From: a virus
Reading direction: 5' to 3' (one strand)
Length of the DNA stretch: 59,435 bases
Virus record (IMG/VR): IMGVR_UViG_3300020401_000018
Location: 1 to 59,435 of that record
In this document: in pieces, positions 1-59,435 of the stretch
How the letters are laid out: each line of letters opens with the position of its first letter
How positions within the stretch are numbered: position 1 is the stretch's first letter
The notes under the pieces: model-generated
What the model saw: only the letters and a program-made list of their open reading frames with translations
What the model was told of the DNA's origin: nothing
The model's database searches: none
Made by a program: the position numbers and the translations under genes

Positions 1-65
1 GTTATATAAAAGTAGAAGGTAATATAGTTTTTCCTGTGGAAAAACGATTTAAATCTGGACAGTAA
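1..65 (+). CDS. 3' end of DUF3987-like helicase gene (partial)
   Basis: These bases encode the last 20 or so residues of the helicase-like protein whose complete copy ends at 59199; the reading frame and stop codon (63-65) are identical. It is cut by the window start, not broken in the phage. The last codons overlap the -35 element of the nrdJ promoter. Confidence 0.9.
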   Translation, partial: YIKVEGNIVFPVEKRFKSGQ

Positions 66-84
66 AAATGAAAAATGATATAAT
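56..84 (+). promoter_or_regulatory. sigma70-like promoter for nrdJ
   Basis: TGGACA (56-61), a 17-bp spacer and TATAAT (79-84). Predicted +1 is near 91, giving a leader of about 27 nt with an AAGGA ribosome binding site before the ATG at 118. In the second copy (59190-59218) both hexamers and the ribosome binding site are unchanged although 8 of the surrounding 52 intergenic bases differ, which supports function. Confidence 0.8.
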
Positions 85-117
85 ACAAGTTCATCCAAAA
101 ATTAGAAAGGACTACAC

Positions 118-2031
118 ATGAGCAACACACTTCCGACTGAGTATCAGCAATTCATACACACATCTAGATATGCTAGATATTTAGATGAAGAAAATAGAAG
201 AGAGACTTGGACTGAGACAGTTGGTCGTTACTTTGATTATATGTCAGAGCATCTAAAGAAAAATTATAAATATAATTTAGACTCTACATTGCGACATGAG
301 TTGGAGAATGCTGTGTTGTCTACAGAAGTCATGCCATCTATGAGAGCTTTGATGACTGCGGGCCAAGCTTTAGATAAAGAACATGTAGCAGGATATAACT
401 GTAGTTATATTCCTATAGATAATGTACGAGCATTTGATGAACTTATGTACATACTGATGTGTGGAACTGGTGTTGGGTTTTCTGTTGAAAGAAATTTTGT
501 TCAACAACTGCCCCCAGTGCATGAGACAATGGAAGAAAGTGACACAGTTATAGTAGTTCAAGATAGTAAGACAGGGTGGGCAAAAGCATTTAAAGAATTA
601 CTAGCTATGTTATATGGAGGACAGATACCAAAGATTGATATAACTAAAGTAAGACCAGCAGGTGCTAGATTAAAAACATTTGGAGGTAGGGCTAGTGGTC
701 CACAACCTTTGGTCAATCTTTTTGACTTTGCTATAACTATGTTTAAGAATGCAACTGGCAGAAAATTAGATGCCATCGAGTGTCATGATTTGGTGTGCAA
801 GATTGGAGAGGTTGTAGTTGTTGGTGGTGTAAGACGTAGTGCTTTATTATCACTAAGTAATATACAAGATGATAGAATGCGTAAAGCGAAGAGCGGTCAA
901 TGGTGGGTCACTGACCCACATAGAGCTTTAGCTAATAACTCTGCTTGCTATACTAGAACTCCTGACATTGGTTTGTTTATGCATGAATGGAAAAGTTTAT
1001 TTGATAGTAAGTCAGGAGAACGTGGTATATTTAATAGGAAATCTGCCAAGGATAAAGCCGCAGAAAATGGTAGAAGAAATGTTGACTTTGACTTTGGTAC
1101 TAATCCTTGCTCTGAGATTATACTGCGTCCATATCAATTCTGTAATCTTACAGAAGTGGTAGTAAGAGGGGCAGATACACCATCATCTTTGAAGGCTAAA
1201 GTTAGATTGGCTACTATACTTGGTACATTCCAATCAACACTTACAGACTTTAAATATCTGCGTAAGATATGGAAAGATAATACAGAAGAAGAAAGACTAC
1301 TCGGTGTATCCTTGACAGGTATTATGGATAATCACTACACCAATTTACCTACTGCAGATTTCTTAAAGAAGCTTAGACAAACTGCTGTAGATATTAACAA
1401 AGAGTTAGCAAAGAAATTAAAGATACCACAATCTACAGCTATCACGTGTGTTAAACCATCTGGTACTGTAAGTCAGCTTGTAGATAGTGCGTCAGGTATA
1501 CACACACGACACAGTCCTTACTACATAAGAACAGTTCGTTGTGATACCAAAGATCCTTTGACTTCGTTTATGATCGAGCAAGGATTCCCGAATGAACCTG
1601 ATGTAACTAATCCAGATTCTGTTACTGTATTCTCTTTTCCAATAAAATCACCTGATCGTGCTGTATGTAGAAAAGATGTAGGAGCAATACAACAATTAGA
1701 AACATGGTTGATGTATCAAAAACATTGGTGTGAACATAAACCTTCAGTGACTATATCAGTTAAAGATCATGAATGGATGGACGTTGGTGCTTGGGTATAT
1801 AATAACTTTGATCACATAGCAGGTATAAGTTTCTTGCCTTATGCTGATCATGTTTATAAACAAGCACCGTATCAAGATTGTGACGAAGGACAATACAAAG
1901 AACTTTTAAAAACTATGCCGACTAACGTAGATTTTTCAGCGTTCAAAGAAGATCAAGATAATACCACAGGTTCTCAGGAGCTGGCTTGTACGGGCGGTGT
2001 CTGTGAATTAGTAGATGTTAGTGCAAATTAA
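118..2031 (+). CDS. nrdJ: Adenosylcobalamin-dependent (class II) ribonucleotide reductase
   Basis: Makes deoxyribonucleotides for phage DNA synthesis using vitamin B12 coenzyme. It resembles the monomeric Lactobacillus leichmannii type but at 637 residues is shorter than that enzyme (about 740). Visible family marks: Cys95 in NCSYIPI, the VVGGVRRSALLSLSN block (about 233-248), the finger-loop NPCSEI (Cys331, Glu333) with the partner Cys342 in FCNLTE, the PSGT/HTRHSPYYIR region, and the C-terminal redox pair CTGGVC (Cys624, Cys629). No intein. It has its own promoter and follows the helicase gene, ending just before another promoter. The product call is secure; the exact substrate level (NTP versus NDP) is inferred from similarity to the L. 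leichmannii type. Confidence 0.95.
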   Translation: MSNTLPTEYQQFIHTSRYARYLDEENRRETWTETVGRYFDYMSEHLKKNYKYNLDSTLRHELENAVLSTEVMPSMRALMTAGQALDKEHVAGYNCSYIPIDNVRAFDELMYILMCGTGVGFSVERNFVQQLPPVHETMEESDTVIVVQDSKTGWAKAFKELLAMLYGGQIPKIDITKVRPAGARLKTFGGRASGPQPLVNLFDFAITMFKNATGRKLDAIECHDLVCKIGEVVVVGGVRRSALLSLSNIQDDRMRKAKSGQWWVTDPHRALANNSACYTRTPDIGLFMHEWKSLFDSKSGERGIFNRKSAKDKAAENGRRNVDFDFGTNPCSEIILRPYQFCNLTEVVVRGADTPSSLKAKVRLATILGTFQSTLTDFKYLRKIWKDNTEEERLLGVSLTGIMDNHYTNLPTADFLKKLRQTAVDINKELAKKLKIPQSTAITCVKPSGTVSQLVDSASGIHTRHSPYYIRTVRCDTKDPLTSFMIEQGFPNEPDVTNPDSVTVFSFPIKSPDRAVCRKDVGAIQQLETWLMYQKHWCEHKPSVTISVKDHEWMDVGAWVYNNFDHIAGISFLPYADHVYKQAPYQDCDEGQYKELLKTMPTNVDFSAFKEDQDNTTGSQELACTGGVCELVDVSAN

Positions 2032-2034
2032 CAC

Positions 2035-2064
2035 TTGACAAATAACCCCGCCCCGTGGTATAAT
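2035..2064 (+). promoter_or_regulatory. sigma70-like promoter
   Basis: Perfect TTGACA (2035-2040) and TATAAT (2059-2064) with an 18-bp spacer, starting four bases after the nrdJ stop. It would transcribe the 2138 gene and the metallophosphoesterase. A GGGGGCAC octamer (2075-2082) sits just downstream of the -10. Confidence 0.85.
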
Positions 2065-2083
2065 ACGAATTAAGGGGGGCACA

Positions 2084-2123
2084 AGGGGCGAATTAATTTA
2101 GGTTAGTTTGCCCCTAGCTTTTT
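2084..2123 (+). terminator. Leader hairpin with U-tract (possible attenuator)
   Basis: AGGGGC (2084-2089) can pair with GCCCCT (2110-2115), followed by T5 at 2119-2123. It lies in the leader between the 2035-2064 promoter and the ribosome binding site of the 2138 gene, so if it terminates it would act as an attenuator. The 20-nt loop makes it weak. Confidence 0.4.
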
Positions 2124-2137
2124 ATAGGAGAGAGAAT

Positions 2138-2530
2138 ATGAAATATCACCCAGACTATCCCATCAAACTTAAGCCTGCTAAAAAATATACGCAGGAAGAT
2201 ATAGACAAATTAAAAAAACAAGAGACAGAAGCGGCGGCACAAGCTTATAAAGTATCACGTCGTCTAGGAAAAAGAGATAAAAATCATGCAGAAGCATACG
2301 GTGAGTATTTGAATCACAAAGCAAACTTATCTGAATTAAGAAGATATGAGAGAACAGGTGAGTGGTCTAACAATATGGTTCCAGGAACTAATCAAGAAAT
2401 ATATTACAGAGTGGTGGCTGAAGCGTACGATGATAATGGTAAATTAAAAAGTGCGCCTGAAGGATCTATTGTGGATGGACAAGGAAGAATTATTAACGAT
2501 GGAGATGTATCAAATGGTAACAGAAAATAA
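2138..2530 (+). CDS. Hypothetical charged protein, 130 aa
   Basis: Not recognised. The start at 2138 is chosen because AGGAGAGA lies a few bases upstream; a longer in-frame reading from 2108 would overlap the leader hairpin. The protein is lysine/glutamate rich with a long predicted helix in its first half (about residues 15-75) and a more polar C-terminus. It overlaps the start of the metallophosphoesterase gene by 17 nt, so the two are probably cotranslated. Confidence 0.75.
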   Translation: MKYHPDYPIKLKPAKKYTQEDIDKLKKQETEAAAQAYKVSRRLGKRDKNHAEAYGEYLNHKANLSELRRYERTGEWSNNMVPGTNQEIYYRVVAEAYDDNGKLKSAPEGSIVDGQGRIINDGDVSNGNRK

Positions 2531-3746
2531 AAACTTAGAAGCATTAAATGCTGTAGTAGTTGCGAAAGGAAATAAATCTGAAGCAGCTAAAACTTTAGGC
2601 ATACCCAGAACTACTCTGGTAAGCAGACTAGAAGCGGCTGAAAGAGAGGGGCTGAAACCTTCTGTTAATCCTCCAGATACTCAAGCTGCCTTGATTGAAC
2701 AAAAGATTATATATGATTTACAAATTTCAGAATTAAAAAAACATATACAAGAACTTGCAAAAGAAAATATAACAGCTGAAAATGTACGTAAGATTGTATT
2801 CAAGTTAGAGAAGCATACACCTAAACCACCTAAGTGGTTAGTAAAATCTTCTCCTGCCAAGGGGGCACCTGGAGTTCCTACTTTGTTTTTATCAGATTTT
2901 CACTGGGGTGAAGTAGTTGATCCTGAGTCCATTAATAATCTAAATGACTACAACAATAAAATTGCACAAAAAAGATTAAGAACAACTGTAGAAACCACTA
3001 TTGATCTGTGTACAAATCACATGGTTAATCCTAAATATCCTGGAATTGTAGTAGCTCTAGGTGGCGACATGATCTCAGGCCACATTCATGAAGAGTTAAC
3101 TGAAACAAATGCAGGAACTAATATCGAATGTGTATTAGATTTGTTTGATCATTTAATATGGGCAATTGATTCTTTAGCAGATGTATTTGGTAAAGTATTT
3201 GTACCATGTGCTTATGGTAATCATGGCAGAATGTTTAAACAGTTCAGGCATAAACAAGCAGCAGCTACTAGCTTTGACTGGATGCTTTATCTAATGTTGG
3301 AAAAACATTACAAGAAAGATCCTCGTATTACATTTATGGTTCCTACGGGCTATGATGCTTACTACAAAGTATACAACATAAACTATTTATTAACACACGG
3401 AGATAGATTAGGAGCTAAAGGTGGAGCAGGTATAATAGGGATGCTTGGCCCAGTAGCTAGGGGTGTACAAAAAATAAAGACTGAGTATGCCACGCATAAG
3501 AAACCTATAGATTATGTTATTATGGGACACTGGCATCAGTACATAACTCTTAATGGAATTATAGTGAATGGTTCTTTGAAAGGATACGATGAGTATGCAG
3601 CTAGTTCTAGGTTTGCTTTTGAAATTCCTAAACAAGCTTTGTGGTTTACGCATCCTAAATACGGAGTTACTTTTCAGTTGCCGATACTTTCGGAAACTAA
3701 CACGATAACTAAAACTAAAAATGATTGGGTTCAGTGGGTAAAATAA
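2514..3746 (+). CDS. Calcineurin-like metallophosphoesterase with N-terminal HTH
   Basis: 410 residues from ATG 2514, which has GGAG 9 nt upstream. The N-terminus carries a Fis-type helix-turn-helix (around NKSEAAKTLGIPRTTLVSRL), then a coiled-coil stretch, then a two-metal phosphoesterase domain: SDFHWGE (motif I), GGDMISG (motif II), YGNHGR (motif III), THGDR, and GHWHQ (motif V). Such proteins hydrolyse phosphodiesters or phosphomonoesters; with a DNA-binding helix attached a role on nucleic acid is plausible but not shown. Similar HTH-metallophosphoesterases occur in marine podoviruses. The next small membrane gene overlaps its 3' end. Confidence 0.85.
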   Translation: MVTENKNLEALNAVVVAKGNKSEAAKTLGIPRTTLVSRLEAAEREGLKPSVNPPDTQAALIEQKIIYDLQISELKKHIQELAKENITAENVRKIVFKLEKHTPKPPKWLVKSSPAKGAPGVPTLFLSDFHWGEVVDPESINNLNDYNNKIAQKRLRTTVETTIDLCTNHMVNPKYPGIVVALGGDMISGHIHEELTETNAGTNIECVLDLFDHLIWAIDSLADVFGKVFVPCAYGNHGRMFKQFRHKQAAATSFDWMLYLMLEKHYKKDPRITFMVPTGYDAYYKVYNINYLLTHGDRLGAKGGAGIIGMLGPVARGVQKIKTEYATHKKPIDYVIMGHWHQYITLNGIIVNGSLKGYDEYAASSRFAFEIPKQALWFTHPKYGVTFQLPILSETNTITKTKNDWVQWVK

Positions 3747-3937
3747 AAGAAGCTATAAATACACTATGGGGTGCACCCGATAAAGGCATTGCAGGTGAGC
3801 CAGATCCAGAAGATTTAACGGTAGACAATGCCTATAAAACTAGATGGATATGGTATCACACTTTTATGGCTCTAGAGTTATTGATTATTATAGTGTTATT
3901 AGCAGGTATTTTAGTTACTATGGCAGTAAAATTATAA
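3734..3937 (+). CDS. Small single-span membrane protein
   Basis: 67 residues if started at GTG 3734 (TTG 3725 is an alternative); no ATG is available in this frame before the conserved part. A hydrophilic N-terminal half is followed by a hydrophobic helix at about residues 43-64 rich in Leu, Ile and Val. It overlaps the end of the metallophosphoesterase and precedes the lysis-like cluster, so an accessory lysis or membrane role is possible. Function unknown. Confidence 0.6.
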   Translation: MGKIKEAINTLWGAPDKGIAGEPDPEDLTVDNAYKTRWIWYHTFMALELLIIIVLLAGILVTMAVKL

Positions 3938-3938
3938 C

Positions 3939-3967
3939 TTGAATGTGCCCCCTTTATTTGATATAAT
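3939..3967 (+). promoter_or_regulatory. sigma70-like promoter, predicted leaderless start
   Basis: TTGAAT (3939-3944), 17-bp spacer, TATAAT (3962-3967). The predicted +1 is base 3974, exactly the A of the ATG of the next small gene. The spacer contains a GTGCCCCC octamer (3945-3952). It would drive the holin-like cluster. Confidence 0.75.
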
Positions 3968-3973
3968 ATGTGT

Positions 3974-4144
3974 ATGAATGACAATAAAAAGACAGGTTTT
4001 GATCTACCTAAACCCGATGTGGGCATAGGTAAAGTACATATAGGCGGCGATGCTAAGCCTGTTCCTGATGATAAAAAAGATCCTATTGACGATCAATGGA
4101 AACATGTTAGTAGTAACTGGGATAGTTCATTCAATGACGACTAA
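3974..4144 (+). CDS. Hypothetical 56-aa acidic protein (leaderless start)
   Basis: ATG 3974 has no ribosome binding site but lies 6 nt after a TATAAT box, as expected for a leaderless mRNA. The protein has an orderly composition (KTGFDLPKPDVGIGKVHIGG and a DDKKD/DD-rich end) with no signal or membrane segment. Not recognised. The following reading frame (ATG 4134) overlaps its last codons. Confidence 0.55.
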   Translation: MNDNKKTGFDLPKPDVGIGKVHIGGDAKPVPDDKKDPIDDQWKHVSSNWDSSFNDD

Positions 4145-4253
4145 AGCTGACACATTTAAATCTTTAGTAGATATGTTAAATAAAAAATCTTTTGGAGAAA
4201 AGAATGATAGACAAAATAAAAGAAAAAATAAAAAGTATAATCGAAAAAATTAA
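4134..4253 (+). CDS. Possible 39-aa basic peptide
   Basis: ATG 4134 overlaps the previous stop by 11 nt, allowing coupling. The first 23 residues look ordinary; the rest is a lysine/asparagine/arginine-rich tail that coincides with the better supported 20-aa frame starting at 4204. One of the two overlapping frames may be spurious. Confidence 0.35.
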   Translation: MTTKADTFKSLVDMLNKKSFGEKNDRQNKRKNKKYNRKN

Positions 4254-4266
4254 AGGCTGTTTCTAA
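4204..4266 (+). CDS. 20-aa amphipathic peptide upstream of holin-like gene
   Basis: ATG 4204 has a strong GGAG 6 nt upstream, and its TAA shares one base with the ATG of the next gene (TAATG), so it is tightly coupled to the holin-like gene. Hydrophobic residues fall at 2, 5, 9, 12, 13, 16 and 20 with Lys/Glu between them, an a/d-like pattern giving one hydrophobic face and one charged face, with Cys-Phe at the end. This could be a membrane-binding helix or merely a leader peptide that sets holin translation. Confidence 0.5.
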   Translation: MIDKIKEKIKSIIEKIKGCF

Positions 4267-4697
4267 TGCCATTTGAAATGATAACTATGCTAGGCTCTAC
4301 CGTTCTCGGTGGAGTGATGAGCATATGGTCACAAAGTATAAAAGCTAAACAAGCTGAACAAAAGATGCTTTTACAAAGGGCAGAAGCACAGACTAATGCG
4401 TTTAGAGAAGCAAGAGAGTATGAGAACGTAGGTTTTCAATGGACAAGAAGAATCATAGCATTGACTGCTATTTTTGCAATTGTTGTTTTACCTAAGATAC
4501 TTCCTCTAATAGATCCACAAGCACAGGTAATAGTTGGATATACAGAATGGAAGCCTGGCTTCTTATTCTTTGAAGGTAAAGAAGTAATGCAATGGGTGCC
4601 TATGGCTCAGCGAGGAATTATTATAACTCCATTAGATACTAATTTAGTAGCGGCTATTATTGGTTTATACTTTGGTGGTAGTTTAGTTAAAAAATAA
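4266..4697 (+). CDS. Putative three-helix holin-like membrane protein
   Basis: 143 residues. Hydrophobic segments are at about 5-22 (Gly-rich), 61-82 (RIIALTAIFAIVVLPKIL) and 126-141; a charged, probably coiled segment rich in Gln, Glu and Ala (about 26-53) lies between the first two. The arrangement resembles the 3TM holin family of gene-transfer agents and marine phages, which form lesions in the inner membrane for lysis. TAATG overlaps join it to the genes on both sides. Holin function is inferred from topology and position. Confidence 0.6.
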   Translation: MPFEMITMLGSTVLGGVMSIWSQSIKAKQAEQKMLLQRAEAQTNAFREAREYENVGFQWTRRIIALTAIFAIVVLPKILPLIDPQAQVIVGYTEWKPGFLFFEGKEVMQWVPMAQRGIIITPLDTNLVAAIIGLYFGGSLVKK

Positions 4698-5311
4698 TGC
4701 AACAAAAAATTTGGCCTACTTTTGTAGACTTCGGTCTAGTTGATAGAGATTACACTTTTTTAAAAAATTTTATATCAAAAGAAGAAAGCCAATTAGCTTA
4801 TTACTATTCACTAATTAAAGCTATTAATCCATCTGAGACAGAAGACTCGCAGTCTCCTGGTTGGGACATTAGGAGTAATGATCCAATTGGTTTAGCCTTA
4901 TTGTATAAGGTTAAGAAGAAGATGGAAGCTTATGCTAATAAAAAATTATTTCCAACTTATTGTTATTATAGAGTTTATAAACAAGGTTCTGTTTTACTTC
5001 CACATATTGATAGACCGTCGTGCGAATATTCGGCTACCGTTTGTTTAGGATATAATAATTCCAATATACTTAATTACAATTGGCCTTTTCGTGTAGGCAA
5101 AGAAATGTTTATGATGCAACCAGGTGATGCGGTGTTATATAAAGGCTGTGATGTCACTCATTCTAGAGTTGGTAAATATGGAGGTATTGCCCAGACACAA
5201 ATTTTTCTACACTATGTAGATGCCGAAGGGCCTTTTAAAGATTTTAAACATGACAAGAAATGTGGGACAGAATGTTTGTTATGTGAAATAGAAGAGAGAT
5301 CTTTATTATAA
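4697..5311 (+). CDS. 2OG-Fe(II) oxygenase (1 of 6), with C-terminal Cys cluster
   Basis: 204 residues with the double-stranded beta-helix pattern of iron/2-oxoglutarate hydroxylases: LPHIDR gives the HxD iron ligands (His103, Asp105), and THSRVGKYGG gives the distal His155 in a GDAVLYKG...H context. The substrate is unknown. Unlike the other oxygenases here it ends in a Cys-x3-Cys-x2-Cys cluster (Cys189, 193, 196), spaced like a radical-SAM motif but C-terminal and probably only metal-binding. It sits in the holin-like cluster with TAATG overlaps on both sides. Confidence 0.8.
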   Translation: MQQKIWPTFVDFGLVDRDYTFLKNFISKEESQLAYYYSLIKAINPSETEDSQSPGWDIRSNDPIGLALLYKVKKKMEAYANKKLFPTYCYYRVYKQGSVLLPHIDRPSCEYSATVCLGYNNSNILNYNWPFRVGKEMFMMQPGDAVLYKGCDVTHSRVGKYGGIAQTQIFLHYVDAEGPFKDFKHDKKCGTECLLCEIEERSLL

Positions 5312-5448
5312 TGAAAGCAGCGATAGTATCTGTCATTATATTTGCAATATCCGTAGCTTTAATCTTACACTATTCACCCTACGGCGGACAGCATAATCCA
5401 ATGGAATGGTTAATTTGGATATATAGAAATGTTAGTTGGAATCTTTAA
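5311..5448 (+). CDS. 45-aa single-span membrane protein
   Basis: Starts at a TAATG overlap with the oxygenase gene. Residues 3-20 form a hydrophobic helix (AIVSVIIFAISVALIL) followed by a short polar tail ending in aromatic residues. It could be a lysis accessory or spanin-like peptide, but nothing identifies it. Its last 17 bp overlap, tail to tail, the end of the 2860-residue gene on the opposite strand, which leaves no room for a terminator between the two blocks. Confidence 0.6.
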   Translation: MKAAIVSVIIFAISVALILHYSPYGGQHNPMEWLIWIYRNVSWNL

Positions 5449-8400
5449 TATTTAAAGACTCACGCATCTTATCTTTTAAACGTTTTGTGCTTTTATCAGT
5501 CTGAAGATTACGGTATGTTGTATTTGCTTGCTGTATTCCTTCTGATCGTAATCTACTTAACTGTGGAAAGTACATGTATTCGTATCCTACTTTGTTATTA
5601 AACGCCATAACCTCTCTCATAATTTTATTAATTTCTAGTTGTGCATCTCTAACCATGTCTGGATCACGGTTTACGTTTAGTCCTATGTACATGTCTCGGT
5701 AGGCTCTTTTAAGTTTAGTATTAAATCCTCTAATTTTTCCACTATACTTACCCTCTATTGCTTTGTCGTAGTATAGAGCAGTTCTTTCTTTAGAAATTTT
5801 AGTAGGAGTAAATCCCATACCTTGTTTTATTAAATCTAAAGCCGTTAAATCTGCGGTAACAATAGTGCCGTATTTAGTTTCTACGTATCCTTCAGTTGGA
5901 TATTTATATGTAGCTCTGTATAAATTTTTAATGAACGTAGGCATAGCAGCCATGTATAAATCTAAATCTTCATAAAATGCTGCAACTCCATCTTTTGCAA
6001 ATATGTCTTTCATTTCTCTAGCTGAGTCTATAAATACTGCACCAGGTGCTCCTAAGAATTCTTCAACTCTAGCTCCAGTAGGGAAACCTAGCATATTTAA
6101 AAGTGCTCTTATCTGAGCAGATCCTGGTACTTCACCTAAAGATAGTCTACGCTGTACACTTGCCCCCGTTCCTGCTTCTATGACACCTTGCATTAAATAT
6201 TCTGTAGCTTGTGGGCCTACAGTTTCTGCAAACATTTCACGCATCACAGTTCTCATGTCTTCATTTACACCTCTCATTCTTTGTATCAGTCTATAAACTT
6301 GATCAAGCTCTTCCATGCCTGGCATACCCATTAATCCTCCTGTAGCAAACAACATGAGCATAACTCTTGCAAACATTTTTCTACCTTGAGGGCCACCCTG
6401 TGTCATTAGTCTGTGTAATAGGAAGAACATTTGACTTATATAAGTTTGGAATAAGAAGAATACTGAGCCAGGTCCTCTCATAATTTTAGGTCTATTTGCT
6501 TTAGAATAATCACCAAACGTATCGTCAACTAATATTCTGGCAAAGTCCTGTCGAGTAGCTACGCCACCTCTACGTTCTTTATAAGCATTCCACAATTTAT
6601 TGGACGATCCATAGTAATCGTTTGCTTTTTCCATTACAGCATCATTATTGGCTATTCTATATGCAGATATGTAAGCGGTTAAACGAGATATAGTTTCGAA
6701 GGTATTAAAGACACCGCCCATAATGCTTTGTTCAAATTGTCTTGTTCTAGCTCGTGCTTTTGTTTTTTCAGTTGGAGTCATAGCGTAACCTGGAGCCATG
6801 CCTGCTTCGTATATTGCTTGTCCTTGTTTAATAATACCATTAGCCACATCTTCTTTGACTGCTTCTCTAACGTCTGCAGGTATCTTATCAAAGTCTAAAT
6901 AAACATCATTGAATTCATTGTTGGTAAACGTAATCATTTTACCTACATCTGCAGCAGCTCTTGTCATTTCTTTTAGAACTACAGCAGAATTACTAAACTG
7001 AGCTAAAATTGGTCCAGTAAACTGCACCGCACTCATTATTTGTAGTATACCAGACGATAGGTTACCGCCTAAAAACCACCAGAATCCCATTCGTCTAAGC
7101 GATGCAAACTCATGATGGTGTGCATTATCTACGCCATAATCTACCATATTCTGTATAGCTTCTCGTAGCCTTGGTCTTTGATTACCTGATTGTTCTGTAT
7201 ATTTTATAGCGGATGATGTTCTATCACGCACCTCTTTTAAGAATCTATTTCTTGCAGCATACTCTGATGCCACCATACCAAACGAAGTAATACCTCTTAG
7301 TATATCTCCATCAAATCCTGGTACACCTCCAATTTGTTTTCTTCCTCGTAAGAATTGATCAAATCCCACTAAGGTGCCCCCACCTATTCGCCTATCTAAT
7401 TCTTTTCTAGCTTCTGCATAAGCTGTCGCTGTAGGTTCTGACATCCTAGATGCTAATAAATCTAGCATAGAAAACTCTTCTATTAATTTTTGACGCATAG
7501 TAGGTTTATCTTCTTTTACATCTGATATCTCAAACCCTGCGGATGGTGGATAAAGTCTAGCAAGTTTTTGCAAGACTTGATTTTTCTTACCCTCAAATGT
7601 GTTTCCTGTTGCACGTTCTTCTACAAAAGGTTTTTCTATACTTTCAGCATGAATTATTTTGCCTTCAGAATCTTTAACAGTAACGTAGAATTCTCCATAT
7701 CTTTGTAGTGGCACATAATCAAATGTCTTGTAGTCTTCATATATGCCTAGTTGTTTTTGTAAAGCTTTTAGTCCTTGTTCTTCTGTCCCTAGTAACTGTT
7801 GGATAACAGGAAGAGGGGCAAATAATTCTAATTGTGCTGAATCTATTTGTCTCTGTTCCATTGTCTGTAGTCCAATTACTATAGCACTTAGTTGTTGAAA
7901 GTTAATATTTTCCACAGTATCTTTATTCAATGCACTGACATCTAAACCTGATCGTTGTAATAAATTAGGATCCATTATATTTATCATTTGAGCAGCGTTA
8001 ATAATATCATCTACATAGTTAGATGCGATAGTTCCCTTTTTTATTTCTTCAAGTATGTTTTGTATTGCTAACTGAGCTTCTTCATAAGCTATGGCAATAT
8101 CACCCTCTAGTATAACTATCTCACCCTTTTTTATGGTTATTAGATTTTCACCGAAGCCGCCTGTGGTCATGTCTATTGGTGATACAAATATAATTTGACC
8201 GTTGGCATCTCTTCTGTATCTACCTTGTGCACCTTCTTGTTGAGATATTATGTGAGCTTTAGCTAGTGCCACCTTTGCTCCTTCCACATTGTTTATAACA
8301 TCAAAGTATAGGCGCATGTTCATAACAAATTGTGTTTGTATTTCTCTACCTTTTTGCTCCATCTTAGATATTGAATCCCATAAACGTGCAACTACAGGAT

Positions 8401-11400
8401 ATTTGGTAGCAAAGTTTCTGGCATGATTTGCCCACTTACCAAATAAACTTATATCTTTTAAACTAGCTTCTTTACCATCTTCAAATATTTTATCAGTAGC
8501 TTCTGCTGTATCTTTAAGTAATTTGTTACCTTCTTTTTGTTGCTGCCTGTTCATTGTTTCAGGTTTACTTAACTCATCATCTGCAACTGACTCTTGCATT
8601 TGCACTGATGCTTGATAGTTTATGTCTGTAAAATCTGGATTGCTGTTGAACTCAACCTCTTGTATTTGATTGCTATCAAAAACTATAAAAGATTCCTGTG
8701 CCCCTTTTTCTACTCCCCTATCAAAATCACCTGCACGCATGCCTTCAGCCATGTTAACATATACAATACCATCATAACCTCTTTCTTTTATTTTTTTTAC
8801 TAAGTAAGCTGACTGCATATTTTTGTAATTTTTAAACTGACTTTTACCCTCCATAAAGTTAGCCTCAATTTCTCCTAACGCACGAGATATTGCAGCATTT
8901 TCTTTTTCTGTAAATAGAACAGGAGAAACATCAATAGTGTTATAAAAAGTTCTAAAAGCTCTAAAGTTTTTACTGGTAGGTGTTTCAGTAAGCCTCTCTA
9001 AAACTTCAAATGTATCCCAGTTTCCCATGTCTGGCATCCTTAATGGATTGTTAATGTATAATATTGCTGTATTAATACTACCTAAATCTTCCTCAGTTGC
9101 TTCGTCTATATCAAAGCGACCATCTTGAAATAATACGCCGCCCGTTTTTGTTCGTCTTCCTACAACTGGTATTAGCGTAGTCTCTCCTCGCCTTACTTTC
9201 ATGTTGTATCTATCTTTTGCTTGCATTTCACTGCTTGCAAAATGCAAACCTAATTCACTAATTTTACCTGTTTCAAGCACAGGAATAGTTGAACCTTGAG
9301 AAGTAAAGTGATATGTCTTTTTAATAGAACCTGCTATTCTTAAATCAGATTCAGTCGGTAATGTAATTCTATTTAATCTGTTAGTAAATATTTCTACGCC
9401 TTGAGTTCTAGAATTTAAAGAAGCTAAAAGGTTCATCACTTGTCTTTGTGCCCTGGTTGCAGTCCCTAATTCCATAGCACTGAATGTTTCAAACTTGTCT
9501 GCAAAATTTAAATCTGCACTTTGTAAAGAAGCTATTGCTGCATTCAGTTCTTGAGAAGTTACTTTCTTTAGCTCTGCTAGATAATAATTAGCTTCACTTA
9601 TATTTGGTAGACCCACTTTAGTTGTAAGCGATTTCATTAAACCGTTTACTAACGCAGTTATTTTCCGTAAACTTGGATCAGTCATTAATCCCGTTCTTGG
9701 TTGTTGATATAATATGAATGAATTATATAAACCTATGTTATCTGTAATACTTCCTGTATTATATCCTGAATTTAATACTTTAGTTTTTTTAAGTCCTCTT
9801 TGTATAAATGCCTGGGCTTCGTCTACAGATATGCCTGCAGCTTTAGCTATGTTACTTATCTCTGTGGTTTCCATAACAGCTTTAGACATGATAGCTCGTC
9901 TTGCTATAACTGTGCCATAGTCTAATTTATCAAACACTTGATTGGCTCCATTTAATCCATTGTTTCTAAGTATATTCGCTAACGTAATTAAATAAGTTCT
10001 TATCCTTTCAAATACTCTACCTATTATACCTTTAGGACTATCTAATGCCCCATTTGGGGTGGTTGCCATATATTCTGCAAAGTAGTCAGAGATTGCTTCT
10101 TCTTCCATTTGACTTTGATTTAAACCAAACGGACCATATCTATTTTTAATGTTGTATCTATTAATTAAAGTTTTTCGAGCCGCATCACGTAATACGTTTT
10201 GTTCCTTTGGTGTTAATAAATTATTAAATATATAATGCATTGATTCATGATGCATGGTGTAACGTTGTGAATCTGCTAGCGCTATATTGTCAACAGGAGT
10301 AGTAGCATTCATAGCAACTTCAATTAAACCTAAACCTCCAAAGTATCTACCGTTTAATACTGTGCCCTCTTCTGTCATTATAGAATCAACTAATCTAATG
10401 CTAAGATTGTCTAGCCCTAGTTGATTAAGCTCTTTCTGAAACTGATCACTAATTACAGCCATTGACTTTATAGCTTCAAGTGATAGCTTTGGACGATCTA
10501 AAGAATTAGGATAGTTTGAGACACTCCAATAAGTATCTACATTTTTTTCGTACACATTTTCATCATACCCATATAACTCTTTTCTTATTTGTCTAATTTG
10601 TTTTTTAACTTTTTCTATTGTTTGAGCGCCAGGTATTCTTGGTTTGTTATCTTTAAAATTCAACAAAGGTTCTATGTTAAAACTTTCTAGTAAGGTATTT
10701 AATTCTTTTCTTTTTGCTAAAGAAACTTCTATTATATCTTGAAACTCTTGTATCTTTTCAGTCTGGTCTATGTAAGTTGCTTTTTGCTCATCAGTTAACG
10801 CTTCAACTTCCGCCGCTGAAAGACCTTCTGCCCCTCCCTTTCTTTGACTCTCTAAGAATTTTATTTCTTTCCTAGCTGTATCTACCATTATGTCTGAGTA
10901 AACAAATACAGTGCCTGTTCCGAATCTAATTAGTGGAGTGTATTCAGTTCTAGCCTTATCTAGTGCCCCTTGTAACGCATTTATTTCTATTTGATTTTTT
11001 TGTTTCTTAGCTATTTTTAAAGCAGCTCTAAGCATTTGTTTAGGATTAAACTTAATACCTTGGACATCTAATCTATTTAATATATCAACTATAGCATCTA
11101 TTCTTCCTAAAGCACTTGACGCTTCTAATACTCTAGCTTCTTTTTGAGTTTGTAAATCGTTTATCTGAATATTTATATCTCTTATATTTTGTTTATACGT
11201 AGGATCTTTTGTATCTAGATTTCTTTTTTGTAATCTTAACGATTGTATTTCTTCATCAACCTTTGCAGTTTCAAAGTCTGCTAGTTTTTGTTGCTGTGTT
11301 AAGTTTTCAAACTCTTGATCATTCCGCTGATTTAAAGGGGGCACCCTACGACTCTCTACTAAAGTTCTTGTACTTACTGTCATAGGCTCATATGGAATGC

Positions 11401-14014
11401 CTTGATCAATAATTTCTTTTATTCGTTGTCTACCTCTATTAGTTTTTGCATCAGATTTAACTCTGTTAAAATCTCTTCTATGTGTTTGTATTAAGGCTTG
11501 TCCTTGTGGCCCATTATCATACCCTAGTTTAGCCAGTTGTTCTTGTTCTTTTTTTGTAATGTTATTTAAAGTTTGATTGTTTACAGAGTTGTTTAATGTT
11601 CTCTTAGTCCACTTTACCCACTCTCTTTCTAAAATCACATCTACATCTTCATCGTTTCTGTTCTTTGGATCTAACGCTTTCATCCAACCAGGTAAAGATG
11701 CCATAGTTTCACCTGCTGCTATTCCTTCATCATAGTTCTCAAACTCTACACTAGTTTCTTCCAATGCGTTTCTTTTCCAATCTTCTTTACTTTTTAATCC
11801 ATCTTCTTCTAGTACATTATTTATAATATCTGAAGTACTAAGTCCTCTTCTTTTTAATTCTGCAATAACCCTTTGCATTCTAGCATCACTAGGAACTGGT
11901 TCTTCTTTTTCAAACTTCTCTGTTGTTTCTTGTTTATCAACTGCGTTTTGTTCTACTTTAATTACTTTACTTGCATCCTTTTCATTTAATAACTGAATAG
12001 TATTAGTCGTAGTGCTTCTTAGTACAATGTTTTTTGATCCGTCAATGTTTGTTGTTTCACCTAATATAGTAAACTCTGGAGGATTTTTATCTGTTTCAAA
12101 TTCAGGATTATCTGCTTGATAAGCTCCTTCGATAGTTACAGTATCACCAACCGTAGCTCCTGTTTTCTTTATAGTTTCAGTTTCAGTTGGATTTATTTCT
12201 CCTGTGCCAAACGTACCTTTGACTTTAGATTTACTTTGCTTTGCGTAATTTATTGCTCCAGGTACTACCCCAATACCAAAACCTGCAACACCACCAGCTG
12301 CAGCAGCTTCTCCTACTTGTTTCCAAAATTCTGGAGTGCTATATAAATCTTTTAAACTTGCATTTGCTCCAATCTCTGCAGCAGATGAGGTAATAATTTC
12401 TTGCAATCCTTCGGCGGTAGCCTCTCCTGCAAAACCTTTCGCTACACCTTTAGATACTTCTTTTATAATAGACGGATCTGTAACTGCTTTATTAAATCTA
12501 GTTTTTACTAAATTACCTACATTCTCTTTTATACCACCTAAAGTAGCTCTCTTAGCAAACGCTGATATAATTTGAGAACTCGCACCAAATGCTAATTCAG
12601 CAGCAGCGTAAGGAACACCTGCGGCTATGGATATAGCTGCATTAGAATCTCCTGATCTTTCTAGTTGTGCATTAGTTGCTTCACCAACACCCATTGCATA
12701 TGAACCTAGTAAGAAAGATAATCCTCCAAGCCCTATTGCGGACCCTGTTATCGGCATTGTAAATAAAGTACCAGCTCCTACCGCAGCTCCTACACCTCCA
12801 CCAACAACAGCTGCCCCTATTAATGGCAACATAGTTGCTGCACCAACTCCCATGTTAAAAGCTGCCCAATCTAAAAATGATCCAAGTTTATTTTCATCTT
12901 GTAACATATCTTCTATAGTGGTTATACGTAAATCAACTTGCCCCTCTTCTCCTTCTTTAAACATATGCACACCTGAGTCGAGATTATACTGTGCGACCAT
13001 TTTAGAAAACTTTTCTCTGCCATCTTCATTATCAAATAAATCAGCCATAGTATATAAGACACCAGATCCAATAGCTTTTAAATTATCAAAGCCAGACTTA
13101 GCACCTGCAGTAAAATTCCAATCGTCTAAATCTGTAGGATCATCATATCTTACAGGATCTAAACCATACTTATACAAGTAACCTTTGTTAAACATTTCTT
13201 GTTCAACGAAAGGAGACTTCATATATTTCTGCATGTCTTCCTTTGATAGATTTTCAGGTACAGCAAATTGAGGTGCTCTTGGGTCGTCAAACTTTATGTA
13301 CTTCATTTTTGGTTTTTCAACAACTGGCACAGCTTCAGGTTCTGCTGGAAACAATTGTGCGTATTGATTGGAGAAAGCTCCAAAATCAAAAGCAGTATTA
13401 AATGGTGATGGTAATTGATTGTTTGGTATTACGGTTCCAGATTGTTCTGGTATAATAATTTCAGGTCCTGCTTCACCAACAAGATAAGGTTTACCCGCTT
13501 CTATTGGGCCACCTTCCTCCCGAGCTTCTATTCCAAAAATATTTGATATGCGTCTATCTTTAGTTATATCTTTAGAAGTGTGATGAAACTTTTCATATAA
13601 TTGTGCGGCAGCGTTTGGGTTGCCTTCTAAAATTCCTAAAAAATATTGATCAGTTCCTTTTTGCTGGTATAAGTTAGCAAGCATGACATCTTCTTGCTGT
13701 TTGGGTGTGAGCTTATTTGGATCGTTATGTTTTTTGGCTTTAGCTACCCAGTCAGGTATGTTTCCCATTCGACTGTACATAGCGGCAGTTCTATTTAAAC
13801 CTGTCTGAAATGCGTTGCCTTCACCTTCAGTTAAAAACTGATATATACCTTTAGCTGAACTTATATCACTCTCAAGGTTTTTGCCCCCAGAGCTTTCAAT
13901 TTGTGCTACATCTGTTATAAATTTATCTAAGTTGGAAAGGTCACGAGCATTATATATTGCTCCTAACATTGTACGAATATCGTTTGGCCTTTTAAAAGGC
14001 TTCTTATCTGCCAT
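5432..14014 (-). CDS. Giant multidomain (polyvalent) virion protein, 2860 aa
   Basis: Probably packaged and injected with the DNA. Domains in order: a lytic-transglycosylase-like domain (residues about 25-150; Glu40 in QIESSGG, KGIYQF at 55-60); a tape-measure-type PYLVGEAGPEIIIPE motif (about 175-190); a Gly/Ala-rich hydrophobic region (about 385-450) that could cross a membrane; coiled coil; a zinc peptidase domain (HESMH at 1256-1260, EEEAISDYFAEY from about 1304); an ADP-ribosyltransferase-like domain (about 1565-1792: YHFTS, GLHFASSEMQAKDR, GYDGIVYVN, SFIVFDSNQI); and a PLxRFG-type region (PLQRYG at 2102-2107) leading to a long helical C-terminus. This resembles the polyvalent proteins described in phages and conjugative elements, thought to carry effectors against host defences. 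Domain identities are by motif; the fusion is intact, with no frameshift. Confidence 0.85.
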   Translation of the reverse strand: MADKKPFKRPNDIRTMLGAIYNARDLSNLDKFITDVAQIESSGGKNLESDISSAKGIYQFLTEGEGNAFQTGLNRTAAMYSRMGNIPDWVAKAKKHNDPNKLTPKQQEDVMLANLYQQKGTDQYFLGILEGNPNAAAQLYEKFHHTSKDITKDRRISNIFGIEAREEGGPIEAGKPYLVGEAGPEIIIPEQSGTVIPNNQLPSPFNTAFDFGAFSNQYAQLFPAEPEAVPVVEKPKMKYIKFDDPRAPQFAVPENLSKEDMQKYMKSPFVEQEMFNKGYLYKYGLDPVRYDDPTDLDDWNFTAGAKSGFDNLKAIGSGVLYTMADLFDNEDGREKFSKMVAQYNLDSGVHMFKEGEEGQVDLRITTIEDMLQDENKLGSFLDWAAFNMGVGAATMLPLIGAAVVGGGVGAAVGAGTLFTMPITGSAIGLGGLSFLLGSYAMGVGEATNAQLERSGDSNAAISIAAGVPYAAAELAFGASSQIISAFAKRATLGGIKENVGNLVKTRFNKAVTDPSIIKEVSKGVAKGFAGEATAEGLQEIITSSAAEIGANASLKDLYSTPEFWKQVGEAAAAGGVAGFGIGVVPGAINYAKQSKSKVKGTFGTGEINPTETETIKKTGATVGDTVTIEGAYQADNPEFETDKNPPEFTILGETTNIDGSKNIVLRSTTTNTIQLLNEKDASKVIKVEQNAVDKQETTEKFEKEEPVPSDARMQRVIAELKRRGLSTSDIINNVLEEDGLKSKEDWKRNALEETSVEFENYDEGIAAGETMASLPGWMKALDPKNRNDEDVDVILEREWVKWTKRTLNNSVNNQTLNNITKKEQEQLAKLGYDNGPQGQALIQTHRRDFNRVKSDAKTNRGRQRIKEIIDQGIPYEPMTVSTRTLVESRRVPPLNQRNDQEFENLTQQQKLADFETAKVDEEIQSLRLQKRNLDTKDPTYKQNIRDINIQINDLQTQKEARVLEASSALGRIDAIVDILNRLDVQGIKFNPKQMLRAALKIAKKQKNQIEINALQGALDKARTEYTPLIRFGTGTVFVYSDIMVDTARKEIKFLESQRKGGAEGLSAAEVEALTDEQKATYIDQTEKIQEFQDIIEVSLAKRKELNTLLESFNIEPLLNFKDNKPRIPGAQTIEKVKKQIRQIRKELYGYDENVYEKNVDTYWSVSNYPNSLDRPKLSLEAIKSMAVISDQFQKELNQLGLDNLSIRLVDSIMTEEGTVLNGRYFGGLGLIEVAMNATTPVDNIALADSQRYTMHHESMHYIFNNLLTPKEQNVLRDAARKTLINRYNIKNRYGPFGLNQSQMEEEAISDYFAEYMATTPNGALDSPKGIIGRVFERIRTYLITLANILRNNGLNGANQVFDKLDYGTVIARRAIMSKAVMETTEISNIAKAAGISVDEAQAFIQRGLKKTKVLNSGYNTGSITDNIGLYNSFILYQQPRTGLMTDPSLRKITALVNGLMKSLTTKVGLPNISEANYYLAELKKVTSQELNAAIASLQSADLNFADKFETFSAMELGTATRAQRQVMNLLASLNSRTQGVEIFTNRLNRITLPTESDLRIAGSIKKTYHFTSQGSTIPVLETGKISELGLHFASSEMQAKDRYNMKVRRGETTLIPVVGRRTKTGGVLFQDGRFDIDEATEEDLGSINTAILYINNPLRMPDMGNWDTFEVLERLTETPTSKNFRAFRTFYNTIDVSPVLFTEKENAAISRALGEIEANFMEGKSQFKNYKNMQSAYLVKKIKERGYDGIVYVNMAEGMRAGDFDRGVEKGAQESFIVFDSNQIQEVEFNSNPDFTDINYQASVQMQESVADDELSKPETMNRQQQKEGNKLLKDTAEATDKIFEDGKEASLKDISLFGKWANHARNFATKYPVVARLWDSISKMEQKGREIQTQFVMNMRLYFDVINNVEGAKVALAKAHIISQQEGAQGRYRRDANGQIIFVSPIDMTTGGFGENLITIKKGEIVILEGDIAIAYEEAQLAIQNILEEIKKGTIASNYVDDIINAAQMINIMDPNLLQRSGLDVSALNKDTVENINFQQLSAIVIGLQTMEQRQIDSAQLELFAPLPVIQQLLGTEEQGLKALQKQLGIYEDYKTFDYVPLQRYGEFYVTVKDSEGKIIHAESIEKPFVEERATGNTFEGKKNQVLQKLARLYPPSAGFEISDVKEDKPTMRQKLIEEFSMLDLLASRMSEPTATAYAEARKELDRRIGGGTLVGFDQFLRGRKQIGGVPGFDGDILRGITSFGMVASEYAARNRFLKEVRDRTSSAIKYTEQSGNQRPRLREAIQNMVDYGVDNAHHHEFASLRRMGFWWFLGGNLSSGILQIMSAVQFTGPILAQFSNSAVVLKEMTRAAADVGKMITFTNNEFNDVYLDFDKIPADVREAVKEDVANGIIKQGQAIYEAGMAPGYAMTPTEKTKARARTRQFEQSIMGGVFNTFETISRLTAYISAYRIANNDAVMEKANDYYGSSNKLWNAYKERRGGVATRQDFARILVDDTFGDYSKANRPKIMRGPGSVFFLFQTYISQMFFLLHRLMTQGGPQGRKMFARVMLMLFATGGLMGMPGMEELDQVYRLIQRMRGVNEDMRTVMREMFAETVGPQATEYLMQGVIEAGTGASVQRRLSLGEVPGSAQIRALLNMLGFPTGARVEEFLGAPGAVFIDSAREMKDIFAKDGVAAFYEDLDLYMAAMPTFIKNLYRATYKYPTEGYVETKYGTIVTADLTALDLIKQGMGFTPTKISKERTALYYDKAIEGKYSGKIRGFNTKLKRAYRDMYIGLNVNRDPDMVRDAQLEINKIMREVMAFNNKVGYEYMYFPQLSRLRSEGIQQANTTYRNLQTDKSTKRLKDKMRESLNIKDSN

Positions 14015-14058
14015 TTGTTTCCTTACGTATTGTATTCAGAGAGCGAACTCTCTTAGGT

Positions 14059-15228
14059 TTAATTGTTTAATACTCCTGATTGGTAACTTACAGTGTTACC
14101 TGAACTCCCAGAGCCTTGTGCTCCTGCCATGTTCATAACAAGAGAATTTTTTATATCGGTTAATTGTTGTTGTAAACTTGGATCTTCAACCATTGAAATG
14201 TATTCAAAGCTTAACGCCTCTAACATTGCTTTTTGCTGGTCTAAACTATAACCTTTTATCAGTTCAGCGGCAACTGCTGCAGCGTAGCCTGCATCTCCTG
14301 GACCTAATCCCGTTTCACCTTGAACTACTATCATTGCGTTCTTAGCATCATTTGTTAATAGATCTGAAGGTTGATCTGCACTTGGGTCAAGTAAAGATGC
14401 TTGTCTAAGGTCTACAGCTATGTTAGCTGCATCAGTAAGACCTGCTCTATATTCTTTTGACTGATCTATATTCATGTCTGCATAAACTTTTTGTTCATCT
14501 GCCATCGTCTTGCTTGTTCGTGCTGTCGCCTCATTAATTTGTGCTTGTTTAAATAATGCTTCTAAATTTGCAGCCGCCTTATCCGTTGCCCTGTCTTCTT
14601 CAGCAATCTTTTTATTGTAAGCTTCTGTCTCTAAAGCTTTCACTGCTTGACCTGCATCATCTAATCCTAATGCTATATCTCCAAGGAAGCTACGATATTC
14701 TCCAGGATTTCTAGGCTCTAGTAATCTTCTACTTATTGCATTCATACTAGCAAAAGTTTTATCGGCATTCGAAATAGATTCACCTTCTCTGACATCTTTA
14801 TCAAACATTTTTTCTAAGAAACTTTTTGACTCATAAGCTTCTTGTTTAGCTATAGCTTTTTGTTCTTTATCAAAAGCTGCTGCTGCTTCAGGAGAACGCT
14901 TGATTGGAAATACATCAACCTCTTCAAAACGTTTAGGGGTATATGTCATAGGTTGTTTTCTTGAATCAGCTTCAGATTGTCTTTGTTCTTCGCCTCCCAT
15001 AAATGTATTAATATTATCATAATAGCCAGGAGCTACATCTTTGTTGTCTTCTCCAAAAAAAGTAGGAGTGTATTCAAATTTTGGTTTTCTTAAATCTGCT
15101 TCATATTGCCTTTGCTCTATGCCACCCTCTACTATAGGAGTCAAAGAATAAGGGTTTCTATATTGATATTGCATTTCTTCTTCGTCGTCTTTATACAAAT
15201 CTAAAAAAGGTGACATTGGTCCTGCCAT
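14059..15228 (-). CDS. Putative internal virion protein, 389 aa
   Basis: No family recognised. It lies between the giant virion protein and another internal protein, the place where podoviruses keep ejection proteins. The N-terminal 100 residues contain a duplicated segment (GGIEQRQYEADLRKP...YTP and GGEEQRQSEADSRKQ...YTP, about 45 residues apart); the middle is Ala/Glu/Lys-rich and probably helical (about 105-245); the C-terminus is Gly/Ser-rich. Confidence 0.7.
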   Translation of the reverse strand: MAGPMSPFLDLYKDDEEEMQYQYRNPYSLTPIVEGGIEQRQYEADLRKPKFEYTPTFFGEDNKDVAPGYYDNINTFMGGEEQRQSEADSRKQPMTYTPKRFEEVDVFPIKRSPEAAAAFDKEQKAIAKQEAYESKSFLEKMFDKDVREGESISNADKTFASMNAISRRLLEPRNPGEYRSFLGDIALGLDDAGQAVKALETEAYNKKIAEEDRATDKAAANLEALFKQAQINEATARTSKTMADEQKVYADMNIDQSKEYRAGLTDAANIAVDLRQASLLDPSADQPSDLLTNDAKNAMIVVQGETGLGPGDAGYAAAVAAELIKGYSLDQQKAMLEALSFEYISMVEDPSLQQQLTDIKNSLVMNMAGAQGSGSSGNTVSYQSGVLNN

Positions 15229-15236
15229 AATTTATC

Positions 15237-16274
15237 CTATCCAAATGGTGTCCAGCCTAGACCACCAGCTACACTAGCTGCGTTAAGTCCAAAGCCTAAT
15301 AGTTGAGAGAATCCGCTAGGACCTTCTTGTCCTGGTGCGGTTGCTTGAGTGTATGTAGTTACAGGATACGGTGCTCCTTGTAAAATACCACTCATAAATG
15401 TTAATTGTTCTTTAGGGTAATATTGTTCTTTTAAGAAATCACTATATGCAATATCTAAAGCTTGCTGATCTACTCCTCTTTCTAGTGCCCCCACTCCTAG
15501 TTGAGAAGCAACGTCTGCAGCACCTAAAGTTTGTCTAGTAGCTGCGCCAGTAATTTCTGCTAGTCCAATGTTACGCATTGAATCAGCAGCGCCTGTTGAA
15601 GCTTTTGCTAAACTACCCATAGATGTTCCTGCTTGCACTTCACGTTTTCTATCATCTTGTGCAGCTTTTAAAGCTGACTCATAAGCACTTCCATATCCTT
15701 TTGCATATAGATCACTAATACCCTGACTTAAACTTCTGTTTGTTATCCCTTCAAGAACAGCTTGCCTACTACCTCCAAACGCTCCAGTCTGTGCAGCTGT
15801 TGCAGCATTTGCTATTTGTTGTCTTTGCGTTTCTTCTCGTAATCTTCTAGCTGCAGGATCTAAAGCTTGAGTTACATATGGGTTAATATAGTTCTGTATG
15901 TCAGCAGCTGATATACTTGATGCACCTCGTCCTAATAAGTTAGCACCTTCTTGCACTAAACCTTGAGTGCCTGAAGCACCTGATAAGAATTGGTCAGCAC
16001 CACCTAATGTCGTAATACCTGCTGTTGCCGCACCATATCCTTCTCCTGCTTGTGCTCTTTGTTGTGCAATTGCATCTTGTTCTGCTTGACTTAAACCAGC
16101 AAGTCTTGGACCTGCATAAGATACATAATCTTCAGAAGCAACATCTGCTGCTGCGCCAATTAATTGAGCTGAAGGTTGTGCTACGTATGTAGGTATATCA
16201 GTAGTTTGAATTCCTGACGATTGAACTGCAGGAGCAGATTGTCCACCACCAAATAAAAAATCAAATAGTGCCAT
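15237..16274 (-). CDS. Putative internal virion / DNA ejection protein, 345 aa
   Basis: Alanine/glycine/glutamine-rich, largely helical protein starting MALFDFLFGGG, with a conserved-looking segment around RLREETQRQQIANAA and GAFGGSRQAVLEG (about 140-170) like that of podoviral internal core or DNA-transfer proteins. The ends are hydrophobic. Its ATG overlaps the stop of the upstream gene. Family assignment rests on composition and position. Confidence 0.65.
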   Translation of the reverse strand: MALFDFLFGGGQSAPAVQSSGIQTTDIPTYVAQPSAQLIGAAADVASEDYVSYAGPRLAGLSQAEQDAIAQQRAQAGEGYGAATAGITTLGGADQFLSGASGTQGLVQEGANLLGRGASSISAADIQNYINPYVTQALDPAARRLREETQRQQIANAATAAQTGAFGGSRQAVLEGITNRSLSQGISDLYAKGYGSAYESALKAAQDDRKREVQAGTSMGSLAKASTGAADSMRNIGLAEITGAATRQTLGAADVASQLGVGALERGVDQQALDIAYSDFLKEQYYPKEQLTFMSGILQGAPYPVTTYTQATAPGQEGPSGFSQLLGFGLNAASVAGGLGWTPFG

Positions 16275-17668
16275 TATCCACCTCCTGATGTTGAGCCTGA
16301 ATAATCAAAGTCTGTACCTTGACCAAAATCAGGTGGTCCATAATATTGTCTTCTTCTAGCTTGATACTCACTAAATGGTTCTAGTAAATTAAAACCACCT
16401 ACCATTGCATAGTTTCTTATTTCATCTAAAGTTAAACTATCGCCTTCAGGAATTTTTTTACCATCTCTTCTTAACATAAATCTTCTTCGACCTGGAACTA
16501 AATCACCTTCTGTTATTCTATCACTAGTATAGTCTGATGGTAGATATGCGTCACTTGGATCTAAGTAGTCGCCAGTTTCACCAGCACCACTGCCTACTTC
16601 TTGGGCAATAGTTTGTTCTACAAAATTTCTTCTGTTATTTCTATCTCTTCCAGCACGATTTCCTTGATCCATATAATCTCTAGTAAAAGTAAAACCGCCT
16701 CTACCAAATATATTATCTAAGAATCCTCCTGCTTTATTTATATTAAATGCTCCAACAGGTTTTCCATCTAAAGTAGCGTTAAACTTCATATCTCCTAATA
16801 ACCCTTTACTTTGATCAAACTCCATTCTAGCTATATCTGCTGGAGTATATCCGCCACGCATAAGTTTATCGTATGCACCGTATCCTACATCTAAGCTCAT
16901 GCCTTGATTAAAAGGATTATCATAACCTTTTGTGTTTGGATTATAGCCAGAAGCTCTTGTCATCATATCTCTGACAGCTAAACTTTTACCTGCCGTAGTT
17001 TGTTTGCCATATTCTTCATCAATCTCTGCTTGAGTCATTCCTAAATTTGCTATTCGATCTCTAGTATCTCTTCCGCCTCTTCCAAATTCATCACCTAAAC
17101 TTCCTCCTGCAGCTGAAATTCTATCTGTTGCTGCTGCTACATCTGCTGCTGCAAATCTGTTAGGGTTTCTTTGCATAGCTTTATCAAGACTGCTTATACC
17201 ATCTCTATTTCTAGTATCGTCTTTATCTTTATCTTTATCTTTTTTCTCTGATGAAGGAGAGTTCATTTGTCCACCTCTAAATCCTCCTGGTCCTGGTGGT
17301 CTGAAAGAAGGAACACCCGACTCAGTCATTTCACCACTACCCCCAAGTAGTTTCAATATGCCTGCTTCTTGTGGTGTAATAAAAGCCAGCATGTGACCAG
17401 GAGGAGCTGAAGCTGCCTCGACTGTATTGGCCATGCCAGTTAGCTGTGCATTTACATTTTGCCGAGCTATATTCATAAAATCTACATTTTGATTATTAGA
17501 TTCAGGAATCATGTGTATACCCTTGACTCCTTTTTGTGCCCCTTTTCTAGCTTGCTTATAAGCTAAAGCTCCGATACCAGGCATACTTTGCCCGATCTCA
17601 GAGGCACGCATTACAATATCATTAGGTTGTACTGGACCTGTAACGTCCATCTTTTGGCTGTTATCCAT
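16274..17668 (-). CDS. Putative virion protein, 464 aa (leaderless start)
   Basis: Not recognised. Contains a polar Lys/Asp-repeat linker (KKDKDKDKDD, about 142-151) dividing an N-terminal third from a Gly/Arg/Asp-rich remainder with several GRGG-like turns. First gene behind the 17675-17703 promoter; its ATG lies 6 nt after the TATAAT box, so the mRNA should start on the start codon. Its stop overlaps the next gene. By position an internal or ejection protein. Confidence 0.65.
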   Translation of the reverse strand: MDNSQKMDVTGPVQPNDIVMRASEIGQSMPGIGALAYKQARKGAQKGVKGIHMIPESNNQNVDFMNIARQNVNAQLTGMANTVEAASAPPGHMLAFITPQEAGILKLLGGSGEMTESGVPSFRPPGPGGFRGGQMNSPSSEKKDKDKDKDDTRNRDGISSLDKAMQRNPNRFAAADVAAATDRISAAGGSLGDEFGRGGRDTRDRIANLGMTQAEIDEEYGKQTTAGKSLAVRDMMTRASGYNPNTKGYDNPFNQGMSLDVGYGAYDKLMRGGYTPADIARMEFDQSKGLLGDMKFNATLDGKPVGAFNINKAGGFLDNIFGRGGFTFTRDYMDQGNRAGRDRNNRRNFVEQTIAQEVGSGAGETGDYLDPSDAYLPSDYTSDRITEGDLVPGRRRFMLRRDGKKIPEGDSLTLDEIRNYAMVGGFNLLEPFSEYQARRRQYYGPPDFGQGTDFDYSGSTSGGG

Positions 17669-17674
17669 GATTAT

Positions 17675-17703
17675 ATTATACCTTATATGTCCCCTATTTG
17701 CAA
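17675..17703 (-). promoter_or_regulatory. Late promoter, leaderless type (minus strand)
   Basis: On the minus strand: TTGCAA (17703-17698), 17-bp spacer, TATAAT (17680-17675), then 6 nt and the ATG at 17668, which coincides with predicted +1. A GGGGGCAC octamer (17704-17711) abuts the -35. It would give the internal-virion genes and the giant protein a separate transcript. Confidence 0.75.
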
Positions 17704-17713
17704 GGGGGCACCC

Positions 17714-18049
17714 TTATTCATTTTGAGCTACTGCCATATAGCTGATTACAATATCTAGCTGATCTGTGGAAGTAGAAGTTACTTTTAATATATCTGATTC
17801 TTCTAGTATTAACGGGTGAGTCAATAACTCTATAGTCTGATTTCCTACTAATACTTTTAATCGTTCAATTGTGTATGTAGCAGACGCTGAACTGTCTGTT
17901 ACTTCAAAGGTCACTGAAGGAGTAAATACTCCCATAGTTGAAACCCTAATAGATTTTATTATTAATTGTTGTTTAGCAGGAGCTGTCAGCAAACTAGTCT
18001 GTGAAGTAGACGTTAGTGATTTTCCTACTATTTCATATTTTATTGCCAT
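17714..18049 (-). CDS. Hypothetical virion-associated protein, 111 aa
   Basis: Start at 18049 is chosen because it forms a TAATG overlap with the upstream gene; a longer frame to 18064 has no ribosome binding site. Beta-strand-rich, Ser/Thr-rich, with alternating hydrophobic residues typical of a small beta-sandwich; no known family. It follows the nozzle-like protein and precedes the internal virion genes, so it is probably a minor virion component. Confidence 0.65.
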   Translation of the reverse strand: MAIKYEIVGKSLTSTSQTSLLTAPAKQQLIIKSIRVSTMGVFTPSVTFEVTDSSASATYTIERLKVLVGNQTIELLTHPLILEESDILKVTSTSTDQLDIVISYMAVAQNE

Positions 18050-18237
18050 TATCCTAAAAACCAATTCATAGATTTTTGTTCTGTATCATCTGCTAAGCGC
18101 CTTGGTATAGGGCTTAAAGAGTTATCCCTTAATCTTAATGCTTGTATTAATGCGTCATATGTTCTAGCCAGAATAGTTTTATTTGTTCTTTCTTCAACAG
18201 ATAATTCTGGGTATATTCCTTTACTATATAAACTCAT
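18049..18237 (-). CDS. Hypothetical 62-aa virion-region protein
   Basis: Small mainly helical protein (LARTYDALIQALRLRDN helix in the middle). Joined by TAATG overlaps to the genes on both sides, so it is made together with the nozzle-like protein and the 111-aa protein. Not recognised. Confidence 0.65.
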   Translation of the reverse strand: MSLYSKGIYPELSVEERTNKTILARTYDALIQALRLRDNSLSPIPRRLADDTEQKSMNWFLG

Positions 18238-20174
18238 TACCTAGTACCATCTGGTTGTCCACGCACACGCCAAGTTCCTAATCGCCATTGTGTGTCAGTT
18301 GCATCACTAAATATTTTTACTTGAAACGCTCTACCTCTTGCTCTAAAATCTAATTTACCTTGTGTAGAATTTATAGAGAAAGGTCCTTTTGTAACTACGT
18401 TTGCATCGTTAGGATATCGCTTAGTGTTTATTTCTGTCTTAATAGTATCACCTGCAGCAAATGTTGTATCAGGTATAATTCTATCCATAAAGAAAACTTG
18501 ATCTCCGTTTTCATCACCATTAAAATATCCTGTTTGTATAAAAGAAGTCATAGCAGAACCATTATTATCAAATCCTGTTTCTTGATTGTAGACAACTCCA
18601 GATAAGTCAACGGCTATTGGAGTGCTAAAAGTATCACTATCTTCCCAAGCAGTTCTTACTAACGATTGTCCAATTGACCAAGTGTTGTCTACGTAATTAT
18701 ATATTACGTATCTATTAATATCTGTCGCAGGTGTGGTTATGTCTGTTGTTATGTTAGTTGAGTCAGCTCCATAAAACCACCAAATCTCATTGTATTTAGA
18801 TACTTGTGCACTAAAAATTTTCTGAGATTGTAACATACTTAATGTTTCTTTTACTGTTGAATCTGGCCTTAATCCTCCATAAATTAAATTATGTACAGGA
18901 CATGGTAACACTTTAATTGTTCCATCATATACGTAGAAATTATTTTCACCAATCCAGTAAGCTACACCTTCAACAGTTGCTGGAGAATTTACAGATAACG
19001 CTCCTGCTCGTGTACCTAGTTGAGTAAAAGCAAATGTAAATGGTGGGCCAATAAATTGCATACCATATAAATCTTGATCAGTCCAAATTAATAGTTGCCC
19101 CTTAGACTTTCTAACAGCAGTTATTTCAGCACCTGTTCCTAATCTTTGATCACCTGCTGAATTTAACTCATCAGCATTCCAGATATTTAAAGTTTCTTGA
19201 GATGCAAATCTTACTGTTAATGGATCAAAATCTGTACTACCTTCAGGCTCACATCCAAAAGCAATTAGATGTCTGTCTGGTGTGGAAACTAAAACTCGTC
19301 CTACTTTTGAAGGTATACCAGTAGTAGGCAGACCAAGAGTTGTAACATATTGAGAAAGAGTAACTCCTCTATCTGTAACATTTGTCATATCGAAATAATA
19401 TATTTCTTCTGTACCATCTCCAGTAGAAGCTACAATATCTTCGCCCCACATGTCAAAAGACCAAACTCGTGTGTTTTGTGCAATACCTGTACTTCTAGCA
19501 GTGTTCCAAGTACTTGACCCATAAGTTCCTGCACCAAAACCAAAACCTATTGTGCTATCATCTGGCCCGTTGTTTGTTAACGCTCTAATGTTTACTGCCC
19601 CTCCACCTGATGTAGATCCTGAACTAGCTGTTCCTGAAATAGATGCTCCAGTGCCTGCTACAGGAGTTATAGTAAATGAATTAGCATTAATAACAGTAGC
19701 TAAATATTCTCCAGGTGCAATAGTAACACCATCAACTGTTCCTGATCCAATACTAGATATGATAACTCTTGATGCAGGATTTGTGGTTGTAATACCATGA
19801 GATGCCCAAGTCACAGTAACTTCATTAGATCCTGCTGAGCCAGTTGTAAATGGATTTGTTAAAGCATTAGTAGCTGTTCTGTAAGGTGTAACATCATAAA
19901 AAGCTTCGCCGCTTTCTAAATAAACATGAGTATTAGTACCGTATATAATCCACCTTTGTCCTAAATTAGTTATGCCTGATAATAATGCTCTCACAGTTCC
20001 TCCAATAGTAAAACCTATAGACGCATCACGTTGTTCCCACCCTCCTAATTTTTCAGGAAAGGTATTTCTAAATCTTACTAGATCTCCATCTGTATATCTC
20101 ATCTGTGCTTGATAGTCAGAAACTTCAGTAACTATCCCAGGTGATGGTGGTGATAATTTTAATAATGCGCTCAT
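18237..20174 (-). CDS. P22 gp10-like tail hub/nozzle (DNA stabilisation) protein
   Basis: 645 residues, beta-rich throughout. The N-terminus (GIVTEVSDYQAQMRYTDGDLVRFR, then EKLGGWE) is the typical opening of podoviral packaged-DNA stabilisation proteins, which form a propeller-like nozzle under the portal. An insert of about 90 residues (about 115-205; Thr/Ser/Gly-rich, ending SGSTSGGG) looks like an added Ig-like domain. Located with the other neck genes. Fairly confident on role, less on exact fold. Confidence 0.7.
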   Translation of the reverse strand: MSALLKLSPPSPGIVTEVSDYQAQMRYTDGDLVRFRNTFPEKLGGWEQRDASIGFTIGGTVRALLSGITNLGQRWIIYGTNTHVYLESGEAFYDVTPYRTATNALTNPFTTGSAGSNEVTVTWASHGITTTNPASRVIISSIGSGTVDGVTIAPGEYLATVINANSFTITPVAGTGASISGTASSGSTSGGGAVNIRALTNNGPDDSTIGFGFGAGTYGSSTWNTARSTGIAQNTRVWSFDMWGEDIVASTGDGTEEIYYFDMTNVTDRGVTLSQYVTTLGLPTTGIPSKVGRVLVSTPDRHLIAFGCEPEGSTDFDPLTVRFASQETLNIWNADELNSAGDQRLGTGAEITAVRKSKGQLLIWTDQDLYGMQFIGPPFTFAFTQLGTRAGALSVNSPATVEGVAYWIGENNFYVYDGTIKVLPCPVHNLIYGGLRPDSTVKETLSMLQSQKIFSAQVSKYNEIWWFYGADSTNITTDITTPATDINRYVIYNYVDNTWSIGQSLVRTAWEDSDTFSTPIAVDLSGVVYNQETGFDNNGSAMTSFIQTGYFNGDENGDQVFFMDRIIPDTTFAAGDTIKTEINTKRYPNDANVVTKGPFSINSTQGKLDFRARGRAFQVKIFSDATDTQWRLGTWRVRGQPDGTR

Positions 20175-20182
20175 TACGCTAC

Positions 20183-20902
20183 CTATCTATAATATTTTAA
20201 TATCTTTATTGGTTTGTCGGCTATATTTTTATATGTTGCATTTTCTGATGTTAATCTTTTTACTGATATAGGATACTTTTGCTCTTCGCCATTTATATTA
20301 ACTTTGCCCCCAGCTATAATATAGCAATAAGTTCCATCGTTTGAAACATCAGTTTCCTCATTTGGCATTAAATCTTTTTGTATACATGTCCAATTTTTTA
20401 TATTTGATAATCTCATAATACATAGCATTTCAACATCATCTGATAAATATTCAACTGATATTCCTGAACATGGTATATCATAAAACAAAGGCGTTTGATC
20501 CCAATCACTATAAGCATACTTATATTCAATATCTATGTGATAACTCTTAGCAAATGCATCATAGTTTTCATCATATATTAATTCTTTAAAAGAAGAACCT
20601 TTTAAGTAATTCATAAACTGTTGTACATTTGCATCTTGAATATTATCATCCGCAACCCATTTCCAAGTAATTCTAGATTTACCTTGTATTAAGACATGGG
20701 TTTGTTGAGATTGTTGAATTAAAGGATACGTTGGGTGTGGGTCTTGCAAATCTAAATGTGCTCTTTCCCATTTTTCAGTTCTAGAAAATAAAGAACCTTT
20801 ACCATTCCCATCTATGGGTGGATTGTTACTTCCCCATGACACCTGCAAATTATCATCAAACTTTGCTATAGCAGGTAGCAATGGCTCAAATATTACTGTC
20901 AT
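20183..20902 (-). CDS. Hypothetical protein, 239 aa, possible cupin-like C-terminus
   Basis: Not recognised. Aromatic-rich N-terminal half (VSWGSNNPPIDGNGKGS, WKWVADDN, DWDQTPLF); the last 60 residues (YCYIIAGGKVNINGEE...) resemble a cupin-type beta strand series. It shares a 4-nt ATGA overlap with the upstream gene and lies between the nozzle and the adhesin, so a tail-associated role is likely. Confidence 0.6.
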   Translation of the reverse strand: MTVIFEPLLPAIAKFDDNLQVSWGSNNPPIDGNGKGSLFSRTEKWERAHLDLQDPHPTYPLIQQSQQTHVLIQGKSRITWKWVADDNIQDANVQQFMNYLKGSSFKELIYDENYDAFAKSYHIDIEYKYAYSDWDQTPLFYDIPCSGISVEYLSDDVEMLCIMRLSNIKNWTCIQKDLMPNEETDVSNDGTYCYIIAGGKVNINGEEQKYPISVKRLTSENATYKNIADKPIKILKYYR

Positions 20903-21465
20903 ATTTCTTCACTCTTTATAGATGGCCTAACTTCATCCCGTATAGGATCTAAATCTAAAGATTCTCTTAAGGGACTTTGAGCTTCTAATTGTTGTGCAGT
21001 ATTTTCCTGTAACATTTCATCTGGGGTAGGAGCCATGCTAGGCATAACTCCAGGCCCTAAACCAAAATCATAATCAGGATCTGTCTCTAATATTTCTGCA
21101 GCCTTGGTTGCTTTTTCCGCCCAAGTCATTGGTTCTTGATAAAGAGTAGGAAATAATTCTTCATGTGTAAATTCAAAATCTTTATTTTCAAGTTTTTGAA
21201 ATATCTCATCATCTTCTACATCAATTGTATATTTTTCTTTATTTTCTATTTCTTCACAAATAGTCGGAGCACCTTTGGCTATTTCTTTTATAATATCTTC
21301 AGGTGTCATGTCTTTGTACATAGTTAAATCGTAATTAAAAGATTGATAATCTTTTGCATCTTTTCTTGTTTCATCACTCGAAAATGAGCATAGTAAACTG
21401 TTTTGTTCAGGGTTGTAATCTGCTACGTGTACTTTATATTTTTTATTTTTTAAATTCTGATTCAT
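20899..21465 (-). CDS. Hypothetical acidic protein, 188 aa
   Basis: Acidic, with many Glu/Asp clusters and a proline-rich C-terminal third (GPGVMPSMAPTPDEM). No family recognised. TAATG overlap with the adhesin gene upstream and ATGA overlap downstream imply coordinated synthesis with tail components; it could be an assembly chaperone. Confidence 0.6.
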   Translation of the reverse strand: MNQNLKNKKYKVHVADYNPEQNSLLCSFSSDETRKDAKDYQSFNYDLTMYKDMTPEDIIKEIAKGAPTICEEIENKEKYTIDVEDDEIFQKLENKDFEFTHEELFPTLYQEPMTWAEKATKAAEILETDPDYDFGLGPGVMPSMAPTPDEMLQENTAQQLEAQSPLRESLDLDPIRDEVRPSIKSEEI

Positions 21466-22481
21466 TATGATGTCCTTCCTCCTTGAGTTCCAGATGGGTT
21501 AAATGTTATTGATGAAGAGTTTGAAGTTATAAAACCTCTTGTTCCTCCAGGAGCGGCATTAGAAAAAACATTTTGATGATCTCCTGCTGCATTTCCAAAT
21601 GGATTTACATTCCCTGCAGCACCATCGGAACCTAATCCACCACCACTGCCCCCTGTCTGCCCAAATGTTTCCATGTTATCGAATTGATTTACTGGTTGCA
21701 TAGCCCCAGTTCCTCCAGCTCCACCTGCATTAGCAGTACCTGAAGATCCAGCAGTCCCTGTTGCATTATTAAGAGGTTCACCTGCATTTGTGGTAGGACC
21801 TCCAGTACCAGCAGTAACACCAGCACCTCCACCGCCACCGCCTGCTTTACCTACTTGATAAAGGTTTGTATTTTTACCACCACCTTTTGCAAATCTTCTA
21901 GAGCCACCACCGCCTCCTCCGCCTCCGCCTCCATAAATAGAACCGAAGTTTTTAAAAGTGACAGGATACGCTGCATTAAATGCAGCTCCATTTACAGTAG
22001 TTCCTGCGACTCCAGGAGTAATGTGTTGAGGATTTGGTCCGCTAAGGTTTTGAGGAGTAGATATACTCCCGCCTGCTCCGCCAGGACCTCCGCCACCTTT
22101 GACACTACCATAATTTTCTACTATGATTGTATCTCCAGAACTCCACGGTGAACCAGTTTGTAATGAAGTAGAACTTGTTGAATTAGTTCCAACTGTTACT
22201 CCAGGATTAATAGTTAGTGTATAAGCAGTTACTCCTGCAGAATATGTAGGCCCTCTGTTACTGGCCATGTTATAGTTGTTCGTGCTATTTGAAATAGTTT
22301 GATTAATAGTTACTGATGAAGAAGCACCATAAAAATCACTAAAAGAACTTTGAGCACCGTCTGATTTTCCAATCATACCACGAATGTCTGCATCGTTTAT
22401 GCTTGCGGAGCTACCACTATTTCCGCCTGCTTCAACGTGAATTTGATCTAAAGAGAGTGGGCCACTATTAGGTAAAGCCAT
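21465..22481 (-). CDS. Glycine-rich tail adhesin
   Basis: 338 residues. The N-terminus (MALPNSGPLSLDQIHVEAGG...SFSDFYGAS) is a common attachment module of marine phage tail proteins. Residues from about 130 onward hold many long Gly runs (one of ten Gly) separated by Asn/Thr/Ala segments, like the polyglycine-helix receptor-binding domain of T-even gp38 adhesins. It directly follows the fibre gene with the chaperone domain. The specificity loops between Gly runs are the expected place for host-range variation. Confidence 0.75.
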   Translation of the reverse strand: MALPNSGPLSLDQIHVEAGGNSGSSASINDADIRGMIGKSDGAQSSFSDFYGASSSVTINQTISNSTNNYNMASNRGPTYSAGVTAYTLTINPGVTVGTNSTSSTSLQTGSPWSSGDTIIVENYGSVKGGGGPGGAGGSISTPQNLSGPNPQHITPGVAGTTVNGAAFNAAYPVTFKNFGSIYGGGGGGGGGGSRRFAKGGGKNTNLYQVGKAGGGGGGAGVTAGTGGPTTNAGEPLNNATGTAGSSGTANAGGAGGTGAMQPVNQFDNMETFGQTGGSGGGLGSDGAAGNVNPFGNAAGDHQNVFSNAAPGGTRGFITSNSSSITFNPSGTQGGRTS

Positions 22482-23795
22482 TTATTCCTCCTTACAGTGA
22501 CAATTCTTTTTGTGGTTTTCTAATTCTACTTTTAATTCTTTTACTGCTTCAATAAGATATGCCACCATATTACCATAAGCAACTGATTTGGTACCCATCT
22601 CGTCATCTGCAGTCTTAACTAATTCAGGAGCTATTTTCTCTAGCTCTTGTGCAATCACACCACTATTTAGTTTGCCATCTCTTTTAAAAGTTACACCTCT
22701 CATTTTAGAAACTTTATCTAAACCACTTTCAATTGTTTTAATATCTGTCTTTAATCTTTCATCTGAGAACGCTGTGATGTCGCCCGAACTAGTTATGGCC
22801 CCCGACGCTAGTGTGCCTGCAAACGTAACATTTGCACCACTGAACGTAGCAGCAGTCGTTGAACCTGATTGAATAAATAAGTTTCCACTAGTATTTCTTA
22901 AAGCTCCAAATTGTGTGCCACCATCTTTTAATAAAATATCTGAACCGTCAACATCAATAATTAAAGAGTCTGCAATATCTAATGTTAAGTTACCTGAATT
23001 GTTTGCTAGCCCATCTGCTGTAGTTGAAATTATCTTTGTATTATTAAAATATAAATCACAAGAGCTACCGTTTGTAAACTCAGCAAGTGTTTCATCGTTT
23101 GCAGCATTTTTAATTCGTAAGTTATCTGACAATATTTGTAACTCACCTGTGTTACTATCAATTAACGAGTTAGCACCGTCATGATGAATTAATAAATCAC
23201 CACCATCTCCAAATGTAGCTTTCGCATCATCTGCAAATTCTAGGGAATTATCAGATTCGTCAAATACTATATTAGCCGCTGCCCCTTGAAGTGTAAGATC
23301 ATTATCAATAGTTAGAGCGCCTGTTAGTGTAGCCCCTGATAATGCTGTAACTACTTGTGAAGTTGTAGGAACCGAACCTGTCATTTGGTCAAAACAATTA
23401 TGAACCTCATCAGATCCGTCTACATAAATTTGAGCATCAAAGCCAGACGCAAGAGTCACTGTTTGTGCTCCTGTTCCTGCAGTAAATATTAATGACTGGT
23501 CAGTATTATTTCTAACTACAAACACCTTTTCAATATTAGGAAGTGTTACTGTACACGTGCCCCCTGGAGAACCTGTATAGTTAATGACACGCTTTCTTCC
23601 TTCTTCAGAAGCATAAGATGTCGGTTGTGTAGTAAATGTTGCAGTATGCGTTGTAGAGCTTAGTGCTACAGATATGTAACCGTCTGTAGAATCTTCCATC
23701 CTATTCCAGTTATCATTAGTCTGTGCGCCCCAGGTGTTATCATTTTCACCTGTAGCCATTAATCGCAAACCTAAGTTTGACCAAGTTGATGCCAT
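22482..23795 (-). CDS. Tail fibre with C-terminal S74 intramolecular chaperone
   Basis: 437 residues. The N-terminal part (ENDNTWGAQTNDNWNRMED) is the usual virion-binding head of such fibres, the middle is a repetitive beta stem (SGNLTLDIADS-type repeats), and the last about 95 residues are a peptidase S74 domain: SDERLK with the catalytic Ser344 and Lys349, then GVIAQELEKIAPELV and a coiled-coil end. These domains trimerise the fibre and cut themselves off. One base separates it from the adhesin gene. Confidence 0.88.
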   Translation of the reverse strand: MASTWSNLGLRLMATGENDNTWGAQTNDNWNRMEDSTDGYISVALSSTTHTATFTTQPTSYASEEGRKRVINYTGSPGGTCTVTLPNIEKVFVVRNNTDQSLIFTAGTGAQTVTLASGFDAQIYVDGSDEVHNCFDQMTGSVPTTSQVVTALSGATLTGALTIDNDLTLQGAAANIVFDESDNSLEFADDAKATFGDGGDLLIHHDGANSLIDSNTGELQILSDNLRIKNAANDETLAEFTNGSSCDLYFNNTKIISTTADGLANNSGNLTLDIADSLIIDVDGSDILLKDGGTQFGALRNTSGNLFIQSGSTTAATFSGANVTFAGTLASGAITSSGDITAFSDERLKTDIKTIESGLDKVSKMRGVTFKRDGKLNSGVIAQELEKIAPELVKTADDEMGTKSVAYGNMVAYLIEAVKELKVELENHKKNCHCKEE

Positions 23796-23806
23796 AATTT
23801 AACTCC

Positions 23807-24268
23807 TTACGCTATTCTTAAGATCGCATTTGACGCATCATTAGTAGGCCATTGTATTTCAAATGTACCACCTGCTACAGAATAGTCTGCTCCAAAATCA
23901 ATAACCATAACTGCTGGATCACCAGTAGCTGAGTCGTTATAAATTATACATCCTCTTGTTGTAAATGTAGCTGATGTCCATTGTGCGTTAGCAGAAAATG
24001 TTAAGTGAGCTGTAGTACCAGAAGACGAAGGTGTAGTATTAGTTAAAGCATAACCACCTGTTGTGTATCCGTTACCATTAGCAAGCTCATCTGAGTTACC
24101 AGTTACAGTTGTATAAGAAGTTGTGGCAGCACCATAAGTACCTGATTGCGAAGCGTTTGCTTTAATAAGAGCTACTTTAAAAGTATTTCCAGAACTGTTT
24201 GTAAAGTTATGGACAGCTTTTAAAACCTCAACTTTAAAACTAGTTGCTATTGCTGATGTAATTGCCAT
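23807..24268 (-). CDS. Hypothetical tail/virion protein, 153 aa
   Basis: Ser/Thr/Gly-rich beta protein; the N-terminus (SFKVEVLKAVHNFTNSSG) and C-terminus (EIQWPTNDASNAILRIA) look like a family frequently encoded beside fibre genes of marine podoviruses. No enzymatic motif. Probably a structural protein of the tail or head surface. Confidence 0.65.
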   Translation of the reverse strand: MAITSAIATSFKVEVLKAVHNFTNSSGNTFKVALIKANASQSGTYGAATTSYTTVTGNSDELANGNGYTTGGYALTNTTPSSSGTTAHLTFSANAQWTSATFTTRGCIIYNDSATGDPAVMVIDFGADYSVAGGTFEIQWPTNDASNAILRIA

Positions 24269-24284
24269 TTAGATTCTCCTTTAA

Positions 24285-24992
24285 TTAGTATCTATTTTTT
24301 GTTGTTCTTTGCATTTCGTTTAATTCTCCCTGCATTAGAGTAGAATTTCGCATTCTTACTTGCTCTTCAGTAGCTAATGTTTGGGCAGCTCTTTCATATA
24401 GTTGTTGCCACCTTTGCATTTGCATTTGATCAACCTTCATAAAATTACCTGATTCTAGCAAGCAAGCATATAGTAAAGCATCTCCACAATAGTCTCCTAA
24501 GTAAGTATTCGACTGCGTAGACGATAAACCTGTTGGTTGTATATTATAACTGATCTCAACGGTTTTGTCAACCGAAGGGGTTGGAGCAAATAAAAAATTC
24601 ATGTGTCTATTAGAAGACGTATAATTCTTATTAGTCTTGCTAAAAGCCCAGTATGATGGGTCATCACCTGATGTGGTAGCGGGGGCACGCCAATACTCTC
24701 GTATAAAGGATTCATCCTTTTCGTATACCCAGTCACCATTCTGAGTTCTAATCCATCGTACAAATATCAAATCTTGAGGTACAGCAACGGTGCTTGAATT
24801 AGCTGATATTGTCAAAGTAGTTGTAAATTGAGCATTAGTAAAATCTATTTCTCTGTATAGTCTTTCTTCAGCTAATCCGATAATAACATCAATAGGAGCT
24901 ATACCTGATCCTGTTGCTGTAGTTAATTCCGTTGCATCATTTTCTGTAAAATCTTGTATTGCTTGTTTTAATTCTACGTACGTAAACTTCAT
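24285..24992 (-). CDS. Putative head-to-tail adaptor protein, 235 aa
   Basis: Starts with a helix (YVELKQAIQDFTEN) and GLAEERLYREID, followed by beta strands (ISANSSTVAVPQDL, VRWIR), and ends in a long helical segment with YLGDYCGDALLYACLLESG. This order is that of the adaptor/tail-accessory proteins joining portal and tail in short-tailed phages. Adjacent to the other neck genes. Family-level call by pattern. Confidence 0.65.
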   Translation of the reverse strand: MKFTYVELKQAIQDFTENDATELTTATGSGIAPIDVIIGLAEERLYREIDFTNAQFTTTLTISANSSTVAVPQDLIFVRWIRTQNGDWVYEKDESFIREYWRAPATTSGDDPSYWAFSKTNKNYTSSNRHMNFLFAPTPSVDKTVEISYNIQPTGLSSTQSNTYLGDYCGDALLYACLLESGNFMKVDQMQMQRWQQLYERAAQTLATEEQVRMRNSTLMQGELNEMQRTTKNRY

Positions 24993-26168
24993 TTATTGAC
25001 CCCATTTTCCATGACCCCAAGGATTTAAACCATACCCTGGGAATGCTACAGCTATTGTACCACGTTCAGCAGTAGAAGACAACCCTGATACAGGATGTGC
25101 CGTATTAATAGCTATTGTTCCTTGTTGCGAAGCAGCCTGTATTCCAGGAGGTACCTCTACAAAATTAAACTTAAATCCTAAACCACCATGAGCAGAGGTC
25201 ATACCTAAACCTGGTACATTTTCTGTAAAGTTTAGAATTACACTTGCAGTTCCTTCAGATGCTGTTGCTGCAATACCTGAAACTTCTTCAGCTTGTAAGA
25301 ATCCAGGAGTACCTTGCTGAGCTGTAGCTTCTTGATCATCAGGTGTGATAGTATTTCCGATTAAGAATCCAACAGTACCTTGTGCAGAGTTTGCAGCTAT
25401 ACCATCTGGTTGATCTGCGAAATTAAATACTATAGATCCTTGACCTGATGATGCTTGTTGTCCTTCAGCTTCTTCTATTTGCGCAGGTGTTATTGTTCCT
25501 TGAGATGTATTTGCTTGTGATCCTATTACATTTTCAACTGCATTAAATTCTAAAGTTCCTTGTTGAGCTGTAGCAGATCCGCCTACAGCGTCTTCTTGTG
25601 CACTAAATTGTAACGTACCTACTGATGCAGTAGCAGATAATCCATCTGGAGTTTCAGCTAAATTAAATGAAACAGTTCCTTGTGAAGTTGTTGCATGTTG
25701 AGATGGTGGCACTTCTGTAAAATTAAAGAATAATCCTGTAACCCCATGGCCAGATGTCATTCCAAAACCTGGAGCATCCTCAATAAAGTTTAATTGGTTA
25801 GAAGTTAATGTAAATTCTGCAGTAGCTTCAAATCCTGTGACAGGAGTATCAAGTAAACTTAAACCTAATCGTGGTGGACGAGGCGGTGGTTGTATTGCCA
25901 TTTGGCCAGAAAACTTACCATGTAAAGATCCTAATTCAATAGTGACAGTTTGATTAGCTCCATCATTATCAGGACGTGGATCTTTTAGAGCATCCGTGCC
26001 ATCTAACTTCATGTATTTTTGAGGCTCTAGTTGAGGATGTTTAGGAGTAAAGTCACCTTTATATACTCGTTTACCATCCCATTGAGTTCTAGCGTCTTTA
26101 TATTTGATCTTACGACCAAATATATCATCCATTAATACTGCTCGTTTTCCTCGTGAATATCTTGCCAT
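24993..26168 (-). CDS. Neck-region virion protein with 13 tandem repeats, 391 aa
   Basis: The N-terminal module (RGKRAVLMDDIFGRKIKYKD...W.GKRV) is widespread in phage structural proteins and may bind other neck components. Residues 111-385 are about 13 degenerate repeats of 20-22 residues with a G-[ILF]-x-A-[TS]-[AS]-x-x-G-T pattern. No hydrolase motif. The protein ends GYGLNPWGHGKWGQ. The last base of this gene adjoins the next gene. Function of the repeats unknown. Confidence 0.75.
   Translation of the reverse strand: MARYSRGKRAVLMDDIFGRKIKYKDARTQWDGKRVYKGDFTPKHPQLEPQKYMKLDGTDALKDPRPDNDGANQTVTIELGSLHGKFSGQMAIQPPPRPPRLGLSLLDTPVTGFEATAEFTLTSNQLNFIEDAPGFGMTSGHGVTGLFFNFTEVPPSQHATTSQGTVSFNLAETPDGLSATASVGTLQFSAQEDAVGGSATAQQGTLEFNAVENVIGSQANTSQGTITPAQIEEAEGQQASSGQGSIVFNFADQPDGIAANSAQGTVGFLIGNTITPDDQEATAQQGTPGFLQAEEVSGIAATASEGTASVILNFTENVPGLGMTSAHGGLGFKFNFVEVPPGIQAASQQGTIAINTAHPVSGLSSTAERGTIAVAFPGYGLNPWGHGKWGQ
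25014..25838 (-). repeat. Region encoding about 13 tandem 20-22-residue repeats
   Basis: Encodes repeats such as GLSATASVGTLQFSAQEDAV, GGSATAQQGTLEFNAVENVI and GIAATASEGTASVILNFTE. Two units (the second and eleventh) share GMTSxHG followed by FNFxEVPP and so look like copies of each other. The regular spacing suggests a solenoid or a stack of short hairpins. Confidence 0.75.
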
Positions 26169-26171
26169 AAT

Positions 26172-26960
26172 TTAAATATAAGGCACTGATGGGGTAACAA
26201 CAAATGCTGCTCTTTCTCTATCCTCTTCTTGTGCCTTCTGCCATTCTTCGTTGTAAATCGCTGTTAGTTCTTGTCGTCTTTGAATATCAACAGAACCAGG
26301 AAGCTTGTTAGCTAGCTCTACGGTAAGGCCACTAATTAATGCTGGTAATAATCTTTTTGGTATTTGTGCGTTTTGTGTATAGTCTATGTATGGACCGCCT
26401 ACTGTTGCTTGTCCACTAGCTGTATTAGTCCATCCTACATCATCAGGATATTTTATCATCCATGCTTTAAATGTGTAAGCACTTATAGTTTGTCCACCAC
26501 TTACATAAGTTTTATCTGGCACAGGCCATAAAAAAACTTTGTGACTTGCAGTTCCTGATGAATTGTATTGTGCGTTTCTTTCAACTGTATATTGAATTGG
26601 TTTTCCTTTAGTAGCTTTATTAGGAATAGATAAATATTCTGAATAACTAATTCTTTCTAAAGGTATATCATTAACATTTGTTGAATCGCTAGTATCACTT
26701 ATAGAAGCATCTAGAACATCAGAGTATTTGCTTGATGAAAACGTAATATGATCTTGGTCATTAGTCATTCTTGTATCTTCTAGATCTAAAGTAAATAGAT
26801 TTACTCCTTCGTTCATCCATTTAATCATTAATAAATTTAATGAACGTCTAGCGGTTACAAGATCGTATCCACCTTTTGCACTATCACCTAATCTTTCATA
26901 CGCTTCTTGTATGATGGAATCAAGTGTTAAATTAAAATTATGGGTACCTGAAGTAGCCAT
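26172..26960 (-). CDS. P22 gp4-like tail accessory / adaptor protein, 262 aa
   Basis: The opening helices (SIIQEAYERLGDSAKGG...LVTARRSLNLLMIKW) are the typical start of podoviral tail accessory factors that dock under the portal; the middle is beta-rich with FLWPVPD, and the C-terminus is a long charged helix (ELTAIYNEEWQKAQEED). It stands between head genes and fibre genes, as expected for a neck component. Confidence 0.75.
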   Translation of the reverse strand: MATSGTHNFNLTLDSIIQEAYERLGDSAKGGYDLVTARRSLNLLMIKWMNEGVNLFTLDLEDTRMTNDQDHITFSSSKYSDVLDASISDTSDSTNVNDIPLERISYSEYLSIPNKATKGKPIQYTVERNAQYNSSGTASHKVFLWPVPDKTYVSGGQTISAYTFKAWMIKYPDDVGWTNTASGQATVGGPYIDYTQNAQIPKRLLPALISGLTVELANKLPGSVDIQRRQELTAIYNEEWQKAQEEDRERAAFVVTPSVPYI

Positions 26961-26969
26961 ATGTCCTCC

Positions 26970-27173
26970 TTATATTAAAGAGCGAACTATTAAATAACAC
27001 ATTTGTGCAAATACTGTACCACCAACTACCCAAACAAATTTAGTTAATCTGTCAATATCTTTAGCCATATGATCAAGATGATTATCTTTCATAAGATCTA
27101 TTTTTTGATGCAATAATTTTAGTTCGCCTTTTATTTCTATTATGGCTTCTTTATTAGATTGTGAAGTAGCCAT
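26970..27173 (-). CDS. Small membrane protein with N-terminal coiled coil, 67 aa
   Basis: Residues 8-45 form an amphipathic helix (KEAIIEIKGELKLLHQKIDL...) and residues 46-66 a single membrane span (VWVVGGTVFAQMCYLIV). The topology resembles XhlA-type holin partners. It is the only membrane protein among the head-neck genes; holin accessory or injection role both possible. Confidence 0.6.
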   Translation of the reverse strand: MATSQSNKEAIIEIKGELKLLHQKIDLMKDNHLDHMAKDIDRLTKFVWVVGGTVFAQMCYLIVRSLI

Positions 27174-27174
27174 A

Positions 27175-27495
27175 TTAATTCCAGAATACTGTAGCTTCTG
27201 AAGACGTGCCTGTAACTTCTACAAAAATATTTGTATCAATAACTTTACCTTGATCAGGGATATTGATATGTGTGCTAGTGTTTGCAACTGCAGATATTTT
27301 TAATATTTTAGTTCCGCCATTAGACTGTCCATCATATATAGTTGCCGTAGCTGTATTACTTCCTGCTGTTAATAAAAGAGCTAAAAGTCTTTGTCTGTGT
27401 GCTGCTGTATTTTGACCATCACTAGTAGCACTAGTGCCTGTTGCACCTGTTGCTATGTTAGTCGAATTAGCATCACCTTGGAATGAAATTCCCAT
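27175..27495 (-). CDS. Small virion protein, 106 aa
   Basis: Ser/Thr/Ala/Gly-rich beta protein without motifs, starting at ATG 27495 behind an AGGAGG ribosome binding site. It sits directly below the capsid genes and may be a decoration or head-fibre protein. Not recognised. Confidence 0.65.
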   Translation of the reverse strand: MGISFQGDANSTNIATGATGTSATSDGQNTAAHRQRLLALLLTAGSNTATATIYDGQSNGGTKILKISAVANTSTHINIPDQGKVIDTNIFVEVTGTSSEATVFWN

Positions 27496-27513
27496 ATATT
27501 ATCCTCCTAGGAA

Positions 27514-27533
27514 GAGGAGGCCGAAGCCTCCTC
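27514..27533 (-). terminator. UUCG-tetraloop hairpin between head genes
   Basis: Perfect 8-bp stem GAGGAGGC/GCCTCCTC with loop CGAA on the plus strand, so the minus-strand transcript has the very stable GGC-UUCG-GCC hairpin. Only a weak T-run follows and the ribosome binding site of the next gene comes straight after, so it may be a partial terminator or an mRNA-end stabiliser that sets relative protein levels. Confidence 0.6.
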
Positions 27534-27544
27534 AAATTATTTTA

Positions 27545-28000
27545 TTACGATACGTTAGCGTCTTGTATATAAGTCACTACAACAAATAATTCACCTGCAC
27601 TAGCTGAGTTTGCTACCATAGATGCAAATATTTCTACGTCTTCTGTTCCAACATTAATCCATCTAGCATGAGCAGCTGGAGATGTGATACCTCCTGTTGC
27701 TGTAGCAGATACTGCTGCACCATCGACAAAGAAATCAGGGTCAGATGAAGTTCCGACATCTAATTCTGTTGTGTTTGAGCCTGTAAATAATTCTTGTGTG
27801 AAAAACTCAATTGCAAATATCATAGAGTTTGCAGGTACAACTATACCTGTTGAACCACTTGCATTATCGTCATGATTTATTTTTACTGAAACTTGTTGAC
27901 AAGCTACAGTGCCTGTGTTTTTCTTTTCTCCAACTGCTGTTCCAGTTGTAGCTTTTACTGTGCCTGATTTAATCGGGCCTGAAAAAGTTGTTGTTGCCAT
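27545..28000 (-). CDS. Putative capsid decoration / head protein, 151 aa
   Basis: Begins MATTTFSGPIKSGTVKATTGT, an opening seen in abundant small virion proteins of marine phages; the rest is a beta-rich, Ala/Ser/Thr-rich domain (WINVGTEDVEIFASM). It directly follows the major capsid gene with hairpins on both sides, suggesting an abundant, separately tuned product. Confidence 0.65.
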   Translation of the reverse strand: MATTTFSGPIKSGTVKATTGTAVGEKKNTGTVACQQVSVKINHDDNASGSTGIVVPANSMIFAIEFFTQELFTGSNTTELDVGTSSDPDFFVDGAAVSATATGGITSPAAHARWINVGTEDVEIFASMVANSASAGELFVVVTYIQDANVS

Positions 28001-28097
28001 GTTTAATCCTTCTGGGAATCTATAGTCCCAAGTTATTTTTCTACTGTCTCTATATCGTCTGCTTGGTCAGTCAGTAGAATTTGTTAAATCCAAGAAC

Positions 28098-28122
28098 AAA
28101 GGGGACTCGAAAGCCCCCCTTG
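28098..28122 (-). terminator. Terminator-like hairpin after the capsid gene
   Basis: On the minus strand AAGGGG (near 28121) pairs with CCCCTTT (near 28098), followed by TGTTCTT. It lies in the 132-bp gap between the capsid gene and the next head gene and probably reduces read-through. I see nothing else in the gap. Confidence 0.5.
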
Positions 28123-28132
28123 TATAAGCTTA

Positions 28133-29038
28133 TTAAGCTCCTTTGTTACCGTAGACACCACGCCAGTCAGAAAAACCGTAAACGTATCTTTCTCTAGCTT
28201 TGTATCTTACATTACCAGTTTCAAAGTCACCTTCCATGCTTGTAGCCACTGGAGTTCTTTGGAACATTTTCATGCCGTTAGGGCAGTCAGTTCTCAAGAA
28301 GAATGCGTCAGGGTCATTAAATCTATGGTTAACAAAGTAACCACCTGGAATCATTCCAGTAGATTTAATGGCATTAACGTCATTATCTGCAGTGCCAGGT
28401 CTGTATGGAGATGCCATCAGACGCTCTGCTACAAATACCAATTGTCTTGGTATGTGTAAGGTTTTTGCTTGTAGTGCAATTGGTAGACCTCTATCATCTG
28501 TAAATCCAGCGATATCGATAAGTGCACTTTCTAAAGATGTTTCAGAAAGGTCACTGTATGCAGTTGGTCTGTTAGATGCAGTGCCGCCGTTTTGTAGCGG
28601 GTGAGAATTGGATACCAATGGTTGTCCATCTCCACCGTTAGAAACAGTGAATGCATCGTTGTAGATTGTTGCACCTTTAGTTTGTTTAGCAGCCGACATA
28701 GATCGTGCTAAAGCTTTTGTTAGACGTGTAGATAATTTGTCATACAAGTTATCTTCCATAGCTTCTTCAGTGATTGCGAAAGCAAGAGCAACTGTTTCGT
28801 TAGTGTAACGAGCTACCCAGCCTTCCCCTGTTTGAGCGTATGCTACGCCTGCGCCTTCGAATTTAGTTTGCGCTTCTCCAAATCCTGGGAAAAGTACTTC
28901 CTCTTCGAAAGCTCTGTTTGATGACTCCTGATCGTATAGTACTGACGCTTCATCTTCGTAACGAGAATACTCGGTTCCGAAAATAGCATTTAAGCCAGGT
29001 ACTAATTCTTTGAGGAGTTGACCTCTAGTAATTGCCAT
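28133..29038 (-). CDS. Major capsid protein
   Basis: 301 residues with HK97-fold features: N-terminal helix (ITRGQLLKELVPGLNAIFG), a GFGEAQTKFEG extended loop, the long spine helix region (EEAMEDNLYDKLSTRLTKALARSMSAAKQTKGA), and RQLVFVAERLMASPYRPGTADNDVNA in the P-domain. It resembles Mu gpT-like capsid proteins. A C-rich-codon, tidy sequence and strong ribosome binding site (AGGAGG) fit high expression. No cleaved scaffold segment is fused to it; a separate scaffold gene lies upstream. Confidence 0.85.
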   Translation of the reverse strand: MAITRGQLLKELVPGLNAIFGTEYSRYEDEASVLYDQESSNRAFEEEVLFPGFGEAQTKFEGAGVAYAQTGEGWVARYTNETVALAFAITEEAMEDNLYDKLSTRLTKALARSMSAAKQTKGATIYNDAFTVSNGGDGQPLVSNSHPLQNGGTASNRPTAYSDLSETSLESALIDIAGFTDDRGLPIALQAKTLHIPRQLVFVAERLMASPYRPGTADNDVNAIKSTGMIPGGYFVNHRFNDPDAFFLRTDCPNGMKMFQRTPVATSMEGDFETGNVRYKARERYVYGFSDWRGVYGNKGA

Positions 29039-29055
29039 TTGTTATTCCTCCTAAA

Positions 29056-29658
29056 TTAAATCCCAGCATTTCCAGCAGCTACGCCGAATTGATGAGTGTT
29101 GATTTTTACGAGTACGTCCATAGTAGTTCCAGCTGCAGTGTAACCCATGTCAGTTTCCGCACTACCTAAGATAGCTAATGGAAAACCTTGATTGCCAGTT
29201 GCTGCAGTACTTGAATCTGCTACTAAACCAGACTTATGCGTAATTGCAGAACCAGTTGGACCAGCAACGATTTGACAGTTGTGTCCTACTTCAGCTTCCG
29301 TAATTGGAGTTGCTACTTGGTCTGCTTGAATTTTAAACATAACATCTGGATCATCATAGACATACGCTTTGTATTTTGCTTTTGCAACAGTTCCGTTTGC
29401 GATTGATCTCACAAACTTCACGTCGCCTGTAGAGTTGTCCTGATATTCAGCACCCCAGAAAACACCGACAACAGCACCTGGTGATGCTCCTGCCATGTCT
29501 GTTACAAGTAAACCAGCAGACAACGTAACCAAGTCGCCTTCAAAATAGGCAGTTGGTGCAGTTGCTGCAATCTTGTAACCGTTTCCGTCGGTGAAGTTAT
29601 TAGAACGGACAACACCACCTTTGATGTGTTTTACGGGTGATAGCCCAAATCCAGCCAT
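29056..29658 (-). CDS. Head structural protein, 200 aa
   Basis: Beta-rich protein (AYFEGDLVTLSAGLLVT, GAVVGVFWGAEYQD, VMFKIQADQV) immediately upstream of the capsid gene and in the same transcript, with AGGAGA before its ATG. The composition and place suit a capsid decoration or accessory protein. Codon use matches the capsid gene, richer in C at third positions than its neighbours. Confidence 0.7.
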   Translation of the reverse strand: MAGFGLSPVKHIKGGVVRSNNFTDGNGYKIAATAPTAYFEGDLVTLSAGLLVTDMAGASPGAVVGVFWGAEYQDNSTGDVKFVRSIANGTVAKAKYKAYVYDDPDVMFKIQADQVATPITEAEVGHNCQIVAGPTGSAITHKSGLVADSSTAATGNQGFPLAILGSAETDMGYTAAGTTMDVLVKINTHQFGVAAGNAGI

Positions 29659-29718
29659 AATAATTTTCTCCTTTGAAAAAAATTGTTTATAAAAAAGAAG
29701 ACCAGAATTGGATAAATT

Positions 29719-30183
29719 CTAATCTTCGAACTTAGTTGTTCTTGGACCTGTACTATACGTTGTTTTAGACTCATCAGAGACAGGCATTGAATCTGTAGAA
29801 GCATTTTTTAAGTCTTGATTATATGCTGCAGCCATTCTCTTACTTTGATCTTGATAGTATGCATCACGTTGATCTACAATTTCTTGTGGAACTTTCATTA
29901 AGATAAGATCCCCAGATCTAACTGTGCCTGCATATTTACCTTTATCCAAAACATCAGGAGCTGCTACTCCTAATTCTTCTGGTTTGACTGGCTCATAACC
30001 TTGACGAATTCTACTATTCACATTTGCGTCATCAGGATTATTTAATAATTCATGTCTGACCCAACGATAGTGTATACCTTCAGGTGGTTCTTGACCTACA
30101 TCAAGTTTGCCTGGAGGTGCCCAAGTTTTTTTACGAGTTGTCGAAGCCCGTGTTTTACGACTACTTTGAGTTGCTTTTGTCAT
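29719..30183 (-). CDS. Hypothetical head-region protein, 154 aa
   Basis: Basic, Ser/Thr-rich N-terminus followed by EGIHYRWVRHELLNNPDDANVNSRI, GYEPV and a conserved-looking RSGDLILMKVPQEIVDQRDAYY helix. This family is common next to scaffold genes in marine phages; function unknown. It begins directly after the scaffold stop codon. Confidence 0.65.
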   Translation of the reverse strand: MTKATQSSRKTRASTTRKKTWAPPGKLDVGQEPPEGIHYRWVRHELLNNPDDANVNSRIRQGYEPVKPEELGVAAPDVLDKGKYAGTVRSGDLILMKVPQEIVDQRDAYYQDQSKRMAAAYNQDLKNASTDSMPVSDESKTTYSTGPRTTKFED

Positions 30184-31203
30184 TTATTGTCCTCCCGCCG
30201 ATTTTTGGCGTTGTTTTTGGCGTGCGTATTCTTTTAAGTCCACCCCTAGTCTATTAGCCATTTCAACTTCCGTTTTGCTTAATTTAACTTTGGATGTGCC
30301 GACGGTTGCACGTGTTCCGCCTACAACTGTTGGAACTTTTTTAGCTCCCTTCACTTTAAACTTATCTGGAAATTCCGATCTAAGTCTAGCGTCAAGTTCT
30401 GCATAATATTCATCTGGATCAAGTTCAGGGTTTATACCATCTTCTATTATTTCCTTATGAATTAGAACTGCAGCCTGTGACATGATTCTGTCTGAAGTTT
30501 CATTGCCCCCAAACCATTTATTTCTTTTTTGCCAATCAAGTGCTCTTCTATCAGGCACTCTCTGACTTTGTGGTTGTTCAGCAGCTACGTCTTCTTTGGA
30601 TTCATTGCCAGAAGGTTTTTGAGGTACACGAGATTCTGCTCGTGCCTTGTACTGTTTAGCGACAAGTGTCTCAGCTTTAACAGTAGCTAAAGTATCAGTT
30701 GCTTTGATTTCCTCTTCAACATTGCCACTTTCTTTAGCAATCTTCAAAGCAGTTAAGGCTTGTTCTTCTCGGCTAGATAGGCCTTCAATATAGTTATTAA
30801 TTGAATCCAATTCGTTTTGAGCAGATGCTCTAGCGAATTGATCTGTCTTCGCTTGTAAAGAATATTTCTCATCCTCTGCGGCTTTGAGTTTTTCTTCTAG
30901 TTCCTTTTTTTGTGCGACAAGACGCTTTATCCTTTTTTCAGCTCTCTTGCCGAATACTTTTTTTGAGTCATCTTCGGTTGTTTCAGGTTCTTCAGATTCT
31001 TCTTTTATTTCTTCAGACGTGTCATCAGCAATTTCTTCCTGATCGTTTGTCTCTTCTTTTGTATCCGATTCCTCTTTCACTTCTTCAGTGATTGGAGACT
31101 CAGTATCACTAGTCTCTTCAGGCTGTTCGCCTTCATCTTCAGCCAAATCTATAACTACATCTTCTAGTTCTTCGATTTGTCCTGCTTGCTCATTGTCTAT
31201 CAT
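30184..31203 (-). CDS. Putative scaffolding protein, 339 aa
   Basis: Start at 31203 is set by a textbook AGGAGGT 5 nt upstream. Very acidic N-terminal 90 residues (Glu/Asp/Thr/Ser), then a long coiled coil (about 95-190: KRAEKRIKRLVAQKKELEEKLKAAE...) and a basic C-terminus (KVKLSKTEVEMANRL). This charge pattern and its place before the capsid gene are typical of scaffolds that guide procapsid assembly. It has its own late promoter. Confidence 0.75.
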   Translation of the reverse strand: MIDNEQAGQIEELEDVVIDLAEDEGEQPEETSDTESPITEEVKEESDTKEETNDQEEIADDTSEEIKEESEEPETTEDDSKKVFGKRAEKRIKRLVAQKKELEEKLKAAEDEKYSLQAKTDQFARASAQNELDSINNYIEGLSSREEQALTALKIAKESGNVEEEIKATDTLATVKAETLVAKQYKARAESRVPQKPSGNESKEDVAAEQPQSQRVPDRRALDWQKRNKWFGGNETSDRIMSQAAVLIHKEIIEDGINPELDPDEYYAELDARLRSEFPDKFKVKGAKKVPTVVGGTRATVGTSKVKLSKTEVEMANRLGVDLKEYARQKQRQKSAGGQ

Positions 31204-31253
31204 ATCAGACCTCCTTTGGGTGCGACCCACGTTAAACGCTGTTAATTGTTATT

Positions 31254-31282
31254 ATTATACGCTAATTTCTTGCGACTTGCAA
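31254..31282 (-). promoter_or_regulatory. Late promoter before scaffold/capsid genes (minus strand)
   Basis: TTGCAA (31282-31277), 17-bp spacer, TATAAT (31259-31254), predicted +1 near 31247, leader of about 44 nt. The -35 overlaps the last codons and flanks the stop of the GroES-like gene. Same TTGCAA-N17-TATAAT layout as the 17675-17703 promoter. Confidence 0.8.
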
Positions 31283-31284
31283 GT

Positions 31285-31617
31285 CTATTTGGCAGAAACT
31301 TTATCTTGATCAGGAACTACAGCAATAACTTCATCATCATTTATTATGCAGTATTCTTCTTGATTGTATCTAAATTTGTGCCCAATATATTTTCCAGTTA
31401 ATACCCAGTCGCCAACCTTGCACCATTGGCTACCTTTATCAGTATAACAGTCAGCTCCCATAGCTAATACTTTTGATACATTAGTCTGTAAAGCCTGATG
31501 ATCTTTACTAATATCAGCTAATATAATGCCCCCTGCTGTCTTTTCTTGTATCTCCCTAGGTTTTAAAAGTATTCTAAAACCAGATGGTTCTGGTAGAGTT
31601 TCATCAATTATCTTCAT
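31285..31617 (-). CDS. GroES-like co-chaperonin
   Basis: 110 residues from ATG 31617, which has AGGAGA upstream; a longer frame to 31659 lies inside the previous gene. GroES fold pattern: SGFRILLKP at the start, EKTAGGIILAD (mobile-loop and following strand), VLAMGADCY, VGDWVLTGKYIG and a C-terminal DDEVIAVV strand. Phage co-chaperonins such as T4 gp31 cap host GroEL so it can fold the capsid protein, which fits its place just before scaffold and capsid. The N-terminal region before the core is a little longer than usual. Confidence 0.85.
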   Translation of the reverse strand: MKIIDETLPEPSGFRILLKPREIQEKTAGGIILADISKDHQALQTNVSKVLAMGADCYTDKGSQWCKVGDWVLTGKYIGHKFRYNQEEYCIINDDEVIAVVPDQDKVSAK

Positions 31618-31819
31618 TATCTTCTCCTGTTGCTTTGATTTGTTTAATATATTCATCATGGATTCTGGCTTTCATATCTACTAATGTTTGAAAAACTCCT
31701 ACTAAATATTTATAGGTTTCAAAATTTTCAGCAGCTCCATTAGAAACTTGTTCTTGATTAGTTTGAATAGCATCAGTCAATACCTTATCTATTCTATTTT
31801 TAAATGCATGTACACTCAT
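31604..31819 (-). CDS. Hypothetical 71-aa protein
   Basis: Helical, Gln/Asn/Glu-rich small protein (RIDKVLTDAIQTNQEQVSNG, then a TYKYLVGVFQTLVDMKARI helix). It overlaps the GroES-like start by 14 nt, so the two are coupled. Conserved-looking in shape but without known function. Confidence 0.65.
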   Translation of the reverse strand: MSVHAFKNRIDKVLTDAIQTNQEQVSNGAAENFETYKYLVGVFQTLVDMKARIHDEYIKQIKATGEDNEDN

Positions 31820-31846
31820 TTGATCTCCTGTCAGGGGGCACGTTAA

Positions 31847-32269
31847 TTATTTAATTTTAATTGTCTTAGGTTTCTTCTCCTCTGGTACAATCTTTTCTAA
31901 TTCTATGCAAAGCATACCGTTAGTAAACCTAGCATCTTTAACAACTATATCTTCAGCTAGACAAAAGCTTCTGGTAAAAGCTCTCTGTGAAATACCCTTG
32001 TGTAAGGTATCTTTATTGTCTTCTTGTTTCTTAGATTTGATTGTTAATGTGTTATCAGCATAGGTAACATCAATATTCTTTTTATCAAAGCCAGCTAATG
32101 CTACTTCAATAGAATATGTAAAGTCCCCAGTTCTGTAAATGTTATATGGTGGATAACTCGGTGAGTCCATTTCAATGGATGTGAGTCTGTCCAAAAATGA
32201 ATCGAAACCTATAGTAAATGGTCTATATGGTTCCCAATCTATTAATGAGTTAGGTAATGATCTAATCAT
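31847..32269 (-). CDS. Small heat-shock protein (HSP20, IbpA-like)
   Basis: 140 residues. Alpha-crystallin domain from about residue 42 to 130: YPPYNIYRTGDFTYSIEVALAGF, NTLTIKSKK, HKGISQRAFTRSFCL, and GMLCIELEK near the end; KTIKIK tail. Binds unfolding proteins without ATP. It heads its own transcript (promoter 32325-32353, GGAGG ribosome binding site) ahead of GroES and the capsid genes, so both chaperones probably serve head assembly or host stress during infection. Confidence 0.92.
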   Translation of the reverse strand: MIRSLPNSLIDWEPYRPFTIGFDSFLDRLTSIEMDSPSYPPYNIYRTGDFTYSIEVALAGFDKKNIDVTYADNTLTIKSKKQEDNKDTLHKGISQRAFTRSFCLAEDIVVKDARFTNGMLCIELEKIVPEEKKPKTIKIK

Positions 32270-32324
32270 AATTTCCTCCGTTAAGCAAAATTAAATTTCA
32301 ATCCCTTTCGGCGATCTTAAGCTA

Positions 32325-32353
32325 ATTATATACTCATTATAATTCTTTGTCAA
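32325..32353 (-). promoter_or_regulatory. Consensus sigma70 promoter before HSP20 (minus strand)
   Basis: Perfect TTGACA (32353-32348), 17-bp spacer, perfect TATAAT (32330-32325). Predicted +1 near 32318 and a leader of about 49 nt. It is the strongest-looking promoter of the late block and overlaps the end of the upstream arginyl-transferase-like gene. Confidence 0.85.
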
Positions 32354-33107
32354 GTATTTCAAAATACTTTTCCTGAGATTCATTTAAATCAACTAAGTCT
32401 TTAACACTATCATCATTCTTGCATAATTTTTCATAGATAGTTTTATCTGTGCACCATTTTCTTCCTGTCCAAAATTCAAACCCATCATAATGTAATTTAT
32501 ATAAACTACTATTTTCATAGGCATATGATAGATAGTATTTATCGAATCCGTTATCTATTGCCCATTTAATCTCATATAATGTAGCGTACGATCCCATACC
32601 TAATTTAGGATTTTCATAATCCCACGCAAATTGCCCTGTAATCAAGTGTTTGTTATATGTTATAAGTTCTGTAAAAGCAATAGGATTGTCATTATGATAG
32701 TAAACGAAATATCTCCAATCAATAGGGTCATCTCTGTAAAACTCCTCACTTTCTTCTTCATTATTTTTTTCATAAAACTTTTTGTGTCTTATGTATTTTC
32801 TATAAATAGATGCTAGTATTTCTACCAACTCCTCAGTTAAATCATCAAATACTTTAACTGTTATTTCTTTATTCTTTAACTTATACCTTTTATTTTTATT
32901 AAAATTAAATTTAGTTAAATCTAATCTACAGCTTCTAGCATTAATCCATGTCTGGCCATCAAGTTTTGTGTAGTACCAAGACAGAGGAATCCAACCATTA
33001 TCTAAAGCATAATCATATTCTTCTGGCTCAAATTGTGCAAGTATTAAAGAATATATTAAATCGTAATGTGTTAACTTGCCTGTTATGTGATCGAAAAAGA
33101 TCTTCAC
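32337..33107 (-). CDS. Arginyl/leucyl-tRNA-protein transferase-like (ATE/Bpt) enzyme
   Basis: 256 residues with a GNAT-like C-terminal half: LITGQFAWDYENPKLGMGSY, then LYEIKWAIDNGFDKYYLSYAYENSSLYKLHYDG and FEFWTGRKW, the pattern of ATE/Bpt enzymes that move an amino acid from tRNA to protein N-termini, marking them for degradation. A helix with RKYIRHKKFYE (about 102-113) also fits that family. The N-terminal Cys motif of eukaryotic ATE is absent. ATGA overlap with the upstream gene. The acceptor in infection is unknown. Confidence 0.65.
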   Translation of the reverse strand: MKIFFDHITGKLTHYDLIYSLILAQFEPEEYDYALDNGWIPLSWYYTKLDGQTWINARSCRLDLTKFNFNKNKRYKLKNKEITVKVFDDLTEELVEILASIYRKYIRHKKFYEKNNEEESEEFYRDDPIDWRYFVYYHNDNPIAFTELITYNKHLITGQFAWDYENPKLGMGSYATLYEIKWAIDNGFDKYYLSYAYENSSLYKLHYDGFEFWTGRKWCTDKTIYEKLCKNDDSVKDLVDLNESQEKYFEILDKEL

Positions 33108-33739
33108 TTCTCACGTTCAAATTGAGTCATGTATGAGTCGTCTGTCCACGAATCTTCTCGTGTATTTTCAACTGTATAAAATGTTTGATCTATTAGATAG
33201 CCTGGATTTTTGTCTAATCTTTTTTCCATATAAGCATCATCATACCAAATAATTCTATTATTAGGATAAGCAAAAAAAGTACCTTCATCCATTCTAAACA
33301 TGTGAGCACATTTGTGTTCAGGGTCTTCAGAAAAATTAGTATCTAAAAAAGAAGACTTATCTTCCCAAGCCCAGTCAATAGTAAACATATACGTGCCTTT
33401 TCTTTTTTCACCTTTAAAGTCTACCAACTCAGCTCTGCAATTAGCTAATCTATTTCGTCTTTGTACATTAACATATGGAGAAAAGCAATCCCAATATTGA
33501 TGTATATTTAAATCATGTTTAGGAGCTTCTTTCTTCCAAACAAAAGAATGTATAGGTCTACGAGTCCAATTAACTCCATTAGGTAATAAACACTCAAATA
33601 ACAAAGCTCGTCTTTCCAAAGATGCTACACAATGTACGTCACAGAATGTAAACTCCCCATGTCCTTTTGTATGATCAAAAAGGTATTCGTTTCTTATATA
33701 TGCTGAAAAAGGGGGAATGTTATGATTAAGATAAGCCAT
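33104..33739 (-). CDS. Hypothetical protein, 211 aa
   Basis: Not recognised. Aromatic- and Arg-rich with conserved-looking blocks (GEFTFCDVHCVASLERRALLF, RRNRLANCRAELVDF, TYMFTIDWAWEDKS, GTFFAYPNNRIIWYDDAYM). It overlaps the sulfotransferase-like gene by 14 nt and the arginyl-transferase-like gene by 4 nt; the three form a small operon-within-operon and may act together on one target. Confidence 0.65.
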   Translation of the reverse strand: MAYLNHNIPPFSAYIRNEYLFDHTKGHGEFTFCDVHCVASLERRALLFECLLPNGVNWTRRPIHSFVWKKEAPKHDLNIHQYWDCFSPYVNVQRRNRLANCRAELVDFKGEKRKGTYMFTIDWAWEDKSSFLDTNFSEDPEHKCAHMFRMDEGTFFAYPNNRIIWYDDAYMEKRLDKNPGYLIDQTFYTVENTREDSWTDDSYMTQFEREK

Positions 33740-34265
33740 AGTATGTTCCTTTGTATGTTGGACTCCAAACAGGAGTTAGTTTAGTTTTTTTACGTGAGGG
33801 CAAGTCAATATAAACATCTTCTGTAATGTTAATATCTTCTTGCCATATCATATCTGTTTTTTCTTCTTTTAGCAATCTTTCTCTTTCAGGTATCCAATAA
33901 TTATTATATAAATTTAAAAGATTATCTTTTGCTATATTAAAATCGTTTTGATTAAAAAATCTATCTGTTGTATGTTTTAAAGATCCGTGCCAATGATAAT
34001 TTACTGCAGACATATAGGTGCTATATATCCAAGCGTCTTGATCTTTTCTATCTACTATAATGTATTTATCTGCCCCCTTTAATGGAGCAAGGGTGTACAA
34101 AAATTGATATTTAAAAATAATATTCTGATTTGCTTTAAGTACGTTTAATCCATCTTTATGATTAGTAATTTCATAAATCATTAAAAAATTATCTAGTTTG
34201 TTTGCTAAACTAGCCAAGACAACAGTGCCACCGCATCTGCCTGGATTAACTATACATACTTTCAT
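33726..34265 (-). CDS. Sulfotransferase-like protein, 179 aa
   Basis: The N-terminus VNPGRCGGTVVLASLANKL corresponds to the PAPS-binding loop of sulfotransferases (PRSGTT-type), and DKYIIVDRKDQDAWIYSTY to the second PAPS motif (Arg...Asp...Ser). It is shorter than typical enzymes (about 250 residues or more), so it may be a compact or degenerate member. Would sulfate a glycan or protein; substrate unknown. First of a three-gene set in the late block. Confidence 0.55.
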   Translation of the reverse strand: MKVCIVNPGRCGGTVVLASLANKLDNFLMIYEITNHKDGLNVLKANQNIIFKYQFLYTLAPLKGADKYIIVDRKDQDAWIYSTYMSAVNYHWHGSLKHTTDRFFNQNDFNIAKDNLLNLYNNYWIPERERLLKEEKTDMIWQEDINITEDVYIDLPSRKKTKLTPVWSPTYKGTYYGLS

Positions 34266-34268
34266 TGA

Positions 34269-34574
34269 TCACCACTTAACTTTATCAGCCCAATAAGCTG
34301 CAGACATCTTACCTTTCTTTATATTTTTACCATGTCTTGCTTTGAATGATTTACGTTTTGCTTTCATTCTAGCTGATTCCCCTGCTTTTGGTTTACCTGC
34401 AGTTCCTGATAATGTTCCCACTTTCTTTCCCTGCTGACCAAACCGAATAGTTTTAATTTTATCTCCTTCTTTAGCCACCACTATATGTGACTTCTTAGGA
34501 TGATTAGGAGTTCTTTTAGGTTTGTTAAACCCAGATACTCCTGCTCTCGCTAATCTTGAATCTTTTTTACTCAT
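34269..34574 (-). CDS. Small basic marine-phage protein, 101 aa
   Basis: Lys/Arg-rich with a characteristic RLARAGVSGFNKPKRTP-PKKSHIVVAKEG start and KSFKARHGKNI...MSAAYWADKVKW end, a family frequent in marine phages with unknown role. The positive charge suggests nucleic acid or tail/capsid DNA binding. Its ATG overlaps the stop of the upstream basic gene (ATGA). Confidence 0.8.
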   Translation of the reverse strand: MSKKDSRLARAGVSGFNKPKRTPNHPKKSHIVVAKEGDKIKTIRFGQQGKKVGTLSGTAGKPKAGESARMKAKRKSFKARHGKNIKKGKMSAAYWADKVKW

Positions 34575-34810
34575 CTATATCTCCTGGTTTTCTTTGCAAT
34601 ATTTTTAGGTTGTTTTACAAACTGTTTACCTTTCTTTGTGCCTTTTCTTTTTGCCCTAGTTGTAGCGGCATATTCCGCAGGGGATAAAGCTTTAATGGCT
34701 GCTTCAGGTAAATATCTTTCTCCAGTCTTAGAAGATTTCTTTCCAGACTTAGTTCTCCACTTTTGTTTAGTCCAATTCTTAAGACTTTGTTGACTTTTTT
34801 TTATTGCCAT
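34571..34810 (-). CDS. Small basic marine-phage protein, 79 aa
   Basis: Recognisable by SLKNWTKQKWRTKSGKKSS and GERYLPEAAIKALSPAEYAATT, a family common in environmental viruses; function unknown. Highly basic. Overlaps the genes on both sides. Confidence 0.8.
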   Translation of the reverse strand: MAIKKSQQSLKNWTKQKWRTKSGKKSSKTGERYLPEAAIKALSPAEYAATTRAKRKGTKKGKQFVKQPKNIAKKTRRYR

Positions 34811-35081
34811 GTTTCTTCCTTAAACTTTCTTTAGCTTTCTTAGCTATTGCAGCTTGTTGTGACTTTCCTGCCACTTTACTTCTTTGTTCCATAACTGTAA
34901 GTATTTGTATCTTACGAGCATATGGTTTATTAATTCTTTTAACTTTAGCAGCTGTTGCTCTTGCATCTGCAGGTGTTGCATATTTTATACTTACAGTATC
35001 TTTTGGATTTTCATCCGTATACAATCTACGGCCAGACCCTTTAGGTTTTTTACCTGTTCCGACTCTTGGATCTTTTGCCAT
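34779..35081 (-). CDS. Small basic marine-phage protein, 100 aa
   Basis: Begins MAKDPRVGTGKKPKGSGRRL and contains SIKYATPADARATAAKVKRI and ARKIQILTVMEQRSKVAGK, again a common family of unknown function in marine phages. Overlaps the next basic gene by 32 nt and the previous one by 32 nt. Confidence 0.8.
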   Translation of the reverse strand: MAKDPRVGTGKKPKGSGRRLYTDENPKDTVSIKYATPADARATAAKVKRINKPYARKIQILTVMEQRSKVAGKSQQAAIAKKAKESLRKKHGNKKKSTKS

Positions 35082-35187
35082 TTTTACCTATTGCACTTTG
35101 TAACGATTTAGCTTGACTTGCATGCGTCTTAGATGCTTTCTTCAAACCTTTAATTACTTTTTTTATTTTTTTTATTTTTGATTTCAT
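35050..35187 (-). CDS. 45-aa very basic protein
   Basis: Frame ATG 35187 to TAA 35052-35050. Almost half Lys/Arg: it opens MKSKIKKIKKVIKGLKKASK and then has THASQAKSLQS. It resembles other tiny basic marine-phage proteins. The ribosome binding site is weak (GAGAGG upstream), and it overlaps coding frames on both sides, so expression probably depends on coupling. Confidence 0.55.
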   Translation of the reverse strand: MKSKIKKIKKVIKGLKKASKTHASQAKSLQSAIGKNGKRSKSRNR

Positions 35188-35278
35188 TCCTTAATAACCT
35201 CTCTATAGGAAAGTTTTTGTAAGTAGAAGTTATCCATTCATTGTTTATTCTGACTGGCTTTACTCTTCTGCCTACCAT
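35150..35278 (-). CDS. 42-aa basic protein
   Basis: ATG 35278 shares a base with the stop of the upstream gene (TAATG). Sequence opens MVGRRVKPVRINNEWITSTY and ends in a Lys/Asn run. Not recognised; the coupling supports it. Confidence 0.5.
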   Translation of the reverse strand: MVGRRVKPVRINNEWITSTYKNFPIERLLRNEIKNKKNKKSN

Positions 35279-35496
35279 TATTTATAACCGCCGCCTTTAG
35301 CTTTATATTGTTTGGCTAACATTTGCGCTTTACGAGCTGACCACTGTCCAGGTTTGCCTCCTTTGCCTCCAGCTTTTATTCTGTTAAACAAAGACTTTCT
35401 CATTCCTGGTTTAGTATAGTTACCAGCTTCGTTGACTTTAGATTTACTTTTTGGTTTTCTTTTTGTAGTCATTCCAGTTTGTCCTCTTGTTATCAT
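35278..35496 (-). CDS. Small basic marine-phage protein, 72 aa
   Basis: Contains SKVNEAGNYTKPGMRKSLF and KGGKPGQWSARKAQMLAKQ, a widespread environmental-virus family without assigned function. The ATGA overlap with the upstream gene supports the start at 35496; an in-frame ATG at 35472 also has an upstream AGAGGA. Confidence 0.8.
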   Translation of the reverse strand: MITRGQTGMTTKRKPKSKSKVNEAGNYTKPGMRKSLFNRIKAGGKGGKPGQWSARKAQMLAKQYKAKGGGYK

Positions 35497-35714
35497 TCTA
35501 TAATCTTTTTAATTTTTAATCGACCCATATCTTCATACACTTCTGCTTTTACTTCTTTACATTGCATGTATATGCCCTCTTGCTCTTCTCCGATGTTTCT
35601 AGAAATAATACGTTTCTGCTTGAGACAGTCGCTAAGGCCCTCCGTCGGCACCATCTCAATTGTTGAACCGTTCTGTATCATCAGTATTGCAAATACAACT
35701 TTAATGGTTTCCAT
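35493..35714 (-). CDS. Hypothetical 73-aa protein with hydrophobic N-terminus
   Basis: Residues 4-14 are hydrophobic (IKVVFAILMIQ), possibly a signal; two Cys (30, 52) could form a disulfide if exported. Overlaps the 127-aa membrane protein by 14 nt. Function unknown; perhaps a partner of that protein. Confidence 0.6.
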   Translation of the reverse strand: METIKVVFAILMIQNGSTIEMVPTEGLSDCLKQKRIISRNIGEEQEGIYMQCKEVKAEVYEDMGRLKIKKIIE

Positions 35715-36084
35715 TCGCTTTTGACTCCAAATCTATTAATCTTTCCTCATGAAATTGTATTACCATATCATTCTTTAGTATCATTGGTATCTCTGCTTCC
35801 ATTTGTTCTTTTAGTTTGTCTACGCTTTCACCAAGGTATTCCACGAGCATGTAGAGCTCCTGGACCTGTGGACTGACCATGCCGCCTTTGGGCACGGAAT
35901 CTATAAACGTATTAGCTGCTTCTAAATCTTTATGCATTAGTCTTAGATCTGACTCTATACTATTAAGTCGCTCCAAAACCCCAAAGCCGAACCAAGCACC
36001 CACAAGACAAGCGCCAATGATAGTGAGTAAGTTACGAACTGGCATCGAGACTGCGGTGTTTTCATCTACGTCTAACCTTTTCAT
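35701..36084 (-). CDS. Single-span membrane protein with coiled coil, 127 aa
   Basis: Hydrophobic helix at about residues 17-38 (RNLLTIIGACLVGAWFGFGV) followed by a long heptad-rich region to the C-terminus. An inner-membrane anchor with a periplasmic coiled coil is the shape of an i-spanin, and the next gene has a possible signal, but no spanin motif proves it. ATGA overlap with the upstream gene. Confidence 0.6.
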   Translation of the reverse strand: MKRLDVDENTAVSMPVRNLLTIIGACLVGAWFGFGVLERLNSIESDLRLMHKDLEAANTFIDSVPKGGMVSPQVQELYMLVEYLGESVDKLKEQMEAEIPMILKNDMVIQFHEERLIDLESKANGNH

Positions 36085-36308
36085 ACTTCTTCTAATTGTT
36101 TACCTTCACAAAAAAATGCCCAGGTCTTTAAATTTTTTCCATCTCTTTCGCCGTGCACTTCTGCAAGTTTATAAACTAATTCTGCTTTATTCCAAAATAC
36201 ATAATCTAAACATTCTGTTTTCTGAATAAATGTTTTTTCAGAGTATGTGCTGTATGTTGGACCGTCTATATCAACATGCCATAGCATAGCAGAAATTAAC
36301 CAAATCAT
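36081..36308 (-). CDS. Hypothetical 75-aa protein with signal-like start
   Basis: Short hydrophobic start (MIWLISAMLW) then a polar domain with two Cys (33 and 67) in a CLDYVFWNKAELVYKL context. Possibly exported to the periplasm. 4-nt overlaps with the portal gene and with the coiled-coil membrane gene. Confidence 0.6.
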   Translation of the reverse strand: MIWLISAMLWHVDIDGPTYSTYSEKTFIQKTECLDYVFWNKAELVYKLAEVHGERDGKNLKTWAFFCEGKQLEEV

Positions 36309-38707
36309 AAGTCGCCTTCAGTTTTTAACATAACTTTGTCTGCGCCTGTTCTTGCAGCAACATCCATAGCTTTTTCTGTTAATCTTAGTTTGCGATCATC
36401 ATCTTTGTTTTCATCATCAATAATCATTTCAGCTTCTTTAAGAGCTAACTTATCTTCTTCAATTTTTAAATCATTCATCATTTTCTGCGCACGTAATGCT
36501 AAATCTTTTTCTTGTATTTCAATATGAGGATCTTTTTGTTCACCTTCTAATATTTTCATTTTAGCCTCGTTTAACTGTAAAACAGAATCAGATGCGTTAG
36601 CTGCAACTAAAGCTACTTGATTTTCTAACTCAGGTGGCAACTGTTGTTGTGACATTACCATTTGTTGCATACGAGGATCTGGAATCATCTGAGCCATTTC
36701 TTGTCTATACTTAAGAGCTAAGTGATCTTGTATATGTGACATCAATATTTGTTGTACTTGTGGATTAGATTTGTACATAGGATTTTGTAAGAAAGTTCCG
36801 TGAGTAATAATATGTGCATCGTGATTCTGATCAGGCCTAGCTTGTAGTGCCCCTCCTTTTAATGCTACCATATTCTCTGTAACAGGATCTCCACTAAAAG
36901 GTTGTTGTGCTTGCTTCATATAAGCTTGTGGATTTTCTACACCCATAGCCGAGAATAATTCTTGTGAAATGTATTGCATGTTATACATACTAGGATTTTG
37001 TTTTGCTAGTTCCATAATAGCATTTAACTTAGCAAGTCTATGCGCTTCAGTCGGCATGTTAGGATCTGATACAGGTATTACATCAATACTTTTTAAATCA
37101 AAGTCTACTCTTAAAACTTGTTGAGCACCACCCGCTACTTCATACGGATAAACTTCAGGTAAGTATTCATGATCTAATCGTGCTAATATTCTTAAATCTT
37201 TAGTTTGTGATTCATGCATACGTTTATGTACAGCAGCAAATAGTTTACTAGATTGTTCTAGTAAAGCTAAAGTAGTACCGACTGGACCGTAGTTACTTCC
37301 TGATTCAGCGATATTATCTGTAGCGTCTGCAAATTCTTTAGCAGCATTTGTTACATACTGCATTAAATTATACAATGTAGATGATGGTTCTTTAAATGGT
37401 AAAGGTTGTAACGCTTTTGTTAAATCACCTGCAGGTGCGTTAACTTCTCTAAACTCACCAGGGGCAATCGGCTCATCTGGAGCTAAGACACGCAAACCGT
37501 GCGCTTTAAAGCCCCCTGGTAAATTAGCAAACGTGCCAGCATCTACTAGCTGACGTAGTGAAGAAGTAGCCGTTTTTGTTAGGCCACCAATAAGATGTAA
37601 ATAACCATAACCATAAAAACCTAAACCAGGTATCATAGTATAGTGTGTAAAATATTGTTTCTTTCTTTTTAGAGGATCTTGTTGATTCCAGTTTCTTCTA
37701 ATAGAAAAAACTTTTTGATCTGTGGTCATGTAAACTACATAAGGTAATTTAATACCATCTTCATTTTCAAAGCCAGGTAAATCTATATCAACATGCATTT
37801 CTAAAATTTCTACTCTATCTAAATTCTGTGAAGGCTTTCTAACACCTACAGCTTCATCAGCTGTTTCTTGTGCTGCACTTTCATCGATAGGTAGATCTTC
37901 TAAATAATCTATATCTGCAAATACTCCAGCCACTTGTAGTTTTTTAATTTGATTAGTGGACATAGAATATTTATGGGTAAATCTTTCAGCCGTTTCTAAA
38001 TTAGATGCATAGTAATCTACATAAAAATCTTGAGCTTTTACATACTGAGTCATTGGTCTATTCAATGTAACGTCCCAATAAGTTTTTTTAAATGCTGATC
38101 CGTATAAAGCTACATGAAACAATAGACGATCTAATTCAGGACCATACTCTGGCATTTGTATTTGAGTTTGCCAGTTCATGAAATTTCTAATACGATTTGC
38201 TTGTTGTAATTTTTGATCTGTCTGCACTCCCATAATTCTAGTACGAACAGGACCTTCAGTAGGATTTAATTCTTTAAATGCTTTAGCTTGAAACTTAACA
38301 ACAGACTGAGCAAGTATAGGATGGGTTACGCCACATGCCCCTGCAAAGGGTTGAGAACTTTCTTCGTATTGTAAACCTAATAAATTGACACCATCTTCTG
38401 CAATACTATCATACTCTTCTCTAGATTCTTTATCAACAGTATAGCCTTCATAAAGTTCCAAAGCTGTTTCAGTTATGTCTGATTCATCCATGAACTCTAC
38501 TAGATTAGCATCGAAGTCTGTAGCTGGATCCTGATTTTCTTCAAGCATCCCCATAGCTTCTGCTTCCATTAAAGCTTGATTATCAGGCAGTGTAACTTCT
38601 ATATTGCCTGCTTCATCTACACTAATATTTTCATCATCCGTATCAATCTTTACTGGGTTTGCAAAATCCCCTGGTAAAGTTGGTGTCATTACTTTCTCAA
38701 TTGCCAT
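36305..38707 (-). CDS. Portal protein
   Basis: 800 residues, near the usual size of P22-type portals. The conserved stretch includes QPFAGACGVTHPILAQSVVKFQAKAFKEL (ordered wing), the RNFMNWQTQIQMPEYGPELDRLLFHVALYGSAFKK helix-strand, GLGFYGYGYLHLIGGLTKTATSSLRQLVDAG, and a C-terminal Gln/Met-rich helical barrel region. Forms the dodecamer through which DNA enters and leaves the head. It follows the large terminase, as usual. Confidence 0.93.
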   Translation of the reverse strand: MAIEKVMTPTLPGDFANPVKIDTDDENISVDEAGNIEVTLPDNQALMEAEAMGMLEENQDPATDFDANLVEFMDESDITETALELYEGYTVDKESREEYDSIAEDGVNLLGLQYEESSQPFAGACGVTHPILAQSVVKFQAKAFKELNPTEGPVRTRIMGVQTDQKLQQANRIRNFMNWQTQIQMPEYGPELDRLLFHVALYGSAFKKTYWDVTLNRPMTQYVKAQDFYVDYYASNLETAERFTHKYSMSTNQIKKLQVAGVFADIDYLEDLPIDESAAQETADEAVGVRKPSQNLDRVEILEMHVDIDLPGFENEDGIKLPYVVYMTTDQKVFSIRRNWNQQDPLKRKKQYFTHYTMIPGLGFYGYGYLHLIGGLTKTATSSLRQLVDAGTFANLPGGFKAHGLRVLAPDEPIAPGEFREVNAPAGDLTKALQPLPFKEPSSTLYNLMQYVTNAAKEFADATDNIAESGSNYGPVGTTLALLEQSSKLFAAVHKRMHESQTKDLRILARLDHEYLPEVYPYEVAGGAQQVLRVDFDLKSIDVIPVSDPNMPTEAHRLAKLNAIMELAKQNPSMYNMQYISQELFSAMGVENPQAYMKQAQQPFSGDPVTENMVALKGGALQARPDQNHDAHIITHGTFLQNPMYKSNPQVQQILMSHIQDHLALKYRQEMAQMIPDPRMQQMVMSQQQLPPELENQVALVAANASDSVLQLNEAKMKILEGEQKDPHIEIQEKDLALRAQKMMNDLKIEEDKLALKEAEMIIDDENKDDDRKLRLTEKAMDVAARTGADKVMLKTEGDL

Positions 38708-38730
38708 TTATTTTTCCTAAATCTCCTGCA

Positions 38731-40290
38731 TTAATAATAAGCTCGGTGCTCCCTATTATAAACTCGTTTTTCGACTTTGTCAAGCCATGTATCATCTCCG
38801 TGAGTTAGATAACCCCCGTTACGTACCCATAATAAAGCTTGTGTTAGTGTATCCATATAGTCATCATGTGTTGCAGTTGGAAAAGCTCTGGACTCTTCCA
38901 TAACTTCTTTTGCCCAAACCTTACTAAAGGGGGCATGAATTCTGCCGTTATGAAATAAAGAGGTGATAGCATACGCTCTTGCAACTTTATCTCTGTCAGG
39001 TTGATATTCAAATATAGGTATGCCCGTCATTCTTAGGTCTTGAATTAAAGATTGTCCTGAAGCTTTCTTCTCTATAATAACTGAATCAGGATTATAGTCA
39101 TTATACTTTTCAACAACCTTTGATCTTAACGTAGGAAAGTCCCATCTGCCTCGTTCTGCCCCCAGCAATATTAAATTAGGCATGTCAAGTCCTGATTTAT
39201 AGATGCCCCATGTAGTTACCGCTGAATAATCTGCAGTTGTTCTGGTAGAAAACGCAGTATCCCAAGATTGTATAATGTAATCACACTCAGGTGGTTGCAT
39301 ATTGTCCCAATCTTGCCACCATTCTGCTTTTATTACGTTACCTTCCTCTGCTGTAGGTGCTTGTCCGTACAATGCATCGAATTTAAACCCAGGTGTGTTG
39401 TTTTTTGTACGTATTATCTCTTCAGTTGTCCAGCAAAAACCTTCTTTGCGGTCAGATGCAGGCCAAAATGACTCACCAATCTTTAATACTGGGTAATCTT
39501 CCGTTAAATATCCTTGTTTTATAAGCTGTTCTCTAGCTTTATTTAAAATTTCTGCAGATTCTGTGGTATTTAGGGCAGGAATTCGTACAACAGACCACTT
39601 ATCTGCCATAACTCCGCTGTCTTCTGCCTTTAATAAGTGCCCTGCTAAGTCATTTTCATGCCATCTAGTCATAACTAGTACAATTTTACCACCAGGCATG
39701 AGTCTTGTACGCAAACCAGAAGCATACCAGTTGTTTAAATGTGTTCTTCTAGACTTTGAATAAGCATCTTGCTCAGATATTGGGTCATCTATGATGGCTA
39801 AGTGAGCACCAAAACCAGCGATACCTGATCCAGATCCCGCTGCAAGAAAAGATCCTGCTTGTTTCTTTTTATGTTCTAGTGCCCAACTGTTTGCCGAGCG
39901 ATTATCTTTACGAATTAATACATTTGGAAATATAGATTGATAGGCAGGAGAGTATATAATATCTCTTATAGCTCTACCAAAACGAGTTGCAAGGTCATCA
40001 CTATGTGATACAGCAATTTCTTGCCAAAAAGGATTTCGACCTAAAGCCCATGCAGGAAAATATGTAGATGTAATTAAAGATTTAGAAGAACGTGGAGAAA
40101 TAAAAACCATCAAACGATCTATTTCATTTTTTTCTAAACGCATTAACTCATCACACAAAACTCTGTGGTGTGGTCCAACACTAAAGCTAGGATTCATAAG
40201 CATAACAAATGCTAAAAAATCTTCACGAGCTTGTACGATTGCTAACCTTGTAGCTGCATCTCTGATTTCTTTATTCTGTGACATAAGCAT
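38731..40290 (-). CDS. terL: Terminase large subunit
   Basis: 519 residues. ATPase domain: Walker A-like SPRSSKS (about 65-71) and Walker B LAIIDDP with the following SEQDA; coupling motif near VMTRWHENDLAG. Nuclease domain: IIQSWDTAFST first acidic residue, VIIEKKASGQSLIQDL, and the C-terminal THDDYMDTLTQAL. Pumps DNA into procapsids and cuts concatemers. It overlaps the 37-aa gene ahead of it by 20 nt. The circularly redundant assembly would suit headful packaging, not established here. Confidence 0.95.
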   Translation of the reverse strand: MLMSQNKEIRDAATRLAIVQAREDFLAFVMLMNPSFSVGPHHRVLCDELMRLEKNEIDRLMVFISPRSSKSLITSTYFPAWALGRNPFWQEIAVSHSDDLATRFGRAIRDIIYSPAYQSIFPNVLIRKDNRSANSWALEHKKKQAGSFLAAGSGSGIAGFGAHLAIIDDPISEQDAYSKSRRTHLNNWYASGLRTRLMPGGKIVLVMTRWHENDLAGHLLKAEDSGVMADKWSVVRIPALNTTESAEILNKAREQLIKQGYLTEDYPVLKIGESFWPASDRKEGFCWTTEEIIRTKNNTPGFKFDALYGQAPTAEEGNVIKAEWWQDWDNMQPPECDYIIQSWDTAFSTRTTADYSAVTTWGIYKSGLDMPNLILLGAERGRWDFPTLRSKVVEKYNDYNPDSVIIEKKASGQSLIQDLRMTGIPIFEYQPDRDKVARAYAITSLFHNGRIHAPFSKVWAKEVMEESRAFPTATHDDYMDTLTQALLWVRNGGYLTHGDDTWLDKVEKRVYNREHRAYY

Positions 40291-40384
40291 TTAATCCCCA
40301 TAATACCAATTGACGTGCAATATCTTTAGGTGGATTGGCAGGATCGTATGCTTTTATTTGTGGTAGTAAAATTCTTCCCTTCAT
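40271..40384 (-). CDS. 37-aa protein overlapping terL
   Basis: ATG 40384 has GGAG 5 nt upstream and the frame runs into terL by 20 nt. Sequence opens MKGRILLPQIKAYDPANPPK and continues with a short helix. Small, not recognised; likely couples translation to terL. Confidence 0.6.
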   Translation of the reverse strand: MKGRILLPQIKAYDPANPPKDIARQLVLWGLNAYVTE

Positions 40385-40392
40385 CGTATCTC

Positions 40393-40653
40393 CTATACTT
40401 TGTAATCAGTTGTTCCTGAATAACCCACTCCCATTTTTTTCATATCTTTTGCAAACTTTTTATTAAGTTTTTTTAAAGTACTCTCATGTACTTTACTTGT
40501 CAACACTTTAGTTTCTACAGGCTTTGGTGTTCCCGCATCTACTTTTTTCTTTCTTCTAACACTTGGAATATCTATATTACCTTTGGATGCACCAGTGTGC
40601 CCCCGCATCAAACCTTCAATCTGCTTTAAATATTTTTCACTTTCTGTTGCCAT
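40393..40653 (-). CDS. 86-aa protein with C-terminal GYSGT-DYK tail
   Basis: ATG 40653 with AAAAGGA upstream; longer starts lack one. Basic, helical (ESEKYLKQIEGLMRG, then STLKKLNKKFAKDMKKM) and ending GVGYSGTTDYKV, a tail nearly repeated in the 55-aa protein encoded at 40769-40936. Lies between small and large terminase genes; role unknown. Confidence 0.65.
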   Translation of the reverse strand: MATESEKYLKQIEGLMRGHTGASKGNIDIPSVRRKKKVDAGTPKPVETKVLTSKVHESTLKKLNKKFAKDMKKMGVGYSGTTDYKV

Positions 40654-40762
40654 CTTTTTCCTTTTTTGGTTTTCCCGTTTTAGGATCACACCCTACGCTT
40701 TGCCAAAACTCATCTAGAGCATTGGAAGATTCTTTAGGGGGTGGGGGTTTACGTTTAGCCAA
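40637..40762 (-). CDS. Possible 41-aa protein from TTG start
   Basis: Opens LAKRKPPPPKESS and continues with a plausible helix (NALDEFWQSVGCD) and a Lys-rich end. The only start is TTG 40762, 6 nt after the stop of the upstream gene, with no clear ribosome binding site. Composition argues for a real gene, the start argues against. Confidence 0.4.
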   Translation of the reverse strand: MAKRKPPPPKESSNALDEFWQSVGCDPKTGKPKKEKDGNRK

Positions 40763-40768
40763 ATACGT

Positions 40769-40936
40769 TTATTGTTTGTAATCTTCTGTCCCAGAATATC
40801 CTGCACCAGATTGTTTAGATTCAATTATCTTTCTTTTTAAATCAGGTGGTAATCTTTTTTGTTTATCGGTCAGAAACTTATCTTCTTTTGGTGTATCTTC
40901 TCCAGAAGTTATGCCGCCTTTTGTTATCTTGCCCAT
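40769..40936 (-). CDS. 55-aa protein with C-terminal GYSGT-DYK tail
   Basis: ATG 40936 with AAGGA 5 nt upstream. Lys-rich; ends GAGYSGTEDYKQ, matching the tail of the 86-aa protein. One base separates it from the end of the small terminase gene. Not recognised. Confidence 0.65.
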   Translation of the reverse strand: MGKITKGGITSGEDTPKEDKFLTDKQKRLPPDLKRKIIESKQSGAGYSGTEDYKQ

Positions 40937-40937
40937 A

Positions 40938-41375
40938 TTATTCCTTCACTATTTTTAATTTAGGTGCAGCAATTTTTTGCAAGCGCTCAATATCTCTAGC
41001 GATATCTTCATCACTATTGCCTGTTGCAAATGCATTTTGTATCTCAGTAATATTTCTATCAGTCCACAACGCTTGATGTTTACCTAAAAGTTCTAAAGAT
41101 CTTATAGCTGCGTTGTAGTCCCCCTCTTGTTCAGTTCTTTCAGCAATTCTAACAAGACGGCGAAGAATGTCATCCGCTTCGATTTTTGTTCGTTTAATTG
41201 ATTCACCTTTTAATTCCGCTATTCTTTCAGAGATCCGAGCCTGACGAAGAAGTGTATAGGCATTCTTCTTCGCATGCTGGGTAGAATAACCCGCACGAAT
41301 TGCAGCCTGCACAGCATTTAAGTCTTTAATAAATTCATTGCAAAAGACTTCTTGTCTTTCGGTCAACTCTTTCAT
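40938..41375 (-). CDS. terS: Terminase small subunit
   Basis: 145 residues from ATG 41375 (GGAG 6 nt upstream). The N-terminal LTERQEVFCNEFIKDLNAVQAAIRAGYS is the DNA-binding helix-turn-helix of terminase_2-type small subunits; a central helix follows and the C-terminus is basic (RLQKIAAPKLKIVKE). It recognises phage DNA and recruits the large subunit. First gene of the late block. Confidence 0.88.
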   Translation of the reverse strand: MKELTERQEVFCNEFIKDLNAVQAAIRAGYSTQHAKKNAYTLLRQARISERIAELKGESIKRTKIEADDILRRLVRIAERTEQEGDYNAAIRSLELLGKHQALWTDRNITEIQNAFATGNSDEDIARDIERLQKIAAPKLKIVKE

Positions 41376-41399
41376 TAGGATCTCCAATTATTTTTTTAG

Positions 41400-41429
41400 A
41401 TTATAGCATAAATGTAGGTTGCAATGCAA
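41400..41429 (-). promoter_or_regulatory. Late-block promoter before terS (minus strand)
   Basis: TTGCAT (41429-41424), 18-bp spacer, TATAAT (41405-41400) with an extended TG upstream (TGCTATAAT). Predicted +1 near 41393, leader about 18 nt. Its -35 lies inside a 15-bp dyad (41417-41431), a likely operator. Confidence 0.75.
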
Positions 41430-41472
41430 CCCTGGTTAGTTTATAATTAACTTGTATCATGCAAGTGATACA
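41417..41472. promoter_or_regulatory. Cluster of dyads at the divergent junction (operator candidates)
   Basis: GGTTGC-AAT-GCAACC (41417-41431) overlaps the terS -35; TGTATCA-6nt-TGATACA (41453-41472) follows; CTTGTA (41451-41456) can also pair with TACAAG (41480-41485). These symmetrical sites are where a repressor or activator of late genes would bind. Confidence 0.5.
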
Positions 41473-41830
41473 TCTCCTGTACAAGGGGAGGACTCCACAA
41501 GCGTACATAACACACACCACACTCTCTCTCACATTACGCTTCCTCCCCTTTCTCTCCACACAAAGGGGGCACGCCCGACCTTTTAAAAAAAAGTTCAAAA
41601 TTTGCTAAAATTTTTTGAGACGCATATAGTATAGTACTAGCTGTGCGTTTTTTTGGGTGGGGTATTTTTATTTTACCCCCACCCCCCAGACCCCCTGCCA
41701 GTTTAGAATGATTCTAAACTAGAGCTTGGTCAGGGTTGCCAGACCTATGAGAACAAAAGGTGAACGAATTAAGGCAAGCAGGACGCTGGAACGTAAGGAA
41801 TTGCCTGCCAAAATGGCAGTGAATAGTGTA
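41473..41830. other. Noncoding control region with long dyads
   Basis: No convincing gene in this stretch. It holds a C+T-rich run (41500-41560), a GGGGGCAC octamer (41565-41572), two A/T runs, a hairpin GGGTGGGGTA/TACCCCCACCC (41655-41684) lacking a U-tract on either strand, a perfect inverted repeat of 10-bp arms AGTTTAGAAT/ATTCTAAACT around one base (41700-41720), and CTGCCA-AAA-TGGCAG (41805-41819). A 36-codon frame at 41747-41857 overlaps the next promoter and has no good ribosome binding site. Confidence 0.55.
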
Positions 41831-41858
41831 TTGACAGGTCTGAAAAAATCTGTATAAT
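41831..41858 (+). promoter_or_regulatory. Main early promoter
   Basis: Perfect TTGACA (41831-41836), 16-bp spacer, TATAAT (41853-41858). Predicted +1 at 41865, exactly at the first base of an 8-bp stem that closes the downstream RNA. It would drive the whole early block. Confidence 0.85.
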
Positions 41859-41864
41859 GTGAGG

Positions 41865-41945
41865 TGTTCAAGACCTAGTTATTCCTTGTTGAAAACGGGT
41901 CAGATCGTTGCCAACTTGGCAAGAATTAGTGCTTGAACATTTTTT
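41865..41945 (+). ncRNA. About 80-nt structured RNA or leader with intrinsic terminator
   Basis: TGTTCAAG (41865-41872) pairs with CTTGAACA (41932-41939), followed at once by T6 (41940-41945). Inside: GACC (41873 region) with GGTC (about 41898-41901), CTTGT with ACGGG closing a UGAAA loop, and TTGCC/GGCAA (41908-41922). A promoter places +1 on the first stem base. It could be a free small RNA or a regulated terminator in the leader of the first early gene at 41984. No match to a riboswitch class I know. Confidence 0.6.
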
Positions 41946-41983
41946 AAATGTGTGCATAATGTGTGTCAGAAAGTGAGGTTGTT

Positions 41984-42262
41984 ATGCGATCAAGTCAAGT
42001 GTGGAACAGAGTCAATCTGTTTACGGATCGAGGTGATGTCAAGGGTATGCCCAATCATTTCGACCATCAAACTGGTGAATGGGTCAAGTTGCCCAAACCA
42101 AACAAGTCGGAGGGCTACTGGAGAAGCCAAAAAGATATGTACCAAAATTGGAACTATCGTACCGCCTATCAGAAAAGCCTTCTGAAAGCTATGGGCAAGG
42201 CTCGAGGTAAGAACAGAAAAATGCTCATCAATGAGCTAAAAAGACAAGGGGTACAAGTATGA
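41984..42262 (+). CDS. Hypothetical early protein, 92 aa
   Basis: First gene of the early block; ATG 41984 has GAGG 5 nt upstream (an in-frame reading from 41963 lacks one). Basic, Asn/Lys/Arg-rich, with NRVNLFTDRGDVKGMPNHFD and a GKARGKNRKMLINELKRQG helix. Small basic early proteins often attack host transcription; no evidence here beyond position. ATGA overlap with the next gene. Confidence 0.7.
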   Translation: MRSSQVWNRVNLFTDRGDVKGMPNHFDHQTGEWVKLPKPNKSEGYWRSQKDMYQNWNYRTAYQKSLLKAMGKARGKNRKMLINELKRQGVQV

Positions 42263-42399
42263 GAGATCCAAACGAGAACCCTTTTGCAGAGAAAATATCT
42301 TGTAATATTGATTCAGATTTTGACCATTTTGATACTGATGACCTTCAAGATATAACTAACACCGATAACAGTCATTATACAATAGAAAGCGAGGAATAA
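42259..42399 (+). CDS. 46-aa acidic early protein
   Basis: ATGA overlap at its start and TAATG overlap at its end make it certain to be in the translated chain. Very acidic (DFDHFDTDDLQD) with a single Cys; no family. Possibly a DNA-mimic-like protein, speculative. Confidence 0.65.
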   Translation: MRDPNENPFAEKISCNIDSDFDHFDTDDLQDITNTDNSHYTIESEE

Positions 42400-42617
42400 T
42401 GATTTATAATAATTATGACAGAAATGATTTAATTAAAATCATAGTTAAAAGAAATGATGAAAATTATAAGTCTTTATTTAATCATTGTTTTGAACTTTTG
42501 GAATCTATCGTTGGGAAAGAACAACAAAAAAATAATTATGATTATGACGAGTGTTTTGCTGATTTTAATGATTGCGTAAATCAAGCGGAGTGGACTTCAG
42601 AATTAATAAAAAAATAA
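42399..42617 (+). CDS. Hypothetical early protein, 72 aa
   Basis: Asn/Tyr/Asp-rich, helical in the centre (NYKSLFNHCFELLESIVGKE) with three Cys. No family recognised. Starts at a TAATG overlap with the acidic 46-aa gene. Confidence 0.7.
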   Translation: MIYNNYDRNDLIKIIVKRNDENYKSLFNHCFELLESIVGKEQQKNNYDYDECFADFNDCVNQAEWTSELIKK

Positions 42618-42618
42618 C

Positions 42619-42647
42619 TTGACAGAAAGCACGATATACTGTATGTG
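42619..42647 (+). promoter_or_regulatory. Weak promoter candidate before the amidoligase gene
   Basis: TTGACA at 42619-42624 is perfect, but 17 bp downstream there is only TATGTG (42642-42647); TATACT lies too close. It may be a weak or activator-dependent promoter. Confidence 0.3.
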
Positions 42648-42702
42648 TGTCGTGTTTCCTATCAAGTCGGTAGGGTTAATTAAATAAATAAAAGAGGTGT
42701 TT

Positions 42703-44151
42703 ATGTTTAAATTAGACTATATATACTTCAGACGATTATTTAATAAATTGTGGAAAAAAGAAATATTTTACAATCAGTTTTCTGATAAATATTATTTTTC
42801 TGCATATATTAAATCGTATGTAAATGATAATAATACCCATCTTGATTATTACAAAGATGATGTTATGGGTCATTTCAGAACATACAATCAAGCTGAAGAA
42901 TTTTTTGATGAATTAAGGTCATTAAAAAATAAGATGTATCGTTTGTTAGTTGCAAAAAATGTTTTCGTAGGTGACTTTGGTATGGAGTATGTTCCATCTG
43001 ATGCTCCACTATGTAAACTATATCGAGCAGTTGACGATCTTGTTGATTATTTCAATGACAACAAATTTGAATTCTACAATCTTGCAGAATGTTCGTGTTG
43101 TGGCGAGGTTTGTGGATATGATGATACATTCTCAGCTTACAATGGAGATGAAACCGTAGGCGAGTGTTGTCAAGGCCAATACAGCTATTGTGATGAAGCC
43201 GATACCTATTTCAGAGATGATGACTATGAATCTTGGGAACAATACCAAGAACCATCTGACGAGGATTATGATTCAGGTTTTGAGGGTGTATATCGGTACG
43301 ATTGTGACCCATTGGATTATTTATACTTCATGCATACTAAATCAGAATCGTCCATACCCCGTCATAAACAAAGATGGTCAGGGCTTGAGATAGAGATGGA
43401 GGCTACGAGCAGATGTCCTGAAGATTTACCATTACAGATACGCAATGTTTTTAAGGATAATTATTGTATCTTCAAAAGTGATGGGTCGTTAAGTCATGGG
43501 TTCGAGCTAGTGTCTGCCCCTTGCACCTTAGCATACCACCGAGAACGAATTGAAGAATTATTTGATTCAGGTGTATTGCGTGATGATGAAGGCAAGGCAT
43601 TTGTCAGGGGTTGGAATACTGATACCGCAGGTATGCACATACATCTTGATCGTAAAATGTTATCATCAGTACAAGTTGGTAAACTGTTAGTGTTTATCAA
43701 TAATGAATTTAACAGATCATTTATTGAGAAAATTGCTGGTCGTTCAGAGACTTTCTACGAGGATTCTGACTGTACTTCCTACGCAGTTATGCGTAAGAAG
43801 AAAATCACAGATGGTGGTCAACGCAATTACAATAAGTATGAAGCGGTCAATCTGGCTCATTCAAGCACAGTTGAATTGAGAATCTTCAGAAGTAATCTGA
43901 CTAAAGATGGAATCATGCGAGCATTGGAGTTTAGCTATGCCCTTGTTGATTTCTTACAACAGAATACCTGCCGAGAATCTGATCAGCATTACAAGGAATT
44001 CTTGAAGTGGTTTAACCGATCACCTCAGAATCGTGCTAGTTATCCATACTTCTATGGTTGGCTAGTTCGTAAAGGTTATCTATCTGGTATACCTTCGAGG
44101 TCTATTACTAGACAATATGACCAAGCGATTGACGCAGTTGTCAATCAATAA
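42703..44151 (+). CDS. Amidoligase-family (COOH-NH2 ligase) enzyme
   Basis: 482 residues from ATG 42703 (AGAGG 5 nt upstream). The first 220 residues form a separate Cys/Asp/Tyr-rich region with CSCCGEVCGYDD, a possible metal site. The rest is a glutamine-synthetase-fold amidoligase: RWSGLEIEMEAT, FKSDGSLSHGFELVSAP, GMHIHLDRKM, YNKYEAVNLAHSSTVELRIFRSN. Such enzymes use ATP to form amide or peptide bonds. It is followed 30 bp later by a class II glutamine amidotransferase, a pairing known from phages and predicted to modify peptides or cell-wall components. Confidence 0.85.
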   Translation: MFKLDYIYFRRLFNKLWKKEIFYNQFSDKYYFSAYIKSYVNDNNTHLDYYKDDVMGHFRTYNQAEEFFDELRSLKNKMYRLLVAKNVFVGDFGMEYVPSDAPLCKLYRAVDDLVDYFNDNKFEFYNLAECSCCGEVCGYDDTFSAYNGDETVGECCQGQYSYCDEADTYFRDDDYESWEQYQEPSDEDYDSGFEGVYRYDCDPLDYLYFMHTKSESSIPRHKQRWSGLEIEMEATSRCPEDLPLQIRNVFKDNYCIFKSDGSLSHGFELVSAPCTLAYHRERIEELFDSGVLRDDEGKAFVRGWNTDTAGMHIHLDRKMLSSVQVGKLLVFINNEFNRSFIEKIAGRSETFYEDSDCTSYAVMRKKKITDGGQRNYNKYEAVNLAHSSTVELRIFRSNLTKDGIMRALEFSYALVDFLQQNTCRESDQHYKEFLKWFNRSPQNRASYPYFYGWLVRKGYLSGIPSRSITRQYDQAIDAVVNQ

Positions 44152-44181
44152 CTTTTAACTTTAGAGAAAGGAAAGTGTGTT

Positions 44182-45051
44182 ATGTGCTTAATTATACAAA
44201 CTGATACACCTAAAAATCTCAATCGAGATTTATTAGAGTGTGCTTACGAAAACAATTCTGATGGCTTTGGACTTATGCTATTCAATCAAGGCAAGGTTCA
44301 TACCCACAAAATTGTACCAAAAACTTTCGCTGATGTAGAAAAAATGTGGAAGTCATACAAGGATATGGACATTCCTATGGCTTTACATTTTAGATTCAAT
44401 ACGCATGGCGAAACTAATCGAGCTATGTCTCACCCATTTCAAGTTCTTAATAAACAAGATCATGGAAGAGATTTATGGCTCATGCATAATGGACCAAACT
44501 TGCCTACACCTATGATTGATAAAGGTAAGTCTGACACCCATCAATTTATCAAGTGGATTATCAAACCACAACTAGCCAACAATCCTAACTTGCTATACAA
44601 TCTTGAATGGCAAGAATCGTTGGGCGAGATGATTGGTACAGATAAGCTAGTGTTCTTAGATGGTAAGACAAAAGAATTTACGATCATCAACTCTGATGAA
44701 GGTAAAGATGTCAAGGGAATTGGGTGGCTATCCAATACCTATTCTATTAGTAGAGGACTTGGGTATAACTATGATGTAGTCAACAATAAGAAATCTGTGA
44801 TTCAATATGGTAAGAAAACTAGCTATGGTGGACTTGCTTGGGACGATTGGCAGTATGGAGATGACGCATACAAATATGATGATATCTATGGTACGGCTTC
44901 TAAACCTGATGAAAATTCATGGTTTAATATCACAGATGAAATGCTTGTGGGGGCAAGTCTCGAGGATATCGAAGATCTGGTTGTCTCGAATCCTCAAGGT
45001 GTAGCCGACTATCTATTTGATCTTTGTGCTTACAGAATGTCAAATAAGTAA
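44182..45051 (+). CDS. Class II glutamine amidotransferase
   Basis: 289 residues with an N-terminal nucleophile: MCLI (Cys2 exposed after Met removal), NNSDGFGLMLF, LHFRFNTHGETNRAMSHPF and LWLMHNGP. These are the glutaminase signature residues, so it releases ammonia from glutamine. There is no synthetase domain in this protein; the amidoligase just upstream is the natural acceptor partner. The C-terminal 90 residues are Asp/Tyr-rich and unique. Ribosome binding site AAAGG. Confidence 0.9.
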   Translation: MCLIIQTDTPKNLNRDLLECAYENNSDGFGLMLFNQGKVHTHKIVPKTFADVEKMWKSYKDMDIPMALHFRFNTHGETNRAMSHPFQVLNKQDHGRDLWLMHNGPNLPTPMIDKGKSDTHQFIKWIIKPQLANNPNLLYNLEWQESLGEMIGTDKLVFLDGKTKEFTIINSDEGKDVKGIGWLSNTYSISRGLGYNYDVVNNKKSVIQYGKKTSYGGLAWDDWQYGDDAYKYDDIYGTASKPDENSWFNITDEMLVGASLEDIEDLVVSNPQGVADYLFDLCAYRMSNK

Positions 45052-45073
45052 TAGGGTATCGCCCCAAAGCATA

Positions 45074-45272
45074 ACACCGAAAGAACACCGATTGAATACC
45101 GATTGGACACGATCTGTCAAGGGGGGCAGATGTAATGATTAGTATGTATTGTCCAAAGATATATACTATATATTGTAATAATAATATATTAATAATCGTA
45201 TATTATATAGCAGTACAGGGGTGTCATACCCCAAATCGTTGCCATTCGGTAATCACTCGGTGCTTGTTCGGT
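45074..45272. repeat. Facing arrays of 11-bp-phased iteron-like boxes (origin or operator candidate)
   Basis: ACCGA at 45076, 45087 and 45098 (exact 11-bp steps, unit about AxACCGATTG), and its complement TCGGT at 45246, 45257 and 45268 (exact 11-bp steps) about 145 bp away. One helical turn between boxes puts all on the same DNA face. The segment between includes an AT-rich stretch that could open. This is the look of a replication origin with iterons, or of an operator set; the gene for a ribbon-helix-helix-like protein lies about 600 bp downstream. Confidence 0.6.
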
Positions 45273-45292
45273 GATATACGAAAAGAAAACTA

Positions 45293-45320
45293 TTGAAAAA
45301 TATTTTATATATGATATAAT
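45293..45320 (+). promoter_or_regulatory. Promoter for structured RNA / small-gene operon
   Basis: TTGAAA (45293-45298), 16-bp spacer, TATAAT (45315-45320). Predicted +1 at 45327, next to the 5' strand of a 9-bp closing stem. The last TCGGT box ends 21 bp upstream of the -35, a usual place for an activator. Confidence 0.75.
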
Positions 45321-45326
45321 ACGAAA

Positions 45327-45655
45327 TTGAAAGCGACAGTTAAAGCCTTCGTTGACTTGGTTTATTGACTGACATAATCAACCTCGCCAAGTACATCATT
45401 GGTAAGACAATGTAGTTTTAATTGAGTGTGGCTACTCAATCGCTTTCATGCCACTAGATACATTTGGTCGAGCGAAACAAGTCGTACTCGTACAGGAGAT
45501 AAGAGCCAAAGAGAAGTGGTGTGGCGAAAGTTTATGTATCTATTTTGCCACAAACCTAACTATGTGTGTGCAGTTAGTTTGAATCTTGGGGGCAACAGTA
45601 TTGCCAAGCGAGTTCTCGTTAGCCAATCGTTGTTACCCCACAATTATGGAGATAA
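45327..45655 (+). ncRNA. Candidate structured RNA, 122 nt core or up to about 330 nt
   Basis: Core: TGAAAGCGA (45328-45336) pairs with TCGCTTTCA (45440-45448); inside are ACTTGG/CCAAGT (45355-45360 with 45387-45392), CATTG/CAATG (45397-45412) and TTGAGT/ACTCAA (45422-45439), together a four-way junction. Downstream further stems: GCCACT/AGTGGT (45450-45520), TGTGGC/GCCACA (45520-45552), CTAACT/AGTTAG (45556-45577), GGCAA/TTGCC (45591-45605) and AGCGA/TCGTT (45607-45620). No tRNA, tmRNA, RNase P or intron signature. The 3' end is not marked by a terminator. Confidence 0.55.
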
Positions 45656-45659
45656 AAGT

Positions 45660-45863
45660 ATGGGAGAAATATGGGGAATGAGTAAAACATTATTTGGAGT
45701 TTACTTTATATTAGGAATTATATGGGCATGGGCATTGATTGCTGTGTTTCATGCTGTGACAGATTCACAGCGTAGTATAGCACAATCAATCGACTTACCT
45801 GAAATAGTTGACACAGTATCAACGATACCTGTTGATGTTTATAAGTTAGAAAGAGAAAACTGA
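45660..45863 (+). CDS. Small single-span membrane protein, 67 aa
   Basis: ATG 45660 has GGAG 8 nt upstream; the same frame is open further upstream through the structured RNA, but without a start signal. Residues 9-31 form a membrane helix (LFGVYFILGIIWAWALIAVF); the rest is polar. Function unknown. Confidence 0.65.
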   Translation: MGEIWGMSKTLFGVYFILGIIWAWALIAVFHAVTDSQRSIAQSIDLPEIVDTVSTIPVDVYKLEREN

Positions 45864-45864
45864 T

Positions 45865-46032
45865 ATGGACAAAACTGCTAATCCAAATATTGTCAAGGTA
45901 GGTTTTTTAATTTCGCAGGAAACCTACGAAGAGATGAAACGAATATGCGAACTAAAAAATATGCAAGAGAATAACTTTGTTGAATTAGCAATAGATGATT
46001 TATGTTTCTTGCACAGAAAGATGGAGGCTTAA
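45865..46032 (+). CDS. Ribbon-helix-helix-like small DNA-binding protein, 55 aa
   Basis: A short strand (KVGFLIS) followed by two helices (ETYEEMKRICELKN and NFVELAIDDLCFL) is the MetJ/Arc/CopG pattern. Such dimers bind tandem DNA boxes about one turn apart, which fits the 11-bp-spaced boxes upstream. Starts one base after the previous stop; GGAGG inside its end serves the next gene. Identification is by pattern in a short sequence. Confidence 0.55.
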   Translation: MDKTANPNIVKVGFLISQETYEEMKRICELKNMQENNFVELAIDDLCFLHRKMEA

Positions 46033-46033
46033 A

Positions 46034-46213
46034 ATGAGTGGAGTAAAAAATTGGTTGATGGAAATGCAAGAGTATTCACAATACATTTTAGAGGTGCGTG
46101 ATGTACCGACTGCAAGAAAAATGTTTATTGATAAGTATGGGCAATCGCAACTGCATGTCTTTGAAGATGAAGTAGAAAGGGCTTACGATTATGAAAACAC
46201 ATACGCATACTAA
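46034..46213 (+). CDS. Hypothetical 59-aa protein
   Basis: ATG 46034 with GGAGG 7 nt upstream. Acidic and helical (KNWLMEMQEYSQYILEV, LHVFEDEVERAYDYEN). No family. Overlaps the next gene by 23 nt. Confidence 0.65.
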   Translation: MSGVKNWLMEMQEYSQYILEVRDVPTARKMFIDKYGQSQLHVFEDEVERAYDYENTYAY

Positions 46214-46646
46214 AAAAGATTTCTTGCCTGCTTACTTTCGTAATGCTAGGTGCATTAGATATATCTCGCCTCTCTATGATTACGAAGATGATTGGGAAGA
46301 TGACGAGGGATATGTTCATGAGGGCGACAGAGTTTGTATCAATGAAGATGAATATACAAACCACACTGCTCTAGCTCGTAAAGTACATGAAGAAAATAAA
46401 CCATTGTATTTTTTCAGACGAACTTTGCCACATGCCAAGTGGAGTCATCAGCATTTATCATCTCTAGTTAAAAGATGTAATCTACCTTTAAAGGTTGCAC
46501 GATTTAATCGTCGAGTTTTGATTATACCTAGCGATCAACATTTAGAAATTACTGAAAGTCTTTTGAATAAAAAGATTAATAAAAAGATTGACAGTAGAAA
46601 AGAAAGAAAGTATAATACAGATATGGAGATTAGTTTTGAGCAATAA
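46191..46646 (+). CDS. Hypothetical protein, 151 aa
   Basis: Begins with a His/Thr/Lys-rich stretch, an acidic block (DYEDDWEDDEGYVHEGD), then a basic globular half (HAKWSHQHLSSLVKRCNLPLKVARFNRRVLIIPSDQHLEI). No motif recognised. Its end overlaps the predicted start of the peptidase-like gene. Confidence 0.65.
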   Translation: MKTHTHTKKDFLPAYFRNARCIRYISPLYDYEDDWEDDEGYVHEGDRVCINEDEYTNHTALARKVHEENKPLYFFRRTLPHAKWSHQHLSSLVKRCNLPLKVARFNRRVLIIPSDQHLEITESLLNKKINKKIDSRKERKYNTDMEISFEQ

Positions 46647-46995
46647 AATCAAAGAGTTAGATAAAGTAAAGGTTGGCTTTGCCGATATTAAAATAGATAG
46701 AGTTACTGCTTCTTTTACTAAGAACAATGCCGATTGTTGGGGGCAGTATCTGTCTCGTGAAAACAGAATTGAAATACAAAAAGAAGTTGACGGAATTGAC
46801 TATGCGAATACATTACTACATGAGATAATGCATGCCATAGTTTATCTGTCTTCGTTAAATGCTGACGGAGGTGCATTGAAAGAAGATGACAACGAGGAAC
46901 AAGTCACCAACACTTTGACGAATTGGTTGATGGGAGTGTTCCGTGATAATCCAAAACTACTTGACATAATTAAAAGAGAGGTGACGAAACTATGA
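46636..46995 (+). CDS. Putative zinc metallopeptidase (HExxH), 119 aa
   Basis: TTG 46636 is chosen because GGAG lies 7 nt upstream; other in-frame starts (46588) have none. The motif TLLHEIMHAIVYL contains HEIMH, and GQYLSRENRIEIQKE precedes it as in SprT-like or similar small phage peptidases. Could be a protease or a DNA-protein crosslink repair factor. ATGA overlap with the next small gene. Confidence 0.7.
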   Translation: MSNKIKELDKVKVGFADIKIDRVTASFTKNNADCWGQYLSRENRIEIQKEVDGIDYANTLLHEIMHAIVYLSSLNADGGALKEDDNEEQVTNTLTNWLMGVFRDNPKLLDIIKREVTKL

Positions 46996-47096
46996 CAAAC
47001 GGAGATCCTAATTTATTTGTTATTGCTATCATCATGGGAGTGACCATGTCAGCTTTGTTGTGTATTGATCCTGTGGCTAGGGTAATAGGACTATGA
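46992..47096 (+). CDS. 34-aa membrane peptide
   Basis: ATGA overlaps at both ends place it firmly in the operon. Residues 8-26 are hydrophobic (LFVIAIIMGVTMSALLCI), so it should insert in the membrane. Unknown role. Confidence 0.6.
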   Translation: MTNGDPNLFVIAIIMGVTMSALLCIDPVARVIGL

Positions 47097-47674
47097 GAGA
47101 ATTTTTACTTCCAGAATCAAGTGGCATGCATGCATGGTATATTGCTGATAGCTTGTGTGATGAGATCATACACTATTTTGAAAAGTCAGAGATGAAAGAA
47201 CGAGGGGTATGTGGTAAGATAGAATATAAACCTGATGTAAAAGATTCCACAGATGTCCCATTAAATCCTAACAGATTTTTATACGAAAGATATACTGAAG
47301 AATTAAATCGTGGCTTGGGTGAGTACATGAATAAATTTAATTTATTACATACCGTTGGTAAGTTTGATGATAGCAGAGAAAATACTTTAATACAAAAGTA
47401 TTATCCTAATCAAGGCTTTCATAAAATGCATTGTGAGCAAAGTCACATACACCCTTGGCGATTAGTTGTTTTCATGACATACTTAAATAATGTACCTAGA
47501 GGCGGCACTAGATTCCGTCATCAGGGTATAGACTTGCCTTGTGAAAAAGGTTTGACAGTGCTTTGGCCTGCTGGATATACACATGCTCATGCAGGTATAA
47601 CCAATTCAAATGGTTCAGCAGGTATTACGGAAACAAAATACATTGTAACAGGCTGGCTATCATATGTCGAATAA
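47093..47674 (+). CDS. 2OG-Fe(II) oxygenase (2 of 6), prolyl-4-hydroxylase-like
   Basis: 193 residues. QKYYPNQGFHKMHCEQ gives iron ligands His113 and Glu115 (HxE in place of the common HxD), LVVFMTYLNNVPRGGTRF the core strands, GLTVLWPAGYTHAHAG the distal His164, and Lys182 in TKYIVTGWLSY would bind 2-oxoglutarate. Similar oxygenases occur in cyanophages. Target unknown. Followed by the GGCT-like gene with an 11-nt overlap. Confidence 0.85.
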   Translation: MREFLLPESSGMHAWYIADSLCDEIIHYFEKSEMKERGVCGKIEYKPDVKDSTDVPLNPNRFLYERYTEELNRGLGEYMNKFNLLHTVGKFDDSRENTLIQKYYPNQGFHKMHCEQSHIHPWRLVVFMTYLNNVPRGGTRFRHQGIDLPCEKGLTVLWPAGYTHAHAGITNSNGSAGITETKYIVTGWLSYVE

Positions 47675-48068
47675 TTTTTTTAATCCAAATAATATAGATT
47701 TATTTGTATATGGTACACTTAAAAAAGATTTAAGACTGCACGGCTTAGTCGAGGATCATAAGTTTTTGGGAGAGTTTACGACTGCCCCCAAGTATGATAT
47801 CCTTGACTATGCTAACGGAATATTTCCTATTGTCTTTAGAAAAGATAATGGATTTAAAATAAAGGGAGAACTATACTCAGTACACCCTGCTCAATACGAA
47901 TACATTTACTTGATGGAAAGGGGGGCAGGATATGTACCAGAACCAGTGTTGCTCGAACCTCATGACTTAAAAGCTACTATGTTTATTCATACAGGCGAGC
48001 CTAATGATGAATGGTTATCAGATGAATATGTAAGCATTAAAGATAACATTAAAGAATGGAGAAACTAA
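47664..48068 (+). CDS. Gamma-glutamylcyclotransferase-like (GGCT/AIG2) protein
   Basis: 134 residues with the family mark LFVYGTLKKDLRLH, then FLGEFTTAPKYDILDY and KIKGELYSVHPAQYEYI. GGCT enzymes cleave gamma-glutamyl amides to release 5-oxoproline. In phages the family is known to travel with amidoligases and class II amidotransferases, both encoded about 3 kb upstream, suggesting one pathway that makes and trims isopeptide-type bonds. TAATG overlap with the next gene. Confidence 0.85.
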   Translation: MSNNFFNPNNIDLFVYGTLKKDLRLHGLVEDHKFLGEFTTAPKYDILDYANGIFPIVFRKDNGFKIKGELYSVHPAQYEYIYLMERGAGYVPEPVLLEPHDLKATMFIHTGEPNDEWLSDEYVSIKDNIKEWRN

Positions 48069-48226
48069 TGCTTGACATGATAGCACAAATTATGATATGG
48101 ACTTCTACGTATGGCATATTCATACTATTAACGATCGGAGCAATCGCAACTATTCCTCACCCTGTATCCATTGGGTGGCTTTGTTGGGCTGCTTTGTTTA
48201 CATTTCACTTAATAAGGAGAAACTAA
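48068..48226 (+). CDS. 52-aa protein with two membrane spans
   Basis: Starts at a TAATG overlap. Two hydrophobic stretches, about 10-29 (WTSTYGIFILLTIGAIATI) and 34-48 (SIGWLCWAALFTFHL), joined by a Pro-His-Pro turn. Could be a small holin-like or regulatory membrane protein. Confidence 0.6.
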   Translation: MLDMIAQIMIWTSTYGIFILLTIGAIATIPHPVSIGWLCWAALFTFHLIRRN

Positions 48227-48228
48227 CC

Positions 48229-48462
48229 ATGAAAAAATATAAGAAAAACTATTCAGATAAAGAGATCTTATTAGATCAAGCTTTGGACGAATTAGAATTG
48301 ACAGGCACACTAGATGATATATATCATGATGTATCTGGCAATAATACATTAGATGATTTAGATGATTATGAATATCAACAGGAGCAAGCATATGGCATAC
48401 AATCCAAGAACCTACAATTTATACCGACAGACAGATATATCAAACGCACTAGAAAAGGCTGA
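48229..48462 (+). CDS. Hypothetical 77-aa protein
   Basis: ATG 48229 has AAGGAG upstream (an in-frame reading from 48097 is out of place over the membrane gene). Lys-rich start, then acidic helices (KEILLDQALDELELTG, LDDLDDYEYQQEQ). Unknown. Confidence 0.65.
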   Translation: MKKYKKNYSDKEILLDQALDELELTGTLDDIYHDVSGNNTLDDLDDYEYQQEQAYGIQSKNLQFIPTDRYIKRTRKG

Positions 48463-48709
48463 GAGATATCTAGCAGAGAACGAATCTTCGGTTGTCATAA
48501 AAAGTGACAAGCCTTTTAGTTTGGCCATGCGGTTTGGTAGATACATAAAAGCATTCAAAGAACAGATGAAGAATGTGGAAGATGTAGACGAACGCAAGTA
48601 TGATACACTTATGATAACCCATGATGATGACCAAGTAAAAATTACACATGCATTAGAAGTTGACCAATTAGAATTGTTTGACGAAGCAACTGGAGGTAAA
48701 ATTGAATGA
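48392..48709 (+). CDS. Hypothetical 105-aa protein
   Basis: ATG 48392 with GGAG 7 nt upstream; overlaps the previous gene by 71 nt in another frame. Mixed alpha/beta (ISNALEKAERYLAE, SLAMRFGRYIKAFKEQMKN), acidic end. No family. Confidence 0.65.
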   Translation: MAYNPRTYNLYRQTDISNALEKAERYLAENESSVVIKSDKPFSLAMRFGRYIKAFKEQMKNVEDVDERKYDTLMITHDDDQVKITHALEVDQLELFDEATGGKIE

Positions 48710-48903
48710 ACACAAAAACAGAATACTACTTGACGAGCGATCGTAATCGTAATATAATCGTAACTACAACTAATTTAGATGAGCTACGTGTGGTTAGAGA
48801 TAAATTAAATAGGCTAGACAAAGATTACTTAAAGAAATCTAAAAGGTCTTTACATGCTGTAAACTTTAAAATTGAAAGGACAAGTGATGACAAAGAAAAC
48901 TAA
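48706..48903 (+). CDS. Hypothetical 65-aa protein
   Basis: ATGA overlap with the previous gene. Beta strand then helix (NIIVTTTNLDELRVVRDKLNRL), basic end. Unknown. Confidence 0.65.
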   Translation: MNTKTEYYLTSDRNRNIIVTTTNLDELRVVRDKLNRLDKDYLKKSKRSLHAVNFKIERTSDDKEN

Positions 48904-49222
48904 AAAGCGAAGTGATATGGCCATGTATGTAGATGAGGTAGACCAATGTATAAAAGCATTTGATGTTCCTGTCAGGGAAATGTGTGAAAAGTTTCCGCCG
49001 AATGTGGTCATGGCTTCCATGCTAGAGGTATCACTACGAATGTTTTTACTAGCGACAGGATCAGCAGGTGTATTAAAGATATTCTCTGGTTGCGTTAGTA
49101 ATGTATCCACCATGGGTCCGTTGGTAGATGCCATGTTAGCCTCTGGACAAACAACAGATCCTTTAAACTTTAAAGAATTTGCTAACTTAAATATAGTCCC
49201 AGAAGATGAGACATTACATTAG
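48887..49222 (+). CDS. Hypothetical 111-aa protein
   Basis: ATG 48887 with AAAGGA upstream; overlaps the previous gene by 17 nt. Helical, with MYVDEVDQCIKAFDVPVREM and a hydrophobic MASMLEVSLRMFLLATGSAG region. No motif recognised. Confidence 0.65.
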   Translation: MTKKTKKRSDMAMYVDEVDQCIKAFDVPVREMCEKFPPNVVMASMLEVSLRMFLLATGSAGVLKIFSGCVSNVSTMGPLVDAMLASGQTTDPLNFKEFANLNIVPEDETLH

Positions 49223-49230
49223 GAGATAAC

Positions 49231-49449
49231 ATGAAAAGAAAATATAAAGTTGTATTTACACACATGAACACCACGCATTGGGAAGTCGAAGCATACGATA
49301 AAGATGAGGCGACACGCAAGGGTTTAGAATTATCTGAAAAATTTAAGTGGTCACATTCAGCCATGCAATATCTACACCCAGATAAAACCAAACAACTTAT
49401 AACTGTGCCAGACATACAACTACTGGCAGTAGAGGAGCAAGTAGAATGA
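49231..49449 (+). CDS. Hypothetical 72-aa protein
   Basis: AGGAG precedes the ATG. Two or three beta strands and a helix (KVVFTHMNTTHWEVEAYDKD, EATRKGLELSEKF), the look of a small alpha/beta domain. ATGA overlap with the next gene. Confidence 0.65.
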   Translation: MKRKYKVVFTHMNTTHWEVEAYDKDEATRKGLELSEKFKWSHSAMQYLHPDKTKQLITVPDIQLLAVEEQVE

Positions 49450-49676
49450 GTGAAGAAGAACGCATTGAAATACCCAGTGAATACTTGGAGATGGATCCCA
49501 AGGAGTTAGCTGAGAGCGAGGTAGGTATTCAGAAGGTAATTGAATATCTTCGTGGCACTAGGGAAAACATAAGGGCGGCCGAGAAAGCAGGTAAAAGAAT
49601 TACTGCTAAAGCTGCAACCACTAAACCAAAACAGTTTGAGGGAGATCCGCTGGCTGTTTTACTAAAGGATACGTGA
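49446..49676 (+). CDS. Hypothetical 76-aa protein
   Basis: Acidic N-terminal half, helical centre (QKVIEYLRGTRENIRAAEKAG) and a Lys/Thr-rich tail ending in DPLAVLLKD. Unknown. Confidence 0.65.
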   Translation: MSEEERIEIPSEYLEMDPKELAESEVGIQKVIEYLRGTRENIRAAEKAGKRITAKAATTKPKQFEGDPLAVLLKDT

Positions 49677-49677
49677 T

Positions 49678-49824
49678 ATGGCAAAGAAATGGAAATCATA
49701 TTCTGCTCACGAAGCAGGACCAAAGAAAAGAACAAGTATAGGTAATAGTATACGAAGTAAGCCAAAGAATAAACATAAGCGACGTAGTTATAAAAAATAT
49801 AAAGGGCAAGGAAAACGAAGATGA
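49678..49824 (+). CDS. 48-aa very basic protein
   Basis: Lys/Arg-rich throughout; contains EAGPKKRTSIGNSIRSKPKN, a family seen repeatedly in marine phages. Likely nucleic-acid binding. Starts one base after the previous stop; ATGA overlap with the following oxygenase. Confidence 0.7.
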   Translation: MAKKWKSYSAHEAGPKKRTSIGNSIRSKPKNKHKRRSYKKYKGQGKRR

Positions 49825-50399
49825 CACAAAAAGAAATACAAGAAGGAATTACAGAGACAGTAGGAACATTCCACCCATTTGTTCCTAATTATGGATACCA
49901 CCAATGGAAACTAAAAGGTGAAAGGGATAAATATCTAGCTGACTATTTAATGCTAAGACACAATCAAGGTAGGTTTATTTCCAATGATTATTCAACACCG
50001 CTGAGTGAGGACTTGCGAATAGATGCTGAACACCCTGATGTGTCGTCAGCCGTAGAAGAAATAATGTCACATATAAAAACTGTTAATCCTAAATTAAAAC
50101 TAATGACTAATCAGTTTGGGCAACCAGAGATATGGGGTCAAGTAAATATGAAAGGCGGATCAACTGCCATGCATAAGCATGACGATTGTTTTGCGTTTGT
50201 GTATTATGTTAATGCCCCCGTTGATGGAGGTATGCTTAAGTTTTACATTAACTATGATACAATGTCTCATGTTTGTACTACAGAGCCTGTATCTAAATGT
50301 TTATTGTTTTTCCCTGGTTGGGTTCCGCATTTTACTATGCGAAATCAATCTGACTCACCAAGGATAGTTCTTTCTGGTAACGTAATATTTGGAGATTAA
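49821..50399 (+). CDS. 2OG-Fe(II) oxygenase-like protein (3 of 6)
   Basis: 192 residues. STAMHKHDDCFAFVYYVN gives likely ligands His120 and Asp122, LLFFPGWVPHFTMRN the distal His170, and PRIVLSGNV Arg181 for 2-oxoglutarate. The WGQVNMKGGSTAMHKH context resembles a small group of uncharacterised phage and bacterial oxygenases. Target unknown. Confidence 0.75.
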   Translation: MTQKEIQEGITETVGTFHPFVPNYGYHQWKLKGERDKYLADYLMLRHNQGRFISNDYSTPLSEDLRIDAEHPDVSSAVEEIMSHIKTVNPKLKLMTNQFGQPEIWGQVNMKGGSTAMHKHDDCFAFVYYVNAPVDGGMLKFYINYDTMSHVCTTEPVSKCLLFFPGWVPHFTMRNQSDSPRIVLSGNVIFGD

Positions 50400-50400
50400 A

Positions 50401-51087
50401 ATGACTCAACAATCAAAGCAACTGTTCTGGAAATTTTCTAATGCTTTCACTAAAGAGTTGAGAGATCTTGTGATTAAAGATTTAGACAATGATAATCTTA
50501 GATCAGCAGAAACTTATCAAAGAGATTTGCAACAGGACGTACATAAACATGGCGTAGAAAAGAACATACGAGATGCGAGCACTACAACTTTAGATAACAA
50601 AGATATAAATGATCATATATCTAACATGATGACTATTGCAAATAAACGAGCAGGCTGGGATTTTGATATTGCTGTGAATGAGAAGATGCAATTTATAAAA
50701 TATAAACCAGGAGGACATTTCCGTCCTCATACTGATACAAGTTTTCAGGGACCAAGTGCAACATTTCAATGGAAAGATGATGCACCCAATGAAGGATTTA
50801 AGGTTATACAAATAGCAGATGCATATTTGTTAGGCAATGTAAGAAAGATTAGTTCTACACTTCTGTTAAATGATAATTTTTCTGGAGGTGGTATGTCTCT
50901 TTATTACATAGCCGTGCAGGATAAAGAAAGTTCAAACTGGACCTTGGGCATTGAAGAAGTTCCTTTAGATTTAAAAGCTGGTGATTTAATTTTCTTTCCG
51001 TCTGGAGTATGGCATGGTATAAAGCCTGTAACAAATGGGACACGATATTCTTTAGTAACTTGGTTCGGAGGGCCACCAATAAAATGA
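50401..51087 (+). CDS. 2OG-Fe(II) oxygenase (4 of 6), PKHD-type
   Basis: 228 residues from ATG 50401 (GGAG 7 nt upstream). MQFIKYKPGGHFRPHTDT supplies His110 and Asp112; SSTLLLNDNFSGGGMSLYY the core; LKAGDLIFFPSGVWHGIKPV His205; and TRYSLVTWFGG Arg215. This is the PKHD-type hydroxylase pattern (as in PiuC). An insert of about 25 residues (115-140) follows the HxD. ATGA overlap with the nuclease gene. Confidence 0.88.
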   Translation: MTQQSKQLFWKFSNAFTKELRDLVIKDLDNDNLRSAETYQRDLQQDVHKHGVEKNIRDASTTTLDNKDINDHISNMMTIANKRAGWDFDIAVNEKMQFIKYKPGGHFRPHTDTSFQGPSATFQWKDDAPNEGFKVIQIADAYLLGNVRKISSTLLLNDNFSGGGMSLYYIAVQDKESSNWTLGIEEVPLDLKAGDLIFFPSGVWHGIKPVTNGTRYSLVTWFGGPPIK

Positions 51088-52070
51088 TGGATGATGGTAT
51101 TGGATATATAGAAGCACCTAAGTTTCCAAAGTATGTATGGTTGGAAGGAGGCAATGCTAAACAAATGGTATGGGACACGTCTAGCCTTTCAGCATTTAGT
51201 TCGTGCCCCCGTTACTATAACTATCAAAATATTTTAGGCTATAAATCTAAAGTATATAGTACCGCAACTGGTTTTGGATCAGCTGTTCATGATGGTTATG
51301 AGCAACTAGACTATGGTCGCTTTATGGGTAGGTCTAAAGATCAATGTGTGGCTGATGCGATTAAGTTAGTTCTTGTTGAACACGGCGAAGACTTGAGTAA
51401 GTCTGATGATAAGGCAAGAAATTTAGAAGCGGCCTTACGTGCTATTGTCTGGAGGGCTGAGGAATATTGGGAAGATACAATAAAGATTGCCACTATGCCT
51501 GATGGAACCCCTGCTTTAGAGCAAAGATTTGAAGTACCTATAAATGAAGATGGTGTTAGATTTTCAGGACGTATCGATAAGGTAGCAGAGTTAAATGACG
51601 AATTGTATTTAGTTGACACTAAGACTACTAAAGCAAGTTTAACTGATTATTATTTCAATCAGTTTGCACCTAACAATCAAATATATGCGTACCTTTGGGC
51701 GGCTAGACATATATTAAAATTGCCTATTGCAGGCTTTATTATTGACGCAGTACAAACTGGTGTAAATTTTTGCAGATTTAATCGTGCAGTATTCAAAGTA
51801 CCGTCTGCCATTATTGACGAATGGTATGGTGATGCAATACATAAATTATCTATGGCAAAAATATATGCTGATAAAAATTATTATCCTGCGGACTTTACTG
51901 CTTGTGGAAACTATGGAGGGTGTAAGTATAGAGAGATTTGTAATGAGACACCAGAGCACAGAGGAAGAGTTATTGAAGAGTTGTTTGATAGAGAAATTCA
52001 TGAGGACTTACGCAAAGATAATGTTGTTGAGTTACCTCAAGAAATGGAAATAGAGTTTATACCTGAATAA
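51084..52070 (+). CDS. PD-(D/E)XK exonuclease, RecB/Cas4-like with Fe-S Cys
   Basis: 328 residues from ATG 51084, coupled to the oxygenase by ATGA. Nuclease motifs: GSAVHDGYEQ, RFSGRIDKVAEL (Asp), LYLVDTKTT (Asp-x-Lys) and NNQIYAYLWAA (Gln...Tyr). One Cys in SSCPRYYN and three in CGNYGGCKYREIC match the [4Fe-4S] clamp of Cas4/AddB nucleases. Next to the Sak4-like ATPase and SSB-like gene it should act in recombination or end processing. Confidence 0.88.
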   Translation: MMDDGIGYIEAPKFPKYVWLEGGNAKQMVWDTSSLSAFSSCPRYYNYQNILGYKSKVYSTATGFGSAVHDGYEQLDYGRFMGRSKDQCVADAIKLVLVEHGEDLSKSDDKARNLEAALRAIVWRAEEYWEDTIKIATMPDGTPALEQRFEVPINEDGVRFSGRIDKVAELNDELYLVDTKTTKASLTDYYFNQFAPNNQIYAYLWAARHILKLPIAGFIIDAVQTGVNFCRFNRAVFKVPSAIIDEWYGDAIHKLSMAKIYADKNYYPADFTACGNYGGCKYREICNETPEHRGRVIEELFDREIHEDLRKDNVVELPQEMEIEFIPE

Positions 52071-52075
52071 AGTTA

Positions 52076-52103
52076 TTGACTTTTATTTTTATTACTATAT
52101 AAT
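52076..52103 (+). promoter_or_regulatory. sigma70-like promoter for the replication genes
   Basis: TTGACT (52076-52081), 16-bp spacer, TATAAT (52098-52103). Predicted +1 near 52110, leaving only about 6 nt before the ATG at 52116. Confidence 0.75.
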
Positions 52104-52115
52104 ACGGATTAAAAG

Positions 52116-52670
52116 ATGAGTATTAATATTATAGACGATTTTATATCTGGTGTGGATCAGACTAGATTGGAACAAGCCATCTTAACAGATGAGTCTATTC
52201 CTTGGAACTACAGGGCTAGTCCTAATCACAATCTAGATTCAACTAACAATGGAGATTTTGTTCATAGGGTTTTTGCTTTTGATATTTCTAATTCGTTTTA
52301 TCATATCAATCCTTATATGTTAGATGTTATGAGTCCTTTGATGGTTCGCCTTGGATCGGATTACTTGAGACAAATCAAGATTAATATATATCCAAGATCA
52401 GATACTTTAATGGAACATGCTCCGCATGTAGATAAACTTGATTTTCAGAATAATAATACGTTGCCGTGGCAAGGAGAACAGGAGTACAGCTTGATATATT
52501 ATGTAAATAACAATGATGGATACACTAAATTTTATCCTGATAATGAAGACCCAGTTGCTGTAGAAAGTAAGAGGGGCAGAATAGTTTATACAGATGTTCC
52601 AACTGTACACAATAGCACTACTTGCACTAATGCAAATGTAAGATGTACAATTAATTTTAACTTTAGATAG
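52116..52670 (+). CDS. 2OG-Fe(II) oxygenase (5 of 6)
   Basis: 184 residues. MEHAPHVDKLDF gives His104 and Asp106, YSLIYYVNNNDGYTKFY the core, VPTVHNSTTCTNANVRCTINF His165 and Arg176. Compact form without extra domains. First gene behind the 52076 promoter and followed 8 bp later by the Sak4-like ATPase, so it is made with the replication proteins; a DNA or replisome target is possible but not shown. Confidence 0.8.
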   Translation: MSINIIDDFISGVDQTRLEQAILTDESIPWNYRASPNHNLDSTNNGDFVHRVFAFDISNSFYHINPYMLDVMSPLMVRLGSDYLRQIKINIYPRSDTLMEHAPHVDKLDFQNNNTLPWQGEQEYSLIYYVNNNDGYTKFYPDNEDPVAVESKRGRIVYTDVPTVHNSTTCTNANVRCTINFNFR

Positions 52671-52678
52671 GAGAGAGA

Positions 52679-53464
52679 ATGGCAAACATATCAAAACATA
52701 TATCAGCAGACGTAACCAAATTATTATTGGTAGGCGACAGTGGTTCTGGAAAGACAGCAGCACTAGCTGCACTAGCTAATGCAGGTAAAAATTTACGTAT
52801 ATTAGATTATGATGATGGTCTAGATATACTGCCAGACCTGCTTACACCAGAGGGGGTTAAACGAGTTTCATATGTAACCTTAAAAGATTCTATAGGAAAA
52901 GCTGATGCCTTTAGAAAAGGGGTTAACTTAATTTCGAATTGGAAAGATGGAGATGAAGATTTTGGATCAGTAAAAACTTGGACTAAAGATGACGTGCTAG
53001 TTATTGATAGTCTTACACTGATGGGAGAGGCGGCACTCAGAGGGGCACTTGTATTTAATAACAAGAAACCCACTGAGCAACCAACTCAACCAGAGTGGGG
53101 AACTGCCGCACGAGATGTGCAGTATATTATCCAGTATATAACTGGTTCAGAAGTTCCGTGTAATGTTGTGGTTACAACCCACATGCAATATATGGAAGGC
53201 GATTTGGGTATTAGCAAATCATACCCAACTAGTGTTGGCTCAAAGCTATCTACAAAATTGGGTCGATACTTTAACTGTGTTTGTAGAGTGGACACTAAGA
53301 GTTCTAGCAAAGGCACAGAGAGAACACTGCGGACTGTATCGGATCACAAGATGGATCTAAAAGTACCGACTCTAAATGCTATAGAGCCGAATGCTGAGTT
53401 GGATTTAGTTAAGTTATTCGATGCAATCCAAAGTAACTCAAAGAAGAAGTTGTCAATTAAATAG
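52679..53464 (+). CDS. Sak4-like RecA-fold ATPase (recombination mediator)
   Basis: 261 residues. Walker A VGDSGSGKTAAL, strand ending NLRILDYDDG, Walker B DDVLVIDSLT, and sensor-like CNVVVTTHMQ. The single RecA-like core of this size with no N-terminal domain is typical of phage Sak4 proteins, which help single-strand annealing with an SSB. The SSB-like gene follows. Confidence 0.85.
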   Translation: MANISKHISADVTKLLLVGDSGSGKTAALAALANAGKNLRILDYDDGLDILPDLLTPEGVKRVSYVTLKDSIGKADAFRKGVNLISNWKDGDEDFGSVKTWTKDDVLVIDSLTLMGEAALRGALVFNNKKPTEQPTQPEWGTAARDVQYIIQYITGSEVPCNVVVTTHMQYMEGDLGISKSYPTSVGSKLSTKLGRYFNCVCRVDTKSSSKGTERTLRTVSDHKMDLKVPTLNAIEPNAELDLVKLFDAIQSNSKKKLSIK

Positions 53465-53477
53465 GGAGGTATATACC

Positions 53478-53918
53478 ATGACACAAGATGTAAGTGACTT
53501 CTTAAGTATGTCACCAACAGAGATACCACAATCTGTGGTTTTACCAGAAGGTAGTTATGATTTTACGATCACAAGCTATCGTTCTGATCGAGTGGGGGAG
53601 AATCAAACACCACTTGTAAAGGTGAATGTGAAGGCAACAGGTGTGATTCAGTCAGACTTAGATGAATCAGATCTGTCCAACGCAGAACCAACTCGCATGG
53701 AGTTCTGGGCAACGCCCAATGCTATGAAGCAAAAGAACCCTGCGCTTTCGCTTAAGAGTTTCCTAACAGATACTCTAAGCATGGATGAAGATCAGTCTTT
53801 TGGCGAACTATTAGAGCAAGCTATTGGCCAGAATTTTTCTGGTGTAGTCAAGCACGAAATGGTTGGCAAGAATAAAGACATACTGCAAGCTTCTGTTAAA
53901 CGAATTATTAACAAGTAA
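53478..53918 (+). CDS. Putative SSB-like protein (DUF669 type), 146 aa
   Basis: ATG 53478 with GGGAGGT 7 nt upstream. After an acidic start, LPEGSYDFTITSYRSDRVGENQTPLVKVNVKATG looks like the OB-fold start of DUF669-type single-strand binding proteins, which are regularly encoded beside Sak4. The rest (SLKSFLTDTLSM, FSGVVKHEMVGKN) fits. No acidic SSB tail. Confidence 0.6.
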   Translation: MTQDVSDFLSMSPTEIPQSVVLPEGSYDFTITSYRSDRVGENQTPLVKVNVKATGVIQSDLDESDLSNAEPTRMEFWATPNAMKQKNPALSLKSFLTDTLSMDEDQSFGELLEQAIGQNFSGVVKHEMVGKNKDILQASVKRIINK

Positions 53919-53920
53919 GT

Positions 53921-55003
53921 TTGCAAGTGAGTGAGTTTGCGGTACATAATCGAATCAAGTCTCAGCTTCCTGAGTCTGGGAATCCGTTTGCCATAATTAT
54001 GGATTGTCCTACGACGACAGAAGTTAGGCTTGGTAAGATCAATGTAGGATCTATTCAAACTGTATTAGATCCGATGTTTAAATTTGCTGGCATTGATGTC
54101 AGTAGCGCAATGCTCACTCACGCAATCCAATTAAAACCTGCACAAGATAATTTACAAAGCTTCTTTTACAAGAGAAGCGAATATAAAAATGTTAAAAAAG
54201 AAACAGAGTGGAGATCTACTTTTGCTCCCACTCAGTACGGATATTTAAAACCAGAGTACGAGCAAGATATTAAAAGACTCTGGGAAGAGATAGATAAGTT
54301 TAATCCAAAAGTTATTATAGCTATGGGAGGTGTAGCTCTATGGGCATTGTGTGGTCTAGATAAAGTCGGATCATATAGAGGATCGTTTATTGAAACTTCA
54401 AATAAAAAATATAAAGTTATGCCTACATACAGTCCAGTTGCAGTTCTAAAAAATTATTCTTTTAGGCCAACAGTTTTATCTGATTTAAAAAAAGCTACAA
54501 ATATAAAAAAGATAGATTACATAGAGCGAGAGATATGTATCGAGCCTACGTATGAAGAGGTAAAACAATTCCTATCTTATTGTGAAAGTATGAACACATC
54601 TTACAGTCCGCTTTCATTCGATATTGAAACTGCCAATGATGAGATAACTTGTATAGGCTTTGCTCCACACAAAGCTAAAGCTATGGTTGTTCCATTTAAA
54701 AAAGAAGATGGAAAAGATTTTTATGATTACCACACTGAACTAGCAGTTTGGAAATTAGTTGGAGATATACTAAGCAACCCTGATATTACCAAGGTTGCAC
54801 AGAATCAAACCTATGACGTGTCATGGTTGCGACACATGTACGGCATAGAAGTTCGGGGTACAGTGCATGATACCATGCATGCACAACATGTATTACAACC
54901 CGAACTAGAAAAGAGTTTAGGTTATTTAGGATCTATTTATACGAACGAGGGAGCATGGAAGAATCTAACAAATTTTTCAAAGAGTACGAAAGCAGAGGCA
55001 TAA
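53921..55003 (+). CDS. UDG-like domain fused to N-terminal part of 3'-5' exonuclease (split PolA, part 1)
   Basis: 360 residues (TTG 53921 or GTG 53927). Residues 1-190 resemble uracil-DNA glycosylase family 4/5 (GYLKPEY..DIKRLWEEIDKFNPKVIIAMGGVALWALCG) but the catalytic HPS is replaced by YSP (170-172) and the first motif lacks its acid, so it is probably inactive. Residues 225-350 are a DnaQ-like proofreading domain: Exo I FDIETA (Asp234, Glu236) and Exo II QNQTYD (Asp299). Exo III is missing; it lies in the polymerase gene at 55507. The two proteins must combine for proofreading. Confidence 0.85.
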   Translation: MQVSEFAVHNRIKSQLPESGNPFAIIMDCPTTTEVRLGKINVGSIQTVLDPMFKFAGIDVSSAMLTHAIQLKPAQDNLQSFFYKRSEYKNVKKETEWRSTFAPTQYGYLKPEYEQDIKRLWEEIDKFNPKVIIAMGGVALWALCGLDKVGSYRGSFIETSNKKYKVMPTYSPVAVLKNYSFRPTVLSDLKKATNIKKIDYIEREICIEPTYEEVKQFLSYCESMNTSYSPLSFDIETANDEITCIGFAPHKAKAMVVPFKKEDGKDFYDYHTELAVWKLVGDILSNPDITKVAQNQTYDVSWLRHMYGIEVRGTVHDTMHAQHVLQPELEKSLGYLGSIYTNEGAWKNLTNFSKSTKAEA

Positions 55004-55291
55004 ATGAAACGTCCCCAGTATTTTGCGGCAAAGCCTTTGCAGGACACAGATATAACTGTACACAACGAAATTGAATTATGGAGAGCAGTGTTGGATCAAG
55101 CTTTGCAAGACGTAAGTTACATGGGATTAGATAAAGAGTTTATAAAATATAAAAAAGAAACAGAGGAGTGGTTAATAAATGATCATGAAGATTTTAATGC
55201 AGTGTGTGATTATGCATACCTCGACTCAGATAAAACAAGAGATGAATTTTATTATATAATGGGAGTAGCAAATGATAGACGAAGAAAATAA
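55004..55291 (+). CDS. Small phage protein inserted in the split polymerase, 95 aa
   Basis: ATG follows the previous stop directly. ELWRAVLDQALQDVSYM...EEWLINDHEDFNAVCDYAYLD is a small helical family common in phages, often in replication regions; function unknown. With the DUF3310 gene it separates the two parts of the polymerase. Overlaps the DUF3310 gene by 20 nt. Confidence 0.7.
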   Translation: MKRPQYFAAKPLQDTDITVHNEIELWRAVLDQALQDVSYMGLDKEFIKYKKETEEWLINDHEDFNAVCDYAYLDSDKTRDEFYYIMGVANDRRRK

Positions 55292-55553
55292 TGATCCAGT
55301 AAACTTTCCTTCACATTATAAACAAGGTGGAGTAGAGTGTATTGATGCTATCAAGTCTTGCTTAGGCAATGAGTTTTCATCTTACTTGCAAGGCAATGCT
55401 ATGAAATATTTATGGAGATACGAACACAAAGGTAAACCAATTCAAGATTTAGAAAAAGCTAAATGGTTTATTGAAAAGTTAATTACCTTTGTACAGGAGA
55501 AACAAAATGCAAATAATAAAAAACACAGAGATCTCACAGAAATCACTATCTAA
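55272..55553 (+). CDS. DUF3310 (SaV-like) protein
   Basis: 93 residues with the family signature FPSHYKQGGVECIDAIKSCLG..F..YLQGNAMKYLWRYEHKGKPIQDLEKAKWFIEKLI. Annotated elsewhere as nucleotide-kinase-like, without firm proof. Its last 47 nt overlap the polymerase gene, whose ribosome binding site lies within it. Confidence 0.85.
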   Translation: MIDEENNDPVNFPSHYKQGGVECIDAIKSCLGNEFSSYLQGNAMKYLWRYEHKGKPIQDLEKAKWFIEKLITFVQEKQNANNKKHRDLTEITI

Positions 55554-57060
55554 AGATCAGACATTGTGGGTTTATTGCGGTTTAGACTGCACACTAACTC
55601 ACGAGATATGGACTAAGATAGAAAAAGATTTAGGTAAGAATGATCATGATTATAGGAAAACATATCAATTTGAATTGGATATGTTGAAACCTGCTATGCA
55701 CATGATGTTGAGGGGGTTAAAGGTAGATGAGAAGACAGTAGGCAAACTCAAAGCCCCCCTTGTCTCGTCCCGTGTAAAGCTTGAGCGTATGTTACATTTG
55801 TTTGCTAATGCAGTATGGGATAAAGATCTTAATCATAATAGTCCTACTCAGCTTAAAAGTTTTTTATATGAGTGGTTGGGATTACCGCCAGTTATATCTT
55901 ACGTAAAGGGTAAACAAAAAGTATCTACAGATAAAGAAGCACTCGAGCATTTAATACAAGAGTATCCTAGAGCTAGGCCTTTTTGCAGGACTATACTTGC
56001 GTTAAGAGATATTGACAAGCAGCTAAACATATTGAACTGTAAACGAGATCGTGATGGAAGAGTCAGATGTTCTTTTAAAGTTGCAGGAACTGAGACTGGT
56101 AGATGGGCTAGTTCAGAAAGTCCTTGGGGCACTGGCACTAATTTACAAAATATCACAAAGGATATGCGTGAAATATTTGTACCCGATGGGGACAATGTTT
56201 TATTTTATGCAGACCTAGAGCAAGCCGAGTCGAGAGTAACTGCTTACGTTGCAGGCGATCAGGGGTATATAAATGCTTGCGAAGGAGAAGACTTACACAC
56301 ACAAGTAGTTAAAATGGTGTGGCCAAATATGGGCTGGTCATCTGACCCTGTGCAAAACAGAGAGTTAGCAGACCGTCCGTACATTGGCCACTTCAGTTAC
56401 AGAGACATGTGTAAGCGAGCAGGGCATGGTACTAATTATGGATTGTCAGCCACTTCATTGGGCAGACATCTTAAAATTAAGTTATCTCATGCTACAAGGT
56501 TTCAACTACTTTATTACGGAGGAGTAGTTGCTTTGGCATCTCTTGAGAGATGGCATAAACAGGACAGAGAAGGAGGCTTCCAAGAACTGATTGATGGGGG
56601 CACGGTTCTAGGGTCAGGCCCTTCCTCTCTCGTTCGTATCGAAGGGGCATTCCCTGGAATCCGAAAGTGGCACAGTGCTATTGCTAATCAGCTTAAGGAA
56701 AGTGGTGCGTTAACTACTCCATTAGGTCGTCGCAGACAGTTTTGGGGACGCACGGAAGAAGGCACTACCTTACGCAAAGCAATTGCATATGTGCCACAAT
56801 CTACTATTGGAGATCTATTAAATCTTGGTTTATACAGAGTGTGGAATGAACTTAAAGATGATAACGTAGAGATACTAGGGCAAGTACACGATGCTATATT
56901 GGGACAGTTTCCAAAAGATAAAGCAGATGTAGTTGTTCCTAAAATTTTAAATTGTATGAAGAACCCTCTTGAAGTAAATGGTAGACAAATGATAATACCA
57001 TCAGACTGTGAGATTGGTGTCAATTGGAAGGATATGAAAAAGTATGTTGGTAACAGATAA
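55507..57060 (+). CDS. Family-A DNA polymerase with Exo III motif (split PolA, part 2)
   Basis: 517 residues from ATG 55507 (AGGAG 7 nt upstream; an upstream in-frame reading from 55489 has none). It begins with Exo III YCGLDCT (Tyr23, Asp27), the missing end of the exonuclease at 53921-55003. Polymerase motifs: A, FYADLEQAESR (Asp236); B, KRAGHGTNYG (Lys303, Tyr311) with His307 where E. coli Pol I has Phe762; C, QVHDAI (His461, Asp462). Replicates the phage genome. Overlaps the following oxygenase by 17 nt. Confidence 0.93.
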   Translation: MQIIKNTEISQKSLSKDQTLWVYCGLDCTLTHEIWTKIEKDLGKNDHDYRKTYQFELDMLKPAMHMMLRGLKVDEKTVGKLKAPLVSSRVKLERMLHLFANAVWDKDLNHNSPTQLKSFLYEWLGLPPVISYVKGKQKVSTDKEALEHLIQEYPRARPFCRTILALRDIDKQLNILNCKRDRDGRVRCSFKVAGTETGRWASSESPWGTGTNLQNITKDMREIFVPDGDNVLFYADLEQAESRVTAYVAGDQGYINACEGEDLHTQVVKMVWPNMGWSSDPVQNRELADRPYIGHFSYRDMCKRAGHGTNYGLSATSLGRHLKIKLSHATRFQLLYYGGVVALASLERWHKQDREGGFQELIDGGTVLGSGPSSLVRIEGAFPGIRKWHSAIANQLKESGALTTPLGRRRQFWGRTEEGTTLRKAIAYVPQSTIGDLLNLGLYRVWNELKDDNVEILGQVHDAILGQFPKDKADVVVPKILNCMKNPLEVNGRQMIIPSDCEIGVNWKDMKKYVGNR

Positions 57061-57709
57061 TGCTTTGCCAGAAGACGATAGACTAAAGTTAATTAACAGT
57101 TTATCTTTTCAGACTATGATACATAAATCTGATTATAATTGGTGGGACGGCTGGTGGTCATGTCCTCCTAGAAATCAAGTTGAACAGACGATATATAAAC
57201 TTTGGAGTCCTCACTTAGATGGACACAATGATGGAGGTGGTTTTGAATATTGGTCTAGAGAATGTTCAGATATACATGAAGGATTAGCTTGGCATCAAGA
57301 TACTGATGAATCTTTTTACTACTCAGATAAATACAATATAGCCACAGCTTCAATGGTTTACTATCCCATTGTAGATAATTTACTTGGAGGATCATTTGAG
57401 GTATACCCATATGATGAAAGAGAAAAGTTATTAGATGTTAGAAAATATTTACAGTATGCAAATGACATAGAGAAAGAAGTTATTAGAGCTATCCAAAATA
57501 GAGTAGTTATATATGATTCAGCAAGGGTACACAGGATTAGTCCTATGTACAGAGGGTACAGAAAAAATTTAGTTGCTAGCTTCTGGGCAGTCAAACCAGA
57601 AGGCTTTGCAAAATCAGAAAATTTAAAACAGGAATCTACTCAAGAAGATCCTTTTTGGGAAGTAGTTCCAGCAACTTGGGAGGAAAAATATGAAAAAGAT
57701 CTTAATTAA
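57044..57709 (+). CDS. 2OG-Fe(II) oxygenase (6 of 6)
   Basis: 221 residues. LAWHQDTDES gives His84 and Asp86, ATASMVYYPIVDNLLGGSFEVYPYDE the core, and VVIYDSARVHRISPMYRGYRKN His163 and Arg173. Trp-rich N-terminus (DYNWWDGWWSC). Lies between DNA polymerase and helicase, overlapping both neighbours. Target unknown. Confidence 0.85.
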   Translation: MLVTDNALPEDDRLKLINSLSFQTMIHKSDYNWWDGWWSCPPRNQVEQTIYKLWSPHLDGHNDGGGFEYWSRECSDIHEGLAWHQDTDESFYYSDKYNIATASMVYYPIVDNLLGGSFEVYPYDEREKLLDVRKYLQYANDIEKEVIRAIQNRVVIYDSARVHRISPMYRGYRKNLVASFWAVKPEGFAKSENLKQESTQEDPFWEVVPATWEEKYEKDLN

Positions 57710-57929
57710 CAATAATAAGGATTATCCTTTTACTGTGTACGAAGATAAGAATAAAACATTATGTCACGGTGTAGAGATAGAGGGTCCTTGTAAGATTAGT
57801 CATAAAGAAAGAGACGGTTCTATCTGGCTAGAGACTGAGGCAAAGGTGGTTAAACTAGTTAACATACCTACAGAAAATATTGATTTTAAAAAAATAGGTG
57901 ATATAATAGACATTACATCAGATGAGTAG
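57690..57929 (+). CDS. Hypothetical 79-aa protein
   Basis: Small beta-rich protein (YPFTVYEDKNKTLCHGVEI, SIWLETEAKVVKLVNIP). Overlaps the oxygenase by 20 nt and the helicase by 8 nt. Not recognised. Confidence 0.7.
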   Translation: MKKILINNNKDYPFTVYEDKNKTLCHGVEIEGPCKISHKERDGSIWLETEAKVVKLVNIPTENIDFKKIGDIIDITSDE

Positions 57930-59199
57930 AAACTACAGAGATTTTAGTGAGGCATGTATTGATGCCATAAAGGATAGTCCTATACCTCAGCCTTTTGCTA
58001 GATGGAGTGCACTGAGTGCAGTTGCTGGCGCTATGGGTAGAAGAGTGTGGTATCCTATGGCTAACTATGACATACGTTCAAACTTATTTGTAGTATTGAT
58101 TGCCCCTCCTGGCAGAAATAAATCAGTTAGTTTAATTTTACCTTTTAGTAGAGTGTTTAGTAGACTTACTACACCAGTGGGTACTAGTGAAGATGATCAG
58201 AATTTTAATTCAGGATTAGACCAGTATGGTTTGCGTAAGTATCCTTTGTACTCTATACAAGATAGAATCACACCAGAAAAACTTGCAGTAGATATGACAA
58301 AGGTCACAAGACTTGACCTAAGAATTGCAACCCCAGCGGCGGATGAGTTTTATGATTCGTCTTTAACTTTAGTTACGTCAGAGTTTGGTACCTTTATGAG
58401 CAGGCATGAAAGATATTTACAGATGTTCTTAACTGATATGTGGGATTCTAAAATGGAATATAGCCATAAGACTAAGACGGCAGGTGAATACGTTATTAAA
58501 GGCCCATGCCTTAATTGGCTAGCTTGTGCAACACCTGAACAATTTGTAGATAATCTGCCTGAAGATGCAAGATCACAAGGTTTGTTATCTCGTATGTTAC
58601 CCATATATTATGAGGGTGATCGCATACCACAGAGTCTTTTGCAAAAAAGAATAAGTGATAATACTGTTAATAATTTAGTACAAGATCTATCTGATATTGC
58701 TAAGATGTATGGGCCTATGCAGTTTGATAAAGATGCATTTGATTACGTAGAAGAAGATATACATAATGGTATACCGCCAGAGCCTACTGATAATCATTTG
58801 TCTGAATATGTACAACGTAGGGTATCTCACTTTATAAAGATTGCTATGGCTGTCTCTGCTTCAAGGAGGGGCACCAGAAAGATAATGAAAGAAGACTGGG
58901 ACACAACAAAAGAAATTATGTTTGACGCAGAAGCGGCTATGCCTAAAGCCTTGGAAGGATTTGGTATGGGTAGGACTGGTCGTATTGCGCACGATATGGT
59001 TACTTGGTTGCATGGTACATTGTTTAATAATGGCAGAAGTCATATGCTTCTTAAGTTATTTAAAAGAGAATTGTTAAGAAAGGTTCCTAACCCTGGAGAA
59101 TTAGAGCAAACTATTAAAGCTATGGAAGATTCTGGTTATATAAAAGTAGAAGGTAATATAGTTTTTCCTGTGGAAAAACGATTTAAATCTGGACAGTAA
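57922..59199 (+). CDS. DUF3987-like replicative helicase/ATPase
   Basis: 425 residues. The opening (ACIDAIKDSPIPQPFARWSALSAVAGAMGRRVWYP) is typical of DUF3987/primase-helicase C-terminal proteins. Walker A is APPGRNKSVS (the loop has Arg-Asn before Lys-Ser in place of the usual Gly), followed by TSEFGTFMSR (Walker B region) and a C-terminal winged-helix-like end (LFKRELLRKVPNPGELEQTI). No primase zinc or TOPRIM domain is present. Placed with the polymerase, so likely the replicative helicase. Confidence 0.8.
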   Translation: MSRNYRDFSEACIDAIKDSPIPQPFARWSALSAVAGAMGRRVWYPMANYDIRSNLFVVLIAPPGRNKSVSLILPFSRVFSRLTTPVGTSEDDQNFNSGLDQYGLRKYPLYSIQDRITPEKLAVDMTKVTRLDLRIATPAADEFYDSSLTLVTSEFGTFMSRHERYLQMFLTDMWDSKMEYSHKTKTAGEYVIKGPCLNWLACATPEQFVDNLPEDARSQGLLSRMLPIYYEGDRIPQSLLQKRISDNTVNNLVQDLSDIAKMYGPMQFDKDAFDYVEEDIHNGIPPEPTDNHLSEYVQRRVSHFIKIAMAVSASRRGTRKIMKEDWDTTKEIMFDAEAAMPKALEGFGMGRTGRIAHDMVTWLHGTLFNNGRSHMLLKLFKRELLRKVPNPGELEQTIKAMEDSGYIKVEGNIVFPVEKRFKSGQ

Positions 59200-59218
59200 A
59201 AATGAAAAATGTTATAAT
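59190..59218 (+). promoter_or_regulatory. nrdJ promoter, second copy
   Basis: TGGACA (59190-59195), 17 bp, TATAAT (59213-59218). Hexamers identical to the left copy; one spacer base and several leader bases differ. Confidence 0.8.
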
Positions 59219-59251
59219 ACAAACTTACCCAAATTTTAGAAAGGACTGCAC

Positions 59252-59435
59252 ATGAGCAACACACTTCCGACTGAGTATCAGCAATTCATACATACATCTA
59301 GATATGCTAGATATTTAGATGAAGAAAATAGAAGAGAGACTTGGACTGAAACAGTTGGTCGTTATTTTGATTATATGTCAGAGCATCTAAAGAAAAATTA
59401 TAAATATAATTTAGATTCTACATTGCGACATGAGT
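59252..59435 (+). CDS. nrdJ: nrdJ 5' end, second copy (partial)
   Basis: First 61 codons of the ribonucleotide reductase, cut by the window end. Four third-position differences from the left copy (His, Glu, Tyr and Asp codons), no amino-acid change. Confidence 0.95.
   Translation, partial: MSNTLPTEYQQFIHTSRYARYLDEENRRETWTETVGRYFDYMSEHLKKNYKYNLDSTLRHE

Follow-up and report, generated by a model that had tools for sequence, protein, structure and literature searches.

A predicted folded leader between two tandem promoter-like modules ahead of the early genes of a marine phage

The marine phage DNA analysed here (the window, 59,435 nt in all) carries at 41865-41945 a segment that the original prediction described as an RNA of about 80 nt with its own promoter, an end-to-end stem and a terminal U-run. 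The feature is real. It represents the opening part of a duplicated promoter array and is not clearly an RNA gene in its own right. Our preferred reading, to which we give about an even chance, is that the element fills the gap between two tandem early promoter modules and encodes a conserved folded leader of the upstream promoter (P1), with a weak, partial terminator embedded in the downstream promoter (P2). Four kinds of sequence evidence point to it: the module duplication, the conservation of the stem arms and U6 in the relative L082, the predicted fold, and the occurrence of the T-run in the promoters of relatives that lack the stem.

Genomic setting

The terminase, portal and other late-type genes of the window lie on the minus strand below 41.4 kb, and the replication genes lie on the plus strand after 42 kb. 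Flanked by the small terminase gene and the first early ORF, the interval 41388-41983 looks like a control region. The first early ORF (41984-42262, plus strand) encodes a conserved 92-aa protein of no known family, and its AlphaFold model is unusable (mean pLDDT 52). No integrase family was prominent among the window proteins scanned, which were a subset of the ORFs. BLASTN of the region against annotated phages gave 0 matches; a terminase search across bacterial genomes found no relative. The element marks where early transcription would be controlled in this marine phage group, which lacks close relatives in the annotated phage collection.

The P1 promoter and the end-to-end stem

P1, the promoter of the original prediction (41831-41858, plus strand), reads TTGACA-N16-TATAAT and has 12 of 12 sigma-70 consensus bases. 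Its start site, predicted with an uncertainty of about 2 bases, falls near 41865, and the initial transcribed region would be the reported 80-nt RNA (41865-41945, plus strand). The predicted stem followed by six U was borne out: the 5' arm TGTTCAAG (41865-41872) is perfectly complementary over 8 bp to the 3' arm CTTGAACA (41932-41939), and TTTTTT follows directly at 41940-41945. The RNA has a minimum free energy of -26.9 kcal/mol (z -4.4), and 0 of 200 shuffles were equally stable. Outer-stem pair probabilities are 0.76-1.0 in the window and L082 alike; an inner helix pairs CUAGUU (41875-41880) with AAUUAG (41924-41929) at probabilities of 0.7-1.0. Once the outer arms are removed, the z score shrinks to -2.3 in the window and -0.7 in L082, so the outer stem is the main source of the fold signal. 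The inner part of the RNA folds differently in the two genomes.

Perfectly paired 8-bp arms that lie 20-80 nt from each other, with T6 directly adjoining, occur once in the window against a shuffle mean of 0.3 (both strands). The chance that the start octamer complements the 3' arm is about 2e-5 per register, for a feature chosen post hoc.

A duplicated promoter module

A second promoter-like site, missed by the original prediction, overlaps the 3' arm and the U-run. This putative P2 (41933-41960, plus strand) reads TTGAAC-N16-CATAAT; only 9 of its 12 bases match the consensus, which tells against the tandem-promoter reading. Each promoter is preceded by a palindrome, a candidate operator: O1 (TGCCA-AAA-TGGCA, 41806-41818, plus strand) upstream of P1, present also in L082, L003 and L004, and O2 (TGCCA-ACT-TGGCA, 41909-41921, plus strand) upstream of P2 and inside the RNA. 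They are the only TGCCA-N3-TGGCA palindromes in the window. A hairpin of TGCCA with TGGCA within the RNA fold was considered and rejected; its pair probability is about 0 in the window and up to 0.1 in L082, so these repeats are better read as a DNA site.

The stretch 41806-41960 thereby resolves into two tandem copies of one module, TGCCA-N3-TGGCA followed by 11-12 bp, a -35, 16 bp and a -10, in the same orientation. A pattern for the module (TGCCA-N3-TGGCA, 9-14 nt, TTGA, 18-20 nt, ATAAT) matched exactly twice in the window (41806-41858 and 41909-41960) and 0 times in 100 shuffles; L082 also has two matches, at the same location. The P1 and P2 modules are homologous by alignment, with scores of 19.5 in the window (maximum of 1000 shuffles, 15.5) and 26 in L082 (maximum of 1000 shuffles, 15). 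As a consequence of the duplication, the 3' arm contains the P2 -35 (41933-41938) and the T6 sits in the P2 spacer. A reading of promoter, hairpin and U-run can thus conceal a second promoter.

The start-to-start spacing of O1 and O2 is 103 bp in both the window and L082, with the P1 module and the RNA each differing by 1 base in length between them; in these two genomes the spacing would be close to ten helical turns. Across all viral contigs the module pattern gave 31 matches, leader-like only in L003, L004/L109 and the contig of L082; the remainder look like chance or coding sequence. A further 93 scattered matches in bacterial genomes were taken as chance, one of them (L134) having been inspected.

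Conservation in close and distant relatives

L082, from a 60-kb contig, is the sole relative that spans the entire element. The original prediction had named conservation of the stem as a check, and the comparison is favourable: over both arm regions (16 + 16 nt) plus U6 the two genomes agree at 38 of 38 positions, while nearby sequence diverges (identity of 7/16 across the P1 spacer, 3/6 for the discriminator and 15/31 in the stretch directly 5' of O1). Unlike the 3' side, which P2 also constrains, the 5' arm lies outside the P2 constraint, and it is identical in four phages (window, L082, L003 and L004). On this evidence the stem is probably real. The outer arms are invariant across relatives, with one full-length relative, and no covariation is visible. 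Searches with DNA patterns taken from the RNA matched only L003 and the contig of L082.

Two observations concern the ends and alleles of these contigs. L003 and L004 stop at nearly one base, within the RNA. Just after O1 (41819-41830), the window and L082 have GTGAATAG, and L003 and L004 have ACGATA(C/G)C; this allele swap runs across relatedness, L003 and L004 being the closest relatives of the window and L082, respectively.

More distant relatives (L006/L007/L061, L010, L013, L018, L022, L090 and L092) were found via the terminase or the leader pattern; a palindrome pattern search gave 10 matches. All the relatives named have a single early promoter, which in L013 and L022 reads GACATTTTTTTCAATGTGTGCATAATG and includes the same ACATTTTTT as the T-run of the window. 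When aligned to the L013 promoter, the window P2 scores 25 (shuffle maximum 17). In 5 of 6 relatives checked, any stem ending at the T-run is at most 5 bp long, the exception being L010, with an interrupted T-run and a 7-bp match. The T-run is best regarded as older promoter DNA, since these relatives have the same run in a P2-like promoter that lacks the stem.

Leaders of the distant relatives contain two small hairpins (13 and 25 nt) with three pairs changed on both sides, a covariation score reached by 14 of 500 shuffles, and share ACCTAGTT with the window RNA. CAAG occurs near the leader 5' end in several relatives, and CTTG just before the promoter T-run. Tandem duplication of an ancestral promoter-plus-leader, if it happened, would have placed the copy 1 leader (CAAG) upstream of the copy 2 promoter (CTTG). 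Short complementarity would then exist immediately and could extend to 8 bp.

Proposed mechanism

Host RNA polymerase would start at P1 near 41865. The first 8 nt of the leader would pair with nt 68-75, together with the inner CUAGUU/AAUUAG helix; the outer 3' arm would double as the P2 -35 region, and U6 would lie within the P2 spacer. P1 transcription would therefore run into a weak terminator-like signal within P2, where a fraction of the P1 transcripts may stop as an RNA of about 80 nt; the others would continue into the early operon carrying a folded 5' end. P2 has a palindrome copy to itself and would start about 17 nt before the first early gene, independently of the stem. We infer both start sites, the activity of P2, a palindrome-binding regulator and partial termination.

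The original prediction also proposed that the stem might control the whole early block. Since P2 would start 3' of the U-run, just before the first early ORF, and read into it, a terminator at this position should not gate the block; the stem is unlikely to act as a master switch for the early genes while P2 works.

Termination and alternative explanations

The element has the stable stem and adjoining U-run of an intrinsic terminator (8-bp stem, U6). Its terminator score is -3.0 in the window and -9.3 in L082, short of the usual threshold of d > 0, on a standard formula designed for short loops, so that scores are a rough guide. The window score is the highest on the plus strand, still below zero, against +6.1 and +4.1 for two hairpins of the minus strand. 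Partial termination would be a fair reading of the stem and U6, and a free RNA of about 80 nt is possible as a by-product. Rfam 15, searched at gathering and permissive thresholds, gave no credible family for the RNA.

These results bear on the idea of a dedicated small-RNA gene, in which transcription from P1 would stop at an efficient intrinsic terminator (41940-41945) and release a free RNA of about 80 nt that acts in trans on host or phage targets. The consensus promoter, the stem flush with the predicted start, the U6 and the conserved arms would all suit such a gene, which we nevertheless consider unlikely: the stem has 3 G-C pairs of 8 and encloses 59 nt, the score is below zero and lower again in L082, no Rfam family was found, and the 3' arm and T-run are otherwise explained as P2. 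What stands of the original prediction is a P1 leader with a structured, conserved 5' end; the step from promoter plus terminator to free RNA is not supported, given that the 3' arm and U6 coincide with the P2 -35 and spacer and that the score is sub-threshold. A bolder variant, tentative and somewhat unlikely, is that a terminator evolved in the -35 and spacer of the duplicated promoter, such that the upstream copy would make a small RNA and stop before the downstream -10, with the palindromes 103 bp apart coupling both outputs.

Instead of ending transcription, the leader might be a structure at the 5' terminus of the early mRNA that shields the message from decay or modifies the polymerase in the manner of put (antitermination), with stem-less termination playing no part. 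Relatives without a stem-linked U-run do keep structured leaders at the start site, with the two hairpins, the doubly changed pairs and the shared motif described above. Their second hairpin, however, is at the same time a palindrome in the DNA, and in the window and L013 this palindrome lies outside the leader. The symmetric changes may therefore reflect a DNA site, and the window fold is one rod, unlike put; we find this reading improbable. Little credence is likewise given to the absence of any RNA role, the inverted repeat being a by-product of duplicated promoter and operator DNA. Most of 41909-41960 is under DNA-level constraint from O2 and from the -35 and spacer of P2, and the lack of visible covariation agrees with this, but it leaves unexplained the invariance of the first eight transcribed bases and their perfect complementarity to the P2 -35 region.

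Other elements of the control and early regions

The alphaproteobacterial LexA box is of the type GTTC-N7-GTTC (PMC3323433). A GAAC-N7-GAAC box of this alphaproteobacterial LexA type lies at 41751-41765 of the window, and such boxes are present in the control regions of all 15 distinct relatives compared (L006, L013, L022, L033, L034, L037, L040, L041, L050, L053, L062, L067, L074, L075 and L081). There are 29 in the 450-nt control stretches (4.3 per kb) against 2 elsewhere in the loci (0.018 per kb), an enrichment of about 240-fold across the phage group. Host SOS or a phage repressor could possibly control the early region via these boxes.

The palindrome TTTAGAATGATTCTAAA (41702-41718) is upstream of P1 in the window and inside the early leader in relatives (L006, L010, L013, L018, L022, L090 and L092); it resembles the alphaproteobacterial Irr (iron) box. 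A block at 41590-41662, TTTGCTAAAATTTTTT...TATAGTATA...TTTTTTTGGGTGGGG, is promoter-like and then has a T-run and a G-run; it is kept in most of the distant relatives, its final part being pyrimidines instead in L040 and L041, and could be a replication or packaging element. The block at 41460-41575, GTCTCCTGTA...GGGGAGGA...CCTCCCC...GGGGGCAC, adjoins the small terminase gene; distant relatives conserve it, and it is a candidate packaging site.

Further downstream, a second long hairpin, CTTGACAGAAAGCACGA...TCGTGTTTCCTATCAAG, occurs at 42618-42666, before the gene at 42697. In its L082 counterpart (~3861-3909) pairing is kept, with some pairs changed on both sides, as judged by eye. The early region also contains several 2OG-Fe(II) oxygenase-like genes (47093-47674, 49821-50399, 50389-51087 and 52116-52670).

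Comparison with known systems

Phages are known to carry sigma-70 early promoters in tandem, with duplicated operators. The window resembles them in that two predicted host-type promoters follow one another ahead of the early genes and have palindromes at similar spacing; it differs in that the downstream -35 and spacer also form the 3' arm and U-run of the stem in the upstream transcript.

Phage-encoded small RNAs (reviewed in PMC12197685) are, like the predicted RNA here, short structured transcripts with promoters of their own; the predicted RNA differs in that its 3' end would coincide with another promoter. HK022 put RNA consists of two stem-loops (PMC9378689). Like put, the element would be a structured RNA of about 70 nt directly after an early phage promoter, and in relatives of the window phage a pair of neighbouring hairpins lies at that place. 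Unlike put, the window RNA is one long rod, two stem-loops directly 3' of the early promoter being found in relatives only, where they are short (13 and 25 nt).

Intrinsic terminators and leader attenuators share with the window a stem directly followed by six U; they differ from it in that the window stem is an A-U-rich 8-bp helix closing about 59 nt, with a sub-threshold score and a promoter overlap. One DNA stretch apparently serving both as promoter core and as RNA stem with U-run makes this a compact case.

Follow-up and report, generated by a model that had tools for sequence, protein, structure and literature searches.

Genomic setting of the element

The window (here, the whole 59,435-bp stretch of DNA that was analyzed) is an IMG/VR virus record; it includes genes for a terminase, a portal and a capsid and represents a phage of complete size. 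The structural genes are oriented leftward, from 41.4 to 5.4 kb, and the early genes rightward, from 42 kb onward. Since the genes at the two ends of the window are neighbours in the relative G001, the phage map is probably circular or permuted, judging from gene order. The element described here occupies positions 45071–45277. Upstream of it lie genes for an amidoligase and a class II glutamine amidotransferase (GAT) (42697–45051), a pair that also occurs in phages whose replication module differs (G010, G011 and G014). Downstream of it lie small early genes and genes for a PD-(D/E)XK nuclease, a Sak4-like ATPase, a family A polymerase and a DUF3987 protein. Also downstream, a single protein (53921–55003) combines uracil-DNA glycosylase and PolA-type 3'-5' exonuclease domains, and the polymerase domain is encoded by a separate gene (55489–57060). 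The gene at 2451–3746 encodes an exonuclease-like protein that has, close to the N terminus, a match to a Fis-type helix-turn-helix.

The nearest cultivated relatives of this replisome were found in Caulobacter phage Kuura (polymerase, 36%) and in phages such as 119X (about 25%). The terminase is closest to those of pelagiphages HTVC027P and HTVC023P (40%), in which the annotated replication genes are of a different kind. The features of the locus are as follows.

45071–45116, plus strand: left arm, with ACCGA boxes at 45076, 45087 and 45098 and a degenerate fourth box, CGA, at 45110; kept in relatives
45155–45214, no strand: AT core, candidate unwinding element, the least stable 60 bp of the genome
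45195–45207, plus strand: conserved core motif ATCGTATATTATA, replaced by ATCGTTAATAGGG or ATCGTTTATTAGAGGG in other groups
45218–45232, plus strand: GGGGT-GTCAT-ACCCC hairpin; the G-rich tract after the core is conserved and the exact hairpin is variable
45232–45277, minus strand: right arm, with TCGGT boxes at 45246, 45257 and 45268 and a degenerate TCG at 45236; co-varies with the left arm
45293–45320, plus strand: outward sigma-70-like promoter TTGAAA-16-TATAAT (11/12 match), at a variable distance from the element in relatives
57922–59199, plus strand: DUF3987 protein, candidate initiator and replicative helicase, with a Walker-A-like APPGRNKS and, by eye, an HTH-like C terminus

Architecture of the element

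The original prediction, made from the sequence of this phage, described six boxes in two facing arrays, a hairpin in the intervening DNA and a promoter just beyond, and all of these were found at the locus. The pattern ACCGA-N6-ACCGA-N6-ACCGA occurs once per strand in 59,435 bp and was absent from 100 dinucleotide shuffles. No other facing triplets were detected in the genome at periods of 7 to 24, and none with 10/11-bp steps appeared in 60 shuffled windows. Since a fourth, degenerate CGA box lies one 10-bp step from the triplet in each arm, the arms extend to 46 bp; they form an imperfect inverted repeat (78% complementary, centre at 45174), of which the two triplet arrays are the best-matching portion. 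The steps of exactly 11 bp that had been proposed thus hold within the local triplets, whereas across the family the steps are 10 or 11 bp.

The segment between the arrays, predicted to be about 70 bp of nearly pure A/T, turned out to be an A/T-rich stretch of about 56 bp that includes seven G/C (45157–45212). When 60-bp segments were ranked by nearest-neighbour energies in eight genomes, several of whose contigs are fragments, the core was the least stable segment in six (the window, G001, G002, G003, G023 and G013), third in G006 and not among the top five in G024. The core contains a conserved motif, which reads AATCGTATATTA, AATCGTTTATTAGAGGG or AATCGTTAATAGGG depending on the group. No DnaA boxes were found near the element. 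In sum, each arm has one box per helical turn, four in all, and the two arms face the least stable DNA of the genome. Two hallmarks of an iteron-type theta origin are present: tandem, helically phased repeats, with putative initiator binding, and an adjacent AT-rich segment that should be easily unwound.

Conservation across relatives

Relatives were gathered by searches in which the GAT and Sak4 proteins, the core and the boxes served as queries. The searches gave 47 full-length elements, or 27 non-redundant ones (differing by >8%). A left array, an AT core, a G-rich tract and a right array are common to the elements; the exception is G013, in which the boxes are degenerate and the core and a promoter-like sequence are retained. 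The constant box across the family is the trinucleotide CGA, which recurs once per helical turn (10 or 11 bp). When the 27 elements were pooled, CGA-CGA distances on the left and TCG-TCG distances on the right peaked at 10–11, 21 and 31–32 bp, and 192 of 223 box pairs in these non-redundant elements were in helical phase, against 7.5 expected by shuffling. The original prediction would have failed if relatives had lacked the boxes or spaced them at random; instead, the boxes, their helical phasing and their facing orientation were all kept.

Among nine representatives, alignment of the left arm with the reverse-complemented right arm gave a mean score of 31 within a genome and 20 between lineages (permutation p = 6.5e-4 for within-genome matching). 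The arms drift between lineages yet stay matched inside each genome, a co-variation that would be explained by one protein reading both arms, or by sequence exchange between the arms.

The element keeps a constant position, with the GAT gene on one side and the early operon on the other. It was found between GAT and replication-side genes in 78 of 82 overlapping loci, the other four all being from G013. It also accompanies the PolA/Sak4/DUF3987 replisome: the GAT phages G010, G011 and G014 have no Sak4, polymerase or DUF3987 genes of this type, nor do they have the element. Shared ancestry alone could produce such co-occurrence, which therefore supports a link with replication and does not decide it. 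Facing arrays were not detected in the cultivated replisome relatives 119X, Kuura and Mel-JY34, and no DNA similarity to isolate phages was found. A scan of bacterial genomes with the full pattern returned 16 matches, none of which combines an AT-rich core with the core motif; these were taken as chance, as were three viral matches (L075, L085 and L089).

Each genome has one copy of the element, and a single copy at a fixed genomic position suits any master cis site, including one for packaging, recombination or DNA anchoring. Such a structural role is nevertheless quite improbable for this element. The terminase small subunit is encoded on the opposite strand at a distance of 3.7 kb, no recombinase turned up in the genes that were scanned, and the known precedent for a melting AT core between facing iterons in helical phase comes from origins.

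Is the element an operator of the early promoter?

The original prediction named an operator as the alternative to an origin. In that case, a regulator bound to both arrays would switch the second early operon through the promoter at 45293, perhaps by looping the AT segment. An outward sigma-70-like promoter is indeed present in most elements of the family, just downstream in nearly all members, and in groups 2 and 4 only a short distance separates the right array from the -35 box. Phased direct repeats of 10–11 bp also suit some transcription factors. However, the distance from array to promoter ranges from about 10 to about 100 bp, the boxes do not overlap the -35/-10 elements and each genome has only one such site.

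The position of the promoter within one clade is informative in this respect. A near-identical promoter is located at +102 from the core in L223, L225, L228 and L243, and was found shifted to +152 in L234, +179 in L248 and L237, and +182 in L251. The promoter is thus 50–80 bp further off in close relatives, whereas array-to-core distances are fixed: the right-array boxes are at +51, +62, +73 and +83 in most members of this clade, the exceptions being one box that is not an exact TCG in L248 and L237 and one that is shifted in L243. In two members, the right array and the early promoter are separated by an inserted tRNA-Cys gene (L248:3243-3316 and L237:145-218), with the spacing of array and core unchanged. 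Because the promoter moves and this spacing stays constant, the arrays and the core form a unit that is independent of promoter position. An operator would be expected to keep a fixed placement relative to the promoter that it controls, which is not seen here. The promoter shift is the strongest evidence in this comparison that argues against a plain operator. The operator reading is weakened accordingly and is now considered unlikely.

Leader RNA and RHH-like protein

A structured RNA had been predicted beyond the promoter, and the leader at 45327–45655 does contain several hairpins, whose stems covary across group 1 phages (compensatory changes in seven pairs). The leader RNA is modular, with parts missing in some relatives. 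An Rfam search of the leader gave nothing at the gathering threshold; the only weak match was a plant microRNA model, far below its cut-off. The predicted use of this RNA as a replication primer was not borne out. The leader is present only in group 1, the coding region in groups 2, 3 and 4 starting almost at the promoter, and transcription from the promoter is directed away from the AT core. As the core is upstream of the promoter, the leader transcript cannot prime through it, and the leader RNA was rejected as a part of the origin.

An RHH-like protein of 55 residues (45865–46032), proposed earlier as a binder of the arrays, shows weak sub-threshold matches to Arc-like repressors and to the ORF56 plasmid copy-control family. 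Its gene is limited to the closest relatives and is not conserved with the element, and the protein was rejected as the array binder.

The presence of this gene near the element in group 1 bears on another reading, that of a partition centromere whose boxes bind a ParR- or TubR-like adaptor. The centromere parC of plasmid R1 likewise has two clusters of 11-bp repeats near a promoter. In the present element, unlike in parC, the clusters are in facing orientation on either side of a melting core, which a centromere does not require to be conserved. No partition ATPase was found: a search of the window for a ParA-type ATPase was negative with all controls positive, and ParM gave no match, though its controls were silent too. 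With no sign of plasmid-like maintenance found either, and with the RHH gene not following the element, a centromere is highly improbable.

Comparison with known origins

The origins of PICIs and SaPIs are the closest in layout, having two iteron sets that flank one AT-rich region (PMC6092414). This layout has been described as shared by PICIs and by no other known bacterial replicon (PMC6092414; PMC7581432). The present element has the same two flanking sets, and resembles PICI/SaPI origins also in being a single site per element and in its association with a phage-type AAA+ helicase module (PMC6092414; PMC7581432). The differences are that it belongs to complete phages rather than satellites, that its iteron core is CGA once per helical turn, and that a conserved motif lies inside the AT core. 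Moreover, the PICI/SaPI site lies directly 3' of rep in a satellite island, whereas the candidate helicase of the present phage is a DUF3987 protein, not a PICI Rep, and its gene is 12.7 kb away. Because it belongs to a complete phage and the helicase gene is distant, the element was not classified as a PICI origin; by analogy, it may work like one without being one.

Similarity to the lambda origin and to iteron plasmids is found in the initiator-binding repeats beside an AT-rich unwinding element, in the helical phasing of the iterons and in the nearby transcription that aids opening (PMC5043065). In lambda and most iteron plasmids, however, the repeats, which are longer (about 17–22 bp), flank the AT region on a single side (PMC5043065), whereas the short boxes of the present element face each other from both sides. 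The SCCmec Cch2 origin is similar in that its iterons are short (5 nt), are bound by an initiator helicase whose DNA-binding domain is C-terminal and adjoin an A-family polymerase gene, but only three direct-repeat iterons and no mirrored arms have been described for it (PMC7581432).

Proposed function and significance

Taken together, these data suggest that the element at 45071–45277 is probably the replication origin, or the main one, of this uncultivated marine phage family. This reading is supported by PICIs, in which DNA of this layout has been proven to act as an origin (PMC6092414). The conserved iterons, the melting core and the link with the replisome agree with the origin layout first proposed, from which the primer RNA and the RHH binder have to be removed. 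Several observations count against an origin. The candidate helicase gene is distant, unlike in PICIs, in which the origin follows rep; the core is not the least stable site in G006 and G024; and the boxes of G013 are degenerate. GC skew, which had been suggested as a check, adds no independent support and proved uninformative: the cumulative minimum near 41.8 kb tracks the switch in gene direction and vanishes at 4-fold sites.

In the proposed mechanism, multimers of a phage-encoded initiator would bind the two arms, in each arm along a single face of the helix, and would melt the AT core. The two mirrored arms would then load two helicase rings, leading to bidirectional theta replication. 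Transcription from the outward promoter may help this opening through the negative supercoils left in the core behind it; transcription is known to leave negative supercoils behind and may aid origin opening (PMC5043065). For the initiator step, the DUF3987 helicase is the leading candidate. A search of its profile against PDB sequences gave only a marginal MCM match (E about 0.9), and its role is therefore one that we infer. Two small proteins conserved in all groups (48392–48706 and 55004–55288) were modelled and showed no PDB fold match.

A bolder and rather doubtful proposal is that the layout so far described for PICIs alone is the origin of a widespread marine phage family, with the DUF3987 AAA+ protein acting as both initiator and helicase in two facing rings on the mirrored CGA iterons. 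If true, phage and satellite replicons would be connected, and DUF3987 proteins would gain a defined site at which they act.

Few origins have been mapped in tailed phages, and a literature search found no origin described for this marine phage type. If the origin reading is right, it provides a defined 200-bp site, 27 natural variants of it, a short list of candidate initiators and a layout held in common with phage satellites. With a known origin, metagenomic coverage could also be used as a readout of replication in these uncultivated phages.

Follow-up and report, generated by a model that had tools for sequence, protein, structure and literature searches.

Predicted three-module structured RNA behind a phage promoter and its possible role as a transcript leader

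Does a stretch of a tailed-phage genome that opens directly behind a promoter-like sequence specify a structured noncoding RNA, and what could such an RNA do? Its neighbours on the + strand are a glutamine-amidotransferase-like gene on one side (44182-45051, a label based on relatives) and a gene for a small membrane-type protein on the other (45660-45863). The window, by which we mean the whole 59,435-bp virus record, carries tailed-phage genes, i.e., ribonucleotide reductase, terminase, DNA polymerase A and a primase-like protein, and the nearest annotated relatives of its terminase are the pelagiphages HTVC027P and HTVC023P (~40% identity). Genes run leftward on the - strand from ~41.4 kb (structural, late) and rightward on the + strand from ~42 kb. 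Positions 42697-45051 encode an Amidoligase-like protein (Pfam Amidoligase_2) and then the glutamine-amidotransferase-like protein, which has relatives in Methylophilales and Rhizobium phages. Five ORFs are reminiscent of 2OG-Fe(II) oxygenases (4697-5311, 47093-47674, 49821-51087, 52116-52670 and 57044-57709); 47093-47674, the sole one tested, gave a borderline Pfam match (26.2 bits vs cut-off 27).

Judged from sequence comparison, it is close to certain that the ~330 nt in question specify a conserved structured RNA, which folds as separate modules B, C and D. An earlier note on this DNA had proposed a structured RNA behind a promoter. The conserved structure stands, but the RNA consists of three modules and not of one fold, module B is optional and mobile, and the whole is perhaps a leader.

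Promoter context and distribution

The promoter, recognized from sequence and relatives, reads TTGAAA-16-TGATATAAT (TATAAT) with a TGn extended -10 (45293-45320, + strand), and the extended -10 TGnTATAAT is retained, 6-10 nt 5' of the RNA, in the aligned relatives that have the RNA. Transcription is predicted to start at ~45327, at the base of the closing stem of module B, and the promoter is placed so that the RNA would form the 5' leader of an early transcript starting beside an origin-like site. This site (module A, 45075-45274) comprises two inverted four-iteron arrays (CACCGA/TCGGTG) with a spacing of exactly 11 bp, the left with CACCGA, CACCGA, TACCGA and CACGAT (45075-45114, + strand; similar arrays occur in relatives) and the right with ATCGTTG, TCGGTA, TCGGTG and TCGGTG (45235-45274, - strand), separated by an AT-rich core that contains ATCGTATATTAT. 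The first gene of the transcript (45660-45863, + strand), preceded by the ribosome-binding site GGAGA (45648-45652), encodes a small membrane-type protein of 67 aa (...WAWALIA...) whose homologs occupy the equivalent position in relatives and which has no match in Pfam or PHROG. The RNA continues into the first-gene mRNA, no terminator having been found between the two, and it may thus be a leader, not a free-standing RNA.

A search of IMG/VR with the neighbouring protein gave 38 loci, to which DNA patterns added more, and the RNA stands ahead of small-protein genes in about ten distinct IMG/VR sequences; L058 is one more, with the first module only. The early leader is without counterpart in most related phages and is therefore not essential to their lifestyle. 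Two exact DNA patterns had no match in 84,980 bacterial and archaeal genomes, a search that distant forms would escape; the region had no DNA match among GenBank phages, where module B gave only short chance matches, and a model of module C did not find it in the related phages HTVC027P, HTVC023P and DSL-LC04. These absences from databases are based on exact patterns plus a few scans. Several candidates were set aside: the TACAGGAGATG sites of the pelagiphages HTVC027P and HTVC023P lie inside genes, the pattern matches in L063-L077, L042, L044 and L045 were read as chance because the remainder of the element is missing, and the weak model matches in L018 and G016 are at chance level.

Conserved pairing in the three modules

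Module B (45328-45448, + strand) is a four-way junction of helices P1-P4, supported by covariation and by its presence or absence at two promoters. The nine-pair closing stem drawn in the earlier note is exact (45328-45336/45440-45448; TGAAAGCGA/TCGCTTTCA), and its three internal hairpins were recovered at 45355-45360/45387-45392, 45397-45401/45408-45412 and 45422-45427/45434-45439. The coincidence of the 5' end with the predicted start, also claimed there, holds in that the stem begins at or within 1-2 nt of ~45327. All cells of the 30 pairs are paired (100%), and 6/30 pairs are altered on both sides. A covariance model of B yielded matches of 114-120 bits in six distinct sequences, which are those used to build it. 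The unpaired stretch AAGCCUUCGUUGA is conserved. A pseudoknot AGCC/GGCU (45344-45347/45430-45433) is possible within B, where RNAalifold draws an alternative GCC/GGU pairing; as both are invariant, the choice between them remains undecided.

Module C (45450-45551, + strand), likewise supported by covariation, consists of the two nested helices P5 (45450-45455/45515-45520) and P6 (45464-45467/45506-45509), the small hairpin P6b (45469-45471/45482-45484), the 9-bp hairpin P7 (45521-45529/45543-45551) and an 8-bp pseudoknot that joins the strand between P5 and P6 with the loop of P7 (45456-45463/45534-45541). Its 30 pairs are intact in 99.3% of cells and 7/30 are altered on both sides, two of these seven in the pseudoknot (AGAUACAU/AUGUAUCU vs AAACACAU/AUGUGUUU). 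The further stems anticipated to 45620, at least five in number, are real and extend to 45639 in module D (45556-45639, + strand). This module comprises the hairpin P8 (45556-45561/45572-45577) and an elongated hairpin of P9 (45589-45592/45636-45639), P10 (45594-45596/45629-45631), P11 (45600-45603/45624-45627) and P12 (45607-45612/45615-45620). Its 200 pair cells divide into 180 Watson-Crick, 20 G-U and 0 broken, with compensated pairs in P8-P12; the helices were aligned by hand, and D is thus the weakest of the three modules. D is present wherever C is in all sequences examined, and its 3' end lies ~9 nt before the ribosome-binding site.

The covariation looked for in homologs is therefore found in B, C and D. 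In B and C together, 13 pairs are altered on both sides and almost none is broken. Under a null of independent substitution at equal divergence (window vs L008, L058 and L056 for B; window vs L006 and L008 for C), none of 20,000 simulations reached as many compensations as observed without breaking a pair, and shifting the pairing partners by 1-3 columns abolished the pairing in B and C (28-52% of cells). Between L056 and L007, changes fell on 2/45 unpaired and 17/60 paired positions. The non-Watson-Crick cells across B, C and D number 34 G-U, 0 A-C and 2 G-A, which points to the + strand as the RNA; G-U was allowed when the helices were picked, and this softens the 34-to-0 argument. The sequences are few (six for B; for C and D, 9-10), and one or two deep branches account for much of their variation, so that the cells are not independent events. 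Folding of the single 329-nt sequence did not stand out (minimum free energy -83.4 vs -78.9 for shuffles, z -0.85, with 19/100 shuffles as good), and the G+C enrichment over the neighbours that had been reported is not borne out (0.36-0.42 vs 0.34-0.43 in the neighbouring genes). The RNA thus owes its above-chance status to the comparative evidence, not to thermodynamics or G+C.

The region does not code for protein. The frame 45426-45660 was rejected since it is closed in relatives, already by a stop in L003, which is 98% identical, and all three frames between module C and the ribosome-binding site hold stops in most relatives. A search of the window against Rfam 15 gave nothing at gathering scores and, at E<=10, only sub-threshold matches far under the family cut-offs, and module B of L058 matched no family; in relatives, the sole match was the tRNA of L008. 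A tRNA or tmRNA identity was rejected, as ARAGORN was negative in the window and in L058. With compensatory changes in all three modules, closed frames and no Rfam family, the view that this is a structured noncoding RNA of no recognised class is supported.

A portable first module and a motif shared by two leaders

At the early promoter, module B is present in the window, L003, L004, L056 and L008 and absent in L006, L007, L010, L047 and L048, in which ACA(A/G)TATTCAGT and module C directly follow the -10 box; in L008, B is followed by ACAATATTCAGT. L058 carries B alone (1477-1574), behind a TTGACT-TATAAT promoter and ahead of a 127-aa gene, and its close relatives L039, L014, L012 and L018 share this promoter and gene, but their leader is plain, ~30 nt long and without B. 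These comparisons indicate that B comes and goes as one unit at the -10/+1 junction in two unrelated promoters, and that it is tied to transcript starts and not to one gene. Recombination between similar promoter sequences, which we infer only, could be the route.

Module C contains the conserved unpaired motif GUACAGGAGAU (45490-45500, + strand), which is Shine-Dalgarno-like in sequence, is found in relatives and lies at ~+163 from the predicted start, with no start codon within reach downstream in the sequence around it. The whole window genome holds exactly two exact copies; the other (41472-41482, - strand) lies in the leader, likewise structured, with which the divergent late operon opens ahead of a terS-like ORF (40938-41387). 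In the genome of L004, too, the copies number exactly two and sit in the corresponding operon leaders, and both L006 and the genome of L009 have GUACAGGAGAU in the early leader and a late leader with GUACAGGAGAC, in which the motif ends in C. It may be that AGGAG in this shared motif is no more than a Shine-Dalgarno sequence.

The late leader RNA (window 41395-41640, - strand, upstream of the terS-like gene) is conserved in a wider group of marine phages; its carriers are the window, L078, L082, L006, L024, L027, L029-L035 and L089-L102. A long covarying stem of varying sequence (GGGGAGGA/UCCUCCCC, GGGGGAAGGU/ACCUUCCCCU, CGGGGAGAC/GUCUCCCCG, GAAGGAUGGGA/UCCCAUCCUUU) is followed by the near-invariant (U/G)UACAGGAGA(C/U)G and then by a second covarying hairpin, and this leader is structured also in phages without B and C. 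Most late leaders have no start codon in reach of the Shine-Dalgarno-like motif, and Rfam gave no match for the late leader in the window, L029, L035, L082 and L092.

Possible modes of action

Although no transcript data exist, we consider it probable that the RNA acts in cis as a leader; that it specifically modifies RNA polymerase is a tentative inference, possible rather than probable, for which activity data are also lacking. Module B would fold while the first 120 nt emerge, and module C would present GUACAGGAGAU beside the pseudoknot. The binding partner of B and C could be RNA polymerase itself or an elongation factor of phage or host, and elongation would then be altered by antitermination or antipausing, in a manner like HK022 put or lambda nut. 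With the motif present in the late leader as well, a single factor could serve both divergent operons. Module D, ending beside the ribosome-binding site, might tune translation of the first gene. In L008 and L009, the leader contains a tRNA-Cys(GCA) gene, which has module C before it and module D after it (L008 2835-2908; L009 1935-2008), and ordinary tRNA processing would detach B-C from the mRNA, which suits a co-transcriptional action. A similar tRNA-Cys of L013 lies elsewhere (2962-3035).

HK022 put is a cis-acting antiterminator RNA, which suppresses termination by way of the beta-prime zinc-binding domain. It spans ~70 nt with two adjacent stem-loops, putL lies just downstream of PL, and put acts without tethering (PMC9378689). 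As in put, a structured RNA would here start the transcript behind a phage early sigma70-type promoter ('early' being inferred from gene content and the start being predicted), but it comprises a four-way junction of ~100-121 nt and a pseudoknotted module of ~100 nt, neither of which resembles the two stem-loops of put, and no activity has been shown. A hairpin-flanked linear conserved motif that recurs from one phage operon leader to another recalls lambda nut (boxA + boxB), but the motif here is GUACAGGAGAU and no N-like protein was identified. The boxA consensus is YGCUCUUUA-like, and no boxA-like site was found in the 45300-45660 leader with up to one mismatch allowed. A consensus scan of 45-59.4 kb gave no excess of sense-direction intrinsic terminators (3 on the + strand), hence no need for antitermination is visible downstream. 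The scarcity of evident terminators, the lack of boxA and the dissimilar fold argue against treating this RNA as a put or nut element.

The closing helix of B, which starts no more than 1-2 nt from the predicted +1, would also fit a 5' mRNA stabiliser, in which a blunt P1 and a start-less Shine-Dalgarno sequence (GUACAGGAGAU) docking the 30S subunit keep early and late transcripts from being degraded. The shared motif, which lacks a reachable start codon in the early leader and in most late ones, resembles the STAB-SD of cry3A mRNA in this respect (PMC4113751), but STAB-SD lies near the 5' end whereas the motif here is ~163 nt in and inside a covarying structured module. Excision of the L008/L009 tRNA would moreover remove the stabiliser from the mRNA, and a simple stabiliser needs neither a covarying pseudoknot nor unpaired bases that are more conserved than paired ones, which makes this reading unlikely in our view. 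The same excision would, on the contrary, free B-C as a trans-acting regulatory, decoy or scaffold RNA like GOLLD or ROOL, and conserved unpaired stretches (AAGCCUUCGUUGA in B and the core of C) are in keeping with this. GOLLD and ROOL, ornate phage RNAs, are frequently found near tRNAs (PMC12286853) and share with the present RNA a pseudoknot and, in two relatives, a tRNA gene within the transcript. However, the present RNA is clearly smaller at only ~330 nt, has no Rfam match and is an mRNA leader at a promoter, no terminator was found between it and the gene, B stands alone ahead of a different gene in L058, and complements to the unpaired motifs within the phage genome reach no more than 10-11 nt, so we give a trans-acting RNA as little credit as the stabiliser.

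Module D, which accompanies C throughout, covaries and ends so close to the ribosome-binding site, could be the switch of a riboswitch or protein-binding operator that controls translation or attenuation for the first gene. This we find improbable for the RNA as a whole, as B and C lie 110-320 nt upstream, the tRNA separates them from D in L008/L009, L058 has B before a different gene, and no known riboswitch family was matched. Least credible is a part in the replication origin, as primer RNA or single-strand DNA hairpins, which the symmetric 11-bp iterons around the AT-rich core, conserved beside the promoter directly upstream, would invite: the origin-like module is more widely conserved than the RNA and occurs without it in L024, L035 and L036, no origin-like site adjoins B in L058, the excess of G-U over A-C cells is unexpected for DNA hairpins, and the transcript heads away from the core. 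Three things favour action in cis on the transcription complex over the stabiliser and the translational operator: the inserted tRNA, the constant location at +1 and the occurrence of one motif in two operons.

A broader conjecture, for which our confidence is low, would join these observations into a mobile promoter-proximal RNA cassette, in which B, a self-contained folded unit, is gained and lost precisely where transcripts of unrelated promoters begin, one recognition motif is common to C and the late leader, and the whole is a phage-encoded, RNA-based system that reprograms host RNA polymerase as it transcribes either of the divergent operons. To our knowledge, very few examples of phage RNA-only control of the host RNA polymerase have been described. 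The presence or absence of the 5' unit exactly at +1 in sister genomes provides natural occupied/empty pairs, and the late-leader RNA of the wider phage group is maybe equally interesting. The covarying leader is a directly testable candidate for a new RNA-only control of polymerase in marine phages.
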